Source of the DNA: Candidatus Aminicenantota bacterium
GTDB taxonomy: Bacteria > Acidobacteriota > Aminicenantia > Aminicenantales > Saccharicenantaceae
Direction: 5' to 3'
Assembly (NCBI GenBank): GCA_013178315.1
Contig: JABLWX010000006.1
Span: 1 to 53,858 of the forward strand
Length of the DNA: 53,858 nt
The translations under genes and the position numbers were made by a program. Under the pieces are notes generated by a model. That model searched no databases. It was given only the letters and a program-made list of their open reading frames with translations, and was not told the DNA's origin. Positions 1 to 53,858 of the stretch are shown here, piece by piece (within the stretch, counting starts at the first letter, position 1; each line of letters opens with the position of its first letter).

Positions 1-156
1 TTCTCGGGTTGCCTTCGCCAGTCTGACCGCTTCCAGGCAGAGTTTAAAGTACACAAATCAAAAAAAATACCAGTATGATTCTAAACAGGTTATAGGGTCC
101 CGGCAAAATCACCCCCAATATCACCCCGTTAATATCGCTCATATTCCTGCCTAATC

Positions 157-165
157 TGGTATAAT
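157..165 (+). promoter_or_regulatory. Extended -10 promoter for the peptide operon
   Basis: TGGTATAAT is a perfect -10 hexamer with an extended-10 TG. No convincing -35 lies 17 bp upstream, as expected for extended-10 promoters. The -10 ends 12 bp before the ATG at 178 and there is no clear Shine-Dalgarno sequence, so the transcript would have a very short leader. This is a sequence-pattern call only. Confidence 0.4.
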
Positions 166-177
166 CTGATAAGTTTT

Positions 178-1290
178 ATGAAAATTTTTGACAGGAACCA
201 AACCCTGCCGCTCAGGCCCGAGCCCTTTGTCTTCCGCCTGGAATGGAAGCCCGGGGCGGACTGGGCCGGCTCAGCCCTGGAAGAAATCATTGCCGAAGCT
301 CATTTCATCCAGCTTGAGGCCGTCCAGCCCCTTGATGAGGAAGTGGTCGACCTTCTTCGGAAACTTGATGACCGGCCGGAGAAATTCAGCCTGAGGCTTC
401 TCAGCAGGGCGGAAGACTTCGGAGCAGAAACAATCAAAAAATTCATAGGGCCATTGTCGCGCCTCAAAAAGCTCGACGCAGTTATCTTTGTCATCAGTTC
501 CAGGTCTGATGAGCCCGCCCAGGCGGAGGTCAGTAGCTTGCTCTCAGCGGCAGCTTCCGCCGGTCTTAAGCCCGGCATCCTGGTTGAGCTGGAGCTAGGG
601 GCTTCGGTTTCGGGGCTTGAACAACTTATAAAAAATTTACGCCTGTCCGGCGCCATGGAAATAGCGCTCAGACCGACCAGCGCGGCCAATCCGCACCCGA
701 ATTTCGGAAAAAACCTGGCTAATTGCCTGAGCCATCTAAAGTCTGAAGGAATTCCAGTATCGCTGGAAGAGTGTTTTCCCGGGCTTGAACCGGGGCTGTC
801 CGCTTTGGAGCCAAACTGCCGTCGGGCCTTCGGCTCTTGCTATCTTGACAGCCAGGGCCGGGTCAGGGCCTGCCGGCAATCGAGGGAAATACTTGGAGAC
901 CTGAGCAGGCAGAAGCTTGAGGAAATCTGGCCCGGTTATCTTTTCGCTGAAGACCTCTGCTCCCAGGCTGCCTTAACTGTTCAAAGCCTGAAATTAGAAG
1001 AGAACGAGGCGGTCGAGGCGAACGGTGTGGCTGAAGTGGAGAATTTTTCTCCAGCCAGCCTCGACTCGTCCCTGCGACCTGTTCCACTGTTCGTTCTTAA
1101 AAAGAAAAAATGGGGCGCGGCCTTAATCAAGGGATTTGACGGGCTGGTGCTCAGCCCGAAGGGCGAGAAACTGGCCCTGATGCTTGACGGAAAGAACACC
1201 CTTCGCTCCATCAGAAAAAAATTCGGACCTCGCTCGGCGGGCCTAATTTATGCCCTGTTTCTCAGGGGATTGGTCAGGCTGGAAAAGTGA
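178..1290 (+). CDS. SPASM-like partner protein without radical SAM cluster, PqqD-like tail
   Basis: This 370-residue protein is the first gene of a five-gene operon; its stop lies 4 bp before the radical SAM gene. Residues about 205-255 resemble a SPASM segment, with Cys214, Cys221 and Cys232 followed by a GDLSRQKLEEIW stretch of the kind found in SPASM domains. The CxxxCxxC cluster motif and the GGEP motif are absent, so it is unlikely to cleave SAM itself. The last 55 residues (around LMLDGKNTLRSIRKKFG) look like a PqqD-type peptide-binding fold. Hxs systems encode paired radical SAM proteins, and this could be the degenerate partner that presents or positions the precursor. Function is inferred from context; the exact family is not recognised. 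Confidence 0.7.
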   Translation: MKIFDRNQTLPLRPEPFVFRLEWKPGADWAGSALEEIIAEAHFIQLEAVQPLDEEVVDLLRKLDDRPEKFSLRLLSRAEDFGAETIKKFIGPLSRLKKLDAVIFVISSRSDEPAQAEVSSLLSAAASAGLKPGILVELELGASVSGLEQLIKNLRLSGAMEIALRPTSAANPHPNFGKNLANCLSHLKSEGIPVSLEECFPGLEPGLSALEPNCRRAFGSCYLDSQGRVRACRQSREILGDLSRQKLEEIWPGYLFAEDLCSQAALTVQSLKLEENEAVEANGVAEVENFSPASLDSSLRPVPLFVLKKKKWGAALIKGFDGLVLSPKGEKLALMLDGKNTLRSIRKKFGPRSAGLIYALFLRGLVRLEK

Positions 1291-1294
1291 TTTC

Positions 1295-2827
1295 ATGACC
1301 AGGTACAGTCTTGATTTGAGCTTTGAGGATTTCAAAAAATCCTTTTCGCCGGATGATGTTCTCTCCACGGTTCCGGGCCTTTACTTTTCGCCTCGCTCCG
1401 GCCGCGTTTTAATCGTTGAACGCGAGAGCGCTTCCTGGCTGGTGGTGCCGCAAAAGGAATTCGGCTACCTGGTCGAGCGCGGCCTGCTGGTCCCCGGCTC
1501 CGAAGCCAGGTCGAGCCTGAAGCTCTCCGACCTGGAACCCGACCTGGACCCTGATTTTAAGGAAGGGCTTGACCGCTGGCTTTACCGGCTGTTTGTCGCG
1601 AACATGCTGGCCATTAACGGCTATGCCTATCACCAGCCCTCACGGCTCTGGGCGGTGCAGAAGTATCCCCACTATTTCAACATACACCTGACAGAATCCT
1701 GCAATTTAGCCTGCCGCTATTGCCGGGTTGGTGATTCCCCGGGCCCATTCGCCCTGATGCCCGTTGCTACCTGTAAAAAAATCATAAGGCGGGTCATAGA
1801 GGAAATCCCCGGGACCAAGATCATCATCGGTTTCCACGGTGGCGAGCCGCTGCTTAACCCTGAAGCCATTGTCGAAGGCAGCAAGTACGCCAGCGAGGTG
1901 GCCCGCTCGGCGGGAAAGGAAGTAACTCTCTCTCTTCAGACCAATGGCGTGCTGCTCCAGAAGTACAGCCAGCTATTGAAAGAACTGAACGTTGAAGTCG
2001 GGGTAAGCATAGATGGCCCCGCAGCCATTCACAACCGCCACCGCGTCTTCGGCTCGGGCCGGGGTAGCTTTGACGAGGTTATGGACGGTATCAAGGCCGC
2101 CCGCCAGGCCGGGCTGAACCCCGGCTACCTGGCCGTTATCCATGATCCAGGGGATTACCTGCCCGTGGCCAGGTTCATGGTGGAGACCCTGGGAGCCACC
2201 TCCTTCCGGCTGAACTTTTCCTGCTACGAAGGCCGGGCCAAGTCGGAACTCGACTTCAACCCCACCCGGGCCGAGGCCTTCGCCCGCAACTGGCTCCAGC
2301 TCCTTGATTTTGTCCTGGAGCACCACCGCCAGACCGGTGTCTGGCTGAGCATCGACGACCTCAACCTTTTCGTGGCCCATCTCCTGACCAAGGACCGGCC
2401 CCACATGTGCTACCGCTCTCCCTGCGGCGCCGGCAATGCCATTCTCGGCTTCGGAGCCGATGGCAAGATTTACCTGTGCGAGGAGCTGGTGGGCAAGGAC
2501 CAGTTCTGCCTGGGCGATATCGAGTCCGCCCCGCCACTTCACAGGTTGCTCGATGAGTCCCCAGTCTATGCCCTGGCCAGCGAAAGCCGGAAGGTGGAAA
2601 ATGTCCCCGCCTGCGCCGGCTGTCCCTGGAAAAGGTTCCACGGGGCCGGCTGTTTGAACAAATCATTTGAATACTTCGGGGACATCGAGCACCGCGACCC
2701 GATGTGCCATTTTTACCGGGTGATATTCGAAGAATTGATGTGGAAGCTCACCGACAGCCCGGAAATAATTAATTTGATTAGTTACTACAAAAAATATATA
2801 AAGGTTCAGAATGAGTGGTCGGCGTGA
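1295..2827 (+). CDS. Radical SAM/SPASM peptide maturase (HxsB/FxsB-like class)
   Basis: This 510-residue radical SAM enzyme probably modifies the His-rich peptide encoded next. The radical SAM cluster motif CNLACRYC uses Cys136, Cys140 and Cys143, and FHGGEPLL (GGEP at 182-185) is the SAM-binding motif. The SPASM domain starts at MCYRSPCGAG (Cys372 and Cys377) and continues through KIYLCEEL (Cys395), FCLGDI (Cys405) and a CAGCPWKRFHGAGC stretch, enough cysteines for two auxiliary clusters. Residues 1-130 resemble the N-terminal recognition region of Hxs/Fxs-type maturases. The ATG at 1295 is preferred over one at 1250 because GGAAAAG sits about 7 bp upstream and it avoids overlapping the previous gene. 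The enzyme class is sure; assignment to the cyclophane-forming group is inference. Confidence 0.88.
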   Translation: MTRYSLDLSFEDFKKSFSPDDVLSTVPGLYFSPRSGRVLIVERESASWLVVPQKEFGYLVERGLLVPGSEARSSLKLSDLEPDLDPDFKEGLDRWLYRLFVANMLAINGYAYHQPSRLWAVQKYPHYFNIHLTESCNLACRYCRVGDSPGPFALMPVATCKKIIRRVIEEIPGTKIIIGFHGGEPLLNPEAIVEGSKYASEVARSAGKEVTLSLQTNGVLLQKYSQLLKELNVEVGVSIDGPAAIHNRHRVFGSGRGSFDEVMDGIKAARQAGLNPGYLAVIHDPGDYLPVARFMVETLGATSFRLNFSCYEGRAKSELDFNPTRAEAFARNWLQLLDFVLEHHRQTGVWLSIDDLNLFVAHLLTKDRPHMCYRSPCGAGNAILGFGADGKIYLCEELVGKDQFCLGDIESAPPLHRLLDESPVYALASESRKVENVPACAGCPWKRFHGAGCLNKSFEYFGDIEHRDPMCHFYRVIFEELMWKLTDSPEIINLISYYKKYIKVQNEWSA

Positions 2828-2926
2828 GCGGTGTTTGGTAACCAGGATGGAGAAACTTCTGGCCCTGGTCTTGAATGAAAAGGGACTCGAATAAATTTTA
2901 AGAATAAAAAGGAAAAGGAGATTTTC

Positions 2927-3466
2927 ATGAAATTAAAAAAGAGAGCGAAAAATGTAGGTGCGGGACAGGCTCAACTGGCTGACCTTGGCCGGAACTTGCC
3001 CTACGTTCCGGTTAACCTGAACGACGACTCGACCCGCAGCCGGCGCCAGGCGCTGGGGTTGCTGTTCAAGGGCGCCGCTTTCCTGGCCGCCTGGCCCTTT
3101 ATCAGCAAGGAAGCCCGGGCCGGCAGGCTGAAAGAGCTGGTGGGGGAATCGGCGCCCGGCGCTGACAACCTGACCGCCCGCCAGGCCGCCAGGATCATCG
3201 GCCAGGAGGTGCTCCATACCAACGTTCCCCACAAGAACATCGCCCACCAGAACGTAGCTCACAAGGACACCCACACCAACACCCACGTCAACGAGAGCAA
3301 GCACGTGGACATGGCGCCCGAGGGCTTTGAGCACACCAACACCACCATCCATACCAACCAGAACGTCCAGGGCCACGTCAACGTTCCTCATACCGACAAT
3401 CCCCACACCAACGAGCCCCATACCAACGTGGAGCACGTCAACCGTCCCACCCAGGAAAAGGCCTGA
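2927..3466 (+). CDS. Tat-signal His-Xaa-Asn/Asp repeat protein, probable modified-peptide precursor
   Basis: This 179-residue protein follows the radical SAM gene by 99 bp, with a strong AAAAGGAG ribosome site. Residues 1-36 are a polar leader. Residues 38-43 (SRRQAL), then a hydrophobic stretch to about residue 59 and an ARA site near 63-65, form a twin-arginine signal. Residues 97-172 contain 14 histidines, and all 14 are followed two residues later by Asn (11) or Asp (3). The motifs HTN, HKN, HQN, HVN, HKD, HVD and HTD recur every 4-10 residues, most regularly every five. There is no Cys, Trp or Tyr in this part. By analogy with HxsA (His-Xaa-Ser repeats beside radical SAM genes) this is a likely substrate for His-to-Asn/Asp crosslinks. 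A plain metal-binding protein is the alternative. Confidence 0.8.
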   Translation: MKLKKRAKNVGAGQAQLADLGRNLPYVPVNLNDDSTRSRRQALGLLFKGAAFLAAWPFISKEARAGRLKELVGESAPGADNLTARQAARIIGQEVLHTNVPHKNIAHQNVAHKDTHTNTHVNESKHVDMAPEGFEHTNTTIHTNQNVQGHVNVPHTDNPHTNEPHTNVEHVNRPTQEKA

Positions 3467-4785
3467 TGGGTTTCGTCGGAAGAAAATTATTATTTGCTGA
3501 AGAAGGCCCGGTCCTTTCCGGAAAAAGGACGGCCCGGTTCAAGGTTGGTGTTATTGGCTTCTTGTTTTTCCTGGTTTTGTCCGCCGTTCCAGGAGTTACC
3601 ATGAGCCTGGCCGCAGCTCCCCAGACCGGCGAAATAACCCGGCTGGAAGCCGAAGCCACTGAACTTGAAAACCGGGCGGCCAGGTTAAAACAGGCAGTCG
3701 AAAACTGCCGCCGGAGCATCAGCCCGCAGTCTCCCGATTGCTACATCGAGATTTCCTGGCTGGGGGCCAGGGTTTCTTACCTTGAAGCTGAAAAAATAGC
3801 CGGCCAGATGGAAGAGCAGGCCCGGGACATCAGGAGACGCATAGATTACCTGAAATCGCAGCTTAACCGGCCAGCGCCGCCGCCCCCAATAACCACCCAG
3901 CCCACAACTCCTGTTTCGCCGCCAGTTACCGGCACTCCGACTACCGGCAATCAGACAGCAACCCGTCCGGTTCAAACCACGCCGGCCACCCCGGCTCCGG
4001 CTCCTCCCGCGGCTCGTCCTCAACCGTTTGAGACCAGGGTGGGCGGCCTGAGCCAGAAAGAATGGAACCGGTTGATGTCAATCCAGGAAAGGCTCGAGGA
4101 ACTCTACCGGGATTATGCCAGCTCCGACCAGGCTGAAGTCAACCGGCTTCGGGATGAAGTCTACCGGCTGTGGCAAAAAGCCGTGAGTGGGCCCCTGACC
4201 CCCGAGCAGAGGAAAATGCTCCGTCTCCGCCTTCCGTCGCGAAGCCAGCCGGCTGGACCTGTCCAGACCAGGCGCGAAGAACTTCTGGAAAAGAGAAACC
4301 AGTCAAGCCCGACGCCACCGCCCTCGCCCCTCAGCGTGGCCAGCAACCTGGTCCAGTCGCATATAGAGACCGGCGCCCAGCAGGCCCTGGATGAATTCGG
4401 CAATAACTGGGTCGATGTCATTAATGTCAGCGAGGTCGACCGCAAGTGGCTCAACTACGAAAACGTGGTCGGTTTCAGCAAGGTGACCATGAAGCTCAAG
4501 GAAAAGGATTACCCCGGGGCCATTGCCGAGACCGTCGATTTTATCGCCGGCAAGGTCATGCTCCCCCTGACTTCCATGAACGTCAGCGTCTTCAAGTCGG
4601 TCTACGGGCAGACGACCTTCGGCGCCCTGAATAAGTTCATGGAAGATTCCATGAAGATGACCGGGGCCGAGTTCAGCTACGAGGAGATGACGAAGGACAT
4701 GACCCTCGGCCAGAAGGCGGTGATGGAGTGGGTGGGCTTCGGAGAAATGATGCGGGAAAAGGACAAGGAAAGAGAAAAGAGATGA
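3466..4785 (+). CDS. Secreted or anchored coiled-coil protein of the peptide operon
   Basis: The start ATG shares one base with the precursor stop (TGATG), a mark of translational coupling. Residues 27-50 form a hydrophobic signal or anchor after a long polar N-terminus. Residues 55-130 are Glu/Arg-rich with coiled-coil character and hold two cysteines. About residues 140-185 are a Pro/Thr/Ala-rich linker. A second charged region follows, and the C-terminal part (about 300-439) is a compact domain with alternating hydrophobic and charged residues. I recognise no family. The order after the precursor suggests a partner that scaffolds or displays the exported peptide at the cell surface; this is inference from position only. 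Confidence 0.8.
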   Translation: MGFVGRKLLFAEEGPVLSGKRTARFKVGVIGFLFFLVLSAVPGVTMSLAAAPQTGEITRLEAEATELENRAARLKQAVENCRRSISPQSPDCYIEISWLGARVSYLEAEKIAGQMEEQARDIRRRIDYLKSQLNRPAPPPPITTQPTTPVSPPVTGTPTTGNQTATRPVQTTPATPAPAPPAARPQPFETRVGGLSQKEWNRLMSIQERLEELYRDYASSDQAEVNRLRDEVYRLWQKAVSGPLTPEQRKMLRLRLPSRSQPAGPVQTRREELLEKRNQSSPTPPPSPLSVASNLVQSHIETGAQQALDEFGNNWVDVINVSEVDRKWLNYENVVGFSKVTMKLKEKDYPGAIAETVDFIAGKVMLPLTSMNVSVFKSVYGQTTFGALNKFMEDSMKMTGAEFSYEEMTKDMTLGQKAVMEWVGFGEMMREKDKEREKR

Positions 4786-6137
4786 GACGGACTTCCAGAA
4801 GATGTATGGATGGTGTGGCGGCTGCCCTGGCTTCTTGCCTGCTCCTGCTGGCGGCCTCCGGAGTTGACGCCCAGGAAAACCAGCCGGGCGAGAACCTCCA
4901 GGCCAGGCTCCTGCCCGAGGTGGAGATTCTCCTTCCAGAAAACAGCCCGGTGAAGGTCAACTGGATACTGCCGCCCGTTGAGCGGGAGGCCCTCGATATG
5001 CACCTTCACGACCGCTGGTTTTCGGTCGACGCCGAAGGCTTTCCCTGGATAGGACTGGACGGGCGGCTGCTCATTAACCCCCTTAAGAATTACAGCGCCT
5101 TTTTCCCGCAGTATTTTACGAATTTCGTTCACCTCAACAACGGGGCCCTGATCATCGCCACCGAAGAAGATTTTGGCTTCATTCCCGCGGGCCAGGAGGT
5201 GGATTACGACCCGGACACCGGATATCCCGTTCTCGGCTATCAGCCCCTGGCCTGGCTGCCCGGGGAAGTTGACGGCTCCGGGGAAGAGATGGTCAGCCGG
5301 ACCATGTACCGGGGAGAGAATTGCCTCTATTTTGTGGTCAGGAAAACCGTGCCCGGCGAAGAGTACCGGGAAAAATATGAAGTTTTCTGTTTCAAGCCGG
5401 GCTCGGGCCAGAAAAGTGATCAAAGCGACCCGGATTCTTATTCAGCTTTTCCTGCCTATGTGCCAGTTTACAGCTCGGACGAGACAATAACCGCGGTGAC
5501 CGGAAACGGGGAGCAAACCTTCATCGCCCACGGCCAGATGGTCTTGCTGGTAACACCCGGTTCTACCGAGCCGGGAGTCTTTTATAACCACCCGACCGAT
5601 GTCATCCTGGCTCTCGACTACAATTCGGAAGCCGGGCTTTTTTATGCCACCAACTACTCGGTTGGCCTGATGTCGAAGGGTGCGGCCCTGGAATTCATGA
5701 GGGTGCCCTATCCCAGGATTTTCCTCCGGGACAATTCGCTCTACGTCATGCTCTCCGAGCAGGCTGCGGTCCTCCAGGTGGAGAATGCCGGCTTCCTGAA
5801 GCAGTACAACAAGACCTCCAGGGAACTGGTGGCGGTGGATGGGAAGAAGGTCTCCGGCGGCTGGTTCGGGTTCAATTTCGGACTTTTTTCCCTGGTGGCC
5901 ATTGTCCTTCTTCTATTGCTGGTCCTGGTCGATGTCCTGAGGCACCGGTTTCCCGGTCACGTCAAGACGGTCTGGGTTCTGATGGTTTTCCTGGGATACC
6001 TTTCGTTGTTTTCCTGGCTTATTGTCTTTCTTTATTTTGGCCTGGCCTTCAGGCTGAGCGGGTTCCTGGTGCTAATTCCTTTCCTGGTCATCCTGGTCTA
6101 CCTGTTTTCGGGAAGGCGACAGAGAATTAAGGACTGA
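4782..6137 (+). CDS. Exported propeller-like protein with C-terminal PLDc_N-like membrane hairpin
   Basis: The start at 4782 overlaps the previous stop by 4 bp (ATGA); an in-frame ATG at 4728 would need a long overlap and lacks a signal peptide directly after it. Residues 1-31 are a signal peptide (MRRTSRR, a hydrophobic core, then GVDA). The 330-residue extracytoplasmic part has recurring short beta-type segments and may be a propeller, but no motif proves it. The last 80 residues hold three hydrophobic spans, with VDVLRHRFPGHVKTVWVL resembling the PLDc_N (phospholipase D-nuclease N-terminal) module. The small protein just downstream on the other strand has the same module. Last gene of the peptide operon; function unknown. 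Confidence 0.82.
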   Translation: MRRTSRRCMDGVAAALASCLLLLAASGVDAQENQPGENLQARLLPEVEILLPENSPVKVNWILPPVEREALDMHLHDRWFSVDAEGFPWIGLDGRLLINPLKNYSAFFPQYFTNFVHLNNGALIIATEEDFGFIPAGQEVDYDPDTGYPVLGYQPLAWLPGEVDGSGEEMVSRTMYRGENCLYFVVRKTVPGEEYREKYEVFCFKPGSGQKSDQSDPDSYSAFPAYVPVYSSDETITAVTGNGEQTFIAHGQMVLLVTPGSTEPGVFYNHPTDVILALDYNSEAGLFYATNYSVGLMSKGAALEFMRVPYPRIFLRDNSLYVMLSEQAAVLQVENAGFLKQYNKTSRELVAVDGKKVSGGWFGFNFGLFSLVAIVLLLLLVLVDVLRHRFPGHVKTVWVLMVFLGYLSLFSWLIVFLYFGLAFRLSGFLVLIPFLVILVYLFSGRRQRIKD

Positions 6138-6147
6138 GGGATTGGCC

Positions 6148-6174
6148 GGCCATTATTAGCTGGCCTGTTTTAAT
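6148..6174. terminator. Possible weak terminator between convergent genes
   Basis: GGCCA and TGGCC form a 5-bp stem with an 8-base loop, followed by TGTTTTAAT. The position between two convergent genes fits termination, but the stem is short. Confidence 0.35.
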
Positions 6175-6197
6175 CCCTGGAAATTATTATTGTCTTC

Positions 6198-6407
6198 TCA
6201 GCCAGCGGCCGGCTTTTTAATCCTGGCCTTTTTCCCGATGATCAGGTAAAGAATTGACCCGACCAGGGGGAAGAAGATGACCACCAGGATCCAGACCAGC
6301 TTGTCGTTTCCCGGAAAGTCATGCTTCAGGATGTCTATCAGGGCGATGAGAAACAGCGGTAGCGATATCAATACCAGGATGATGAATAACTCCATAAGGC
6401 TGAACAT
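6198..6407 (-). CDS. Small PLDc_N-domain membrane protein
   Basis: This 69-residue protein has two hydrophobic spans (about 4-23 and 37-57) flanking DILKHDFPGNDKLVWIL, the signature of the PLDc_N family of small membrane proteins. AGGAGG lies 9 bp before the ATG at 6407; an internal ATG five codons on is possible but not needed. It is the last gene of a minus-strand group of three. The family's role is not well defined. The sequence resembles the C-terminal membrane hairpin of the convergent gene at 4782-6137. Confidence 0.85.
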   Translation of the reverse strand: MFSLMELFIILVLISLPLFLIALIDILKHDFPGNDKLVWILVVIFFPLVGSILYLIIGKKARIKKPAAG

Positions 6408-6445
6408 TGGCGTACCTCCTTTTTGCCTTCGCCATAATTAGTTTA

Positions 6446-7417
6446 TCAATTTTCTTTAATTCCGGCCAGGTACACGTAGTAATTCGGAATCTGGCCGAAG
6501 TATTCTCTCCTGTAAATCAAGCACAGTAAGACCGGGTATTTCCGCCCGGGTTTTAGCCTGTTCAGGATGTCCCCCCGGCTTCCGGCCAGGTGGTAGAACG
6601 GGCCGGACTTGGTCATTCCGGAAACTTCCAGAATTGTCCCGGGTTTCAGCGCTCCGGTGACCACGACCTGGGCCTCGGCCACCTGCGGCGGGAGAATTGG
6701 CCCGGGAGGAGTCAGGATCGACTGCCCGGACATCTCCGGTTCCTCAGGCGGAAGCGGGAATTCGCTGTCTGGCATGGACTGGAATTTTTTTAACTGCTCG
6801 GTAAGTTCGGCGATTCTGGCCTGGTCGCCGCGCTGCCGGTAGCGGGCTATTTCAGATTCGATGGCGAAAATCATGGCCTTCTTGAGTTCCGACCTCACGG
6901 TTAGGCCGAGGCTGCTGAGCTCGTCCTTTAAGACCGAGGCCAGCCGGGACTCGGTTCTTACCGTGGGGGCTATTTCTTTTTGCTTCGAGCCTCTCTCCCC
7001 GAAGGAGAAATATTTTTCGATTATGGAATAAAGGGAGTCCTCTTCGGCCCTGGCCGGGAAGATCTTGTTGGTCAGCGAGTAGGTAAATTTGCCCTTTATT
7101 CCCAGGTCTTTTTCCAGGTCAAAGCTAATGATGACCTTTTCCGGCATCCCCTTGCAGTCATCGGGCCTTATCCGCCTGACGGTAAATGCATAGTGGAGGG
7201 AACCATCCTGGCTTTTATTCTTCTGGCTATCCACCCGGAATGATTCCTTCTGGGTGCAGCCGTTGCTCTCCACCACGACCAGGAAGCCCTTCGCTCCAAG
7301 CAAGGCCTCGTAGAGCACCTCTTCACCCGTCCGGCGGGCATCGGGGACCTGGGCTATCAGGCCGGAAACCAGGAGAAAAATGCCGGCCGCAAGGACTATT
7401 ATCGTCTTCTTAATCAT
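6446..7417 (-). CDS. Exported protein of unknown function
   Basis: The 323-residue product has a clear signal peptide (residues 1-22, ending GLIAQ), so it is exported. GAGGAGG precedes the ATG at 7417 at good spacing. Residues about 30-140 carry beta-rich segments with two cysteines (residues 54 and 88) that could form a disulphide. Residues 155-215 are charged and helical, including RYRQRGDQARIAELTEQLK. A Pro-rich linker follows, and the C-terminal 80 residues are another beta-rich domain. I recognise no family. Its neighbours on the same strand are also small envelope proteins. Confidence 0.8.
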   Translation of the reverse strand: MIKKTIIVLAAGIFLLVSGLIAQVPDARRTGEEVLYEALLGAKGFLVVVESNGCTQKESFRVDSQKNKSQDGSLHYAFTVRRIRPDDCKGMPEKVIISFDLEKDLGIKGKFTYSLTNKIFPARAEEDSLYSIIEKYFSFGERGSKQKEIAPTVRTESRLASVLKDELSSLGLTVRSELKKAMIFAIESEIARYRQRGDQARIAELTEQLKKFQSMPDSEFPLPPEEPEMSGQSILTPPGPILPPQVAEAQVVVTGALKPGTILEVSGMTKSGPFYHLAGSRGDILNRLKPGRKYPVLLCLIYRREYFGQIPNYYVYLAGIKEN

Positions 7418-7567
7418 TCTTGCCTCCTCATCTTGTTCGGGGATTTAATCCTGGATGAATCAAAACTGAACGTTCGTAGAATATTTTGCCACCCGCATCC
7501 ACCTTCTTAACGCCTCCAGCTTTCACGGTTGGGATTTCAGCTTCATTTCCTATTTCGACCCTTCTGT

Positions 7568-8107
7568 CTATTTCGCCCCATCCTCGTAGCAGAAGAATTC
7601 GTAAATCGGGCTGCGGTTCTGGCCGTAGATGACGAAGGTCCGGCCCGGGACCGGCAGACCCAGAGAACCGGCTATCTTTTTCAACGTTTCGTACATGGAG
7701 TAAGCCGGAACCACCGGAGGAGAAATTCCGGCGTAAGCCCCGGCCAGGTAACTTTCATAGGTAACCGCCTTGCCTCCGAATCCGCCCAGCTTTCGGCATT
7801 CAATCTGGAACCAGTCGGTAAAGTTGCTGCCGTCCTTGACGAGGGCATAGCAGTCGTTGAAGGTCAGGTCGCCGGAGGCGGCTCTTAGATGGATTCTCAA
7901 TCCCCTGACCTCTCCGTCAACCACCTGGAATTTAACGTACTCTTCTTTTTCCACCCGGAATTTCCCCTCCTCCTGGAGGATCAGGTACCCGGTAAAGGAT
8001 TGATTGCCCGATTGGTTGGCTGGCCCTGGAAACAGGGGTGACCCCGCTGCCAGAAATAAGAAAACCATCCCGGCAGCAATAAGAATTGACCTCAAAACAG
8101 ATTTCAT
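7568..8107 (-). CDS. Exported protein of unknown function
   Basis: The product is about 179 residues. The ATG at 8107 is chosen because GGGAGA sits 5-8 bp upstream; the codon before it is a TTG. Residues 1-30 are a signal peptide with the hydrophobic run SILIAAGMVFLFLAAG. The mature part is beta-rich (FTGYLILQEEGKFRVEKEEY) and contains three cysteines. The C-terminal half holds an AYSMYETLKKIAGSLG helix. No family recognised. It is the first gene of the minus-strand group reading toward 6.2 kb. Confidence 0.78.
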   Translation of the reverse strand: MKSVLRSILIAAGMVFLFLAAGSPLFPGPANQSGNQSFTGYLILQEEGKFRVEKEEYVKFQVVDGEVRGLRIHLRAASGDLTFNDCYALVKDGSNFTDWFQIECRKLGGFGGKAVTYESYLAGAYAGISPPVVPAYSMYETLKKIAGSLGLPVPGRTFVIYGQNRSPIYEFFCYEDGAK

Positions 8108-8561
8108 CAAGTTCTCCCTTCGCTGGTAACTCTGGTGGAAAGCTTAAGCGAATCGCTCCCCGTGGCCCCGAGTTTATTCCTTAAAAAGTTCTTCAAATTA
8201 CTCGCTTTTCCGGCTTATTAACTCACACCTCAAGCCTGATGTCAAGGAAGGTTGGAGGCCTCGACCTGGAAGGTGGCAGTCAGGCGGACGCATTCTGGCG
8301 GGGAACGGGACGGAGAAAACAGCAGGTGAAAGTTGATAATAATAAGAATCAACAATTAGAAGAAAGAAGACAGAAAAGAAAGATCCCTGCCCAAGGGCTT
8401 GATCTTGACCACTGTGTAATGGTGTCCTGGCCGAGTGGTATGAGTATTGGTTGCATCTTCCGGGCAAGTTTCGTGGCCCGGGCCAGAGCCTTTATTTAAT
8501 AGTAGAAAACATTCGTTACGGGGAGCTTCTGCCAGGCATTTGCTGAACTTTACTGGTCGTG
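8108..8561. other. Intergenic region with no recognised gene
   Basis: This space lies between divergent genes. Short open frames on both strands lack ribosome sites, codon regularity or family resemblance. A GGCCGAGTGGT string near 8430 recalls a tRNA D-arm, but no matching T-arm or acceptor stem is present. Confidence 0.5.
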
Positions 8562-8590
8562 TTGTTTTATTCAGGGGAAGCCTCTATAAT
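8562..8590 (+). promoter_or_regulatory. Likely sigma-70-type promoter of the SHOCT gene
   Basis: A TTGTTT -35 and a perfect TATAAT -10 (8585-8590) are separated by 17 bp. The -10 ends 14 bp before the first ATG, giving a short leader that just includes the GAGGAGG ribosome site. Confidence 0.45.
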
Positions 8591-8604
8591 CAGGGCGAGG
8601 AGGC

Positions 8605-9051
8605 ATGATGAATAATCCTGAAGACCTTAACTTGAAAAATAGGAGAATCACGGTCAGGCCTTCGCCGACCAGCTCCATCATCACCCTGGTCATGAGCATC
8701 CTGTTCCTCATATTTGGAATTGTTTTCATGGGATCGGTCATGGGGGAAGCGGATGAGGCCAGGGGGCCGATGACCTTTTTCCTGGTTATCTGGATTGGTG
8801 CCTGTCTGGGTATGGCCATCTATTCGCTCGTCAACCTTTCTTCTTACGGGAAGTCAAGACCCAACCCGGCGGCCCTGGAGGTCCTGGAGGTCGAGGACAG
8901 GAAGGCCCCCGATAAAAAAGAAGATTCTGCCACGACCCGACCCGATTTCGGGGCCCGGCTGAGAGAACTGGAAGCTCTTAAAAAAGACGGCTTGCTGACT
9001 GAAGATGAATACCAGCGAAAGAGGAGAGAAATCCTTGATGAAAAGTGGTGA
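8605..9051 (+). CDS. SHOCT-domain membrane protein
   Basis: The product is 148 residues. Two hydrophobic spans (about 23-45 and 58-78) are followed by a polar linker and a C-terminal SHOCT domain: LRELEALKKDGLLTEDEY with a following RKRREIL is the typical short oligomerisation helix pair. GGAGG lies only 1 base before the ATG at 8605 and 4 bases before a second ATG at 8608, so translation may begin at the second. SHOCT domains usually form the C-terminus of small membrane or envelope proteins. The stop overlaps the start of the next gene by 14 bp, so the two are coupled. Confidence 0.85.
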   Translation: MMNNPEDLNLKNRRITVRPSPTSSIITLVMSILFLIFGIVFMGSVMGEADEARGPMTFFLVIWIGACLGMAIYSLVNLSSYGKSRPNPAALEVLEVEDRKAPDKKEDSATTRPDFGARLRELEALKKDGLLTEDEYQRKRREILDEKW

Positions 9052-10663
9052 CGGCGAATTGAACGGGAAGAAAAATCAGGCCTCAAATTTTGCCAGGAGT
9101 CTCATTTTAACGTCCCTTATTCCTTCATTGCTGATCATTTCCGCCCTGGCTTTGCCGGGGGGAATGAAAGCAGGAGACAAGTGCGCTTTTTCCGCCAGGC
9201 CGGTGGAACTGGCCCAGGATTCCCAGAAGGCAATCATCTTCCACAACAGGCAGGAAGAAATCCTGGTCCTGGCCACCGAGCTGCGGGCTGATAAGGAAAC
9301 GCAGGTTCTGGAATTCATTCCCTTTCCTGCTGAGCCTCAGGTTTTCCTGGTGAAAGAGCCCATCCTGGAAAAAGTCAGGGAACTCCTTAAGAAAAAGGAC
9401 ATAAAAGAATTGGAAGGTCCCACCAAGGGTGGGGGAGGCCTGGCCCCGGTTGAGATAAAGCTCAGCCAGAAGATGGGTCCGCATGACGTCACGGTGGTGA
9501 AAATCAACCAGCCGGGCGAATTCGAGAACTGGGTGCGGGAGTTTTTCAGGCAGAAAAAGATTCAATTAGAAATCAGGCTGGAGGGAGTGCTGGCCAACGC
9601 CCGGGATTACCTGGACCGGGGCTTCAATTATTTTGTTTTTGACTCGGTCACCGTAAGCAGGGAAACCAGGCTGGTCGAGCCGCTGGCCTACAGGTTTAAG
9701 TCGGCCGAGCTGTACTATCCCCTTAAGACTTCCAACCTGGTCGGCGGTTCCGGCCGGGTGGAGCTGGTCCTGATCCTGCCTGGAACTTTCTTCGCGGAGG
9801 AGCTGATTTTACATAAGCAGGACCAGAGGTATTTTGAGCTCTTCCGTTCCGGCTGGAGGGCCAGCTCATCTTCAAAGATGTACCCGGCCGAGCTGGGGGA
9901 GCTACTGCCGGAAGCCGCCGGGTTTTTCAAGCAGGGTCAGAAGATATACCTGCAGCTTTTGAAGTATGACGGACCTTATGATTTTAAGGATGACCTGAGA
10001 TGGGATATTTCCGGGTTGCCGCGGTATGCCTACAAGATAAGCATAAGCAGTTTTTTAGGCGAAATTCGCGAGCAGAAAATGACCGAGGACGAAATCAAGG
10101 ACTATCTCCAGGCCAGGTGCGCGGAAAATCCTAACTTTCTCAAGGAGAGCCGGGTTCTGCTGGACGAAGAGATGCTCGGCTACCTTTTGACCTCGCGCCT
10201 GACCTGCGAGGATTTTGTGCACCCGGAAGAATTCGAGGTCTACAAGGCCATTTATAATTTTAATCCTTCGGGCCTTAGCCCGGTCAGGCTGGACGGGCTA
10301 CCGACCGGGTTCGTGGTCCTGGAAGATAAGACCGCCAACAGAAAGTTTGAAAAAATAAAGGGCGTGGAGAAGGCCCTTCTCGATGATTACGACAGCAAGA
10401 ATAAAAAAGAATACCGGCTGAGCGACTTCGTGCCGGAGGGGCTGGAGGACTGTATCCAGGTCAGGCAGGGTGAGAGAGAGAACCTGCTGTCCCCAGGGAA
10501 AAATTATGTGTCACGGGTTGGCTTCAACCCTGGCCGGACGGCGGCCCTGGTCTTCGTCTCGCACGTAGCCAGCCCGGAGATGGGGGCCGGCTACTTAGTG
10601 TTGCTGGAGAAGCACCAGGGGGCCTGGACGCCGGTCAAAGTCCTCAGCGCCGAAATCTATTAA
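9038..10663 (+). CDS. DUF2330-like exported protein
   Basis: The start is set at ATG 9038, with GAGGAGAG about 10 bp upstream; an in-frame ATG at 9005 lies deeper in the previous gene. The product is 541 residues. A hydrophobic signal sequence at about residues 18-42 (LILTSLIPSLLIISALAL) is followed by a segment like DUF2330, including KAIIFHNRQEEILVLATEL and EFIPFPAEPQVFLVKEP, where the family has a similar run on reading out and protecting potentials of unknown meaning. The C-terminal 200 residues are unassigned. The product is probably periplasmic. The gene is coupled to the SHOCT gene upstream. Confidence 0.75.
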   Translation: MKSGDGELNGKKNQASNFARSLILTSLIPSLLIISALALPGGMKAGDKCAFSARPVELAQDSQKAIIFHNRQEEILVLATELRADKETQVLEFIPFPAEPQVFLVKEPILEKVRELLKKKDIKELEGPTKGGGGLAPVEIKLSQKMGPHDVTVVKINQPGEFENWVREFFRQKKIQLEIRLEGVLANARDYLDRGFNYFVFDSVTVSRETRLVEPLAYRFKSAELYYPLKTSNLVGGSGRVELVLILPGTFFAEELILHKQDQRYFELFRSGWRASSSSKMYPAELGELLPEAAGFFKQGQKIYLQLLKYDGPYDFKDDLRWDISGLPRYAYKISISSFLGEIREQKMTEDEIKDYLQARCAENPNFLKESRVLLDEEMLGYLLTSRLTCEDFVHPEEFEVYKAIYNFNPSGLSPVRLDGLPTGFVVLEDKTANRKFEKIKGVEKALLDDYDSKNKKEYRLSDFVPEGLEDCIQVRQGERENLLSPGKNYVSRVGFNPGRTAALVFVSHVASPEMGAGYLVLLEKHQGAWTPVKVLSAEIY

Positions 10664-10668
10664 ACGGA

Positions 10669-10709
10669 AACGGGGGACAAAATACTCGTTCCCCGATTTT
10701 GCTGACAAT
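10669..10709 (+). repeat. Interspersed repeat, family 2 (GGGGACA...ATACTC.TTCCCC)
   Basis: The copy starts six bases after the stop of the DUF2330-like gene. It reads GGGGGACAAAATACTCG then TTCCCCGATTTTG. A close copy lies at 36066-36108 and an inverted one at 11534-11574. The outer GGGGA/TCCCC bases can pair. It shares the GGGGACA start with the abundant palindromes further on. Confidence 0.65.
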
Positions 10710-10878
10710 TTTTGATATTCTGTTTTTCCAGCTCGCCGTTTTAGTAAGAATTATTAAAAAGATGGTAAAAAAATGTTTTAAAATTATGTCGCTCTCTTAC
10801 TTCTCTTTTGTTTAAAGGCCCCTTCTTTTCTTCTCCTGATGTTCTACTAATGCTCCGAGCCTTATCCCATCGGCTCTG

Positions 10879-11211
10879 TTATTCTATATCGTTCTTCTCG
10901 CAAAAGGTCTTGATGTTTGATTCCAGCTCCTGGGCCCGGGCGATGGCCTTTTCTTCGGTCAGGGTCGGCAACAGCTCCTTTAGCTTATTTCTGACCGCCT
11001 TAACCTGGTTTTCAGCCTTTTCCGGGTCGGAGATGACGACCAGCCCTGGTTCGGCCGCCTGGCGGTTGGCCACGATGTAATTCTGGGTGGCTGTTTGGAA
11101 CTCCTTTTCCAGGGCTATCACCGCATCTTCTTCGGGGGTCGTCTTAAAAAAATGGTCATAGGCCAGGTAGCCCGCCCCAAGGATGATTATAAGAAATAGC
11201 AATTTCTTCAC
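10879..11211 (-). CDS. Small membrane-anchored protein of unknown function
   Basis: The product is 110 residues, starting at a GTG (11211) preceded by GAGAGGGG. Residues 2-20 (KKLLFLIIILGAGYLAYDH) are a single membrane anchor. The rest is Glu/Lys-rich and helical with coiled-coil character. No family recognised. It stands alone between two repeat copies. Confidence 0.7.
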   Translation of the reverse strand: MKKLLFLIIILGAGYLAYDHFFKTTPEEDAVIALEKEFQTATQNYIVANRQAAEPGLVVISDPEKAENQVKAVRNKLKELLPTLTEEKAIARAQELESNIKTFCEKNDIE

Positions 11212-11290
11212 GCTTGCCCCTCTCCTAAAATAATTTCCATTCCAATGGGATTGTATCTTACCCCCTCCTTAATTAAAAGCGGAAATAAGA

Positions 11291-11328
11291 TGAGGGGAGA
11301 GGATACTCATTTACCTGATTTTTTGACT
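11291..11328 (+). repeat. Degenerate family-2 repeat copy
   Basis: GGGGAGAGGATACTCATTTACC and the following GATTTTTTG align with the family-2 repeat at 36066-36108, with several substitutions and a lost 3' CCCC. Confidence 0.4.
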
Positions 11329-11533
11329 CCGGTACCTCGGGCTAAGAACCTGTGTAAAAACAATTAGATTCACTTGGCTAACCCGCTAATTGAAGACTTA
11401 CTTAAGCCTATCCTCTAATCCATTCGATGGCCTTCCAAACCAATAAAAATATGCGACTTAATTTATTAACTTACCTTTTTCCTTTTTCCATTTTGTCATA
11501 GAGTTTTCTTGCGTCCTTTCCAAAACCGGCCCC

Positions 11534-11574
11534 CAAAAAATTGGAGAATGAGTATTGTGTTCCCCATTTTTTAT
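11534..11574 (-). repeat. Family-2 repeat copy, inverted
   Basis: Read on the minus strand it gives AAATGGGGAACACAATACTC, then ATTCTCCAATTTTTTGG. This matches the copies at 10669 and 36066 with a few substitutions. Confidence 0.6.
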
Positions 11575-11791
11575 GCGCCTCAATTTTTTGCCGGAACCTT
11601 CTACCCGACTATGAATAAAGTACCGGACATGCTTTTCTCCCTCTCTGGCCACAATGAACCAGGCGAATTACACCATTCCTTTTTTGTTCTTGATGGAAGA
11701 GTCGGGAGAGTGGTATGGTAATCATGAAGACACACTCTTCGGGTCTGAACTCACATTTCTGAATAAGTAATTCGAACTTGAGGAGGGAGCG

Positions 11792-13162
11792 ATGAAATCA
11801 AGAGTTTCAAGAGTGCTGCTATCGGCACTTTTAGTATTAATCGTTTTAATCATCGTTCAGGGGGCAACCCCAGAACCCCAGTTGCCAAAGGAAACCGAGG
11901 CCCAGAAGGCCCAGCGCCTGAAGTGGTGGACAGAGGCCCGCTTCGGCATGTTCATCCACTGGGGCCTCTATGCCCTGCCCGCCCGGCACGAGTGGGTCAA
12001 GAACCGCGAGCGCCTGACCAACGAGCAATACCAGAAATACTTTGAGCACTTCAACCCCGACCTCTACAACCCGCGGGAATGGGTCAGGATGGCCAGGGCA
12101 GCCGGAATGAAGTATGTCGTGATCACCGCCAAGCATCACGAGGGCTTCTGCCTCTGGGATTCGAAATACACGGATTACAAGGCTACCAGGACGCCGTTCG
12201 GCCGCGACATCCTTAAAGAATTTGTCGAGGCCTTCCGGGCCGAGGGATTGAAGGTGGGTTTCTATTATTCGCTCCTCGACTGGCATCACCCGGATTACAC
12301 CATAGACCGTTACCATCCGCTCCGGCCCGACAACGAGGCCGACTACGAAAAGCTCAATGCCGGCCGGGACATGGCCCGTTACCGCGAGTACATGAAAAAC
12401 CAGGTCCGGGAGCTGCTCACCAACTACGGCGAAATCAGCATCATGTGGTTTGATTTTTCCTTTCCGGGAAAGTTCGGCAAGGGCCGCGACGACTGGGATT
12501 CCATCGGCCTGCTGAAACTGGCCAAATCGCTCCAGCCGCATCTCATCATCGACGACCGGCTCGACCTCCAGGACGTCGAGGGCGGCTGGGACTTCACCAC
12601 GCCCGAGCAGGTCAGGGTCACCAAGTGGCCAGAATACAACGGCAAGCGAATTCCCTGGGAAACCTGCCAGACCTTTTCCGGCTCCTGGGGTTATTACCGC
12701 GACGAGTATACCTGGAAGAGCCCGGCCCAGCTCATCGAGCTGCTTATTGACTCGGTAAGCAAGGGCGGTAATCTATTGCTCAACGTGGGCCCGACCGGCC
12801 GGGGCACCTTCGACCACAGGGCACAGGAACGGCTCAAGGCCATCGGCGAGTGGATGGCCGTAAACGGCCGGTCAATCTACGGCTGCACCCAGGCGCCTGA
12901 TGAATTTGTCGCTCCGCCCAACACGCTTCTGACCTGGAATCCAGTTACCAAACGACTCTACATGCACCTGCTCTTCTACCCGATGAATGGCCTGTGGCTC
13001 AAGGATATGGCCGACAAGGTGAAGTATGTGCAGTTCCTCCACGACGCTTCCGAGATTCGCTTCCGCCCCGGCACCGGCGAAGAAGCTAACAACCTGTGGC
13101 TGACCCTGCCCGTCCAGAAGCCACCGGTCGAAATACCCGTCCTCGAAGTCTTTTTGAAATGA
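11792..13162 (+). CDS. GH29 alpha-L-fucosidase, exported
   Basis: This hydrolase releases terminal alpha-L-fucose from glycans by a retaining mechanism. The product is 456 residues. Residues 1-26 are a signal peptide. GH29 hallmarks follow: FGMFIHWGLYALPARHEW, KYVVITAKHHEGFCLWDSK (substrate-pocket histidines), VGFYYSLLDWHHPDY and ISIMWFDFSF with Asp221 as the likely nucleophile; GGNLLLNVGPTGRG closes the barrel. TTGAGGAGGGAGCG precedes the ATG. The length fits a catalytic domain plus a short beta-sandwich. A second, broken GH29 gene lies 1.2 kb downstream and a TonB-dependent receptor follows, which points to use of fucosylated polysaccharide. Confidence 0.95.
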   Translation: MKSRVSRVLLSALLVLIVLIIVQGATPEPQLPKETEAQKAQRLKWWTEARFGMFIHWGLYALPARHEWVKNRERLTNEQYQKYFEHFNPDLYNPREWVRMARAAGMKYVVITAKHHEGFCLWDSKYTDYKATRTPFGRDILKEFVEAFRAEGLKVGFYYSLLDWHHPDYTIDRYHPLRPDNEADYEKLNAGRDMARYREYMKNQVRELLTNYGEISIMWFDFSFPGKFGKGRDDWDSIGLLKLAKSLQPHLIIDDRLDLQDVEGGWDFTTPEQVRVTKWPEYNGKRIPWETCQTFSGSWGYYRDEYTWKSPAQLIELLIDSVSKGGNLLLNVGPTGRGTFDHRAQERLKAIGEWMAVNGRSIYGCTQAPDEFVAPPNTLLTWNPVTKRLYMHLLFYPMNGLWLKDMADKVKYVQFLHDASEIRFRPGTGEEANNLWLTLPVQKPPVEIPVLEVFLK

Positions 13163-13195
13163 AAAATTCTCGGTAATTTACTAACTGAGTAACGG

Positions 13196-14311
13196 ATGGA
13201 ATCAAGAGTAAGATTCTTGATAATCCTGCTGTGGATTTTGTCTCTGGTGGCGGGGTGTTCAACAGGGGAGTCTGGCCTCCAGTCGCTGGCGGCCTCGGAG
13301 CAGCCGCTTTTTTCTTGCGGCGGTGATCAATCTGGCCGTTATTACAAGTCAATTAATTTTTTAATTGGAGCCGGCGGCCGGGTCTACCTCTGGGACTCTG
13401 TAAATTTTGAAGGCCTTGACGTTTACAGTCCCGACGGGAAATTCCTTTTCACTCTTGGAAAAAAGGGACAGGGGCCGGATGAATTGCCGAATGTGGCTGC
13501 GGCGGCTGCAGATTCCAAAGGCCGTCTCTGGGTAAATGTCTTCAGCCAGAAAATGCTCAAGGTCTTTTCGCCAGACGGAAAGTTAATCCGGGAAGTGCTG
13601 CTTCCGGAAGAAATTTCCAGGGGCTATATCAACAGGATGCTCTTCGGCGCCGGCGACGAATTGTACATCCAGTCAGATTCAGGTGCCGGAGAATATTCAG
13701 TCCACGGCTTTTATCCGGAAGAGGGGCGCACCAGGCTCTTCCATGAGGAAAAGGGACGGAAGGAAGGAGGCCTGGCCCGTTTCTTTACCGACCTGGCAGT
13801 TGATGACACCGGGAAACTTTATATTTCTGACCCCTTTGATTACAGGATTTATGCCTATTCGCCGGAGGGCGTGCTCATCCGAACCTATGAAAATAGAAGG
13901 GCTAGAAAAGAACGCATCCTTGATTCAGATTTTGATATCTTAAACGGCGATTTGAACTCGGTCATAAGGTTTGAGGGTTACCGTGAAGTCCTGGCCCGGC
14001 TAAAGGGACCGTCCCGGTATTTTCCTGCAGTCTTCGGCCTCAACGCCGACCGGGGACGCCTTTACGTCTGGACCTCGCAGAGGGAAAGCAGGCTGAACAG
14101 GTACATCGTTGATATTTATGACCTGGATTTTCAACGCCTGGGACGGGCCTGCTATTTCAACTGGGTTAAGATGAACCTGGCCCGCATCGTTAACGCTCGG
14201 CTGTACATCCCGAGCATAGAAAATTATGATACCAGCCTGGTCCGGAAGCTCGGCCGGATGGGCCTCACTAACGTGCCCGAAAAACTGAATGTTTATCAGG
14301 TCAGAAATTAA
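13196..14311 (+). CDS. Six-bladed beta-propeller lipoprotein
   Basis: The 371-residue product has a lipoprotein signal (hydrophobic LIILLWILSLVAGC, Cys21), so it is anchored in the envelope. The mature part has repeated blade-type strands, for example FEGLDVYSPDGKFLFTLGKK, MLKVFSPDGKLIREVLLP and DYRIYAYSPEGVLIRTYENR, spaced as in NHL/6-bladed propeller proteins. It begins 33 bp after the fucosidase stop and is likely co-transcribed. Proteins of this kind often lie in glycan-use loci and may bind glycan or partner proteins, but the ligand is not visible. Confidence 0.82.
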   Translation: MESRVRFLIILLWILSLVAGCSTGESGLQSLAASEQPLFSCGGDQSGRYYKSINFLIGAGGRVYLWDSVNFEGLDVYSPDGKFLFTLGKKGQGPDELPNVAAAAADSKGRLWVNVFSQKMLKVFSPDGKLIREVLLPEEISRGYINRMLFGAGDELYIQSDSGAGEYSVHGFYPEEGRTRLFHEEKGRKEGGLARFFTDLAVDDTGKLYISDPFDYRIYAYSPEGVLIRTYENRRARKERILDSDFDILNGDLNSVIRFEGYREVLARLKGPSRYFPAVFGLNADRGRLYVWTSQRESRLNRYIVDIYDLDFQRLGRACYFNWVKMNLARIVNARLYIPSIENYDTSLVRKLGRMGLTNVPEKLNVYQVRN

Positions 14312-14383
14312 AATATTTGCCCGCTAAATTGGGCGTACTTTCGCGTCTCCATTTTTTAGGAGGCACTAATCAGGAGGGAAGAA

Positions 14384-14793
14384 ATGAAGAAGAGCAAAAA
14401 CCCACATTCCTGGACATTCTGTTATTTCTTTTATTTATAACGACGGCGGCCATCAACATTGCCTGTGATTTCTCTGGAACTAAATCGCAAAAAACCGGAT
14501 CAGAACCCACAGTAAGCCTGCTCCCGGAAGACCGGGTGCGACTTTCCAACGACCCGCAAAAAACCGAGATTTTCCGCGATGCCGGACTCGGCCTGTTCAT
14601 CCACTGGGGGCCGAATTCCCAGGTGGGCACAGAAATTTCCTGGCCCCTCTACAATGCCTCGGAAGATTTCATAAAAAAATATTATGCCCTGGCCGACACC
14701 TTGCGTACCGGCGAATTTGGCGCCTTCACCTGGGGTCCCGACTGGCCCATCGTGGTCAAGATTACAAAGGCCAGGCCAGCGGGAATATTCTGA
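14384..14793 (+). pseudogene. Broken second GH29 alpha-L-fucosidase gene
   Basis: CAGGAGGGAAGAA then ATG at 14384 is a strong start, but that frame (MKKSKNPHSW...) stops after 17 codons. The neighbouring frame continues at once with a lipoprotein-type signal (PTFLDILLFLLFITTAA then INIAC) and clear GH29 sequence: DAGLGLFIHWGPNSQVGT and EISWPLYNASEDFIKKYYAL. A single-base shift near 14395-14405 thus separates start and body. The frame then ends after about 25 unrelated residues at 14793, and some 300 residues carrying the catalytic core are missing. This is a remnant with two lesions. Confidence 0.75.
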
Positions 14794-15132
14794 GTGAAGC
14801 CTGAATGAAACTTGATTAAGAAGAAACAACCGGTGACAGTCAGGGGGGCCAGAAATCTCTTTCTTATATTTTTTTTATTTAATCTGGTTTTATTTATAAT
14901 CTGGCTTTGTTTAATTTGGTCGCAATTAACCCAAATGATGTTGTTGCCCTTTTTTAGGCGATTGCGGCTAAATGGAAACTTTAGAACCCAGGCCCGTCTT
15001 TTTCCATATAATAAAAATTTTGACTTTTGCGGACGGCAAGTGTTATTCTTCGGCCGTATCCGGATAGGGCGTGAATCCCAAAAGTTTCGCCTGAGCCGCG
15101 AGAGATATCTCGCTTCCGGAAAGGAGGGCAAA
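14794..15132. other. Intergenic, AT-rich leader of the membrane protein gene
   Basis: The open frame extending back to 14812 has no ribosome site at its start and unlike composition, so it is not taken as coding. A GCGAGA-GATA-TCTCGC hairpin lies at 15098-15113, just upstream of the ribosome site of the following gene. Confidence 0.45.
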
Positions 15133-15555
15133 ATGAATTGCAAGCGTTTTATCATTGCTTCGGTCGTCGTCTATGTGGCTTTCCAGGTCATGGAGTTTCT
15201 CGTCAACAACATTATCCTGATGAGCCAGTACGAGGCGCTGCAGAATTTGTGGCGACCCGACATGGCCTCGAAAATGTGGCTGATGTACCTGACCGGGGTG
15301 ATGGTCGCTTTTCTTTTTACCTACATTTTTATTAAGGGCCGCGAGGGGAAAGGCCTGGCCGAGGGCTTCCGCTATGGCCTGGTAATCTGGGCTTTTGTCG
15401 CGGTTCCGATGAGCCTCGGTTTCTACGGGATGTTGCCGATTCCGTTCAAGCTGGCTCTGTGGTGGATAATATTCTCGCTGGTCGAGTATGTCATAGCCGG
15501 CCTCATAGTCGCAGCCATCTACAGGCCAGCCCCACCCGCCGCGAAAACGGCCTGA
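15133..15555 (+). CDS. Four-span membrane protein of unknown function
   Basis: The product is 140 residues. The start at 15133 is chosen because GGAAAGGAGGG lies 5-12 bp upstream. Four hydrophobic spans are visible: about 5-28, 51-70, 84-103 and 110-131. Conserved-looking features are EFLVNNIILMSQYEALQNLW after span 1 and FIKGREGKGLAEGFRYGL between spans 2 and 3. It resembles uncharacterised membrane proteins of this bacterial group but matches no family I can name. It sits between two remnants of carbohydrate-active genes and may have arrived with the event that broke them. Confidence 0.8.
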   Translation: MNCKRFIIASVVVYVAFQVMEFLVNNIILMSQYEALQNLWRPDMASKMWLMYLTGVMVAFLFTYIFIKGREGKGLAEGFRYGLVIWAFVAVPMSLGFYGMLPIPFKLALWWIIFSLVEYVIAGLIVAAIYRPAPPAAKTA

Positions 15556-15556
15556 A

Positions 15557-15805
15557 TTAGCCACCGGGAGATCCATCCGGATTGACCAGCCCTGGGGGCC
15601 GGCCATAGCTACCGTGGAAATCCCACCTGGCGATGGCCGGACCTGGCAGAATATTTCCGCTCCCGTTAAGGAAGTAACGGGCGTTCACCCCATCTGGCTA
15701 TATTTCACTGGCCCGGAAGGACTGCTTATAAAGCTCGACTGGTTTGTGTTCGGAAAGAACACAACATTAGAAATTCCCATAGATTACTCTGAGTGGTTCC
15801 TTTGA
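15557..15805 (+). pseudogene. Leftover C-terminal half of a CBM6 carbohydrate-binding module
   Basis: The frame reads GRSIRIDQPWGPAIATVEIP, then GDGRTWQNISAPVKEVTGVH, then PIWLYFTGPEGLLIKLDWF and ends at 15803-15805. This is the conserved second half of a CBM6 module (the W-x-T/N...G-V-H...L-x-F...D-W-F pattern). It has no start codon with a ribosome site and no first half. It is probably the 3' end of a deleted glycosidase gene, possibly the same gene as the GH29 remnant at 14384. Confidence 0.7.
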
Positions 15806-16164
15806 CCGGGATGGTTTCCGGGGCAGGGCCCCCGAAAACCTATTCCTGGCCCGCCGAAAAAACCGGTTTGTTTGCGTTCGGTTAGGTACTTTTTGAAGAA
15901 AGTTTGGCTGGGCCCTTAAGGCTCAAAAAAAATGTTTTTTGTCATTGATGGTTTAGAGGCGGGTGACTATTAAAAATTCATAACGGAAGAAGCCCATTTT
16001 TTATGATAATAATTTAATTAAAGAGGCCATTTTCCCGGGCTGAAATTTCAAAAAAAATTCAATAAATTGGATAAAATTATATAAATTTGGATTTATCGTC
16101 CCCAAAACGCATTTTTCTTACTTATAACTAATTGATAAATAATAATTTATGATTTTACTTCGAT
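15806..16164. other. AT-rich intergenic region upstream of the receptor promoter
   Basis: No coding features. A sigma-54 promoter would need an activator-binding site here, but no inverted repeat stands out. GGCCCTTAAGGCTC then A-rich and T-rich runs near 15912-15940 form a weak hairpin. Confidence 0.4.
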
Positions 16165-16180
16165 TGGCACGATATTTGCT
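16165..16180 (+). promoter_or_regulatory. Sigma-54 (-24/-12) promoter of the TonB-dependent receptor
   Basis: TGGCAC-GATAT-TTGCT matches the RpoN consensus TGGCAC-N5-TTGCW in every fixed position. GG (16166-16167) and GC (16178-16179) have the required 10-bp gap. The start of transcription is expected near 16190, giving a leader of about 148 bases. Use of sigma-54 implies control by an AAA+ activator not encoded in the window. Confidence 0.75.
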
Positions 16181-16229
16181 TTCCTAAATAGAGCTATTTG
16201 GGTGCTGCTTTTTTGTAATTTTTTAGAAA

Positions 16230-16337
16230 AGGAGGTGAAAATAGAGAAGGGCAATATCCAATGAAACCTTGATCTAAGGGTTGGGTGCGCATCACCCAGG
16301 GCAAGGGGTTTTGATCCTACCTTAAAGAGGAGGAGGA
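16230..16337 (+). promoter_or_regulatory. Structured leader of the receptor mRNA
   Basis: The leader has an early GGAGGTG Shine-Dalgarno-like run (16231-16237) not followed by a sensible frame, a TGGGTG-CGCAT-CACCCA hairpin (16282-16298) inside a CCTTG/CAAGG outer pairing (16267-16271 with 16302-16306), and the true ribosome site AGAGGAGGAGG just before 16338. It may control translation. No known riboswitch class is recognised. Confidence 0.35.
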
Positions 16338-19300
16338 ATGAAAAAGCTTTTAACCGTTTTCTTTGTGTTACTCCTCGCAGTTTCACTCGGTGCCCAGCAG
16401 AGAACCGGAAACCTTTTCGGTAAAGTCGTAGACACCGAGGGCACTCCGCTGCCTGGAGTAACAGTCACCATCACCTCTCAGTTCTTCGCTCCCATGACGG
16501 CTGTGACCTCGGCCGAAGGAGCCTTCAGGTTCCTGTCGCTGCCTCCTGGCAGAGACTATTCCGTTAAGCTGGAGCTGACCGGCTTCAAGACGGTCGTTCA
16601 GACGGGCATCGTGATCGAGGTCGGCGCCAACGCCAACCTGACCTTCACCATGGAGCCCGGCGGAATTGAGGAAGAGGTTACGGTTACCGCCATCACCCCG
16701 GTCGTCGACACCAAGAAGACCTCGGTCGGCACCAACGTCACCCAGGAAGTCCTGCAGGGGCTGCCCACAGCCAGAGACCCGTGGGTCATCCTGCAGATGG
16801 CTCCCTCGGTCATCGTCGACCGTGAAAACGTCGGCGGCGCTGAATCGGGACAGCAGTCCAACTACGTAGCCCGCGGGGCCAACACCTACAACAACAACGT
16901 CTGGGCTATGGACGGCATGGTCATTACCGACCCGGCGGCCATCGGAGCCTCACCGTCCTACTATGACTTTGATGCCTTCGAGGAAATGCAGATTTCCGTT
17001 GGCGGCAACGACGTTACGGTTCAGACCGGTGGTATCGCTCTGAACATGGTCACCAGGAGAGGCAGCAACCGGGTTACCCTCGGCGGCCGTTTCTATCTTA
17101 CCGATAGAAAGTTCCAGGCACAGAACACCGAAAAGGTGGCAGCCATCAAGGCCGTGGAAAATCCCACCAATGCCAGCAACCTGTTCCAGGGCGTTAACTA
17201 CATCAGGCAGAACAAGGACTACGGGTTCAACCTCGGTTTCCCGATCTTAAAGGACAAGGCCTGGGCCTGGTTCTCCTACGGTGTCCAGGACATAAAGACG
17301 ACCACCGTTTACGGGACTGTCGATGACTCCCTGCTGGATAACTACGTGGGCAAAATCAACGTCCAGCCCATTCAGAGCAACCGTTTGGAAATCTTCTACC
17401 ATTCGGGCAACAAGCAGAAATGGGGTCGTTCGGCCAGCAGCTCACTGCCTGATGGTTACAAGCAGGGCGGCCGCTTCTACTTTGGCAGCCCCATCCTGAA
17501 GATCCAGGACGAGCAGATGATCGGGAACAACCTGTTCCTGTCCTTCAAGTTCGGATATTCCGATGCCGGTTTCAGCCTCATCCCGATGATGGACCAGGAC
17601 TGGAACGATGTGCCGAGATGGGATGTTGGTGCCCAGAGATGGTATGGCTCCAAGTGGAGATACTACGTTGAACGCCCCGTCTACCAGTATAACTTCATGG
17701 CCCAGTACTTCAACGACAACCTCCTGGGCGCCAGCCACGAGTTCAAGTTCGGCGTGGATTATGCCAAGAGAAAACAGTATGTTGAGTCAGTTTACAACGG
17801 CAACATGTACTATAACTATAACTACCGGGCCACGGATACAGCCTGGGATGTCACCGGCGACGGTATCCCGGATGCCATGAGCGCCATCTATCCCACCGAT
17901 TATGCCCAGAGGATAAAGTATTTCAGCTTCTGGCGTGGCTATTACCGTGACCAGAGGGTTAATGCTCTCGGCCTCTATTTCAGCGACACCATCACCTTCG
18001 ACCGCTTCACCGTTATACTGGGCTTGAGGTGGGACTACCAGCTGCCCTACCTGAACCCGTTCACCCTGAAGGCCATGGACGGTGGAGAGGCCTGGCAGAA
18101 GATTGCCGGAACCGATGTGCAGGCTGCGCTGGATGCCCTGCTGCCCGGCCTGGAAATTCCCAAGAGGTACCACTATTATTATGACCCGGCCACCAACACC
18201 ATCTCCGACAAGAAGTTCCTGTGGTCGATCTTTTCACCCAGAATCGGTTTTACCTGGGACGTCATGGGCGACGGCAAGACCCTGCTGAAGCTCAACCTGG
18301 CTCAGTACGGCGACTTCATGGGCACCGGCTGGGCTGACTGGGCTGCACCCTCGGGCACCGGCGGCTGGATGGACTTCTGGTGGGATGATGCCAACAAGAA
18401 CAACATCCTTGAATTCACCGAGCTGTACTGGCTGTGGAGGACCAACCCGCCGGCCGGAACCAGCTACTACTCCCGCTACAATGTGTTTACCTCAACCGGC
18501 ACCTTCATCGGCGACAACAACCTGGATGGCGATGGAGACAACTTCAGCGATGCCGCCGGCTACTACTGGGGCGGCTATGACCCGAACGACCCGCAGGCCT
18601 TCGGTGAACCCTACACCTCGACCAGGAAGGGCGTTACCTCCAGCCGGACCAAGGAAGCCATGCTGACCCTGGAAAGGGAAGTCCTGCCCAACTTCGCCGT
18701 TCAGTTAGTCGGAACCTACAGAAGGTATGACAAGATGAACTGGTCGCTGAAGTACTGGATTGATTCCGAGACCGGCGATAGAATCTACCCGGATTCTTCC
18801 TCAACGTATTTTGCCGACAGGGGCACTCCGGAAGCCAGCTACTACAACAGCTCCACCGGCCAGACCTTCATCCCCGACACCAAGGAAGCTCCAAACCATC
18901 ACTGGTACACCGCTACCGCTGCCTACAACGCCTATTCTCCATATGCCGAGCGCCAGCTGCGGCCCAACTACTACATGGATTATTTCGGTATCGACCTGAT
19001 CTGGAACAAGAGGCTGGCCAACAAGTGGATGATTAACGGCAGCTTCTCCTGGCAGTGGCAGGCCCAGCAGTATGGTGAGGGCAGCTACCTCGACCCGACC
19101 ACCATCTGGGCTTTTGACGGCAAGCCGCAGGCTGCCTACATCGGCGGTGCCTCCGGTAAGATCAACCAGTACACCTACACCCGCTGGATGTTCAAGATTG
19201 CCGGACTCTACCAGCTGCCTTATGACATCAACGTTTCCGGAACCTTCAACATGAGAGAAGGCTGGGTGTTGACCGAGTACTTCACCCTGACTGACTACCG

Positions 19301-19640
19301 CATCCCGGCCACCGACAGCAGAAGCAACACCATCTACATGGACTATTTCGGAACCGACCGGCTGCCGCTGTTCTACAACCTGAGCCTGAGAGTGGAAAAG
19401 ATGCTGCGCCTCGGAAACACCGGCCGCATCTACATCATGCTGGACGTCTTCAACGTGCTCAACAAGATGATCGAGAACCGCCGCTACATGAAGAACTGGG
19501 GCACGGTCAGAGTCTACGGCGACAGCTCGGGTAATATCGACTGGACCAGAACCACCTTCACTTACAATACCACCTACAATGCTCTGAACGAAGTTCTGAA
19601 CCCGAGAGTGGCCAGGCTCGGTGTCCGTTTCGAATTCTAA
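16338..19640 (+). CDS. TonB-dependent receptor with carboxypeptidase-regulatory-like domain
   Basis: This 1100-residue outer-membrane receptor imports a substrate with TonB energy; the neighbouring fucosidase suggests an oligosaccharide. Residues 1-20 are a signal peptide (LLTVFFVLLLAVSLGAQ). Residues about 23-108 form the CarboxypepD_reg-like domain (GNLFGKVVDTEGTPLPGVTV). The plug follows at about 115-240, with EEEVTVTAITPVVDTKKTS and GLPTARDPWVILQMAPSV. A 22-strand type barrel rich in Tyr/Trp/Asn runs to a final aromatic residue (ARLGVRFEF). AGAGGAGGAGG precedes the ATG. It has its own sigma-54 promoter and a strong terminator. It resembles Oar-like rather than classical SusC receptors. 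Confidence 0.93.
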   Translation: MKKLLTVFFVLLLAVSLGAQQRTGNLFGKVVDTEGTPLPGVTVTITSQFFAPMTAVTSAEGAFRFLSLPPGRDYSVKLELTGFKTVVQTGIVIEVGANANLTFTMEPGGIEEEVTVTAITPVVDTKKTSVGTNVTQEVLQGLPTARDPWVILQMAPSVIVDRENVGGAESGQQSNYVARGANTYNNNVWAMDGMVITDPAAIGASPSYYDFDAFEEMQISVGGNDVTVQTGGIALNMVTRRGSNRVTLGGRFYLTDRKFQAQNTEKVAAIKAVENPTNASNLFQGVNYIRQNKDYGFNLGFPILKDKAWAWFSYGVQDIKTTTVYGTVDDSLLDNYVGKINVQPIQSNRLEIFYHSGNKQKWGRSASSSLPDGYKQGGRFYFGSPILKIQDEQMIGNNLFLSFKFGYSDAGFSLIPMMDQDWNDVPRWDVGAQRWYGSKWRYYVERPVYQYNFMAQYFNDNLLGASHEFKFGVDYAKRKQYVESVYNGNMYYNYNYRATDTAWDVTGDGIPDAMSAIYPTDYAQRIKYFSFWRGYYRDQRVNALGLYFSDTITFDRFTVILGLRWDYQLPYLNPFTLKAMDGGEAWQKIAGTDVQAALDALLPGLEIPKRYHYYYDPATNTISDKKFLWSIFSPRIGFTWDVMGDGKTLLKLNLAQYGDFMGTGWADWAAPSGTGGWMDFWWDDANKNNILEFTELYWLWRTNPPAGTSYYSRYNVFTSTGTFIGDNNLDGDGDNFSDAAGYYWGGYDPNDPQAFGEPYTSTRKGVTSSRTKEAMLTLEREVLPNFAVQLVGTYRRYDKMNWSLKYWIDSETGDRIYPDSSSTYFADRGTPEASYYNSSTGQTFIPDTKEAPNHHWYTATAAYNAYSPYAERQLRPNYYMDYFGIDLIWNKRLANKWMINGSFSWQWQAQQYGEGSYLDPTTIWAFDGKPQAAYIGGASGKINQYTYTRWMFKIAGLYQLPYDINVSGTFNMREGWVLTEYFTLTDYRIPATDSRSNTIYMDYFGTDRLPLFYNLSLRVEKMLRLGNTGRIYIMLDVFNVLNKMIENRRYMKNWGTVRVYGDSSGNIDWTRTTFTYNTTYNALNEVLNPRVARLGVRFEF

Positions 19641-19668
19641 TAGCAGCAGACTGCTGAGCTGATGTTCG

Positions 19669-19705
19669 GGCCCTCCTCCCCGACGGGGAGGAGGGCCTTT
19701 TTTTT
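19669..19705 (+). terminator. Strong intrinsic terminator after the receptor
   Basis: A perfect 13-bp stem (GGCCCTCCTCCCC / GGGGAGGAGGGCC) with a 3-base loop is followed by eight T residues. It starts 28 bp after the receptor stop codon. Confidence 0.93.
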
Positions 19706-19709
19706 AACA

Positions 19710-19814
19710 GGGGACACCTTACGGTGTCCCTTTTTTGGCCCGACTCGGTCCCGTAAATTACTTATTATCAGCAAGTTGAAGAATCAGAATTTGGGGACAC
19801 CTTTAAGTGTCCCC
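19710..19814. repeat. Palindrome pair, family 1, 83-bp period (spacer A)
   Basis: Palindromes at 19710-19731 (arms GGGACACC/GGTGTCCC) and 19793-19814 (GGGGACAC/GTGTCCCC) start exactly 83 bp apart. The 61-bp spacer is type A, with TTATTATCAGCAAGTTG, nearly the same as the spacer at 22284-22344. Confidence 0.85.
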
Positions 19815-19982
19815 AACTCCTTCTGAGAACGGGCGGATAAGCCCGGAGCGTGGGGGCTATCTTACCGGGCGAAATGGCCTAACTTGCATAAAGGTTGCTG
19901 TATTTATTTGCGAGGCCCAATTATGATAAAATTTAAGCCGGGCCTTAGCCGGAAAATCACAGTGGCGTGGCGGAGGTTTAAG

Positions 19983-20897
19983 ATGAAAAAAGTATTGATA
20001 TTTATGGTCGCTGCTCTAATCCTTACGAGCTTGCTCTTTGCCCAGGAATATAAAGGAAAAGGGCGGGCCATGGGAGTGGTCACTGATGAGCAGGGCAATC
20101 CCCTGGAAGGGGTAACTGTAAAATTATTTTACGTGAAAGGCCAGCAAGGTTTCAGCGTCAAGACCGATAAGGATGGTAAGTGGGTGGCCGCCTGGATCAG
20201 GGGCGGGCAGTGGAACATAGACTTCGAGAAGATCGGCTATGCCCCCAAGAAAATAGCGATCGAGTTGCAGGAGTTCCAGAAAAATCCGGAAATCAAGATC
20301 GCCATGGTTAAGGTGGAAGGCCTGGTGGTCACGGAAGAAATAAAAGAAATGCTGGAAAAGGGCAACAAGCTTTTTGACGAGCAGAAGTATGATGAGGCCA
20401 GGGTGGTCTACGAGGAAATCATGACCAAGTTTCCCGACGCCTATCCCATCTGGAAGAACGTGGGCAACTGCTATTTTGCCATGGAAAAGTATGCCGAGGC
20501 CGAGCAGGCCTACCAGAAAATCCTGGAGAAGGATGCCAACAACGCCGATACCCTGGTGGCCATTGGCAATACCTACCTCAACCGGGGAGATAAGGACAAG
20601 GCCTTTGAATGGTACGGCAAGGTCAACGTGGACAAGATTACCGACCCGGTGGTCATCTACAACGTGGGCACGATGTATTACAACAACAGCCGATTCGCCG
20701 AGGCCCTGGTCTATTACCAGAAGGCAGTGGAGAAGCAGAAGAATTTCACCGATGCCCTTTACCAGCTCGGGTTGACCTATCTTAACCTGCAGAAAAACCA
20801 GGAAGCCATCAACACCTTTGAAGAATACCTGAAGGTCGATTCCGAATCCGGCCGGGCCGACCAGGTCAGGGCCTTCCTGAGCTATTTGAAGAAGTAA
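19983..20897 (+). CDS. Exported TPR protein with carboxypeptidase-regulatory-like domain
   Basis: The start is set at ATG 19983 (GCGGAGG 8-14 bp upstream) because a signal peptide begins there (KKVLIFMVAALILTSLLFAQ). The product is 304 residues. Residues about 24-100 are a CarboxypepD_reg-like fold (AMGVVTDEQGNPLEGVTVKL). Residues about 118-300 hold about five TPR units, for example YPIWKNVGNCYFAMEKYAEA and DALYQLGLTYLNLQKNQEA. It probably acts as a periplasmic adaptor. It follows the receptor but beyond a strong terminator, so it is transcribed separately. Confidence 0.88.
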   Translation: MKKVLIFMVAALILTSLLFAQEYKGKGRAMGVVTDEQGNPLEGVTVKLFYVKGQQGFSVKTDKDGKWVAAWIRGGQWNIDFEKIGYAPKKIAIELQEFQKNPEIKIAMVKVEGLVVTEEIKEMLEKGNKLFDEQKYDEARVVYEEIMTKFPDAYPIWKNVGNCYFAMEKYAEAEQAYQKILEKDANNADTLVAIGNTYLNRGDKDKAFEWYGKVNVDKITDPVVIYNVGTMYYNNSRFAEALVYYQKAVEKQKNFTDALYQLGLTYLNLQKNQEAINTFEEYLKVDSESGRADQVRAFLSYLKK

Positions 20898-21317
20898 GGC
20901 GGGTGTAATTTTATATTTTGCAAATAGCCGGGCTCCGCTAGAAGAATACAAGAGAAGAGCTCGCCGCTTGAAGAAGATGGGTATGATGGAATTGGAATTC
21001 GGCCTGAACCGCGTTCATTTCTTATTTTTTGCCAGGCCTGGCGCTCAGGACCGGTGGTCAGGAACTCCGGGTGCTGACCTGGAGTCAGGGCGTCAGGACT
21101 TCAGGTCGACGAAAATGAATGAGAAAGCAAAAAATTTCTGGAAGCCCGGGCCGGGCAAAGCCGGCGATGAGGAAGGCTGAAGGAACCCTGGAATCTCTTG
21201 GAAATTATCACCTCAGCTCGGGGCTCCCGGGATTTTAGGAGAGGTTGTGAAAGCGGCCAGGTTAGGGGTTAAAGGAAGGCGGGGAAAGACAAAATAACTT
21301 AATTAAGGGGGTACGGG
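20898..21317. other. Intergenic region with no recognised gene
   Basis: About 420 bp. A 70-codon frame at 20968-21180 has no ribosome site and a composition unlike the flanking genes, so it is not accepted. No palindrome of the repeat family occurs here. Confidence 0.45.
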
Positions 21318-22262
21318 GTGCAGAAAATTAAAACAGGGAAAAGAACCGGGAGGCATTTTTTATTTTATGCCGCGGTTCTGGCAGTCGTGGCTGCGGGCAG
21401 CTTTTTCCTGGTGGCCTGCGGTGGCCTGCCCAGGACGAAGCTCGACCCGGAAAGCCAGGAATTCTATGACATCGCCCAGATGATAATGAGCCGGGAAGAG
21501 TCCAAGATTTTCCGGCTCCTGCCCGATGCCGAATCGCGGAAGGAATTCATAAAAGAGTTCTGGGAAAAGCGTGACCCGTTCCCGGAGACGCCAAAGAACG
21601 AGTTCAAGGACGAGTTCATGGCCCGGGTAAGTTATGCCGACCAGAGGTTCAAGGAGGGTGGCAAGGGACGGAATACAGACCGCGGGCGGATTTATATTTT
21701 CATGGGCCCGCCGGACAAGTTTGAAGAAATTTTTACGCACGAGGACACCTCGGTCCGCGGGTCGGTGATTTACTGGTACTATTACAATTACAACCTGGGC
21801 ATCGAGTTCGTGGACGAGAAGGGAACCGGCCAGTACCGGATCAGGCGGTACGAGGGAGACTTCTTCGAGGCCATGGACATTCTGAAGCTGGGCGGCTCGT
21901 TCGGGCCGGATAATATTTTCAAGCGGCGGCTGGTCAAGTTCCAGCTCGATTATGACAAGAAAGAGAAGAAGGTTACCATCGTGCTGCCGGCAAAAGATTT
22001 GAATTTCAGCGAGGACGAGGAAGGGGCCTTCTACGTCGACCTGGATTTTGTGTTTTATCTTTACGACCGGGCGGGGAAGAGGCTCGGCAAGTACACCGAG
22101 AGCCGGGTGTTCAAGGTCACCATCCAGGAATACCCGGACCTTAAAGAGGTGCCCTTTTATTTTGATCTTGAGCTGCCGGAGGGGAAGGGTTACATCGACG
22201 TGACCATCTCAGGCGGCGGGGAAAAGAGCGGCCGCATCCGCCGCCTCTTCGAAATCAAATAG
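21318..22262 (+). CDS. GWxTD-domain-like lipoprotein
   Basis: The product is 314 residues with a GTG start after AAGGGGG. The signal ends in a lipobox (FFLVAC), so it is a lipoprotein. Residues 45-150 match the GWxTD family, with FYDIAQMIMSREESKIFRLL, EFIKEFWEKRDPFPETP and then RGRIYIFMGPPDKFEE. The name-giving GWxTD is GRNTD here, so the Trp is replaced by Arg. The C-terminal 130 residues are beta-rich. The family is common in this bacterial group, often beside TPR proteins as here, but its function is unknown. The last base of the TAG stop is the first base of a repeat palindrome. Confidence 0.85.
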   Translation: MQKIKTGKRTGRHFLFYAAVLAVVAAGSFFLVACGGLPRTKLDPESQEFYDIAQMIMSREESKIFRLLPDAESRKEFIKEFWEKRDPFPETPKNEFKDEFMARVSYADQRFKEGGKGRNTDRGRIYIFMGPPDKFEEIFTHEDTSVRGSVIYWYYYNYNLGIEFVDEKGTGQYRIRRYEGDFFEAMDILKLGGSFGPDNIFKRRLVKFQLDYDKKEKKVTIVLPAKDLNFSEDEEGAFYVDLDFVFYLYDRAGKRLGKYTESRVFKVTIQEYPDLKEVPFYFDLELPEGKGYIDVTISGGGEKSGRIRRLFEIK

Positions 22263-22449
22263 GGGACACCGTACACTGTCCCCTTTTTGCGTCGCGGCGC
22301 CTCCATAATTTATTTATTATCAGAAAGTTGGAAAATCAAGAAGTGGGGACACCTTAAAGTGTCCCCATTTTGTCTTTTTCTAACAGATTCATAATTAATA
22401 AGATACAAACGGGCTTGCAACGGAAAAGGGGACACCTTAAGGTGTCCCC
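22262..22449. repeat. Triple palindrome array, family 1, exact 83-bp period
   Basis: Palindromes lie at 22262-22283, 22345-22366 and 22428-22449, each 22 bp, with start-to-start distances of 83 and 83. The first spacer is type A (TTATTATCAGAAAGTTG), the second type B (TCATAATTAATAAGATA). The third palindrome is perfect over all 22 bases and is flanked by AAAA and a C-T7 tract, so it may act as a bidirectional terminator. Confidence 0.9.
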
Positions 22450-22459
22450 TCTTTTTTTA

Positions 22460-22468
22460 TGGTAAAAT
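22460..22468 (+). promoter_or_regulatory. Extended -10 promoter of the M3 peptidase gene
   Basis: TGGTAAAAT lies directly after the palindrome array and 27 bp before the ATG. The same ATGGTAAAATGG string precedes the DUF362 gene at 25363-25374. Confidence 0.4.
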
Positions 22469-22495
22469 GGAAGAAATTTTTTTCAGGAGTTTGAG

Positions 22496-24619
22496 ATGAA
22501 ATTCGCCAGGATAATCTTAATTGCCCTGATTGCCTCGGCCGTCCTGGTTTCCTGCGGCGGCCAGAAAAAGGAGAAAAAGGAAGTGTCTGAAAACCCATTT
22601 TTCACCGACTGGACAACACCCTTTGGCGCTCCGCCATTCGACCGGATTAAGGTTGAACATTTCAAGCCGGCGATCCTCGAGGGAATAAAGCGCCACCGGG
22701 AAGAAATAAAAGCCATCGCCGAAAATCCCGAGCCCCCGACCTTCGCCAATACCCTGGAGGCCCTGGATCGCAGCGGCCTGTTCCTCGACCGGGCAGAAAA
22801 GGTCATGGAAAACCTGCTTTCGGCCCATACTAACGATGAGCTGCAGGCAGCGGCCCAGGAGCTGGCCCCGGCGCTTTCTGCCCATTACGACAGTATTTTT
22901 CTCGATGCTAAACTTTTTGCCCGGGTCAAGGCGGTTTATGACCAGCGTGACCAGCTTGCCCTGAACCCGGAGCAGAAGCAGCTCCTGGAAAAGTTTTACA
23001 AGGATTTTGTCCGGGCCGGTGCCGGCCTGGACGAGGCCAAAAAAGCCCGGCTCAAGGAAATCAACCAGGAGCTGGCCGTCCTGGAGCTGAAATTTGCCGA
23101 AAATGTTCTCAAGGAAACCAACGCCTTTGAGCTGGTAATTGAAAACCCAGCCGACCTGGAAGGCCTGCCCGCCAACGTGGTGGCTGCCGCGGCCGAAGCG
23201 GCCAAAGAGAGGGGCAAGGAGGGTAAGTGGGTGTTTACACTCCACAAGCCGAGCCTGATTCCTTTCCTGCAGTACTCGCCGCGACGCGAGCTCCGGGAAA
23301 AGATCTTCAAGGCCTACATCAACCGCGGCAACAACGGAAACGAGCGCGACAACAAGGCTCTGGTGGCCCGGACCATCACCCTCAGGATCGAGAAAGCCGG
23401 GCTGCTCGGTTATAGGACCTGGGCCGATTATGTGCTCGAAGAAAACATGGCCAAGACGCCGGAGAACGTCTACAGGTTCATGGACCAGGTCTGGAAACCG
23501 GCCCTAAAGCGGGCCAGGGAAGAGGCGGCCGAGCTCCAGAAGCTTATCCGGGCTGAAGGCGGCAACTTCAAGCTGGAACCCTGGGACTGGTGGTATTACG
23601 CCGAGAAGCTGCGCAAGCAGAAATATGCCCTGGACGAAGAGATGCTCCGGCCCTATTTCAAGCTGGAGAACGTCATCGATGGCGTGTTCCTGCTGGCCAA
23701 CAAGCTTTACGGGTTGAAGTTCGAGGAGCGTAAGGACATTCCCGTCTATCACCCCGAGGTTCGGGTGTTTGAGGTCAAGGAAGCCGATGGGCGGCTGGTG
23801 GGTATTCTCTATACCGATTATTTCCCGCGGGCTTCCAAGGGAGCCGGGGCCTGGATGAACGCCCTGCGCGATGAATACAAAGTGGGCGGCGAGCGCGTCG
23901 CCCCGCTCATCATCAACTGCGGCAATTTCACCAAGTCCACGCCGGAGCAGCCGTCGCTCCTGAGCTGGGAAGAGGTGACCACGCTTTTCCACGAGTTCGG
24001 GCATGCCCTGCACGGGTTGCTTTCGGATTGCACCTACCTGAGGCTGACCGGGACCAACGTGGCCCGCGATTTCGTGGAGCTGCCGTCGCAGATCATGGAG
24101 AACTGGGTGGCCGAGCCGGAGTTTTTAAGGTTGTTCGCGCGGCATTACCAGACCGGTGAGCCGATACCCGATGAACTGGTGGCCAAGATCAAGAACGCGC
24201 AATATTTTAACCAGGGCTTCATCACGGTCGAATACCTGTCGGCCTGTTACCTGGACATGGACTGGCACGTGCTGTCAGCGCCGGTGAAGGCCGAAGAGGT
24301 GATGGACTTTGAAGCTGAGGCGCTGGCGAGAATCGGCCTGATCCCGGAGATCGTGGTGCGTTACCGCAGCCCGTATTTCAGCCACATCTTTGCCGGCGGC
24401 TATTCGGCCGGCTATTACAGCTACATCTGGGCCGAGGTGCTGGATGCCGACGCTTTCGAGGCCTTTAAGGAGAAGGGGTTGTTTGATGCCGAAACGGCCA
24501 GGGCTTTCAGGGAGAATATCCTGGCCCGCGGCGGCAGCGAGGACCCGATGATCCTGTACGTGAAGTTCAGGGGGCGGGAGCCGAAGGTCGAGCCGATGCT
24601 CAGGCGCCGCGGCCTCTGA
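22496..24619 (+). CDS. dcp: M3-family peptidyl-dipeptidase, lipoprotein
   Basis: This zinc metallopeptidase of family M3 probably removes C-terminal dipeptides from imported peptides. The product is 707 residues, the usual length for Dcp. Residues 1-19 are a lipoprotein signal (LIALIASAVLVSC), which places it in the periplasm or envelope. The zinc site HEFGH is at residues 499-503, followed by ALHGLLSD, and the third ligand Glu528 lies in VARDFVELPSQIMENW, all as expected. CAGGAGTTTGAG precedes the ATG. The stop lies 11 bp before another repeat palindrome. The gene symbol is by family resemblance. Confidence 0.92.
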   Translation: MKFARIILIALIASAVLVSCGGQKKEKKEVSENPFFTDWTTPFGAPPFDRIKVEHFKPAILEGIKRHREEIKAIAENPEPPTFANTLEALDRSGLFLDRAEKVMENLLSAHTNDELQAAAQELAPALSAHYDSIFLDAKLFARVKAVYDQRDQLALNPEQKQLLEKFYKDFVRAGAGLDEAKKARLKEINQELAVLELKFAENVLKETNAFELVIENPADLEGLPANVVAAAAEAAKERGKEGKWVFTLHKPSLIPFLQYSPRRELREKIFKAYINRGNNGNERDNKALVARTITLRIEKAGLLGYRTWADYVLEENMAKTPENVYRFMDQVWKPALKRAREEAAELQKLIRAEGGNFKLEPWDWWYYAEKLRKQKYALDEEMLRPYFKLENVIDGVFLLANKLYGLKFEERKDIPVYHPEVRVFEVKEADGRLVGILYTDYFPRASKGAGAWMNALRDEYKVGGERVAPLIINCGNFTKSTPEQPSLLSWEEVTTLFHEFGHALHGLLSDCTYLRLTGTNVARDFVELPSQIMENWVAEPEFLRLFARHYQTGEPIPDELVAKIKNAQYFNQGFITVEYLSACYLDMDWHVLSAPVKAEEVMDFEAEALARIGLIPEIVVRYRSPYFSHIFAGGYSAGYYSYIWAEVLDADAFEAFKEKGLFDAETARAFRENILARGGSEDPMILYVKFRGREPKVEPMLRRRGL

Positions 24620-24630
24620 ACAGGTAAACA

Positions 24631-24757
24631 GGGGACACCTTTAAGTGTCCCCATTTTTAATATCGAGGCCCAACAGCCGCGACGCTAAAATATTTATATT
24701 CTATAATTTACCATGATTGCCGTCAGCTCAAAAAAGGGGACACCTTTAAGTGTCCCC
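24631..24757. repeat. Palindrome pair, family 1 (105-bp spacing)
   Basis: Palindromes at 24631-24652 and 24736-24757 both read GGGGACACCTTTAAGTGTCCCC-like, with arms GGGGACAC/GTGTCCCC. The 83-bp spacer ends in a type-B-like segment (TTTATATTCTATAATTTA, then A-rich). Confidence 0.85.
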
Positions 24758-25228
24758 TTTCTTATTTGTATGTTCTTGGAAGCGACCTTTCCTGCTATAC
24801 AAATCCTTTAGGAGCGCCCGAAGGTCCTGGAGGACAGCTCATTTATTGATGTCGATCTATAGCTGATTTTTCTCTGCCCTGGTCTAGCCTTATTTCATGG
24901 GACTTGGCGAAGTTACTGCTGAAGCAAATTATAATTTGAAACGTTAATGACTGGCCCCGGGAAAGATATTTTGAAGGCCAGTTGCCGGTTTGGTCGCATC
25001 CAATTATCGAGACAAGGAAAAAATTAATTAGGATAGAATTTTAAAAATTAATCGGATCAAATTGATAATGCCCGGTATCGAGCAGGAAGATAAGCCTCAT
25101 ATATGAATGGGTATTCATATGTTAGCGGTCTGTGAGGTAGTCTTTTCTAATTGAGTTCTGTGGTTCGCCCCGGGATGCCTTATTCTGGGTGTGCTATGGC
25201 CTTTCGGGCCGGATAATACAGCAGATTT
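24758..25228. other. Intergenic region between repeat arrays
   Basis: No coding feature found. It contains the ATATGAAT/ATTCATAT inverted repeat listed separately and otherwise AT-rich sequence. Confidence 0.45.
25101..25120. repeat. 20-bp inverted repeat, also present at 35676
   Basis: ATATGAAT-GGGT-ATTCATAT. The copy at 35676-35695 differs at 2 of 20 positions, and one keeps the arms by pairing. It could be an operator or a dispersed repeat. Confidence 0.6.
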
Positions 25229-25333
25229 GGGGACACTGTAAGGTGTCCCCGTTTGGCCTTTCTCTAACCGACTCATAATTAATGAGATAGCGGCGGGCCA
25301 GCCGTGGAAAAGGGGACACCTTAAGGTGTCCCC
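25229..25333. repeat. Palindrome pair, family 1, 83-bp period (spacer B)
   Basis: Palindromes at 25229-25250 and 25312-25333 start exactly 83 bp apart. The spacer is type B (TCATAATTAATGAGATA, ending GGAAAA), closely matching 22367-22427. Confidence 0.88.
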
Positions 25334-25363
25334 TGTTTGGATGGTGTCCGCTGCTTAAATTAA

Positions 25364-25372
25364 TGGTAAAAT
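25364..25372 (+). promoter_or_regulatory. Extended -10 promoter of the DUF362 gene
   Basis: TGGTAAAAT ends 38 bp before the ATG at 25411 and repeats the motif seen upstream of the M3 peptidase gene in the same position relative to a repeat palindrome. Confidence 0.38.
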
Positions 25373-25410
25373 GGGCGAGGATTGATGCTCTGATACCAGG
25401 AGGGACTGCG

Positions 25411-26571
25411 ATGACAAAAAAAATCAAAGATGAACTCGAAGAGAAAGCTTTAGACAGAAGAAAGTTCCTGGCGGCCGGGCTGGGCCTGGTCGGCCTTTCC
25501 GCACTCGGCGGCAAGAAGCTTCTGTCCTCGGGCCTGAAAATGGGGGAGGGCCTGGTGGGCGCTTCTCCACGCCTAACGTCTGTACATGGAGCCACCCTTT
25601 CAGGCGCGGGTCATGTCCCCTCCAGCCCGCCATCATCTTCCTCTGCCGGTGTTTTTCCCGTTGATCCCCTGGCTCCGGCCGGAAAGTCCCGTGTCCTGCT
25701 GATTAAAACCGACGACCGGGCCGATGGCGTCCGCAAAGCCTTCTCCTTCTTCAAGGACCGCAACCCCTTCAAGGGCAAAAAAGTCCTGGTCAAACCCAAC
25801 TTCAACACCTCCGATGAAACTCCGGGCTCAACCCACTACGATACCCTCAAGGAAATCCTGAGCGAACTACGCAAAGCCGGCGCCCGCGAACTGTCCATCG
25901 GCGACCGCAGCGGCCCCGAACCCACCGAGCAGGTCTTCGATAAAAAAGGAATCCGACAGCTGGCCGCGGCCTTCGAGGCCCGTCTCCTCAACTTCGACGA
26001 GCTCGGGCCCGACGGCTACATCAAGGTCACCCCGCCCGGCTCTCACTGGCAGGACGGTTTCCTGGTGGCCCGGCCCGTGGTGGAAGCCGAAGCCCTGGTC
26101 TCCACCTGTTGCCTCAAGACGCACCAGTACGGCGGAATCTTCACCATGTCCCTCAAAAATTCTGTCGGTATTGTCCCGCGCAAGGGCTACACCTACATGC
26201 GGGAGCTCCACTCCTCCCCGCATCAGCGCCGGATGATTGCCGAGATAAACTATGCCTACAGGCCGACCTTCGTCATTCTCGACGGTCTGGTGGCCTTTGT
26301 CGACCAGGGCCCGATGACCGGACCGCGAAAGGAAGCCCACGTTTTTCTGGCGGGAATCGACCGCGTGGCCATCGACGCCGTGGCCGTGGCCATCCTCAAG
26401 GAGCTTGGCTCAAACGACGCCATCATGAAGCCGCGTGTTTTCGAACAGGAGCAGATTGTCCGGGCAGCCGAACTTGGACTAGGCGTCAGCTCACCCGACG
26501 AAATCATAATCGAAACGCTCGATGCCCCCAGCGCTGAGTACGCCGCAAGAATCCGCCCCCTGCTCACTTGA
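25411..26571 (+). CDS. DUF362-family protein with Tat-like signal
   Basis: The start at ATG 25411 follows CCAGGAGGG, so an in-frame ATG at 25363 is not used. The product is 386 residues. DRRKFLAAGLGLVGLSALGG is a twin-arginine signal, so it is probably exported folded. The body is a DUF362 domain: VLVKPNFNTSDETPGSTHYD, ELSIGDRSGPEPTEQVF, STCCLKTHQYGGIFTMSLKN and AGIDRVAIDAVAVAILKELG. The family binds Fe-S clusters or metal in some members, but no ferredoxin cysteine pattern is visible here. The substrate is unknown. It converges with an aldo/keto reductase gene that also carries a Tat-like N-terminus. Confidence 0.88.
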   Translation: MTKKIKDELEEKALDRRKFLAAGLGLVGLSALGGKKLLSSGLKMGEGLVGASPRLTSVHGATLSGAGHVPSSPPSSSSAGVFPVDPLAPAGKSRVLLIKTDDRADGVRKAFSFFKDRNPFKGKKVLVKPNFNTSDETPGSTHYDTLKEILSELRKAGARELSIGDRSGPEPTEQVFDKKGIRQLAAAFEARLLNFDELGPDGYIKVTPPGSHWQDGFLVARPVVEAEALVSTCCLKTHQYGGIFTMSLKNSVGIVPRKGYTYMRELHSSPHQRRMIAEINYAYRPTFVILDGLVAFVDQGPMTGPRKEAHVFLAGIDRVAIDAVAVAILKELGSNDAIMKPRVFEQEQIVRAAELGLGVSSPDEIIIETLDAPSAEYAARIRPLLT

Positions 26572-26585
26572 ACATATTTGGAAAA

Positions 26586-26766
26586 GGGGACACCTTACAG
26601 TGTCCCCCAAAATTTATTTTGTAAGTTGTTTATGTTTAAGGGTTTAATCCAGCTCTACTTTTCTTTGTATTCGGTTATTGGAAGGCTTGGCTGCTAACCT
26701 CTTTATATTCTATCGCTTAAATCGAGTTGCGGGATCCGGCAAAAGGGGACACCTTACAGTGTCCCC
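26586..26766. repeat. Palindrome pair, family 1 (159-bp spacing) between convergent genes
   Basis: Palindromes at 26586-26607 (14 bp after the DUF362 stop) and 26745-26766 face the ends of both convergent genes. The second one contains the stop codon of the aldo/keto reductase gene. The 137-bp spacer ends in type-B-like sequence (CTAACCTCTTTATATTC). Confidence 0.85.
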
Positions 26767-27749
26767 TCTTCCCAGGCCCGGAGGTTTTCCCTGATCTGTT
26801 CGTGGCTGGCCATGGCCACGGCCATGGTGTGAACCACGCCTCTCCGCATTATCCAGCGCAGTGCCTCCGCATAACCTGGCTTTACCTCCGGTGACGGCGC
26901 GTAAGGTCCCCCGGAACAGGTCTTCATGGCCACCAGCCCGCCGCCCATCTCCCGTGCCTTCCGCAGCTCGCTTTCAAGGGCTTTCTGGTCCCAGCTGCTC
27001 CTCCGCCCGGTGTTCATGTGGACATAAGCCCCTTTGTGATTATAAGTCGTCATAATGACGTCGTAAAAGCGAACTTCGTTCTCTGCCTTCACCAGCTCCA
27101 CCTGGTTTAGATGCGTGGAAAAGCCGTGGGCCCTGATGATTCCCTTGGTTTTCTTTTCCTCGAAAAATTTCATTATTTCGGGATGGTGGACGACCGCCAC
27201 CTCCTCTGCCCCGTGAATAAGCATTATGTCGATGTAATCGGTATTAAGAGCCTGCAAACTCGCGGCCAGCGAATCCTCCATCTGTTTCAAGGCCCGGTTG
27301 ATGTCTTCTCGCGATATAAGCTGTGCCTCGGTCAGGTTTACCCGGAGCTTGGACTGGATGACAACCTCTTTTCGGCGCGACCCAATCACCTTCCCCACCA
27401 TGACTTCGTTCTGCCCGCGAAAGTAGGAACGGCCGGTGTCCATGAAATTAATGCCCGCCTCCATCACGGCCATGACCAGGGCTGGCTCCATGGTCCGCGA
27501 CACTCCAAACCCTATGGTCGAAACTCTAAGGCCTGTCCTGCCCAGTTCCTGGTAGCGGGGGATTTTCGAACCGGTGGAGTCCCCGGCTGATTCCGCCAGC
27601 TTTTTCTCGGGGAAGTTTCTCCAATTGCTCTCAATTAATAACCCCTGGCCCAGCCCCTGGGACTTGCCTGACATTTCCCGGGGAAATCGGGCTATGGTGG
27701 CGCCCCCCATACCTCCGGCTAACAGTTTCAGAAATTCTTTACGCTTCAT
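26754..27749 (-). CDS. Aldo/keto reductase, Tat-like signal, C-terminus set by a repeat
   Basis: This is an NAD(P)H-dependent oxidoreductase of 331 residues. KRKEFLKLLAGGMGGATIA is a Tat-like signal. The AKR catalytic tetrad is complete: Asp104 and Tyr109 in FMDTGRSYF, Lys134 in VVIQSKL, His179 in MLIHGAEE. The motif ELGRTGLRVSTIGFG starts the barrel. The last residues (EGTL) and the TAA stop are read from a GGGGACAC-type palindrome, so the protein may have been shortened by a repeat insertion. Many relatives carry a C-terminal 4Fe-4S region, which is missing here. Substrate unknown. Confidence 0.88.
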   Translation of the reverse strand: MKRKEFLKLLAGGMGGATIARFPREMSGKSQGLGQGLLIESNWRNFPEKKLAESAGDSTGSKIPRYQELGRTGLRVSTIGFGVSRTMEPALVMAVMEAGINFMDTGRSYFRGQNEVMVGKVIGSRRKEVVIQSKLRVNLTEAQLISREDINRALKQMEDSLAASLQALNTDYIDIMLIHGAEEVAVVHHPEIMKFFEEKKTKGIIRAHGFSTHLNQVELVKAENEVRFYDVIMTTYNHKGAYVHMNTGRRSSWDQKALESELRKAREMGGGLVAMKTCSGGPYAPSPEVKPGYAEALRWIMRRGVVHTMAVAMASHEQIRENLRAWEEGTL

Positions 27750-27818
27750 TCTTCTGGTCAGGCCATGCCTTATTCCATTCTACATTATTAATAAAACCAG
27801 AAAAAGGGGAAAGAAAAA

Positions 27819-28001
27819 GGGGACACCTTACGGTGTCCCCGCCTGAATGAGTTGTAATTAATTGATAATAAATAAAATAAATTTTGGCCTGGCTAGCGAT
27901 TTTTGGGGCCCGATCACAAGTCCGCCCCTAATATATTTAATATCTATAACTTATAGGAGGTTCGGCCGGGCTCCAAAAAGGGGACACTGTAAGGTGTCCC
28001 C
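27819..28001. repeat. Palindrome pair, family 1 (161-bp spacing), decayed middle copy
   Basis: Palindromes at 27819-27840 and 27980-28001. A decayed palindrome (GGGGCCCG...CCGCCCC, 27905-27928) lies between them, near one period from each, so the 159-161 bp spacing looks like two units with a worn central copy. Confidence 0.75.
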
Positions 28002-28014
28002 TGTTAAATTTTGC

Positions 28015-28045
28015 TTGAAATTTGCCCGCCCGCCTGTGCTACAAT
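28015..28045 (+). promoter_or_regulatory. Possible promoter of glmS
   Basis: TTGAAA and TACAAT are separated by 19 bp, a long spacer. The leader to the ATG would be about 100 bases. No glmS ribozyme core was recognised in it. Confidence 0.3.
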
Positions 28046-28153
28046 ATGACCGCTAAGGCAAAGGAAGCAGGGAAAACAAAAAATGTTCATTGAAGAGCGT
28101 GCCGGCTTCTTATCTTCTTCATTTTTAAATTTAATTTTTAAGGAAGGTCTGTC

Positions 28154-29983
28154 ATGTGCGGCATAGTAGGTTACATCGGGCACCAGCAGGCCGCCCCCAT
28201 CCTCCTCGAAGGCCTTCGGCGCCTCGAATACCGCGGCTACGACTCGGCCGGCCTGGCCATCTATAACACCGAAGGCCTCAAGATCCTACGCTCCGTCGGG
28301 AAGATTTCTGCCCTAGACAGCCTGGTCAACGCCTCCTGCCCCAGCGGCACCTTCGGCCTCGGGCATACCCGCTGGGCCACTCACGGCCGCCCCTCCGAAA
28401 ACAACGCCCATCCTCACCAGGTCAACGGCCTGGCCGTCGTCCACAACGGCATCATCGAAAACTACGCCGAGCTCAAGGCCCGGCTCATCCAGCAGGGCTG
28501 CGCCTTCGCTTCCGAAACCGACACCGAGGTCATCGCCCACCTCATCGACCTCGAACTCCGCTCAGGCTCCGCCCCCGACCTCTACCAGGCTGTCCGCCGC
28601 GCCCTCTCCCGAATCGAAGGTACTTACGCCATCGCCGTCATCAGCCACGCCCACCCCGACCACTTCATCGTCGCCAAGAATTTTTCGCCGCTCATCATCG
28701 GCCTCGGTGACGGCGAAAACTTCGTCGCCTCCGACATCCCCGCCCTCCTGCCATTCACCCGGCGGATCATCACCCTGAAGGAATTCGAAATCGCCCGCAT
28801 CTACCGCGACCGCGTCGAGCTCTTCGACCTGCGCACCGGAGAGCCCATCGCCTCGCCTCCCCAGACCGTAACCCTCTCCCTCCAGTCAGCCGAAAAAGCG
28901 GGCCACAAGCATTTCATGCACAAGGAAATTTTCGAAACCCCCCGAATCTTCACCGATACCTTCCTCGGCCGCATCAAGCGCGACCCGCCCCGCATCGTTT
29001 TCGACGAGCTCAGCCTCGACCCCGCGACCATCAACCGCATCCTGGTCATAGCCTGCGGCACCTCCTACCATGCCGGGCTCATCGGCCGGTATTATTTCGA
29101 GGAAATCGCCGGCCTGCCAACCGAGGTCGAATATGCTTCTGAGTTCCGCTACCGCCGCTCGGTGCTTCTTCCCGGCGACCTGGCCATCTTCATCTCGCAA
29201 TCGGGCGAAACCGCCGACACCCTGGCTGCCCTCAAGGAAGTCCGGGCCCGCGGCCTCAAAACTCTGGCCGTCTGCAACGTCATGGATTCGTCCATCGCCC
29301 GGGCAGCCGAGCAGGTCGTCTACACCCGGGCCGGCATTGAGATCGGCGTAGCTTCGACCAAGGCCTTTATCGCCCAGGTGGAGGTGCTGCTGCTCCTGGC
29401 CCTTTACCTGGCCCGGGAAGGCGGGCGCCTCGCCCCGTCCGACCTGGCCCGCTTTATCGACCAGTTCTACCGGATGCCGGCCATCCTCGAGCGCCAGTTA
29501 GCCACCGAGGACGAAATCAAGGAACTGGCTTCCCGCTTCGTTCGCGCTCACGACTTCATCTACATGGGCCGCGGACTTAATTATCCTATCGCCCTGGAAG
29601 GCGCGCTCAAGCTCAAGGAAATTTCTTACATCCACGCTGAAGGCTACCCGGCCGGCGAAATGAAACACGGTCCCATAGCCCTCATCGACGAGCAGGTTCC
29701 GGTCATGGCCCTGGCCACGCGCGGCAGCCAGCTCAAGAAAATCATCTCCAACCTGCTGGAGGCGAAGTCGCGCGGGGGCATCATCGTCGGGCTGATAAGC
29801 CGCGGCGACAGCGAAACCCGCGCCCTTCTGGATTACGCCCTCGAGGTGGAAGACGTTGACGAATACTTCCAGCCCTTCGTTAATACCGTACCGCTGCAGC
29901 TCTTCGCTTACTTCGTCGCCGACCTCAAGGGCACCGACGTTGACCAGCCCCGTAACCTGGCCAAAAGCGTCACCGTCGAATGA
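28154..29983 (+). CDS. glmS: Glutamine-fructose-6-phosphate aminotransferase
   Basis: GlmS makes glucosamine-6-phosphate from fructose-6-phosphate and glutamine, the first step to UDP-GlcNAc. The product is 609 residues, normal length. Cys2 is the glutaminase nucleophile after Met removal (MCGIVGYIGHQQAAPILLEG). GHTRWATHG and HNGIIENY complete the class II amidotransferase half (1-240). Two SIS domains follow (ACGTSYHAG; SQSGETADT; GRGLNYPIALEGALKLKE), ending in the typical NLAKSVTVE tail. AAGGAAGG precedes the ATG. The cytoplasmic product would feed both the cell wall and the amino-sugar glycan locus further on. A repeat begins 3 bp after the stop. Confidence 0.97.
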   Translation: MCGIVGYIGHQQAAPILLEGLRRLEYRGYDSAGLAIYNTEGLKILRSVGKISALDSLVNASCPSGTFGLGHTRWATHGRPSENNAHPHQVNGLAVVHNGIIENYAELKARLIQQGCAFASETDTEVIAHLIDLELRSGSAPDLYQAVRRALSRIEGTYAIAVISHAHPDHFIVAKNFSPLIIGLGDGENFVASDIPALLPFTRRIITLKEFEIARIYRDRVELFDLRTGEPIASPPQTVTLSLQSAEKAGHKHFMHKEIFETPRIFTDTFLGRIKRDPPRIVFDELSLDPATINRILVIACGTSYHAGLIGRYYFEEIAGLPTEVEYASEFRYRRSVLLPGDLAIFISQSGETADTLAALKEVRARGLKTLAVCNVMDSSIARAAEQVVYTRAGIEIGVASTKAFIAQVEVLLLLALYLAREGGRLAPSDLARFIDQFYRMPAILERQLATEDEIKELASRFVRAHDFIYMGRGLNYPIALEGALKLKEISYIHAEGYPAGEMKHGPIALIDEQVPVMALATRGSQLKKIISNLLEAKSRGGIIVGLISRGDSETRALLDYALEVEDVDEYFQPFVNTVPLQLFAYFVADLKGTDVDQPRNLAKSVTVE

Positions 29984-30198
29984 AAAGGGGACACCTTACG
30001 GTGTCCCGGGAATGAAAAGGGGACACCTTACGGTGTCCCGGAATTTTCATGCCCGCAACTAGTTCTTAATCAATAGGTTACACGGGGCGACAAAAAAAGC
30101 CATTTTACAGCGAAATAATAGCAGTCACAACATATTAAAAATCAGTAAGTTAGCCGCATGTAAGCCAGCGAGAAGAGGGGACACCCTAAGGTGTCCCC
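29978..30198. repeat. Tandem duplicated palindrome plus distal copy, family 1
   Basis: A 32-bp unit (GAATGAAAAGG then the palindrome then CCGG) is exactly duplicated at 29978-30009 and 30010-30041; the first copy includes the last glmS codon and stop. Palindromes are at 29987-30008 and 30019-30040, with the last arm base lost in both. A third lies at 30177-30198, 158 bp after the second. Confidence 0.85.
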
Positions 30199-30320
30199 TC
30201 TGACCCTCCCCTCTGACCCCCACCCCCCCTTTTTTTCACCCACCTCATCACCCTGAAAAAGAATTGACCTGGCCTCGGTCGATTTAATACAAATATTTAA
30301 AAAAATAACTGATATATTAA

Positions 30321-33300
30321 GTGGGCAAGATGAGGCTCCATAGCTTGGGCAACGCTACCCTCTCCATCCTCACCACTCTACTCACCAATCTACATCGTCG
30401 CTTTATCCTGTTCCGCTTTCTATTTTCCTTGCCGCGCTCACCTTTTTCTCGCCCATACTTCTTATCCTTCCACTTCCTCCTCGCCCTCACCATTGCACTT
30501 GCTCCCGTCTCTCTCCGCTCCCAATCTGCCCACAGCTTTCTCTTCCGCACCCTGTCCATCGAGCAGGGCCTTTCCCAGAATTCCGTCCTGTCCATCGCCC
30601 GCGACCGCCACGGCTTTCTCTGGTTCGGCACTGAGTCCGGCCTCAACAAGTTCGACGGCTATCGCTTCACAGTTTATCTCCCGGTCGAAGGAGACCCCGA
30701 TTCTCTCAGCAATTCCTGGATAAACGCCCTCCTGGTCGACCGCAACGGCCACCTCTGGGTGGGTACAGAAAACGGGCTCAACAAATACGACCTCTCCACC
30801 GAAAAATTCATTCGCTATTTTCATAACCCCGATGACGCGGCCTCCCTCTCCTCCTCCCGCATCTTTGCCCTTTTCGAAGACCGCGACGGCCGGCTCTGGG
30901 TCGGCACTGATGCCGGCCTTAATCTCCTCGACCCAACCACCGCCCGCTGCACCCGCTTTGTCCATGACCCCTCAAACCCCAACAGCCTCTCCCACGACCA
31001 GGTCCGGGCCATCGCCCAGGACGCCCGCGGATTTATCTGGATAGGCACGGTCGGTGGCGGCCTCAATCGCCTCGACCCTGCCTCTCGAACCTTTACCCAT
31101 TTCCGCCGCGCCCCTCACACCCCTCATGCCCACCCCACCCCTGGCCCCCTCGCCACTCCCATCGTCCCCGCCTCCGGCCATTTTCTTCCCGACGACTTCA
31201 TCTGCTCGCTCCTCATCGACCCGACCGACCCTGCTGCGCCCATCTGGATCGGCACCGCCTCCTCCGGTCTTGTCCGCTTCGACCCATCGCTCAATCGTTT
31301 CAAAACCTACGCTCCTGACCGCCGCGACCCCAACCAACCCGGCACTCTCCTTGATTCCACCATCAACTGCCTCATAGCCGACTCTGACGGCACACTGTGG
31401 GTCGGGACCAACTCCGGCGGTCTCAGCCATTTTTACCCCGACCGTGAATTCTTCTTCAACCACCGCCATCAACCCCACGACCAGTTCTCCCTGGCCGATA
31501 ATCAGGTGGTCTCGCTCCTCCTCGGCCCAGACCGCATCCTCTGGGTGGGTACCTACCGCGGCATCAGCCAGCTCAACCTGCACCGCCAGAATTTCGTCCG
31601 CTTCCTGACTAACTCGGGCGACCCGACCGCCCTCTCCCATCCCGAGGTCCGGGCCTTCTGCGATTCTCGCTCCGGCCTGGTCTGGGTTGGAACCGACGGT
31701 GGCGGCGTTAATGTCTTTGACCGCAGTCGGATGCGCGTCCTTCATTTCCGCCACGACCCCGTAAACCCCTCCTCCCTCTCCAGCGACCGCGTCTTTTCCA
31801 TAGTTGAGGATGGCGACGGGGCTATCTGGGTCGGCACCTACGGCGGCGGCCTAAACCGCCTTGACCCTGAAACCGCGGCCAGCCCCACCTCCTCCGCTTC
31901 CTTCACCCGCTACCGCCACAACCCCCGCCAGTACGGTTCTCTCCCCGACGACCGCATCCGCGCCCTCTTTGTTGACAGCCAGGACCGCCTCTGGGTGGGC
32001 ACCGACGGCAGCGGCCTGGTCCTCTTTGACCGCCGATCCGGCAGATTTTTAAGGCCAAAAATTTCCCGGGTCATATCCGCTGACGAAGCCCTTTCGTCTC
32101 TCTCGGCCCTCACGTTTTCAACTTCTTCCATCTCCAGACCGGCTACCGCCCCTCCGCCTTCTCCGCTGTCTTCACTGTCTCCTTTATTCGCCGCAGCCCT
32201 CCTGTCCGCCCCCTCGCCCGCACCACCCGCTCCCGCCCCTGCCACCTCAGCTCCTGCTCCCGCCCTCGCCTCTTCTCTTTCTCCGCTTCTTACGTCTCCT
32301 CCTTCATCCCGTTATCCGTCATCACTGCTTCCGCTTACTCCATCTTCTTCCTCTCCGTCTCAACCGCTCTCCGCATCTTCCTTTCCGTCTGCATCCTCAT
32401 TTTCCTCTCTATCTCGATCACCTTCTTTCTCCTCTTCTTCCTCCTCTTCCTCCTCCTCCACCACCACCACCTCCTCCTTCTCTCCTTCTCAATCCCCGCC
32501 TTCTCCGCCCCAGCTCTCTTCTCCCTCCCGCGACCCCGTCGGGCCCCCGTCCACCCCGCTCCTCTCCGGCCGCGTCTTTTACATCGCCGAGGACCGCACC
32601 GGCCACCTCTGGATTGCCTGTTACGGCCAGGGCCTCGTTCGCTACAACCCGGCTACCGGCGAAGCCCTCCACCTTACCCACGACCCTCTCAACCCCCGCT
32701 CCCTCTCCAGCGATTCGGTCATCAACGTCCTTGTGGACCGCAACGGTTTCATCTGGGCCGGCACCAACGGCGGCGGCCTCAACCGCCTCGACCCGGCCAC
32801 CCTGACCTTCACCCGCTTCAACGAAGCTCACGGTCTGCCCTCGTCCGTCATCTACGGCATCCTGCAGGATGACGACGGCCACCTCTGGTTCAGCTCCAAC
32901 CGCGGCCTCTCCCGCTTCGACCCCGCCACCGGCCGCATCAAAAACTTCGACATTACCGACGGGCTGCAGAGCTATGAATTCAACGGCAACGCCTGCCTCC
33001 GCGGCCGCGACGGCCTGCTGTACTTCGGCGGAATAAATGGCTTCAACGTCTTTAACCCGGCTCACATCCAGGCTTCAACCTTCAAACCGCCCGTGGTCCT
33101 TACCAGCTTCATGATATCCAATAGCCCGGTCAAACCCGGCCAGCCCGTGGACGGCCTCATCCCCCTCGAGCAATCCATCGTCCAGGCGAAAAATATCGTT
33201 CTTCACTGGAAGCACCGGGTCATTGCCTTTGAATTTGCCGGACTGGATTACACCGTCCCCGAGAAAAACCAGTATGCCTACATGCTGGAAGGCTTCGAAG

Positions 33301-34187
33301 ACAGATGGAACCACGTCGGAAACAGGCGCTTTGCTTCCTACAGCAACCTGCCGCCCGGACGCTACACCTTCCGGGTCAGGGCGACCAACGTTGACGGCCT
33401 GTGGAATGAAGACGGCGTTTCGCTCGGCCTCCGTATCATTCCGCCCTTCTGGCGCACCTGGTGGTTTTACCTGCTCGAATTTCTGGCCGTGAGCGGGGCC
33501 TTGTACGGATTGTACAGAATTCGTCTCAATCGTATCAGCCGCCGCCAGCACGAGCTTGAACGCCTGATTGCCCGGCGCACCGAAGAGCTCCGGCTGGCCA
33601 ACGACCGGCTGAAGCTCCTGGCCGCCACTGATGAGCTGACCGGCCTGGCCAACTACAGGAAGTTCCGCGATTACCTGGAATACGAATGGCGGCGGGCTCA
33701 TCGCGCCAGGCGACCGGTGTCGCTGATCATCGGCGACCTGGACGATTTCAAGCTGTTCAACGATACCTACGGCCACCAGGCGGGCGACGAGTGCCTGAAA
33801 AAAGTGGCCATGGTCATACTCCGCTCCTGCCAGCGCTCTTCCGACCTGGCCTGCCGCTACGGCGGGGACGAGTTTGCCGTAGTGCTGCCCGAAACCGACA
33901 CCGCCGGCGCCTACATCGTGGCCGAAAGAATCCGGGAAGCCGTGGCCGCCACGGATTTATGCAGCCTCAACTTCAAGGAAATAAACGGGCAGCCCGACGA
34001 CTCCTCCGTCCCCGCACCTGCCGGAGCCCCCGGGCAATCCATTACTCCGCCGTACCGCCTGACCATATGCCTGGGCCTGGCCACCATGAACCCGGCCGAA
34101 GACGGCAGCACCAACGAGTTCATCGCTAGGGCCGACCGCGCCCTCTACCGGGCCAAGACCTCCGGCAAAAACCGCACCGTCGTCTGA
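30321..34187 (+). CDS. Two-component-type propeller sensor with GGDEF diguanylate cyclase output
   Basis: This 1288-residue membrane sensor probably makes cyclic di-GMP in response to a periplasmic ligand. Start is GTG 30321 or ATG 30330; no clear ribosome site. A signal/anchor lies at about 35-65. Fourteen Reg_prop blades (LWVGT, IWIGT or LWFSS cores) make two seven-bladed propellers to about residue 900. A Y_Y_Y domain (ENQYAYMLEG-like, about 985-1045), one membrane span near 1050-1072 and a short coiled coil follow. GGDEF at 1181-1185 is intact; RSSD at 1172-1175, five residues before it, is the inhibitory site. An unusual Ser/Pro/Ala insert (about 590-748) splits the second propeller. Confidence 0.93.
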   Translation: MGKMRLHSLGNATLSILTTLLTNLHRRFILFRFLFSLPRSPFSRPYFLSFHFLLALTIALAPVSLRSQSAHSFLFRTLSIEQGLSQNSVLSIARDRHGFLWFGTESGLNKFDGYRFTVYLPVEGDPDSLSNSWINALLVDRNGHLWVGTENGLNKYDLSTEKFIRYFHNPDDAASLSSSRIFALFEDRDGRLWVGTDAGLNLLDPTTARCTRFVHDPSNPNSLSHDQVRAIAQDARGFIWIGTVGGGLNRLDPASRTFTHFRRAPHTPHAHPTPGPLATPIVPASGHFLPDDFICSLLIDPTDPAAPIWIGTASSGLVRFDPSLNRFKTYAPDRRDPNQPGTLLDSTINCLIADSDGTLWVGTNSGGLSHFYPDREFFFNHRHQPHDQFSLADNQVVSLLLGPDRILWVGTYRGISQLNLHRQNFVRFLTNSGDPTALSHPEVRAFCDSRSGLVWVGTDGGGVNVFDRSRMRVLHFRHDPVNPSSLSSDRVFSIVEDGDGAIWVGTYGGGLNRLDPETAASPTSSASFTRYRHNPRQYGSLPDDRIRALFVDSQDRLWVGTDGSGLVLFDRRSGRFLRPKISRVISADEALSSLSALTFSTSSISRPATAPPPSPLSSLSPLFAAALLSAPSPAPPAPAPATSAPAPALASSLSPLLTSPPSSRYPSSLLPLTPSSSSPSQPLSASSFPSASSFSSLSRSPSFSSSSSSSSSSTTTTSSFSPSQSPPSPPQLSSPSRDPVGPPSTPLLSGRVFYIAEDRTGHLWIACYGQGLVRYNPATGEALHLTHDPLNPRSLSSDSVINVLVDRNGFIWAGTNGGGLNRLDPATLTFTRFNEAHGLPSSVIYGILQDDDGHLWFSSNRGLSRFDPATGRIKNFDITDGLQSYEFNGNACLRGRDGLLYFGGINGFNVFNPAHIQASTFKPPVVLTSFMISNSPVKPGQPVDGLIPLEQSIVQAKNIVLHWKHRVIAFEFAGLDYTVPEKNQYAYMLEGFEDRWNHVGNRRFASYSNLPPGRYTFRVRATNVDGLWNEDGVSLGLRIIPPFWRTWWFYLLEFLAVSGALYGLYRIRLNRISRRQHELERLIARRTEELRLANDRLKLLAATDELTGLANYRKFRDYLEYEWRRAHRARRPVSLIIGDLDDFKLFNDTYGHQAGDECLKKVAMVILRSCQRSSDLACRYGGDEFAVVLPETDTAGAYIVAERIREAVAATDLCSLNFKEINGQPDDSSVPAPAGAPGQSITPPYRLTICLGLATMNPAEDGSTNEFIARADRALYRAKTSGKNRTVV

Positions 34188-35056
34188 AATGGGAAACACA
34201 CTCTCGAGTGCCGATTTTTCCGAAATTTTTCTGTCCGTTTTTTTTATTTTGCAATTCCTGAGCTCTTGGTTGCTGCCTGAATAGCCAATACCGCCATTAC
34301 AATTTTCCTGGCTGATAATAACATATTTTGACAATCGACACCCGGGTTTATCAGGTGATTTTCTATAAAAAATTAAAAATTTTTCTTGACAAAAAATGAC
34401 AGATTTATTATTTTTTACTTTGATTTTTCGGGAGTTTGAACGTTCGAGAAACCAGTTCCTCGGGGAGCCCGGTGGGGCGGGGGAGCTTTTTGCCTGAGTT
34501 TGTGTCGTTTCTGGCTCTTAGATTTATCAAAAGGAATCGTTGAGAATGCTCGGGGTACTCAATGGTTGCACCTGTGTGGGACAGAAGAGAACCAGTATTT
34601 TTTAGCCGCAAAGAACCAAAAGAACCTGTTGGTTCGATAAAGTCAGCAGGGCGTTGCTCCGCCCGGAAAGAAGTTCAACCAGAACAACGCATTTCTCTTT
34701 CATTCTCCAGGCTTTTTATATTCTCGCCCTTCGATATATCGCCTTCTGATAAAACTAATCCTTTAAAACTAATCCTTATAATACTGTCATTTGAGAATCA
34801 AGCCAGGCCTGGAAATATATCTACCCGAGTGATTACCTGCGTCTTACCCGGCAACCAACCGGCTTTCCACGGCCGGCATTTATAGATTAAAGGCTTATGC
34901 GCTATTTTTGGCGCGGTTCATTTTTTCGCGGCTTCGTGCCTGCACCGGCGGTAGCCTGCCTTATCCCTTTTGCCTATATTATTGAATTATAATAAATTAA
35001 AGCGAATACAGTGGACACGCTCTCTTTTCCCTTTTACGATCTTATTTCCGTCAAAA
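34188..35056. other. Long intergenic region with no recognised gene
   Basis: Nearly 0.9 kb. A worn family-2-like stretch lies at about 34192-34227. TTGACA with TATTTT 17 bp on (34387-34415) resembles a promoter but no gene follows it. The short frames at 34408-34611 (minus) and 34562-34885 (plus) lack ribosome sites and family features. Confidence 0.45.
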
Positions 35057-35132
35057 GGGGACAGTAGCAGGTGTCCCCGGTCCGGACAGGGGAGAGAAAG
35101 AAGCCAAAAAGGGGACAGTAGCAGGCGTCCCC
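35057..35132. repeat. Imperfect palindrome pair, family 1 variant (54-bp spacing)
   Basis: Copies at 35057-35078 and 35111-35132 read GGGGACAGTAGCAGG then TGTCCCC, the second with CGTCCCC. The core GTAGCAGG is not palindromic, unlike the copies at 19-30 kb. The second ends 16 bp before the next start codon. Confidence 0.75.
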
Positions 35133-35148
35133 GATTTAAGGAGAGCTG

Positions 35149-35514
35149 ATGAGCACGCCTTTTATCATCAAAATCGTCGGGCTTTTCCTGGGTGTGGTGG
35201 CACGCTCCCTCATCCCGTGGCTGAGAAAGCTCCGGCAGGGCGAGGTCCACGGCTTTGACCGCCGTTATTTCTACTCGGCCCTGGCCACCTTCATTCTCGG
35301 CATCATCCTCACCCTGGTGCTCTTCCCGCAGTTCAAGGATGACACGGCCGGTCTCGGCTTCAGCCCGGGCAGCACACCCGGCTTTGAGACTTACTTCCGT
35401 CTCTTCTGCCTGGCTTTCGCCTTCGGCTTCGGCTGGAACGCCATGGTGCTGGAAGCCGGCCAGTGGGCTAACTGGTTTCTCGCCGACGAAGCTGGCTCCG
35501 GGAAAAAAGGCTAA
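35149..35514 (+). CDS. Small membrane protein of unknown function
   Basis: The product is 121 residues. AAGGAGAGCTG precedes the ATG. Three hydrophobic spans are likely (about 5-22, 40-60 and 83-103). Polar elements include RKLRQGEVHGFDRRYFYS between spans 1 and 2. No family recognised. Confidence 0.75.
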   Translation: MSTPFIIKIVGLFLGVVARSLIPWLRKLRQGEVHGFDRRYFYSALATFILGIILTLVLFPQFKDDTAGLGFSPGSTPGFETYFRLFCLAFAFGFGWNAMVLEAGQWANWFLADEAGSGKKG

Positions 35515-35675
35515 TCCCCGGGCAATTGAATGAATAATAAATCGGAAAGATTATTGATTATCCCCGGGCCACTGCAATGAATTTCACCCGGCTTTTAAGT
35601 TTTGCACAGGATTCAGGATACTCCGGAAGTCATGGTTCCGCGGCATCCTGTCTTCCTGCGGTCGGCAGGTGCAAT

Positions 35676-35695
35676 ATATGAATGGCTGTTCATAT
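35676..35695. repeat. 20-bp inverted repeat, also present at 25101
   Basis: ATATGAA-TGGCTG-TTCATAT, with arms extending to 10 bp (35673-35698). It lies about 55 bp before the start of the zinc-ribbon protein gene, a position that would suit an operator. Confidence 0.6.
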
Positions 35696-35750
35696 ATTCT
35701 TCTACCCCGGCGCGCCACCCGGCCTCATTCTTTCCCCTGGAGTTAGCCTG

Positions 35751-36056
35751 ATGAAGATACAGGAATACGGAATTTATCTGCGCCAGCTCGACGACCACAA
35801 ATGCCCCCGCTGCGGCGACCGCCTGGAGCGCCGACCGCGCCGCCTCTGGCAGAAGGCCGTTTCCTTTGCCGTCTCGCTCCGCCACTATAAATGCTCTGGC
35901 TGCAACCGCCGCTTCTTCGCCTTCTCCCCGCGCTGGAACCGGATGTCCATCGTTGAAAAAGCCGCGCGTTTCATAGCCACGGTGGCTGTCCTGCTGGTGG
36001 ACCTTTTTGCCTCGCTTATCGTACTCTGGCAAATTATGAGTCGGATCATGGCTTAA
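35751..36056 (+). CDS. Small zinc-ribbon membrane protein
   Basis: The product is 101 residues with the start at ATG 35751, preceded by CTGGAGTTAG; an in-frame ATG at 35682 falls inside the inverted repeat and lacks a ribosome site. Two CxxC pairs (CPRCGDRLERRPRR and YKCSGCNRRFF) form a zinc ribbon at about residues 17-60. A hydrophobic span (about 76-97) ends the protein. Likely a small membrane-associated protein with a cytoplasmic zinc ribbon. Role unknown. Confidence 0.75.
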   Translation: MKIQEYGIYLRQLDDHKCPRCGDRLERRPRRLWQKAVSFAVSLRHYKCSGCNRRFFAFSPRWNRMSIVEKAARFIATVAVLLVDLFASLIVLWQIMSRIMA

Positions 36057-36065
36057 ATGAGAAAC

Positions 36066-36108
36066 GGGAAAATGGGGGACACGATACTCATTCCCCAATT
36101 TTGCCAGC
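36066..36108 (+). repeat. Interspersed repeat, family 2
   Basis: It reads GGGGGACACGATACTCATTC then CCCAATTTTG, about 15 bp after the previous stop codon. It matches the copies at 10669-10709 and 11534-11574. Confidence 0.65.
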
Positions 36109-36171
36109 CTGTGGGCCACCCGGTCGGGCTCACTGATAGCTACCGGGTCTGAAAAAGTTAAGAAGATAACG

Positions 36172-36351
36172 ATGGTCAGTGCTTATTTAGCCCATAAGCC
36201 AATCCACAAGAAGCGGGAACGCAGAAGGGCGGAGATCATCTATGAACGTCAACTTGCAGCAAAGATGAAGACCGGGAAATATTTAAGGCACTTCTCTTCC
36301 GGAGAGCCCTTAGTTAATAACCAGGGAAAGGGGGATTTGATTTTATGGTGA
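36172..36351 (+). CDS. Possible small basic protein before the peptidase gene
   Basis: This 59-codon frame begins MVSAYLAHKPIHKKRERRRA and is rich in Lys/Arg in its first half. Its stop (TGA 36349-36351) overlaps the start of the C1 peptidase gene by 7 bp, a coupling-like layout. The ribosome site is weak (AAGAAG). No family recognised; it may be chance. Confidence 0.3.
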   Translation: MVSAYLAHKPIHKKRERRRAEIIYERQLAAKMKTGKYLRHFSSGEPLVNNQGKGDLILW

Positions 36352-37409
36352 AACCCAAGGAAACAAAAGAAAATCAGAAATCTTATCTGCTGACCGCCGG
36401 AAAAGAATCTGCCGGTGCGAAAACTATTAATAGCCACTCCGCTGATCCCGACCCGGGAATCTTTGTGCCTCCAGCCGGTCTCAGGCGCGGAATGGGCTGG
36501 TTGCCCGACCGTCCCGACTTCCGCGATTATCACGAAGGGACGCCCGAGGTCCGCGACATCCTGGACAGCGAAGATCGGCTGAAGAGTGAAATCAGGAAAA
36601 GGCCGAGCCTGGCTAAAACCATAGACCTCCCGCCCCTCAGCCGCCGCACCGACGCCGCCTCGCTCCCTTCCTCCGTCGACCTCCGCGAATTCTGTTCTCC
36701 GGTGGAAGACCAGGGGTCCCTCGGCTCCTGCACGGCTCATGCCGGAGTTGGCCTCATAGAATACTACGAGCGCCGGGCCTTCGGTCGGCATCTTGACGCC
36801 TCGCGGCTTTTCCTCTACAAAACGACCCGCAACCTGATGAAGCTCCGCGGCGACACCGGCGCCTACCTCCGCACCACCATGGGGGCCATGGTGCTCTTTG
36901 GCGTTCCACCCGAATCCTACTGGCCCTATACCGACGACCACAGCTCCTTCGACCGCGAGCCGCCCGCCTTTTGCTATGCCTTTGCCCAGAACTTCCAGAC
37001 GATAAAATACTTCCGCCACGACCCGGCCGGCTCCCGGCCCGATGAAGTCCTCCACAGCCTGAAAACCTATCTCTCCAAGGGTTTTCCCTTTATCTTTGGC
37101 TTTTCTGTCTATAATTCCATAGAGCAGGCCGAAACCGACGGCCGCATTCCATTCCCCTCGCCCCGCGAGCGCCTGGAAGGCGGCCATGCCGTAATGGCCG
37201 TTGGCTACGACGACCGCCTGGAAATCACCAACAAGTTCAGCAAGCAAAAAACCACCGGCGCCCTGCTTATCCGCAATTCCTGGGGCGCCTCCTGGGGTGA
37301 GCGCGGCTACGGCTGGCTTCCCTATGACTACGTTCTGCGCGGCCTGGCCGAAGACTTCTGGAGCATCCTGAAGAAGGAGTGGGTGGACACCTCAGCATTT
37401 GCTGAGTGA
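36345..37409 (+). CDS. C1-family (papain-like) cysteine peptidase
   Basis: This 354-residue cysteine protease has all catalytic residues of family C1A: Cys129 in DQGSLGSCTAHA, His281 in EGGHAVMAVGYDD and Asn311 in LIRNSWGASWGERGYGWLP, with the oxyanion Gln at residue 123. The domain starts at SVDLREFCSPVEDQG; residues 1-105 form a polar N-terminal part that may be a propeptide or linker. No signal peptide is visible, so the protein is cytoplasmic unless an alternative export route is used. AAGGGGG lies about 11 bp before the ATG. Confidence 0.93.
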   Translation: MVKPKETKENQKSYLLTAGKESAGAKTINSHSADPDPGIFVPPAGLRRGMGWLPDRPDFRDYHEGTPEVRDILDSEDRLKSEIRKRPSLAKTIDLPPLSRRTDAASLPSSVDLREFCSPVEDQGSLGSCTAHAGVGLIEYYERRAFGRHLDASRLFLYKTTRNLMKLRGDTGAYLRTTMGAMVLFGVPPESYWPYTDDHSSFDREPPAFCYAFAQNFQTIKYFRHDPAGSRPDEVLHSLKTYLSKGFPFIFGFSVYNSIEQAETDGRIPFPSPRERLEGGHAVMAVGYDDRLEITNKFSKQKTTGALLIRNSWGASWGERGYGWLPYDYVLRGLAEDFWSILKKEWVDTSAFAE

Positions 37410-37606
37410 AGTAAGGAAAGGGTGAAAAGAAAGAAATAAGAAAAACACCATTGAAATAGAGTGATTTCCTTTTCCATGCCGATCCAATTCGATGCAGTGA
37501 GCCGATATATGAAAGGATACGAGCAGATATTGCCTTCAGGAGATTTCGCTAATAAATACAGGCTGCATTTAGGTTCATTCATTAAGAAGTAAATTTAAAT
37601 CGCGAT

Positions 37607-38236
37607 ATGCGTGTTAAAAAAAAGACCGATTCTTATCTGAAATACAAAAGATTTATGGACCTGTTTTTATCTTCAATTGCATTGTTCTTTTTATTGCCTT
37701 TCATAGCCATTATTTGTTTTTGTATCTGGATGGTAGATGGGTGTCCAGTAATATTTAAACAAACGAGACCAGGATACTTGGGAAAGCCATTTGTTATATA
37801 CAAATTCAGAACTATGAAAGATATTAAAGATAAAAACGGGCAAATGTTACAGGATGAATACAGGCTAACTTCATTTGGCAAATTTCTACGAAAAACGAGC
37901 CTGGACGAATTGCCTGAATTATGGAATGTCATAAAAGGTGATATGAGCCTGGTCGGGCCACGAGCCCTTCTTATGGAATACTTAGATCGCTATACACCGG
38001 AGCAGGCAAGAAGGCATGAAGTAAAACCGGGCATAACTGGCTGGGCCCAGGTCAACGGCAGAAACGCTATAACCTGGGAAGAAAAGTTTAAGCTTGATGT
38101 ATGGTATGTGGACAATATTCATATTTTGCTAGATATAAAAATATTAATAATGACAATTCTAAAGATCATAGCAATGGAAGGCATATCTGCTAAAGGGCAT
38201 GCTACCATGCCTGAATTCCAAGGTTCAAAGAGATAA
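37607..38236 (+). CDS. Initiating sugar-phosphate transferase (PglC/WcaJ family)
   Basis: This monotopic enzyme moves a sugar-1-phosphate from a UDP-sugar to undecaprenyl phosphate and so starts the glycan. The 209-residue length and the single N-terminal hydrophobic stretch (17-42) fit the short PglC type. Family motifs are present: YKFRTMKD, RKTSLDELPELWNVIKGDMS, LVGPRALLMEY and KPGITGWAQVNGR. No strong ribosome site. First gene of the polysaccharide locus, where codon use and base composition become AT-rich. PglF- and PglE-like genes nearby suggest a diamino-sugar substrate. Confidence 0.93.
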   Translation: MRVKKKTDSYLKYKRFMDLFLSSIALFFLLPFIAIICFCIWMVDGCPVIFKQTRPGYLGKPFVIYKFRTMKDIKDKNGQMLQDEYRLTSFGKFLRKTSLDELPELWNVIKGDMSLVGPRALLMEYLDRYTPEQARRHEVKPGITGWAQVNGRNAITWEEKFKLDVWYVDNIHILLDIKILIMTILKIIAMEGISAKGHATMPEFQGSKR

Positions 38237-38240
38237 AATA

Positions 38241-39218
38241 ATGTCGCACATAAACATTTTATTGACCTCAGCTGGTAGAAGGGTCGAGCTAATAGAAATA
38301 TTTAAGAAAGCCCTCAGAACAAGAGGAAAGGTTTATGCGGCTGATTACGATAGAACAGCCCCCGCCCTTTATTTTGCCGATAAGGGGTTTTTAATCCCCA
38401 GGATTAGTAGCAAGAATTATATAAATTTTTTATTAGAGCTTTGTAAGAGAGAAAGAATAAAACTTTTGGTTCCTCTTATTGATCCTGAGCTTATTAAAAT
38501 AGCAAGAAATAGGAAAAGATTTATTGCTAACGGGATAGTCCCACTTATCTCGGAGTATAGGGTGGTTTCTATTGCCTATGATAAATACCTAACCGCGCAG
38601 CTCTTCAAGCATCATGGCATACCAGCGCCAAAAACCTGGCTGGCCGACAGATTCGTGAGAGGAAGCAAATCGTCATTTCCATTAATCTTGAAGCCACGTT
38701 TTGGCTCAGCTGCAATTGGTATTCAAAAATGTGAAGATATAAATAGCCTGACATATTTCAAAAATAAAATTAAACCGGCCATAGTTCAAGAATATCTTTC
38801 AGGTCAAGAGATAACAATAGATGTTCTATGTAATTTTAAAGGAGACCTTATGGCAGCTGTCCAGAGAATGAGGATTAAAGTCAGGGCAGGTGAAGTAGAA
38901 AGAGGTGTTACGATAAAAAACAAAGGGATTACAAAATTAGTCAAAAAGATAATTGAAATATTAAAGCCGTATGGAGTTATCAACATACAGTGTTTTAATA
39001 CTGCAAAGGGTATCTATTTTACCGAGATTAATCCCCGCTTTGGCGGTGGGTATCCGCTTTCATACCAGGCCGGTGCTGATTTTCCAAAAATAATATTAGA
39101 TCTGATAGAAGGAAAAAAAATCCATATATCAAGGGTTGATGATTATAAGGTTGGCTGCTATATGCTTCGCTATGACAATGCTGCTTACCTTTCTGAAGGC
39201 GATTTAAAAAAGGCATAG
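38241..39218 (+). CDS. ATP-grasp protein of the glycan locus
   Basis: The product is 325 residues. The start is ATG 38241, 4 bp after the previous stop. ATP-grasp features: NILLTSAGRRVELIEIFKKA at the N-terminal domain, LILKPRFGSAAIGIQKC, VQEYLSGQEITIDVL and FTEINPRFGGGYPLSYQAG for nucleotide and Mg binding. Such proteins in polysaccharide clusters ligate an amino acid or similar acid to an amino-sugar or other amine. Substrate is not visible. Coupled to PglC by spacing. Confidence 0.85.
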   Translation: MSHINILLTSAGRRVELIEIFKKALRTRGKVYAADYDRTAPALYFADKGFLIPRISSKNYINFLLELCKRERIKLLVPLIDPELIKIARNRKRFIANGIVPLISEYRVVSIAYDKYLTAQLFKHHGIPAPKTWLADRFVRGSKSSFPLILKPRFGSAAIGIQKCEDINSLTYFKNKIKPAIVQEYLSGQEITIDVLCNFKGDLMAAVQRMRIKVRAGEVERGVTIKNKGITKLVKKIIEILKPYGVINIQCFNTAKGIYFTEINPRFGGGYPLSYQAGADFPKIILDLIEGKKIHISRVDDYKVGCYMLRYDNAAYLSEGDLKKA

Positions 39219-39248
39219 CGTTTTTGTATTATGGGAGAAGAAAACATT

Positions 39249-40091
39249 ATGAAAGAATTTTTCGCATGCCCAATATGTAGTTCAAAATCTCGTCTAATCA
39301 AGACTTCAGCGGATTACAGTTTTCTTAAATGTGAAGGTTGTGAGGTTTGTTATTGCTCGCCATTTCCAGAAGATATTTCGGGGATATATGATGACTATTT
39401 TTTTAATCAGGGATATAAGTCTAATTATTTTGATTATCTCCCGCTGGTTAAGAACAGCCTGGCGAAAAAGGTAAGATTATTATAGAGTAATTATCAAGAC
39501 TATAGCCTGAATAGCACTAAAAATTTCTTAGATGTCGGCTGCGGCAGTGGCTTATATGTTCATGCCGCCCAATTGATGGGGCTAGATGCCTATGGTATTG
39601 ATGTTGACGAAAAGAGCATTTCGATTGCCAGGGAGCAAGGTCTTAAAGTAGAAAAAACAGACATATTTCAGGCTAACTTTAAGCACGGCTATTTTGACCT
39701 CATCCAGATGAAACAAGTCCTGGAACACATACCAGATCCGAAAGAATGTCTGAGCAGGGTTCGCTCTCTTCTGAAATTAAATGGGGTATTGATGATTGAT
39801 GTTCCGAACCAGAGCGGTATCATTCCAAAGATAAAAATAACCTTTAAGATTAGAAAAAATGAATATGGATTTGTCCAGCCACCAATGCATTTGTTTGCCT
39901 ATACCCAGCGGTCTTTAAGGGGCATTCTGGAAAGGGTCGGTTTTGAAGTAATATGGATGGGACAGAGCTGGCCTGGCGACCCGGTCTTTTGCCCGATCAT
40001 AAAACAAAACTTAATCTATGAATCAATCTTTTGGAAATCTAACACACTAAAAATGGGAAGTATTTTAGTGGCTTATGCGAAAAAGACTTAA
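39249..40091 (+). pseudogene. SAM methyltransferase with zinc ribbon, interrupted by an in-frame TAG
   Basis: The frame from ATG 39249 (GGGAGAAG upstream) runs in one phase to 40091, apart from a single TAG at 39483-39485. Before it lies a zinc ribbon (FFACPICSS, then CEGCEVCYC). After it come FLDVGCGSGLYVHAAQLMG (SAM-binding loop, about residue 95), DLIQMKQVLEHIPDPKE and DVPNQSG, a class I methyltransferase. Without the TAG it would be a 280-residue protein of normal layout. One nonsense change in otherwise clean sequence suggests a recent mutation, an assembly error, or amber read-through. Confidence 0.8.
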
Positions 40092-40827
40092 TGAAATAAA
40101 ACTCTTGATATTCGATTTAGATGATACATTATATCCGGAAATAGAATACGTAAGAAGCGGTTTTAAAGAGGTTTCAAAAAAGATAGCCAGTCGAACCGGC
40201 ATTGGCCAAAAGAAGGTTTATTCTAACCTTCTGAGAGAATTTCAGCAGGATAAAAAATCCGTTTTTGATAGGCTTCTAAGAGGCTTGAACATATACAGCC
40301 CTGAATTACTTGCTGAGCTGATTAATATATATAGATACCACAAGCCGAGGATTAAACCATATAATGATGTTAAGAAGACATTGAATATTCTAAGAAGAAG
40401 ATATTTCTTGGGCATTGTAACTGATGGAGAATGTTTCAGGCAATTAACCAAAATAGAAGCCCTGAAACTGGCTGGTTATTTTCACAAGATTATCTGCACT
40501 GGTGAAGGCCCTAAAGATTATCAAAAGCCATCCCCAAAGCCATTTCTTGATATGATTAATTATTTTAAGGTAAAGCCAAGTGAAGCAGCTTATATCGCTG
40601 ATAATGTTAAAAAAGATTTCTATGGGCCAAATAAATTAGGGTTACTTTCGATAAGAATAAAAAGAAATGGTTTATATGAAAATTTTAAATCCAAGGATAA
40701 AATTTATTTACCACAATTAGAAATAAAATCTTTAAGCGAATTAAAAGAGCTTATTCTAAATAAAAAATATAAAGAACATGACAAACAAAAAAATATATTT
40801 ATCCCCTCCCCATATGGGCGGATATGA
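40075..40827 (+). CDS. HAD-family phosphatase
   Basis: The product is 250 residues. FDLDDTLYPE near residue 13 is the HAD DxDxT motif with the Asp nucleophile; GIVTDGE and YIADNVKKDFYGPNKLG give motifs II and IV. It overlaps the end of the methyltransferase by 17 bp. Its last 16 codons overlap the next gene in another frame by 50 bp. In a nucleotide-sugar locus it would dephosphorylate a sugar phosphate intermediate, but the substrate is not visible. Confidence 0.87.
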   Translation: MRKRLNEIKLLIFDLDDTLYPEIEYVRSGFKEVSKKIASRTGIGQKKVYSNLLREFQQDKKSVFDRLLRGLNIYSPELLAELINIYRYHKPRIKPYNDVKKTLNILRRRYFLGIVTDGECFRQLTKIEALKLAGYFHKIICTGEGPKDYQKPSPKPFLDMINYFKVKPSEAAYIADNVKKDFYGPNKLGLLSIRIKRNGLYENFKSKDKIYLPQLEIKSLSELKELILNKKYKEHDKQKNIFIPSPYGRI

Positions 40828-41917
40828 GATAGAGTTTGTCAAAGAAGCTTTCGCTTCAAACTGGATTGCGCCTCTTGGCCCCATGGTGGATGCTTTTGAA
40901 AGAGAGTTCGCCCAAACAATTGGCGCAGAATATGCACTGGCCTTGAGCTCGGGCACGGCCGCTATACACTTAGCCCTGATTCTTGCAGGAGTTAGCTATG
41001 GCGATGAAGTAATTGTTTCTACGCTGACCTTCTCTGCCAGTGCCAATCCGATAGTTTACCTGGGCGCGAGGCCAGTCTTTATTGATAGCGAGAAAGAATC
41101 GTGGAACATTGACCCTTCACTCGTATGTGAGACCATTGTTAAAAAAGTAAAAAAGGGAAAGAAACCCAAGGCAGTAGTAGTAGTGGATTTGTATGGTCAA
41201 CCCGCAAACATCGACCCGATACTGAATATATGCGAACAGTATGAGATCCCCGTTATCGAAGATGCAGCCGAAGCCCTTGGTGCCACATATAAAGGGCAAT
41301 CTGCCGGCACTTTTGGATTATTCGGAATCTTTTCTTTTAATGGCAATAAAATAATCACTACTTCCGGTGGAGGCATGCTCGTTTCAAAAAGAAAAGACCT
41401 GATCGACCATGCCCGGAAATTAGCAACCCAGGCCAGAGATCCTGCTCCTCATTACGAACATTCAGAGATTGGTTACAACTACAGAATGAGCAACATACTG
41501 GCTGCTATAGGCAGAGGGCAGCTAAAGGTTTTAAAAGATAGGGTGGGAAAAAGAAGGTATATTTATGAAAAATACAAAGAGTTGCTTTCGGCTGTTCCCG
41601 GGATTTCTTTCCAACCAGAAACTCCTTATGGAAGAAGCAACAGATGGCTTACCTGTATATTAATTGACGAAAAAGAGTTCGGGGCAACAAGAGAAGATGT
41701 CAGATTAGCGCTCGACGCTGAGAAGATTGAAGCAAGGCCGGTATGGAAGCCAATGCACATGCAACCTGTTTTTAAAGAATGTGAGGTATTTGGAGGCAAT
41801 GTAGCTGAAGAAATATTCAGAAATGGTCTCTGTCTGCCTTCTGGCTCTGCCATGACTGATGAAGAAATTGAACTGGTTGTTGATGTCATAAAAAAAGCTA
41901 AAAAGAAGCGAAAATAG
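40778..41917 (+). CDS. DegT/DnrJ/EryC1 PLP-dependent sugar aminotransferase (PglE-like)
   Basis: This enzyme adds an amino group to a keto-sugar nucleotide. The product is 379 residues. YALALSSGTAAIHLALILAG binds the PLP phosphate, PVIEDAAEALGATYKG contains the PLP-contacting Asp, and SFNGNKIITTSGGGM holds the Lys that forms the Schiff base. MTNKKIYLSPPHMGGYEIEF resembles the N-terminus of PglE-type UDP-4-keto aminotransferases, and the partner dehydratase gene follows. It would turn UDP-4-keto-6-deoxy-GlcNAc into a 4-amino sugar, as in bacillosamine synthesis. Confidence 0.93.
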   Translation: MTNKKIYLSPPHMGGYEIEFVKEAFASNWIAPLGPMVDAFEREFAQTIGAEYALALSSGTAAIHLALILAGVSYGDEVIVSTLTFSASANPIVYLGARPVFIDSEKESWNIDPSLVCETIVKKVKKGKKPKAVVVVDLYGQPANIDPILNICEQYEIPVIEDAAEALGATYKGQSAGTFGLFGIFSFNGNKIITTSGGGMLVSKRKDLIDHARKLATQARDPAPHYEHSEIGYNYRMSNILAAIGRGQLKVLKDRVGKRRYIYEKYKELLSAVPGISFQPETPYGRSNRWLTCILIDEKEFGATREDVRLALDAEKIEARPVWKPMHMQPVFKECEVFGGNVAEEIFRNGLCLPSGSAMTDEEIELVVDVIKKAKKKRK

Positions 41918-41933
41918 AATTTCATCAGGGGTT

Positions 41934-43844
41934 GTGAATTTGGTAAAGTTTGAAACTCTGGCACGGAATTTATTTGCCACAACTGTATGGAAACGCCGCG
42001 CATTCTTTTTGCTTTTTGATCTGATAATTATTGCTCTTTCTCTATATGCATCCTTCTGGCTGAGGTTTGAAGGACAGATACCTCAACAGTATATAGATAA
42101 ATATCTGTTCTATTTAGTAACTGCAATATTGGTTAAAATCGCTTTTTTATATCTCTTCGGAATGTATAATTTTTCCTGGAGATTTTTTGGCGTTCTCGAT
42201 CTGGCCAGGTTGATTACAGCCGCCTTCCTATCATCTTCAGTATTAGCCACCATTTTTTTGCTCAGCAGAATGAATGCCTATATCGGTGGCATGCCCCGGT
42301 CGGTTCTGTTAATTGATTTTATCATTGCGTTCTCTTTAATGATGGCATTACGCGTTTCGAAAAGGATTTTCAGAGAGTACTTGAGCAAAAAAAATAAGCT
42401 GGAGAAAGGGAAATCAAGAATCTTGATAATCGGGGCTGGAGAAGCTGGCCATAGCATTGTAAGTGAAATGATGAGAAATCCGAGGTCGCCCTATCTTCCT
42501 GTCGGATTTGTGGACGACGATAAGGCTAAACACGGACTGAAGATTCACGGCGTGAAGGTTCTTGGTGGAAGGGAAGACCTTCCGGATATATTGAAAAATA
42601 ACCATATCGATGAGATTTTAATTGCCATTCCAAGCGTCGATTCCAGGGAAATAAGAAAGCTGGTTACATTATTAAAAGAAAGAGGATGGAACAAAAGGAT
42701 ACGAGTCCTTCCGGGCATCCTCGATCTGGTCGATGGCAAAGTAGAGCTAAAGGATATCAAGGATATCAGAATTGAAGATTTGCTGTCGAGAGAACCTGTA
42801 TCCACTGATTTCGTGAAAATAAGCGGATTTATCAATGGAAGGTGCATCCTGGTCACGGGAGCGGGCGGTTCGATTGGAAGCGAGGTGGTAACAACAATCC
42901 TCAGGTTTAGTCCCGGTAAAGTTATAGCTCTCGATATTGATGAAACGGAACTTTTTAATCTCATGAACAGGTTGCCCAAAACGGATGTGGAAGTTATGCC
43001 CGTTGTAGCTGATATAAGAGATAGAAATAAGATGGAGCAGGTATTCAGAAAATGCAGGCCCGAGGTCATAATCCATTCCGCTGCTTATAAGCATGTTCCG
43101 ATTATTGAGAATTTTCCCGAAGAAGCCATCAAGACAAATGTGATGGGAACAAAGAACCTGGCTGAGCTGGCTATTAAATATGGTACAGAAAAATTCATAA
43201 ATATATCAACCGACAAGGCCATAAATCCTGCGAGCATAATGGGGGCAAGTAAAAGAGTCAGCGAAGAGATGCTGAAGGTCTTCAATAAGATGAACAGCAC
43301 CAGGTTTATCTCGGTCCGGTTCGGAAATGTACTCGGTAGCCGTGGGAGCGTAATTCCGCTTTTTGAAGAACAAATAGAAAAAGGCGGTCCGGTTACTGTC
43401 ACTCATCCAGAGATGAAGAGGTACTTTATGGCCACTTCCGAGGCTGTTATTCTGGTACTGCAAGCGGCTGCTTCAGGTGAGGGGGGTGAGGTGTTCATAC
43501 TGGATATGGGAGAGCCGATAAAAATCGTTGACCTGGCGAGAGAAATGATCAGGCTGAAGGGCCTTGAGCCTGATATTGATATTCAAATAGAGTTTACCGG
43601 CTTGAGGCCTGGAGAAAAGCTTTTTGAAGAGTTATTGGGAGCAGAGGAGGGCTCAGAGCCAACTGAGCACCCCAAAATATTTAAGGCCAGGCCTGTGAAG
43701 AGAGAAATCGGGTTTAACGGGAAAAATGATCACTGGCTGATGGAGAGGATCGGGTTATTAATTGATATGAGTTCAAATAGCTCGACAAAAGAAGACATTA
43801 TTAAAATTATTAAAGAAATACTGCCGACCTATCAGTCAAGGTAA
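41934..43844 (+). CDS. Membrane-bound UDP-GlcNAc 4,6-dehydratase-like SDR (PglF/CapD family)
   Basis: The product is 636 residues with a GTG start. Four membrane spans (about 22-125) are followed by a Rossmann-like CoA-binding region (ILIIGAGEAGHSIVSEM) and a catalytic SDR domain: ILVTGAGGSIGSEVV binds NAD, and KFINISTDKAINPASIMGAS is the active-site segment of the PglF/FlaA1 group. GRPGEKLFEELL-like sequence ends the domain. It would make UDP-4-keto-6-deoxy-GlcNAc for the aminotransferase next to it. The 17-bp gap suggests co-transcription. Confidence 0.93.
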   Translation: MNLVKFETLARNLFATTVWKRRAFFLLFDLIIIALSLYASFWLRFEGQIPQQYIDKYLFYLVTAILVKIAFLYLFGMYNFSWRFFGVLDLARLITAAFLSSSVLATIFLLSRMNAYIGGMPRSVLLIDFIIAFSLMMALRVSKRIFREYLSKKNKLEKGKSRILIIGAGEAGHSIVSEMMRNPRSPYLPVGFVDDDKAKHGLKIHGVKVLGGREDLPDILKNNHIDEILIAIPSVDSREIRKLVTLLKERGWNKRIRVLPGILDLVDGKVELKDIKDIRIEDLLSREPVSTDFVKISGFINGRCILVTGAGGSIGSEVVTTILRFSPGKVIALDIDETELFNLMNRLPKTDVEVMPVVADIRDRNKMEQVFRKCRPEVIIHSAAYKHVPIIENFPEEAIKTNVMGTKNLAELAIKYGTEKFINISTDKAINPASIMGASKRVSEEMLKVFNKMNSTRFISVRFGNVLGSRGSVIPLFEEQIEKGGPVTVTHPEMKRYFMATSEAVILVLQAAASGEGGEVFILDMGEPIKIVDLAREMIRLKGLEPDIDIQIEFTGLRPGEKLFEELLGAEEGSEPTEHPKIFKARPVKREIGFNGKNDHWLMERIGLLIDMSSNSSTKEDIIKIIKEILPTYQSR

Positions 43845-43920
43845 AAAGCCCTAAGAAAGGATAAAAAAAACAGGTTTGGAAGAATAGCTTTGTTTTTATA
43901 AACTTTCTGAGGTGCAATAA

Positions 43921-44073
43921 AGGTGCGTCTTGTCTACCAATGTGCTGGAGAGATTCAATCGAGAGATAAGATTGAGAAACCTATTGGTGAGCGGATTCCA
44001 CATCGATTACTTCAAACTCAAGTTGATTCATTCATATTTTGTGAGATTGGTAGAGGATTATGCTAATGAATGA
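43921..44073 (+). pseudogene. DDE transposase C-terminal remnant
   Basis: An open stretch with no start reads LSTNVLERFNREIRLRN, then SGFHIDYFKLKL. TNVLERFNREIR is the conserved end of the catalytic core of DDE transposases (IS6- or IS256-like; the family cannot be resolved). About 50 residues remain. It lies where the sequence becomes most AT-rich and may mark a past insertion boundary. Confidence 0.55.
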
Positions 44074-44200
44074 ATATGGATATCAAAAAATCAGAGAAGT
44101 TCAGCAAGATGTTGCAATGTTTGCTTGATCAGGAAGCTAAATATGGCTAAAAATAGAGAGATTATCTTGGTGATTAGGATCGGAACTAAAGACGTTATCT

Positions 44201-45667
44201 ATGAAAAATAATTTAAAGGTAAATTTAATAAGTCTATATATAATTATTTTAATTTTAGGAATCGTGATAGGTCTTTTACTAAAATATTTAACTTCCCAAG
44301 AAACAGGAATATTAATAATTTATTTATCATATCTTGGAATATTTTTCTACTTTTTAGCAATAATAACATGGAATAAAAAAACAAAAAAAATATTTACCCC
44401 ATATTTAATATTTATTTCAATATGTTATTTATTTATGTTTGGCCAATGTTTTTTATGGGCATTAAGAATTTATTTAAAATATGATCTAAGGATGTTATTT
44501 TCAGATGACCAAATAATAAAAGCTCAATTTTATACCATATTGGGTTTATCTTTATTTCATTTAGGGGCTATGGTGAAAGCCACCAAGTCTAAATCAAATA
44601 AAATTAAACGTAAAAATCAAAATAACTCCTTATCGATTAAAGATTTTTATTCTTGTCGAATAGTTGGATTTGTATTATTAATTGTTTCTATAGTTCCATA
44701 TTTATATTTTATAAGAGATCAAATAAAATTTTCTTCTTTTTATGGATATAAATTTCTTTATTATGATCCTAATTTTATTAGAACGGGCGAAAGAGCATCT
44801 GTAATAATACTTTCTTCATTATTAACGCCAGCTTTTATTAGCTTATTAATTGGTTATTGTAAAACAAAAATATTTTATTTATTAAGTATTGCAATATTTA
44901 TAAAAAATATACTCGATATTTATATTGGAAGGAGATTTGAAGCATATATTTGGTTTTTATTATTGGGAATTATTTGGCATTATTATAGGACTAAATTAAA
45001 TAGAAAACAGATAATATTATTTATAATAATTTTATTTGTGGTTTTAACATGGACCCCAGCTATTAGAGATTACAGGCATATGACTAATAAAAGCATCCCA
45101 GAATTTTTAAAATATACAACCAATTATATAGGAAGGGGAGATAAAGCAATAGAGGCAATTTCAGAAATTGGCGGAAGTATGTATCCGTTAATAATGACCA
45201 TGAATTTAGTTCCAGGAGAATACCAATATAGGTTTGGAAAATCCTATTTATATTCATTAATTACCATTATTCCAAATTTGGGCTTTTGGGATATTCATAT
45301 AGGCTATAGAGAAGCTAATTTAGGTGATTGGCTTATGGGTGTTTTAAATTTAGGGTATGGTCCAGGTTATTCATTGATAGCTGAAGCTTATATAAACTTC
45401 GGCTGGTTTGGAATTATTTTTTTGTTACTTTTAGGATATTTGTATGCATATGTTTTTCTTTTATTAGAATCTGATAACGCTAGAAATAATATAATATTAT
45501 CTTGTTTTGTGCTTACATTTTTTTATTTCTCAATAACAACAATTAGGAATTCATTTATAGCTAATGTCAGGGCTTTATTTTATTATGCGATACCTACTTA
45601 TTTTCTCGCAATATATATATCCAATAAAATTAATATAAAAAATGGTATTTTAAAAAAGAAGGGGTAA
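44201..45667 (+). CDS. O-antigen/oligosaccharide polymerase-like membrane protein (Wzy type)
   Basis: The 488-residue product has about 12 hydrophobic spans throughout, and a large polar loop around residues 295-365 with GRGDKAIEAISEIGGSMYP and a conserved-looking YREANLGDWL region. This is the layout of Wzy/O-antigen polymerases, which join repeat units on the periplasmic side. Sequence identity in this class is low, so the call rests on topology and the setting. Base composition is extremely AT-rich compared with the rest of the window, a sign of transfer. Confidence 0.75.
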   Translation: MKNNLKVNLISLYIIILILGIVIGLLLKYLTSQETGILIIYLSYLGIFFYFLAIITWNKKTKKIFTPYLIFISICYLFMFGQCFLWALRIYLKYDLRMLFSDDQIIKAQFYTILGLSLFHLGAMVKATKSKSNKIKRKNQNNSLSIKDFYSCRIVGFVLLIVSIVPYLYFIRDQIKFSSFYGYKFLYYDPNFIRTGERASVIILSSLLTPAFISLLIGYCKTKIFYLLSIAIFIKNILDIYIGRRFEAYIWFLLLGIIWHYYRTKLNRKQIILFIIILFVVLTWTPAIRDYRHMTNKSIPEFLKYTTNYIGRGDKAIEAISEIGGSMYPLIMTMNLVPGEYQYRFGKSYLYSLITIIPNLGFWDIHIGYREANLGDWLMGVLNLGYGPGYSLIAEAYINFGWFGIIFLLLLGYLYAYVFLLLESDNARNNIILSCFVLTFFYFSITTIRNSFIANVRALFYYAIPTYFLAIYISNKINIKNGILKKKG

Positions 45668-45672
45668 TATAT

Positions 45673-46792
45673 ATGATTAAAATATTGCATATAATTGGAT
45701 CGCTTGATAGAGGAGGGGTTGAAACATGGCTTAAAAGGATGACATATAAAATTGATAAGAATCGATATCGTTTTGATTTTTGTTGCTTGGGCAATAGTGA
45801 AGGAGTATACGCTAACGAAGTCCGAAGAAATGGGAGCAAAGTATATGTATTGAATATAAGAAATGGCCTTGATAACTTTTTTAAAAGATTATCTTTATCT
45901 TATAAATGAAGAAAAATATGATATTATCCATTGCCATGTCCATTTTTTTTGTGGCTTTCTATCATTCGTATCAAAATTAGTTGGTGCTAAATTATTCATT
46001 TCGCACAGTCACATTACATCGGATGGACAAGCGGATAGTTTTTTTAGAAATTTATATAGGAGATTTATGAGGATATTTATTAATATTTTTAGTAATTATT
46101 TATTAGCAGTGTCTAACGATGCGGGTGAAAAATTATTTGGGACGAGGGCCTTAAAATCAAATAAATTTAAAATTATAAGATGTGGAATTGCCGTTGATAA
46201 TTGTGAAATAAAAAATGCTAATAATAACCTGATATATGATTTATATAATATAAAAAATAAAAAAATAATAATTGGCAATGTTGCGAGATTTCATGAACAA
46301 AAAAACCATATATATTTGTTAGCTATAATGAAAAATCTAATAGAAATAGATAATAGATTTTATCTAATTTTGGTAGGCGATGGCCCTTTAAGAAATTTAA
46401 TTCAGAAAAAAATTTTAGAATATAACTTATTCGATAATGTAAGATTATTAGGTAGCGTCGATAATGCTAGTGCGATAATGAATTTATTTGATGTATTTAT
46501 AATGCCATCAAAATATGAAGGGCTGCCTGTTGCCGCATTGGAAGCACAAGCTGCTGGAATACCTGTTATACTGTCAGACAGAATTACAAATGAGGTTTCT
46601 GTAGTTGAAGAATTGGTGACATTTTTAGCTTTAGAAATAGGGCCTTCAAGTTGGGCGCAAAAAATAATATCGATAATAGAAAGGAAGCCTTCTGTTAATA
46701 AAAAATATATAAAAATTAAATTTGAAGAGAGCGGATTCTCATTGGATTATGTTGTGAAAGAACTGACTAATTTATATGAAAGAGCTATTTAA
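45673..46792 (+). pseudogene. Glycosyltransferase (GT4) split by a one-base frameshift
   Basis: The first frame (45673-45909) starts KILHIIGSLDRGGVETWLKR, a GT4 nucleotide-sugar transferase N-terminus. The second frame continues with EEKYDIIHCHVHFFCGFLSF, IGNVARFHEQKNHIYLLAIM and FIMPSKYEGLPVAALEAQAA, the donor-binding core. The switch lies at T6A4 (45877-45886); removing one base joins both into one protein of about 373 residues. This is a plausible slippage site: either a mutation, phase variation or a sequencing error. As written the protein is not made in full unless a frameshift occurs. Confidence 0.82.
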
Positions 46793-46828
46793 TAGAAAAG
46801 CAAATCAGATTAGTAAGGAGAGAAAAGA

Positions 46829-48076
46829 ATGAATGTTAGAAATAAAATTAGTGGTAAAATAGCGCTAAGAAGAACATCCATAAAGAAGCCGAGAATCGCT
46901 ATAATAGTAGATCAAGTATATTTCGTAGACGATAACGGAAATTACTTTACGCGTGCTAACCTTCGGCGCGAATTATTAGATGGTTTTTCGAGATATTTTG
47001 ACGTTACAGTATTTGGAAGAGTCCGTAAAATAAAAAAAGCCAATTCTGAATTCAGTGGAGTGATTAATAGCCCTACGATTAAATTTATTAATTTACCAAA
47101 TTGGGAGTTAAAAAATTTAATAATAAAAATACCTCAAATATTCTATAAAATATTTGTACATCTACGCGGATTTGATATTGTTATTCTTAGAATGATGTAT
47201 TTGTCTGCGATTTTAGCTTTTCCCTTATGTGTTATTCGCCGCATTCCGTTTATAATTCAGTTAATTGGAGATCCAGAAGGAATCTCTGAATTACAAACAA
47301 AATTAGGAAGTGGACGACTTGGCTCGATAGTAAGCAGATTTATAAGGAAGACTGGATTAATATTGCTAAAAACAATGACGAGTAGAGCTGCATATTGTAC
47401 GGCAGTTTCTTCTATGTTGGCTCAAAAATATTTTGAAAATGAAATTGCTATATCAGATACGCGTTTAGAAAAGATACCAAGTGAAACAAAAAGATGTAGG
47501 CATAATAATGAAAAATTTACGGTACTTTATGTTGGTCGGTTAGTTCAAATGAAAAATCCTAATATACTTATTGAAGCAATATCTCTTATCACAGATAGAG
47601 TAAAAGGGTTAGATGTTGTATTTGTTGGAGAGGGACCGCTACATAATACTCTTGAGAACCAGGTGAAAGCCCTTAACCTGCAGGCTATAATTAAATTTAC
47701 AGGTTTCATATCAGAGCCCGCTATGCTATACCAAATTTATTCTGACGCGGACGTTTTAGTGTTACCCAGTAGTCAAGGGGAAGGTTTGCCTTTGGTCATA
47801 ATAGAAGCAATGGCGCATGGTTTACCAGTCGTAGCCACTGATGTTGGCGGAATAAGAGAGATTGTCCTTCATGGGCAAACGGGATACCTCCTATCAAAGC
47901 CTGATCCTATTGAGATTGCTTATTATTTAGAGATGCTTGCAAAAGACGGTGAGCTTTGTTTTAAACTATCCAAATCGGCAAAAGAATTGGCCAAAAATTA
48001 TACGGTAGACGCTCAAGTTAAAAAAATGCAACAGATAGTTGATTTGATACTTGAAGAAAGGAGCTCCACAAGATGA
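46829..48076 (+). CDS. GT4-family glycosyltransferase
   Basis: The product is 415 residues with AAGGAGAG before the ATG. Donor-binding elements of the GT-B fold: VLYVGRLVQMKNPNILIEAI, VFVGEGPLHNTLENQV and VLVLPSSQGEGLPLVIIEAM with the EX7E glutamates, then GHPVVATDVGG-like sequence. The first 20 residues are basic and extend beyond the usual start. It adds a sugar to the lipid-linked oligosaccharide on the cytoplasmic face. Its stop overlaps the next start (ATGA). Confidence 0.9.
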   Translation: MNVRNKISGKIALRRTSIKKPRIAIIVDQVYFVDDNGNYFTRANLRRELLDGFSRYFDVTVFGRVRKIKKANSEFSGVINSPTIKFINLPNWELKNLIIKIPQIFYKIFVHLRGFDIVILRMMYLSAILAFPLCVIRRIPFIIQLIGDPEGISELQTKLGSGRLGSIVSRFIRKTGLILLKTMTSRAAYCTAVSSMLAQKYFENEIAISDTRLEKIPSETKRCRHNNEKFTVLYVGRLVQMKNPNILIEAISLITDRVKGLDVVFVGEGPLHNTLENQVKALNLQAIIKFTGFISEPAMLYQIYSDADVLVLPSSQGEGLPLVIIEAMAHGLPVVATDVGGIREIVLHGQTGYLLSKPDPIEIAYYLEMLAKDGELCFKLSKSAKELAKNYTVDAQVKKMQQIVDLILEERSSTR

Positions 48077-48643
48077 GAGGTCGAAAATTATTCAAATATG
48101 CTTCACCCTTCCTCATGTTACTTTTTATGATACTCAGGGTCATACCTATATTTTTAGTGCGTGGTATTTTTTCTCTTGTTCGATATGTTCCTGGTATGTT
48201 TGGGTTAGGTTTGAGATATGTTCTACTTAAACGTTTATCTAAGAGCTGCGGTGAAAATGTCGCTATATTCGAAGGGGTTTTTACCTAAGAATTTGTTAAT
48301 TGGATCTAATGTAAGTATTCATGAGATGTGTTATCTAGATGCTGCAGGAGGAATAACTATTGGCAATGATGTCTCGATTGCACACGGAACGACTATTATG
48401 TCATCAAATCATAATTATGCGGTACCAACAGAGAAAATTAGAGAGGCTCCTATCATTCTTGCTCCAGTGACTATTGGCGATGATGTCTGGATTGGGGCAG
48501 GTGTTCGCATACTTTCAGGAGTTTGTATAGGTTCTGGTAGTGTAATTGGGGCAGGCGCCGTAGTAACTCATGATATTCCTTCATGTAGTGTTGCTGTCGG
48601 AGTCCCTGCGAGGATTATAAAGAGAAGACCAGATAGAATATAA
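48073..48643 (+). pseudogene. Left-handed beta-helix acyltransferase split by a one-base frameshift
   Basis: The first frame (48073-48288) has a hydrophobic stretch then LSKSCGENVAIFEGVF and stops at 48286-48288. The second frame carries the hexapeptide-repeat body: LLIGSNVSIHEMCYLDAAGG, ITIGNDVSIAHGTTIMSSNH (catalytic His), then GDDVWIGAGVRILSGV and GVPARIIKRRPDR. The join lies at G4T5 near 48274-48288; loss of one base would restore about a 190-residue acetyltransferase. Together with the PglF/PglE-like pair it could have acetylated an amino-sugar. Broken unless recoded. Confidence 0.82.
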
Positions 48644-48863
48644 TATTTAGAAGGAAAACACATCGATCTTCATATATTATTGGAATTATCTTTCAAAGTA
48701 GGGCATATTTATTAATCAATTTAATGCAACGAAGCCGACTTTATTTTCTTATTATAAATGATTATTTTTGTGGCTTCCGAGCAGCCCTCTTCATAAGCAC
48801 GGATCAAGGGTTCGTAATAATATGAAGCCTTGCATTATTATTTATTGAAAAAGCGGGAGTTTT

Positions 48864-49985
48864 ATGAAAGTAGCAGTGATAAGCAATGCTGCTAGTTCGC
48901 TTATAAATTTCCGGGGGCCGCTTATCCGGGCGATGGTGGAAAGGGGACATGAGGTATTTGCATTTGCCCCCGATTACAACGCAGACACATTAGAGGCAAT
49001 TAAATCTATGAGAGCTAAACCTGTCGATTATAACCTCTATCGTACTGGTCTTAATCCCGTAAAGGACCTCGAAAGTTTTTTGAACCTTTTTTTGCATTTG
49101 AGACGTATTAGGCCTGATGTGTCTCTGGCTTACACCATAAAGCCGGTAATTTATGGGACGTTTGCTGCCTGGCTTGCAAAAGTGCCTAAAAGATATGCCT
49201 TAATTACAGGATTGGGATACATATTCATAATTTCTGATAAGAAGGATACTTTAAGATTTCGTTTTCTTAGAGGGGTTGGGCAACGGCTTTATCAGCTTGC
49301 TCTATCAAAAGCAAGCCTTGTATTTTTTCAAAATAAAGATGACTTTAATGAGTTCGTGGAAGGAAGAATTGTTTCCAAAAACAAAGTTTTTTTGCTGGGA
49401 CCAACTGGAGTCGATCTGAAATATTTTTGCCCGACTCCACCTTTTGAAGAACCAATAACATTTCTTATGGCAGGCAGACTTCTAAGAGAAAAAGGAGTTA
49501 TTGAGTTTGTGGAAGCTGCGAGAAGGGTGAAAACAAAGTATCCAGATACAAGATTCGTCCTCTTGGGAGGACTTGATGATAATCCAGGGTCTATTAAAGA
49601 GGAAGAGGTTAAAGCATGGGTAACTGAAGGAATAATTGAATGGCCAGGTCATGTTTCCGATGTGCGTCCGTGGATTTCCCAGGCAAGCGTTTTTGTGCTT
49701 CCTTCCTACCGTGAAGGTGTACCGAGAAGTGTTCAGGAGGCTATGGCTATGGGCAGACCAGTTATTACCACTGATGTGCCTGGATGCCGGGAAACTGTGA
49801 TTACTGGAGTAAATGGCTATCTTGTTCAACCTCGTAATGTAGATGCTCTGGTTTCAAGCATGGGAAAATTTATCAATGAACCAAAATTGATTGAGCGGAT
49901 GGGTCGAGAAAGCAGGCGACTGGCTGAAGAGCGCTTCGATGTTCACAAAATAAACAAAATTTTGCTCGATGTAATGGAACTATGA
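48864..49985 (+). CDS. GT4 glycosyltransferase, PglA-like
   Basis: The product is 373 residues. KVAVISNAASSLINFRGPLI is the start typical of PglA-like enzymes that add a HexNAc to lipid-linked bacillosamine. The region YALITGLGYIFI, FLMAGRLLREKGVIEFVEAA and FVLPSYREGVPRSVQEAMAM gives the GT-B donor site with the EX7E glutamates. Last plus-strand gene of the glycan locus; composition returns toward that of the flanks. The role in the second sugar addition is inferred. Confidence 0.9.
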   Translation: MKVAVISNAASSLINFRGPLIRAMVERGHEVFAFAPDYNADTLEAIKSMRAKPVDYNLYRTGLNPVKDLESFLNLFLHLRRIRPDVSLAYTIKPVIYGTFAAWLAKVPKRYALITGLGYIFIISDKKDTLRFRFLRGVGQRLYQLALSKASLVFFQNKDDFNEFVEGRIVSKNKVFLLGPTGVDLKYFCPTPPFEEPITFLMAGRLLREKGVIEFVEAARRVKTKYPDTRFVLLGGLDDNPGSIKEEEVKAWVTEGIIEWPGHVSDVRPWISQASVFVLPSYREGVPRSVQEAMAMGRPVITTDVPGCRETVITGVNGYLVQPRNVDALVSSMGKFINEPKLIERMGRESRRLAEERFDVHKINKILLDVMEL

Positions 49986-50022
49986 TGCCTTTTGAGTAAA
50001 AATAGCATTTAAGGAGCCGAGA

Positions 50023-50065
50023 AGCGCAGAGGGCTGCTAATTGTAGCCCCTGCGCTTTTTTATTT
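50023..50065. terminator. Bidirectional terminator between convergent glycan genes
   Basis: AGCGCAG and TGCGCT with inner GGGCT/AGCCC pairs form a stable stem around GCTAATTGT, followed by TTTTTTATTTT. It lies between the GT4 gene and the convergent murJ-like gene. Confidence 0.8.
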
Positions 50066-51655
50066 TGGCAATAATTTTTTTATCAGGTTTAAGGTATAGG
50101 ATTTTAAGAATAAATAGGGTTCGAGGCGGAATAGGCGGCTTAGAATAAAAAACAGTATAGTTGAAATTAAGCCGACTGCAAAGATTCTAATTGCCAGAGA
50201 GATAAAGCCTGGCGGGGAGGCTGCGGAAATATTACCCAGGAAGGGCAGGGAAAAATAGCAGACAAGACCTATTGGAAGAGAGCTTATGATAATTTTTGAA
50301 ATATCGGAGTGAAGTTCGGCTCGAAAAGCAGTTAAGTATCGTCTGAGAAAGCGGCTGTAAAGCATTATATTGACCGCCATAACAATGCTTGTGGCCAGGG
50401 CTATGCCGGCAGCGCCCAGCAATCTTGATAAAAGGATATTCAATATTATGTTAAGGGAGATGCAGATGGCGCTGATTATGAGCGGGGTTTTTGTGTTCTT
50501 AAAGGAGTAAAAAGCCCGGGCCAGTATGGGAGATATGGCGTGAGCAAAGAGACCGAGGACATACATTTTGAGGACAAATGAGGTCAGGGCTGTAGCCCGA
50601 GCATCAAAAGCGCCTCTTTCAAAGAATAATCTTGTCAGCGGCTTTGAGAGAAAAAACAGGAATACCGTTGAAGGAATTGTGAGATAGAACATATAGCTCA
50701 GGGTTCGGTCCAGCCGGGATTCATATTCCTTTTTGGAGGTGCCGTTTAAGGCCAGTTCGGAGAAAGTCGGGAAGACGGCGGTGGCAATCGGTATAGCCAG
50801 CAGTGTAATAGGTATTTGCCAGATTCTTGTCGAGAAATTCAGAGCAGCTATTGACCCGGCATCAAGGCTCGAAGCGATTGTCTTATCAATAATCTGATTC
50901 AATGCTGAAAGTCCGCCTGATATAACAAGGGGAACTAAAAGAAGAGCGAAATTCTTTATTTCATTCCAGTCTATCTGGCTGTAGCTCAGAGAATGGAAGA
51001 ACCTGAAGCGCCAGTAAAGAATGAGGAGCATTACAAAAAAAGCAAAACCTGAATTAAAGATTTGCCCTAAGGTCCAGCTATGAATACCGAGATGGCGATG
51101 GAGCAGGAAGAGAGAAAAGACCAGGCCGATGTTGCCCAGAAAAGTAGCGAAAACAGGCAAAAAGAATTGCTTTTCAGCCTGAAAAAGACCGGTAAACATG
51201 CCGGTAAAAACTGTAAAAAGGCCTGAAACTATGAGATATCTGGTTAGAGTGACAGCCAGGTTGAATGTTTCACCTTTGAAACCATAGGCAACTATGCGGA
51301 CGCAAAAGGGTGCAAAAATGAAAATAAGCACGGAAAGGAAGATGAATATGGCTCCCCAGACCATAAAAACCGAGTTGACAAAACGGCGGGCTGTTTCCTG
51401 GCTCCGGGCTTTTTTTTCAAGATAAGAAGGAATGATAAGAGTTGCGAATCCGCCGGAAAACAGGCCGAGGATCATTCCGGGAATTATCATGGCCACAAGA
51501 AAGGCATCGGTCTGGCCCGTGGCGCCGAAATATTTGGCCACCAGCACTTCGCGGAAGAAGCCGAAAAATTTGCTGATGAAGGAAATTACGGCGATAATCA
51601 GGGCGGCCTGGGTGATGGTTTGTTTTTTTAAAATCCCGGGAATTTTATAATGCAT
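50060..51655 (-). CDS. murJ: MurJ-family lipid II/oligosaccharide flippase
   Basis: The 531-residue protein has about 14 membrane spans and the N-terminal signature of MurJ/MviN: SKFFGFFREVLVAKYFGATG, then TDAFLVAMIIPGMILGLFSG. The conserved region LSALNQIIDKTIASSLDAGS is that of the MOP superfamily. It moves lipid-linked cell-wall or glycan precursors across the inner membrane. Next to a polysaccharide locus it could serve either peptidoglycan or the surface glycan. Gene symbol by family. Confidence 0.9.
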   Translation of the reverse strand: MHYKIPGILKKQTITQAALIIAVISFISKFFGFFREVLVAKYFGATGQTDAFLVAMIIPGMILGLFSGGFATLIIPSYLEKKARSQETARRFVNSVFMVWGAIFIFLSVLIFIFAPFCVRIVAYGFKGETFNLAVTLTRYLIVSGLFTVFTGMFTGLFQAEKQFFLPVFATFLGNIGLVFSLFLLHRHLGIHSWTLGQIFNSGFAFFVMLLILYWRFRFFHSLSYSQIDWNEIKNFALLLVPLVISGGLSALNQIIDKTIASSLDAGSIAALNFSTRIWQIPITLLAIPIATAVFPTFSELALNGTSKKEYESRLDRTLSYMFYLTIPSTVFLFFLSKPLTRLFFERGAFDARATALTSFVLKMYVLGLFAHAISPILARAFYSFKNTKTPLIISAICISLNIILNILLSRLLGAAGIALATSIVMAVNIMLYSRFLRRYLTAFRAELHSDISKIIISSLPIGLVCYFSLPFLGNISAASPPGFISLAIRIFAVGLISTILFFILSRLFRLEPYLFLKSYTLNLIKKLLPK

Positions 51656-51669
51656 ATACTTATTTCAGC

Positions 51670-52734
51670 TTATTGAATTTTAAAGAAATTCTTAAACCAG
51701 TTTATGAATTTCTCAATTCCAGCCTCTATTGAGGTGGCCGGCCTGAAATTAACATAATGCCATAAATCATCCACATCTGCCATTGTGGCCGGGACGTCTC
51801 CAGGCTGGATGGGAACCAATACTTTTTCTGATTTCTTCCCCAGGTATTTTTCCAGAAGTTCCACCACATAACTGACTTCAACCGGCGAATTATTCCCTAT
51901 GTTGAAAATTCTGTAGGGGCAGAAGCTTGAGGAGGGGTCGGGATCAGTTGCGTCCCAGGAATTATTTTTTTCGGGTGGCTTATTTATTAATCTGACCATG
52001 GCTTCCACTATATCATCGATATAGGTAAAATCTCTTTTCATTTTGCCGTAGTTATAGAGTTCTATAGGTTTCCCTTCCATTATGGCCATCGCGAACAAAA
52101 ACATGGCCATGTCAGGGCGACCCCAGGGGCCATAGACAGTAAAAAATCTGAGGCCCGTGCAGGGTATATCAAATAAATTTGAATAGGCGTGGGCCATAAG
52201 TTCATTTGATTTCTTGGTTGCGCCGTAGAGTGACAGCGGATGATCTGTGTGATCGTGAACAGAAAAGGGCATCTTTTGATTGGCTCCGTAAACTGAGCTG
52301 GAGGAAGCGAAAATCAGATGCTCTGGCAGGTTATTGCGGCATCCTTCGAGGATATTCAAAAAACCGGTTATGTTACTGTCTATGTAAGTGTAAGGGTTTT
52401 TCAGGCTGTAGCGAACCCCGGCCTGGGCGGCAAGATGAATAATAATCTGGAATTTTTCTTTTGAGAAGAGCGATAAAATATTTTCTCTGTCTTCAAGGTT
52501 TAGTTTAATGAACTTGTAATTAGGATATTTTGTGCTCCGGGCGTAATTGTTATAAGAAATAGTGTCATTTGAAATGCCACTGTGTTTCAGCCGGTCAAGC
52601 TTGAGAGTCACGTCGTAATAATCGTTGATGTTATCAAGACCGGTGATTTCATAATCGGGAAATTGTCGGGCCAATCTCTCGGCCAGATGGAAGCCTATGA
52701 AGCCTGCCGTTCCAGTGATGAGGATTTTTTTCAT
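51670..52734 (-). CDS. UDP-glucuronate 4-epimerase-like SDR
   Basis: This enzyme interconverts a uronic-acid nucleotide sugar at C4. The product is 354 residues. ILITGTAGFIGFHLAERLAR binds NAD; GLDNINDYYDVTLKLDRL is the CapI/LspL-type signature; SSSSVYG and YGATKKSNELMAHAYS hold the Ser, Tyr and Lys of the active site; FFTVYGPWGRPDMA follows. The partner UDP-sugar 6-dehydrogenase is encoded 308 bp upstream on the same strand, so the pair would make UDP-galacturonate or UDP-GalNAcA. Confidence 0.92.
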   Translation of the reverse strand: MKKILITGTAGFIGFHLAERLARQFPDYEITGLDNINDYYDVTLKLDRLKHSGISNDTISYNNYARSTKYPNYKFIKLNLEDRENILSLFSKEKFQIIIHLAAQAGVRYSLKNPYTYIDSNITGFLNILEGCRNNLPEHLIFASSSSVYGANQKMPFSVHDHTDHPLSLYGATKKSNELMAHAYSNLFDIPCTGLRFFTVYGPWGRPDMAMFLFAMAIMEGKPIELYNYGKMKRDFTYIDDIVEAMVRLINKPPEKNNSWDATDPDPSSSFCPYRIFNIGNNSPVEVSYVVELLEKYLGKKSEKVLVPIQPGDVPATMADVDDLWHYVNFRPATSIEAGIEKFINWFKNFFKIQ

Positions 52735-52784
52735 AGTAAGACCTCTTCTCGTTTTTCGTCAAAAGAGGGGACCCGGGAAGAAAG

Positions 52785-53035
52785 GGGGACACGAACTTTT
52801 TTGGGAGAGAATGGACTATAAAAGATGATTTCTCGGTAAAAAAGTTCATGTCCCCGGGAAGAAAGAGGGGACACAAACTGCTTCGGATAGAATAAACTTT
52901 AATAGCTGATTGATCAGGAAGCAGTTTATGTCCCCGAGAGAACGGGTGACACGACGCTTCGCAAAACGGGGGACACGAAGCTTTTTTACTGAGAATGGTC
53001 GATGATGATTGCAAAGAAAAAAGCATCATGTCCCC
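52785..53035. repeat. Three covarying ~70-bp hairpins with GGGGACAC termini
   Basis: Hairpins at 52785-52855, 52867-52935 and 52969-53035. Each starts GGGGACAC and ends ATGTCCCC, with arms of 18-19 nt. The inner arms differ among copies (GAACTTTTTT, AAACTGCTTC, GAAGCTTTTTT) yet stay complementary. Loops share AGAATGG-like and TGATT segments. A worn left arm lies at 52944-52961. They fill the space between two same-strand genes. Confidence 0.8.
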
Positions 53036-53042
53036 CCGGGCA

Positions 53043-53858
53043 TCAGGCTTTTATTACCTTGTCTGATTTGATTCCTGCCCGGCCCAGAAGGTTCCGCGTG
53101 TCAACGATCAGCCTGGCGTGCTGGTGGATGAGGGCGGCGTCGTAGGCTGAATGGTCGGTGGCGATGATGACGCAGTCGTAAGAGGCCAGGTTCTTTTCAG
53201 TCAGCGGGACCGAATCCTTCTCTAACTTCCATTTGCGGGTCTTTGGCGGCTTTGGTATGTACGGGTCGTTGTAGTCGACCTCGGCGCCGCGGCTTTTAAG
53301 GAGCTCAATCAGCTTGAAGGAGGGGGATTCGCGGGGGTCGTCCACGTCCTTCTTATAGGCCAGGCCGAGTATCAGGATTTTTGCCCCCCTGAGGCTCTTG
53401 CCCTGGCTGTTGAGGGCTTCCATCGTTCTGTTCATGACGTAGTATGGCATTGAAACGTTTATCTGCCCGGCCAGCTCTATGAATTTGGTGCTGAAATCGT
53501 ACTCGCGGGCCTTCCAGGTAAGGTAAAAGGGGTCTATCGGGATGCAGTGGCCGCCGAGCCCGGGGCCAGGGTAGAAAGCCTGGAAGCCAAATGGCTTGGT
53601 TTTGGCCGCTTCAATCACTTCCCAGATGTCAATTCCCATCCGGTCGAACAGCATCTTGAGCTCGTTGACCAGGGCGATGTTGACGGCGCGGTAGGTATTT
53701 TCCAGGATTTTGGTGGCTTCGGCGGCCCGTGTGGAGGAGACGGGGACGGTGCGGGTAACCACCTGGTCGTAGAGGGCCTTGGCCACTTCCAGGCAGGCCG
53801 GCGTGTAGCCGCCGACCACCTTGGTGATGGTGGCCGTGGTGTAGTCCTTGTTGTTGGG
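53043..53858 (-). CDS. UDP-sugar 6-dehydrogenase (UDP-GlcNAc type), partial
   Basis: The gene runs off the window at its 5' end; the frame is open to the last base, so a GTG at 53819 is not the start. The visible 270 residues hold the central and C-terminal domains of the UDP-Glc/GDP-Man dehydrogenase family. GPGLGGHCIPIDPFYLTWKA contains the catalytic Cys and is typical of the UDP-GlcNAc/UDP-ManNAc group (WbpA/TviB) rather than Ugd. ILILGLAYKKDVDDPRESPS begins the C-terminal domain, and IIATDHSAYDA follows. It oxidises C6 to a uronic acid for the epimerase next door. Confidence 0.92.
   Translation of the reverse strand, partial: PNNKDYTTATITKVVGGYTPACLEVAKALYDQVVTRTVPVSSTRAAEATKILENTYRAVNIALVNELKMLFDRMGIDIWEVIEAAKTKPFGFQAFYPGPGLGGHCIPIDPFYLTWKAREYDFSTKFIELAGQINVSMPYYVMNRTMEALNSQGKSLRGAKILILGLAYKKDVDDPRESPSFKLIELLKSRGAEVDYNDPYIPKPPKTRKWKLEKDSVPLTEKNLASYDCVIIATDHSAYDAALIHQHARLIVDTRNLLGRAGIKSDKVIKA

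Follow-up and report, generated by a model that had tools for sequence, protein, structure and literature searches.

The question raised by this locus is what a radical SAM/SPASM enzyme does beside a small protein whose histidines are each followed, two residues on, by asparagine or aspartate. Both are encoded in a run of five genes, here called A to E, within the window (the whole stretch of DNA that was analysed, 53,858 nucleotides of contig JABLWX010000006.1 from Candidatus Aminicenantota bacterium). The reading that we favour, at a probability of roughly 0.55, is that the operon is dedicated to producing an exported protein with cross-links: B, together with A, would form rings at the H-x-N/D sites of C, which would then leave the cytosol by the Tat route and act alongside D and E in the envelope. 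The features concerned are the following.

178..1290, plus strand: gene A, a radical-SAM relative lacking CxxxCxxC, 370 aa (PF13186 SPASM in 11/11 genomes; AF2 model, Foldseek)
817..960, plus strand: SPASM segment of A, residues 214-261, holding three of the four invariant Cys
1069..1287, plus strand: possible PqqD-like recognition domain (RRE) of A, residues 298-370 (AF2 model; hhalign)
1295..2827, plus strand: gene B, radical SAM/SPASM maturase, 510 aa (PF04055, 1.7e-22; listed ORF from 1250)
1700..1723, plus strand: CxxxCxxC radical SAM cluster motif of B (CNLACRYC), Cys invariant in 11/11
2408..2707, plus strand: SPASM region of B, Cys387 to Cys486
2639..2641, plus strand: His464 codon of B, at the third-Cys position of Cx2Cx5Cx3C (Aux II ligand), invariant in 11/11
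2927..3466, plus strand: gene C, H-x-N/D repeat protein and probable substrate, 179 aa
3035..3124, plus strand: Tat-like signal of C, residues 37-66 (SRRQxL, hydrophobic stretch, ARA), SRRQ invariant
3215..3442, plus strand: core of C with 14 H-x-N/D motifs, residues 97-172 (14/14; shuffles; 152/152 in 11 genomes)
3466..4785, plus strand: gene D, 439 aa, with a signal-like hydrophobic start, a Pro-rich linker and a conserved C-terminal domain; no family
4782..6137, plus strand: gene E, 451 aa, with a signal, a predicted beta-propeller and three predicted transmembrane helices (AF2 model, Foldseek)

The motif of C carries most of the argument. All 14 histidines of C lie within its C-terminal 85 residues. 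Each has Asn or Asp at +2, just as an earlier note on this DNA had claimed; Asn is found in 11 cases and Asp in three. The same 85 residues contain 16 Asn/Asp, only two of them outside an H-x-N/D motif, and when this core was shuffled 200,000 times at most 9 of the 14 histidines had Asn or Asp at +2. Across 11 Candidatus Saccharicenans genomes the rule holds for 152 of 152 core histidines; past residue 80 there is just one further histidine, in a single protein and two residues before its C-terminus. Motif 5 has lost its His in two genomes, and there the Asn is lost too; where the His of a motif is kept, Glu, Cys, Ser or Gln never takes the +2 position. Within the core, His and +2 are the positions under the strongest constraint. 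The x residues and the spacers drift among the 11 genomes, and the His codons are a mix of CAT and CAC between genomes at 13 of the 14 motifs. This combination indicates that the constraint acts on the protein. No NCBIfam model matched C, the comparison of C with plasmids gave no match, and no phage family was found for C, D or E.

B and C occur as a pair. The five-gene unit described earlier is real: all five ORFs exist (with the start of E corrected to 4782, overlapping the stop of D), and their order is the same in 11/11 genomes of the uncultured genus Candidatus Saccharicenans that carry B and C, with flanking genes that change. Both B and C are present in 11 of the 19 genomes of the genus and both are absent from the other eight; neither was found outside the genus in the genomes searched. 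A maturase without the repeat protein, or the repeat protein without the maturase, was looked for and not seen. A is co-conserved with B and C in 11/11 genomes, and E, which occurs only with B and C, shows this distribution too, apart from cases in which a contig ends. H-x-N/D proteins were also searched for elsewhere in the phylum with a DNA pattern of three motifs spaced by five, which matched in 67 of 297 genomes. Fourteen of the matching regions were read, and none had an H-x-N/D repeat protein adjoining a maturase; they proved to be tandem repeats in the DNA, ORFs that were off-frame or overlapping, and unrelated proteins. In one region a radical SAM-like ORF lies at a distance of several kb, with the pattern outside any repeat protein. 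Many other matches are His/Asp-rich stretches, as judged from the match table. More remote radical SAM relatives from the class, at 26-30% identity, were set aside; no H-x-N/D protein was seen near them.

The start of B is most likely at 1295, because all 11 relatives share Met16 of the listed ORF and the residues upstream of it vary. The earlier note credited this enzyme with all cluster motifs. CxxxCxxC and the first half of the SPASM region are indeed intact, but His464 replaces the third Cys of Cx2Cx5Cx3C in all 11 genomes. PqqE has Asp319 at the Aux II ligand position (PMC5715301), and B resembles it in having a non-Cys ligand at the same position, although the residue is His and not Asp. 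When B was compared with the NCBIfam models, as the earlier note had advised, it fell far under every cut-off: the best score was for DynA (147.9 bits, cut-off 450) and the second for HxsB (140 bits, cut-off 370), and B stands far below the cut-offs of GrrM, FxsB, XyeB, YhhB and AmcB. The best-scoring models are the peptide maturases DynA, HxsB, PapB and CbpB, together with enzymes of other chemistries (thioethers, sulfatase maturation). PADLOC matches cover only the radical SAM core of viperins, and B was rejected as a defence protein. Comparison of its N-terminus with a PqqD-like domain gave no signal.

In A, Cys199, Cys214, Cys232 and Cys261 are invariant, the first lying just upstream of the SPASM segment. 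The C-terminus of A is a possible PqqD-like domain, a reading that comes from modelling and a weak signal: the strand and helix order of the AF2 model is compatible with the PqqD fold, and hhalign gave 31% probability, a result equalled by none of 200 column shuffles, with no Pfam match. Of 28 matches of A outside the genus that could be checked, 13 have a PqqD gene at a distance of about 0.9 kb. The SPASM segment and the possible PqqD-like domain recall PqqE/PqqD. In A, however, this domain would be fused to a protein that has lost its SAM cluster, and the locus has no PQQ-type precursor.

For C, a Tat-like leader leads us to propose that the modified chain is exported. SRRQ is invariant among the relatives and TatC is encoded in the genome; the hydrophobic stretch is weaker than those of D and E, and the leader matched none of the signal profiles. 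C is probably exported, possibly by the Tat route, for which the signal is weak. D and E have the look of envelope proteins.

We suggest that the locus represents a His-x-Asn/Asp variant of radical-SAM peptide cross-linking, probably with rings from residue i to i+2. In the cytosol, B would abstract a hydrogen atom from the beta carbon of Asn or Asp in each motif; the resulting radical would couple to the imidazole of the His that lies two residues upstream. Each three-residue ring closed in this way would mean the loss of two hydrogens, and C could carry up to 14 such rings. The catalytically dead A would probably help B by docking the leader of C. Once exported, modified C would work together with D and E in the envelope. 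The exact co-occurrence of B and C, the fixed gene order, the constraint on His and +2, the peptide-maturase scores of B, the published cross-links of this superfamily and, for export, SRRQxL and TatC count in favour of this proposal. On the other side, B lies under all family cut-offs and some of its best models are enzymes of other chemistries, the Tat and PqqD-like signals are weak, a His-to-Asn/Asp cross-link was not found in the literature searched, and 13 or 14 rings would be a large number for a single chain.

The chemistry would belong to a known class. Superfamily enzymes join Trp, Phe or Tyr to Asn or Asp two residues on; His i/i+2 cyclophanes have been published for HaaB and ScaB (on His-Ala-Ala) and for YhhB (His to Arg), and Asn/Asp acceptors for OscB with Trp and YxdB with Tyr (PMC11002830). 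A His-to-Asn/Asp cross-link was not found in the literature searched. His donors and Asn/Asp acceptors have each been described, and the earlier view of an H-x-N/D system as probably undescribed holds, in that literature, for the combination and not for its parts. We do find a peptide-maturase-like radical SAM/SPASM enzyme strictly linked to an H-x-N/D repeat protein. The element that would be new is His joined to Asn/Asp at some 14 sites of an exported protein, and not the class of chemistry. The triceptide systems (HaaB, ScaB, YhhB, OscB/GrrM, XncB, YxdB) likewise place a radical SAM/SPASM enzyme beside a precursor with aromatic-x-X repeats. Here, the maturase is B, with an intact CxxxCxxC and one SPASM Cys changed to His, and the probable precursor beside it is C, with 14 motifs conserved in 11 genomes. 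The locus differs from triceptides in having about 14 motifs on a signal-bearing protein of 179 aa, a dead radical-SAM partner (A) and a pairing of His with Asn/Asp that was not found described.

B might also modify the H-x-N/D sites by other means than i/i+2 carbon-carbon rings, for example through a His N-Cbeta bond, bonds between neighbouring motifs, a backbone bond or epimerisation. DynA is the top model for B, and in dynobactin the cross-link involves His in an i/i+2 pair, with a bond from His N to Tyr Cbeta (PMC11002830). As a system, DynA/DynE differs from this locus in having a short antibiotic precursor and not an exported repeat protein, and B lies 300 bits under the NF041298 cut-off. 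A bond between motifs could find some support in the His-His spacing of 5 in 8 of 13 gaps. Yet this spacing ranges from 4 to 10 and the +2 residue is as strictly kept as the His, which argues for a bond within the motif, and we consider these other modifications unlikely.

Exported His-rich proteins are often metal binders. C could accordingly be a metal-binding or structural repeat protein that B leaves unmodified, with B acting elsewhere and the operon providing only co-regulation; the phylum has many His/Asp-rich stretches without a radical SAM gene beside them. The exact co-occurrence of B and C and their fixed order in 11 genomes speak against this, as does a +2 residue that is mostly Asn, a poor metal ligand, and for which Glu, Cys, Ser and Gln never substitute. 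We regard this explanation as distinctly improbable.

B, A and C might also stand for HxsB, HxsC and HxsA of a divergent Hxs system. This is very improbable and was rejected for four reasons: the score, the motif, the partner genes and the SPASM cysteines. The locus does resemble HxsA-HxsD in its exported-looking His-x-polar repeat protein, its HxsB-like gene (aligned with the model over most of its length) and its second radical-SAM-related gene. Control Hxs loci of the phylum likewise pair HxsB with another radical SAM gene, and their repeat proteins have N-termini that look like signals. However, true HxsB proteins of the phylum reach 395-629 bits on TIGR03978, where B has only 140; none of the other four proteins of the unit matches an Hxs model (neither HxsC nor HxsD among A, D and E), and A is inactive by sequence, having no CxxxCxxC. 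Moreover, Ser is at +2 in 0 of the 152 core motifs of C, the His spacing is wider (mostly 5, not 3), and the first SPASM Cys set, full in B, is missing from the HxsB sequences checked.

The preferred reading, that of rings formed by B and A on C, can be extended to a class of ring-studded exported proteins: about 14 His-to-Asn/Asp cyclophanes, made by an enzyme with a His-ligated auxiliary cluster paired with a dead recognition-domain subunit. The product would be a rigid part of the envelope that may bind metal, and not a small antibiotic. This extension is doubtful, and we put it forward only tentatively. If the ring reading is true, His-to-Asn/Asp would be added to the known radical-SAM peptide cross-links, and these would be repeated along a full-size exported protein, for which a structural or metal-binding role would be likelier than that of an antibiotic. 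The invariant His at Aux II and the dead radical-SAM subunit would bear on SPASM cluster tuning and on substrate recognition. No description of the Hxs product was found in the literature searched, and the finding may help to explain that related system. The strict motif and the short operon make the system of Candidatus Saccharicenans directly testable in E. coli.

All 14 histidines of the repeat protein C carry Asn (11) or Asp (3) two residues downstream (+2), which bears out the earlier note's claim of 14/14 for the core; when these C-terminal 85 residues were shuffled 200,000 times, the top count of His with Asn/Asp at +2 was 9. Across 11 genomes, Asn/Asp at +2 is kept for 152/152 core histidines. 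Mean column identity in C is 0.98 for His, 0.84 for +2, 0.66 for the x residue and 0.61 for both spacers and leader. The +2 column admits N/D exchange alone, motif 5 excepted, where the His is missing from two genomes, each of which lacks the Asn as well. The His codons are a CAT/CAC mixture at 13 of the 14 positions. Judging from these alignments, selection acts on a two-residue unit of C and not on a DNA repeat.

The gene for C lies on contig C112 of a 2.94-Mb genome, in the following unit:

178-6137, + strand: five-gene unit A-E, all genes in one direction

Probable starts are at 1295 for B and 4782 for E. C and D overlap by one base and D and E by four, which suggests co-transcription with translational coupling, in agreement with the earlier description of five coupled genes. 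The left flank is out of view because the contig starts 177 bases upstream of the operon. Convergent with E, a PLDc_N-type small membrane protein (6198-6407, -) is 26% identical (E-value 4e-6) to the membrane tail of E, and this tail looks as if it had been acquired from such a gene. Two proteins of one family (6446-7417 and 7568-8110, both -), neither with a Pfam or PHROGs match, adjoin the operon in most carrying relatives.

The identical gene set and order was found in 11 of 19 genomes of the genus, two of these loci being cut by contig ends (G012, D cut and E missing; G018, A cut). The remaining eight, three of them at least 90% complete, lack B, C and E altogether. Outside the genus, C was not found in a sample of the phylum's genomes (396 in total), and the rest of the order yielded no homologue of B at E <= 1e-40. 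Most of the genomes used are metagenome assemblies. A scan of ~85,000 species genomes with short conserved peptides, which would miss distant relatives, also confined B to this group. Near relatives of the window genome include Candidatus Saccharicenans genomes, among them Ca. S. subterraneus; others are labelled Aminicenantes/Acidobacteriota. Flanking genes are common to close relatives and differ at greater distance, with the five-gene unit itself retained. Compared with the Ca. S. subterraneus locus (L031), identity is 89.6% over A-B (105-2822) and 99.6% from the precursor on (2972-13479), D and E being 100% identical as proteins; compared with locus L030, the flanks are ~96-99% identical and 1000-5500 falls to 79-94%. 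These steps indicate that the operon is a site of recombination or of fast evolution, or else that the assembly is mosaic.

The earlier note credited B with all cluster motifs. CxxxCxxC is indeed intact, but the SPASM region (C-x12-G-x4-C, then CxxC-x5-H-x3-C) departs from this at one position:

2639-2641, + strand: His464 of B, replacing the third Cys of the last block, invariant in 11/11 genomes

In anaerobic sulfatase maturases this position is the Aux II ligand Cys. PqqE is likewise non-Cys here, with Asp319 ligating Aux II where anSMEcpe has Cys326 (PMC5715301). A His at this position was not found in the literature searched, and a His-ligated auxiliary cluster in B is possible. Among NCBIfam models, B comes closest to DynA (147.9 bits, cut-off 450), HxsB (140, 370), PapB (130.5, 340) and CbpB (127.3, 375); the cyclophane-maker models YhhB, AmcB, GrrM/OscB, FxsB and XyeB score weaker. 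Among relatives with solved structures, 5wgg ranks first (106 bits), followed by anaerobic sulfatase maturases and ChlB. By these scores B is assigned to the peptide or protein maturases, outside every named family. Elsewhere in the class, one genome carries two tandem intact radical SAM/SPASM genes (L040, 7217-8743 and 8753-10309) whose SPASM regions start with C-x4-C-G-x-G as in B (CMRSLCGAG, CMRSNCGCG), and another carries a cluster of several radical SAM/SPASM genes next to microcompartment-like genes (L041, 2723-8191); no precursor was recognised at either locus.

Membership of the Hxs systems was rejected, as every defining feature tested failed. In four true Hxs loci of the same phylum, used as controls, the repeat proteins have signal-like N-termini and H-x-S runs at spacing three, and the two radical SAM genes both encode CxxxCxxC. 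A true Hxs locus in L074 (3256-4545) encodes two H-x-S proteins, one of 314 aa, exported-looking, with the repeat mid-protein and a further domain after it. Among triceptides, according to a review, HaaB and ScaB form His C2 to Ala bonds, YhhB joins either His C2 or Tyr to Arg, YxdB joins Tyr to Asp and OscB Trp to Asn/Asp (PMC11002830), and an uncharacterised precursor has Tyr/His-Asn-Arg repeats (PMC9062424). A His to Asn/Asp cross-link was not found in the literature searched, chiefly open-access; subscription triceptide papers could list such precursors.

The sole Pfam match of A is SPASM, and CxxxCxxC is absent. Its AF2 model (mean pLDDT 74; like that of E, built on alignments of 9-11 sequences) has a beta/alpha barrel-like N-terminal part, matched in Foldseek by TIM barrels including radical SAM proteins. 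The four invariant residues Cys199, 214, 232 and 261 would suffice in number for one cluster. In the C-terminal part, strands and helices are ordered as in a PqqD-like domain; its match to the PqqD profile is low (31% probability), yet above 200/200 column-shuffled controls. Outside the genus, the SPASM segment of A matches radical SAM-type genes; among the 28 such matches in genomes for which PqqD hits were listed, 13 have a PqqD gene ~0.9 kb away. We infer that A is a radical-SAM partner that is itself inactive and may carry a recognition domain.

In C, an invariant SRRQ precedes a moderately hydrophobic stretch, the starts of D and E are more hydrophobic and Sec-like, and the genome encodes TatC. 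Signal profiles gave no match to C; from sequence, Tat export of C is likely, and this route would suit export after cytosolic modification. In D, a hydrophobic start is followed by a charged, possibly coiled-coil region, then a Pro-rich linker and finally a C-terminal domain that is conserved; no family matches D convincingly. The E model comprises a signal peptide, a beta-propeller (Foldseek matches clathrin, SMP30 and Pizza6) and three transmembrane helices. The putative role of D and E is probably to hold the product in the envelope or to make use of it there.
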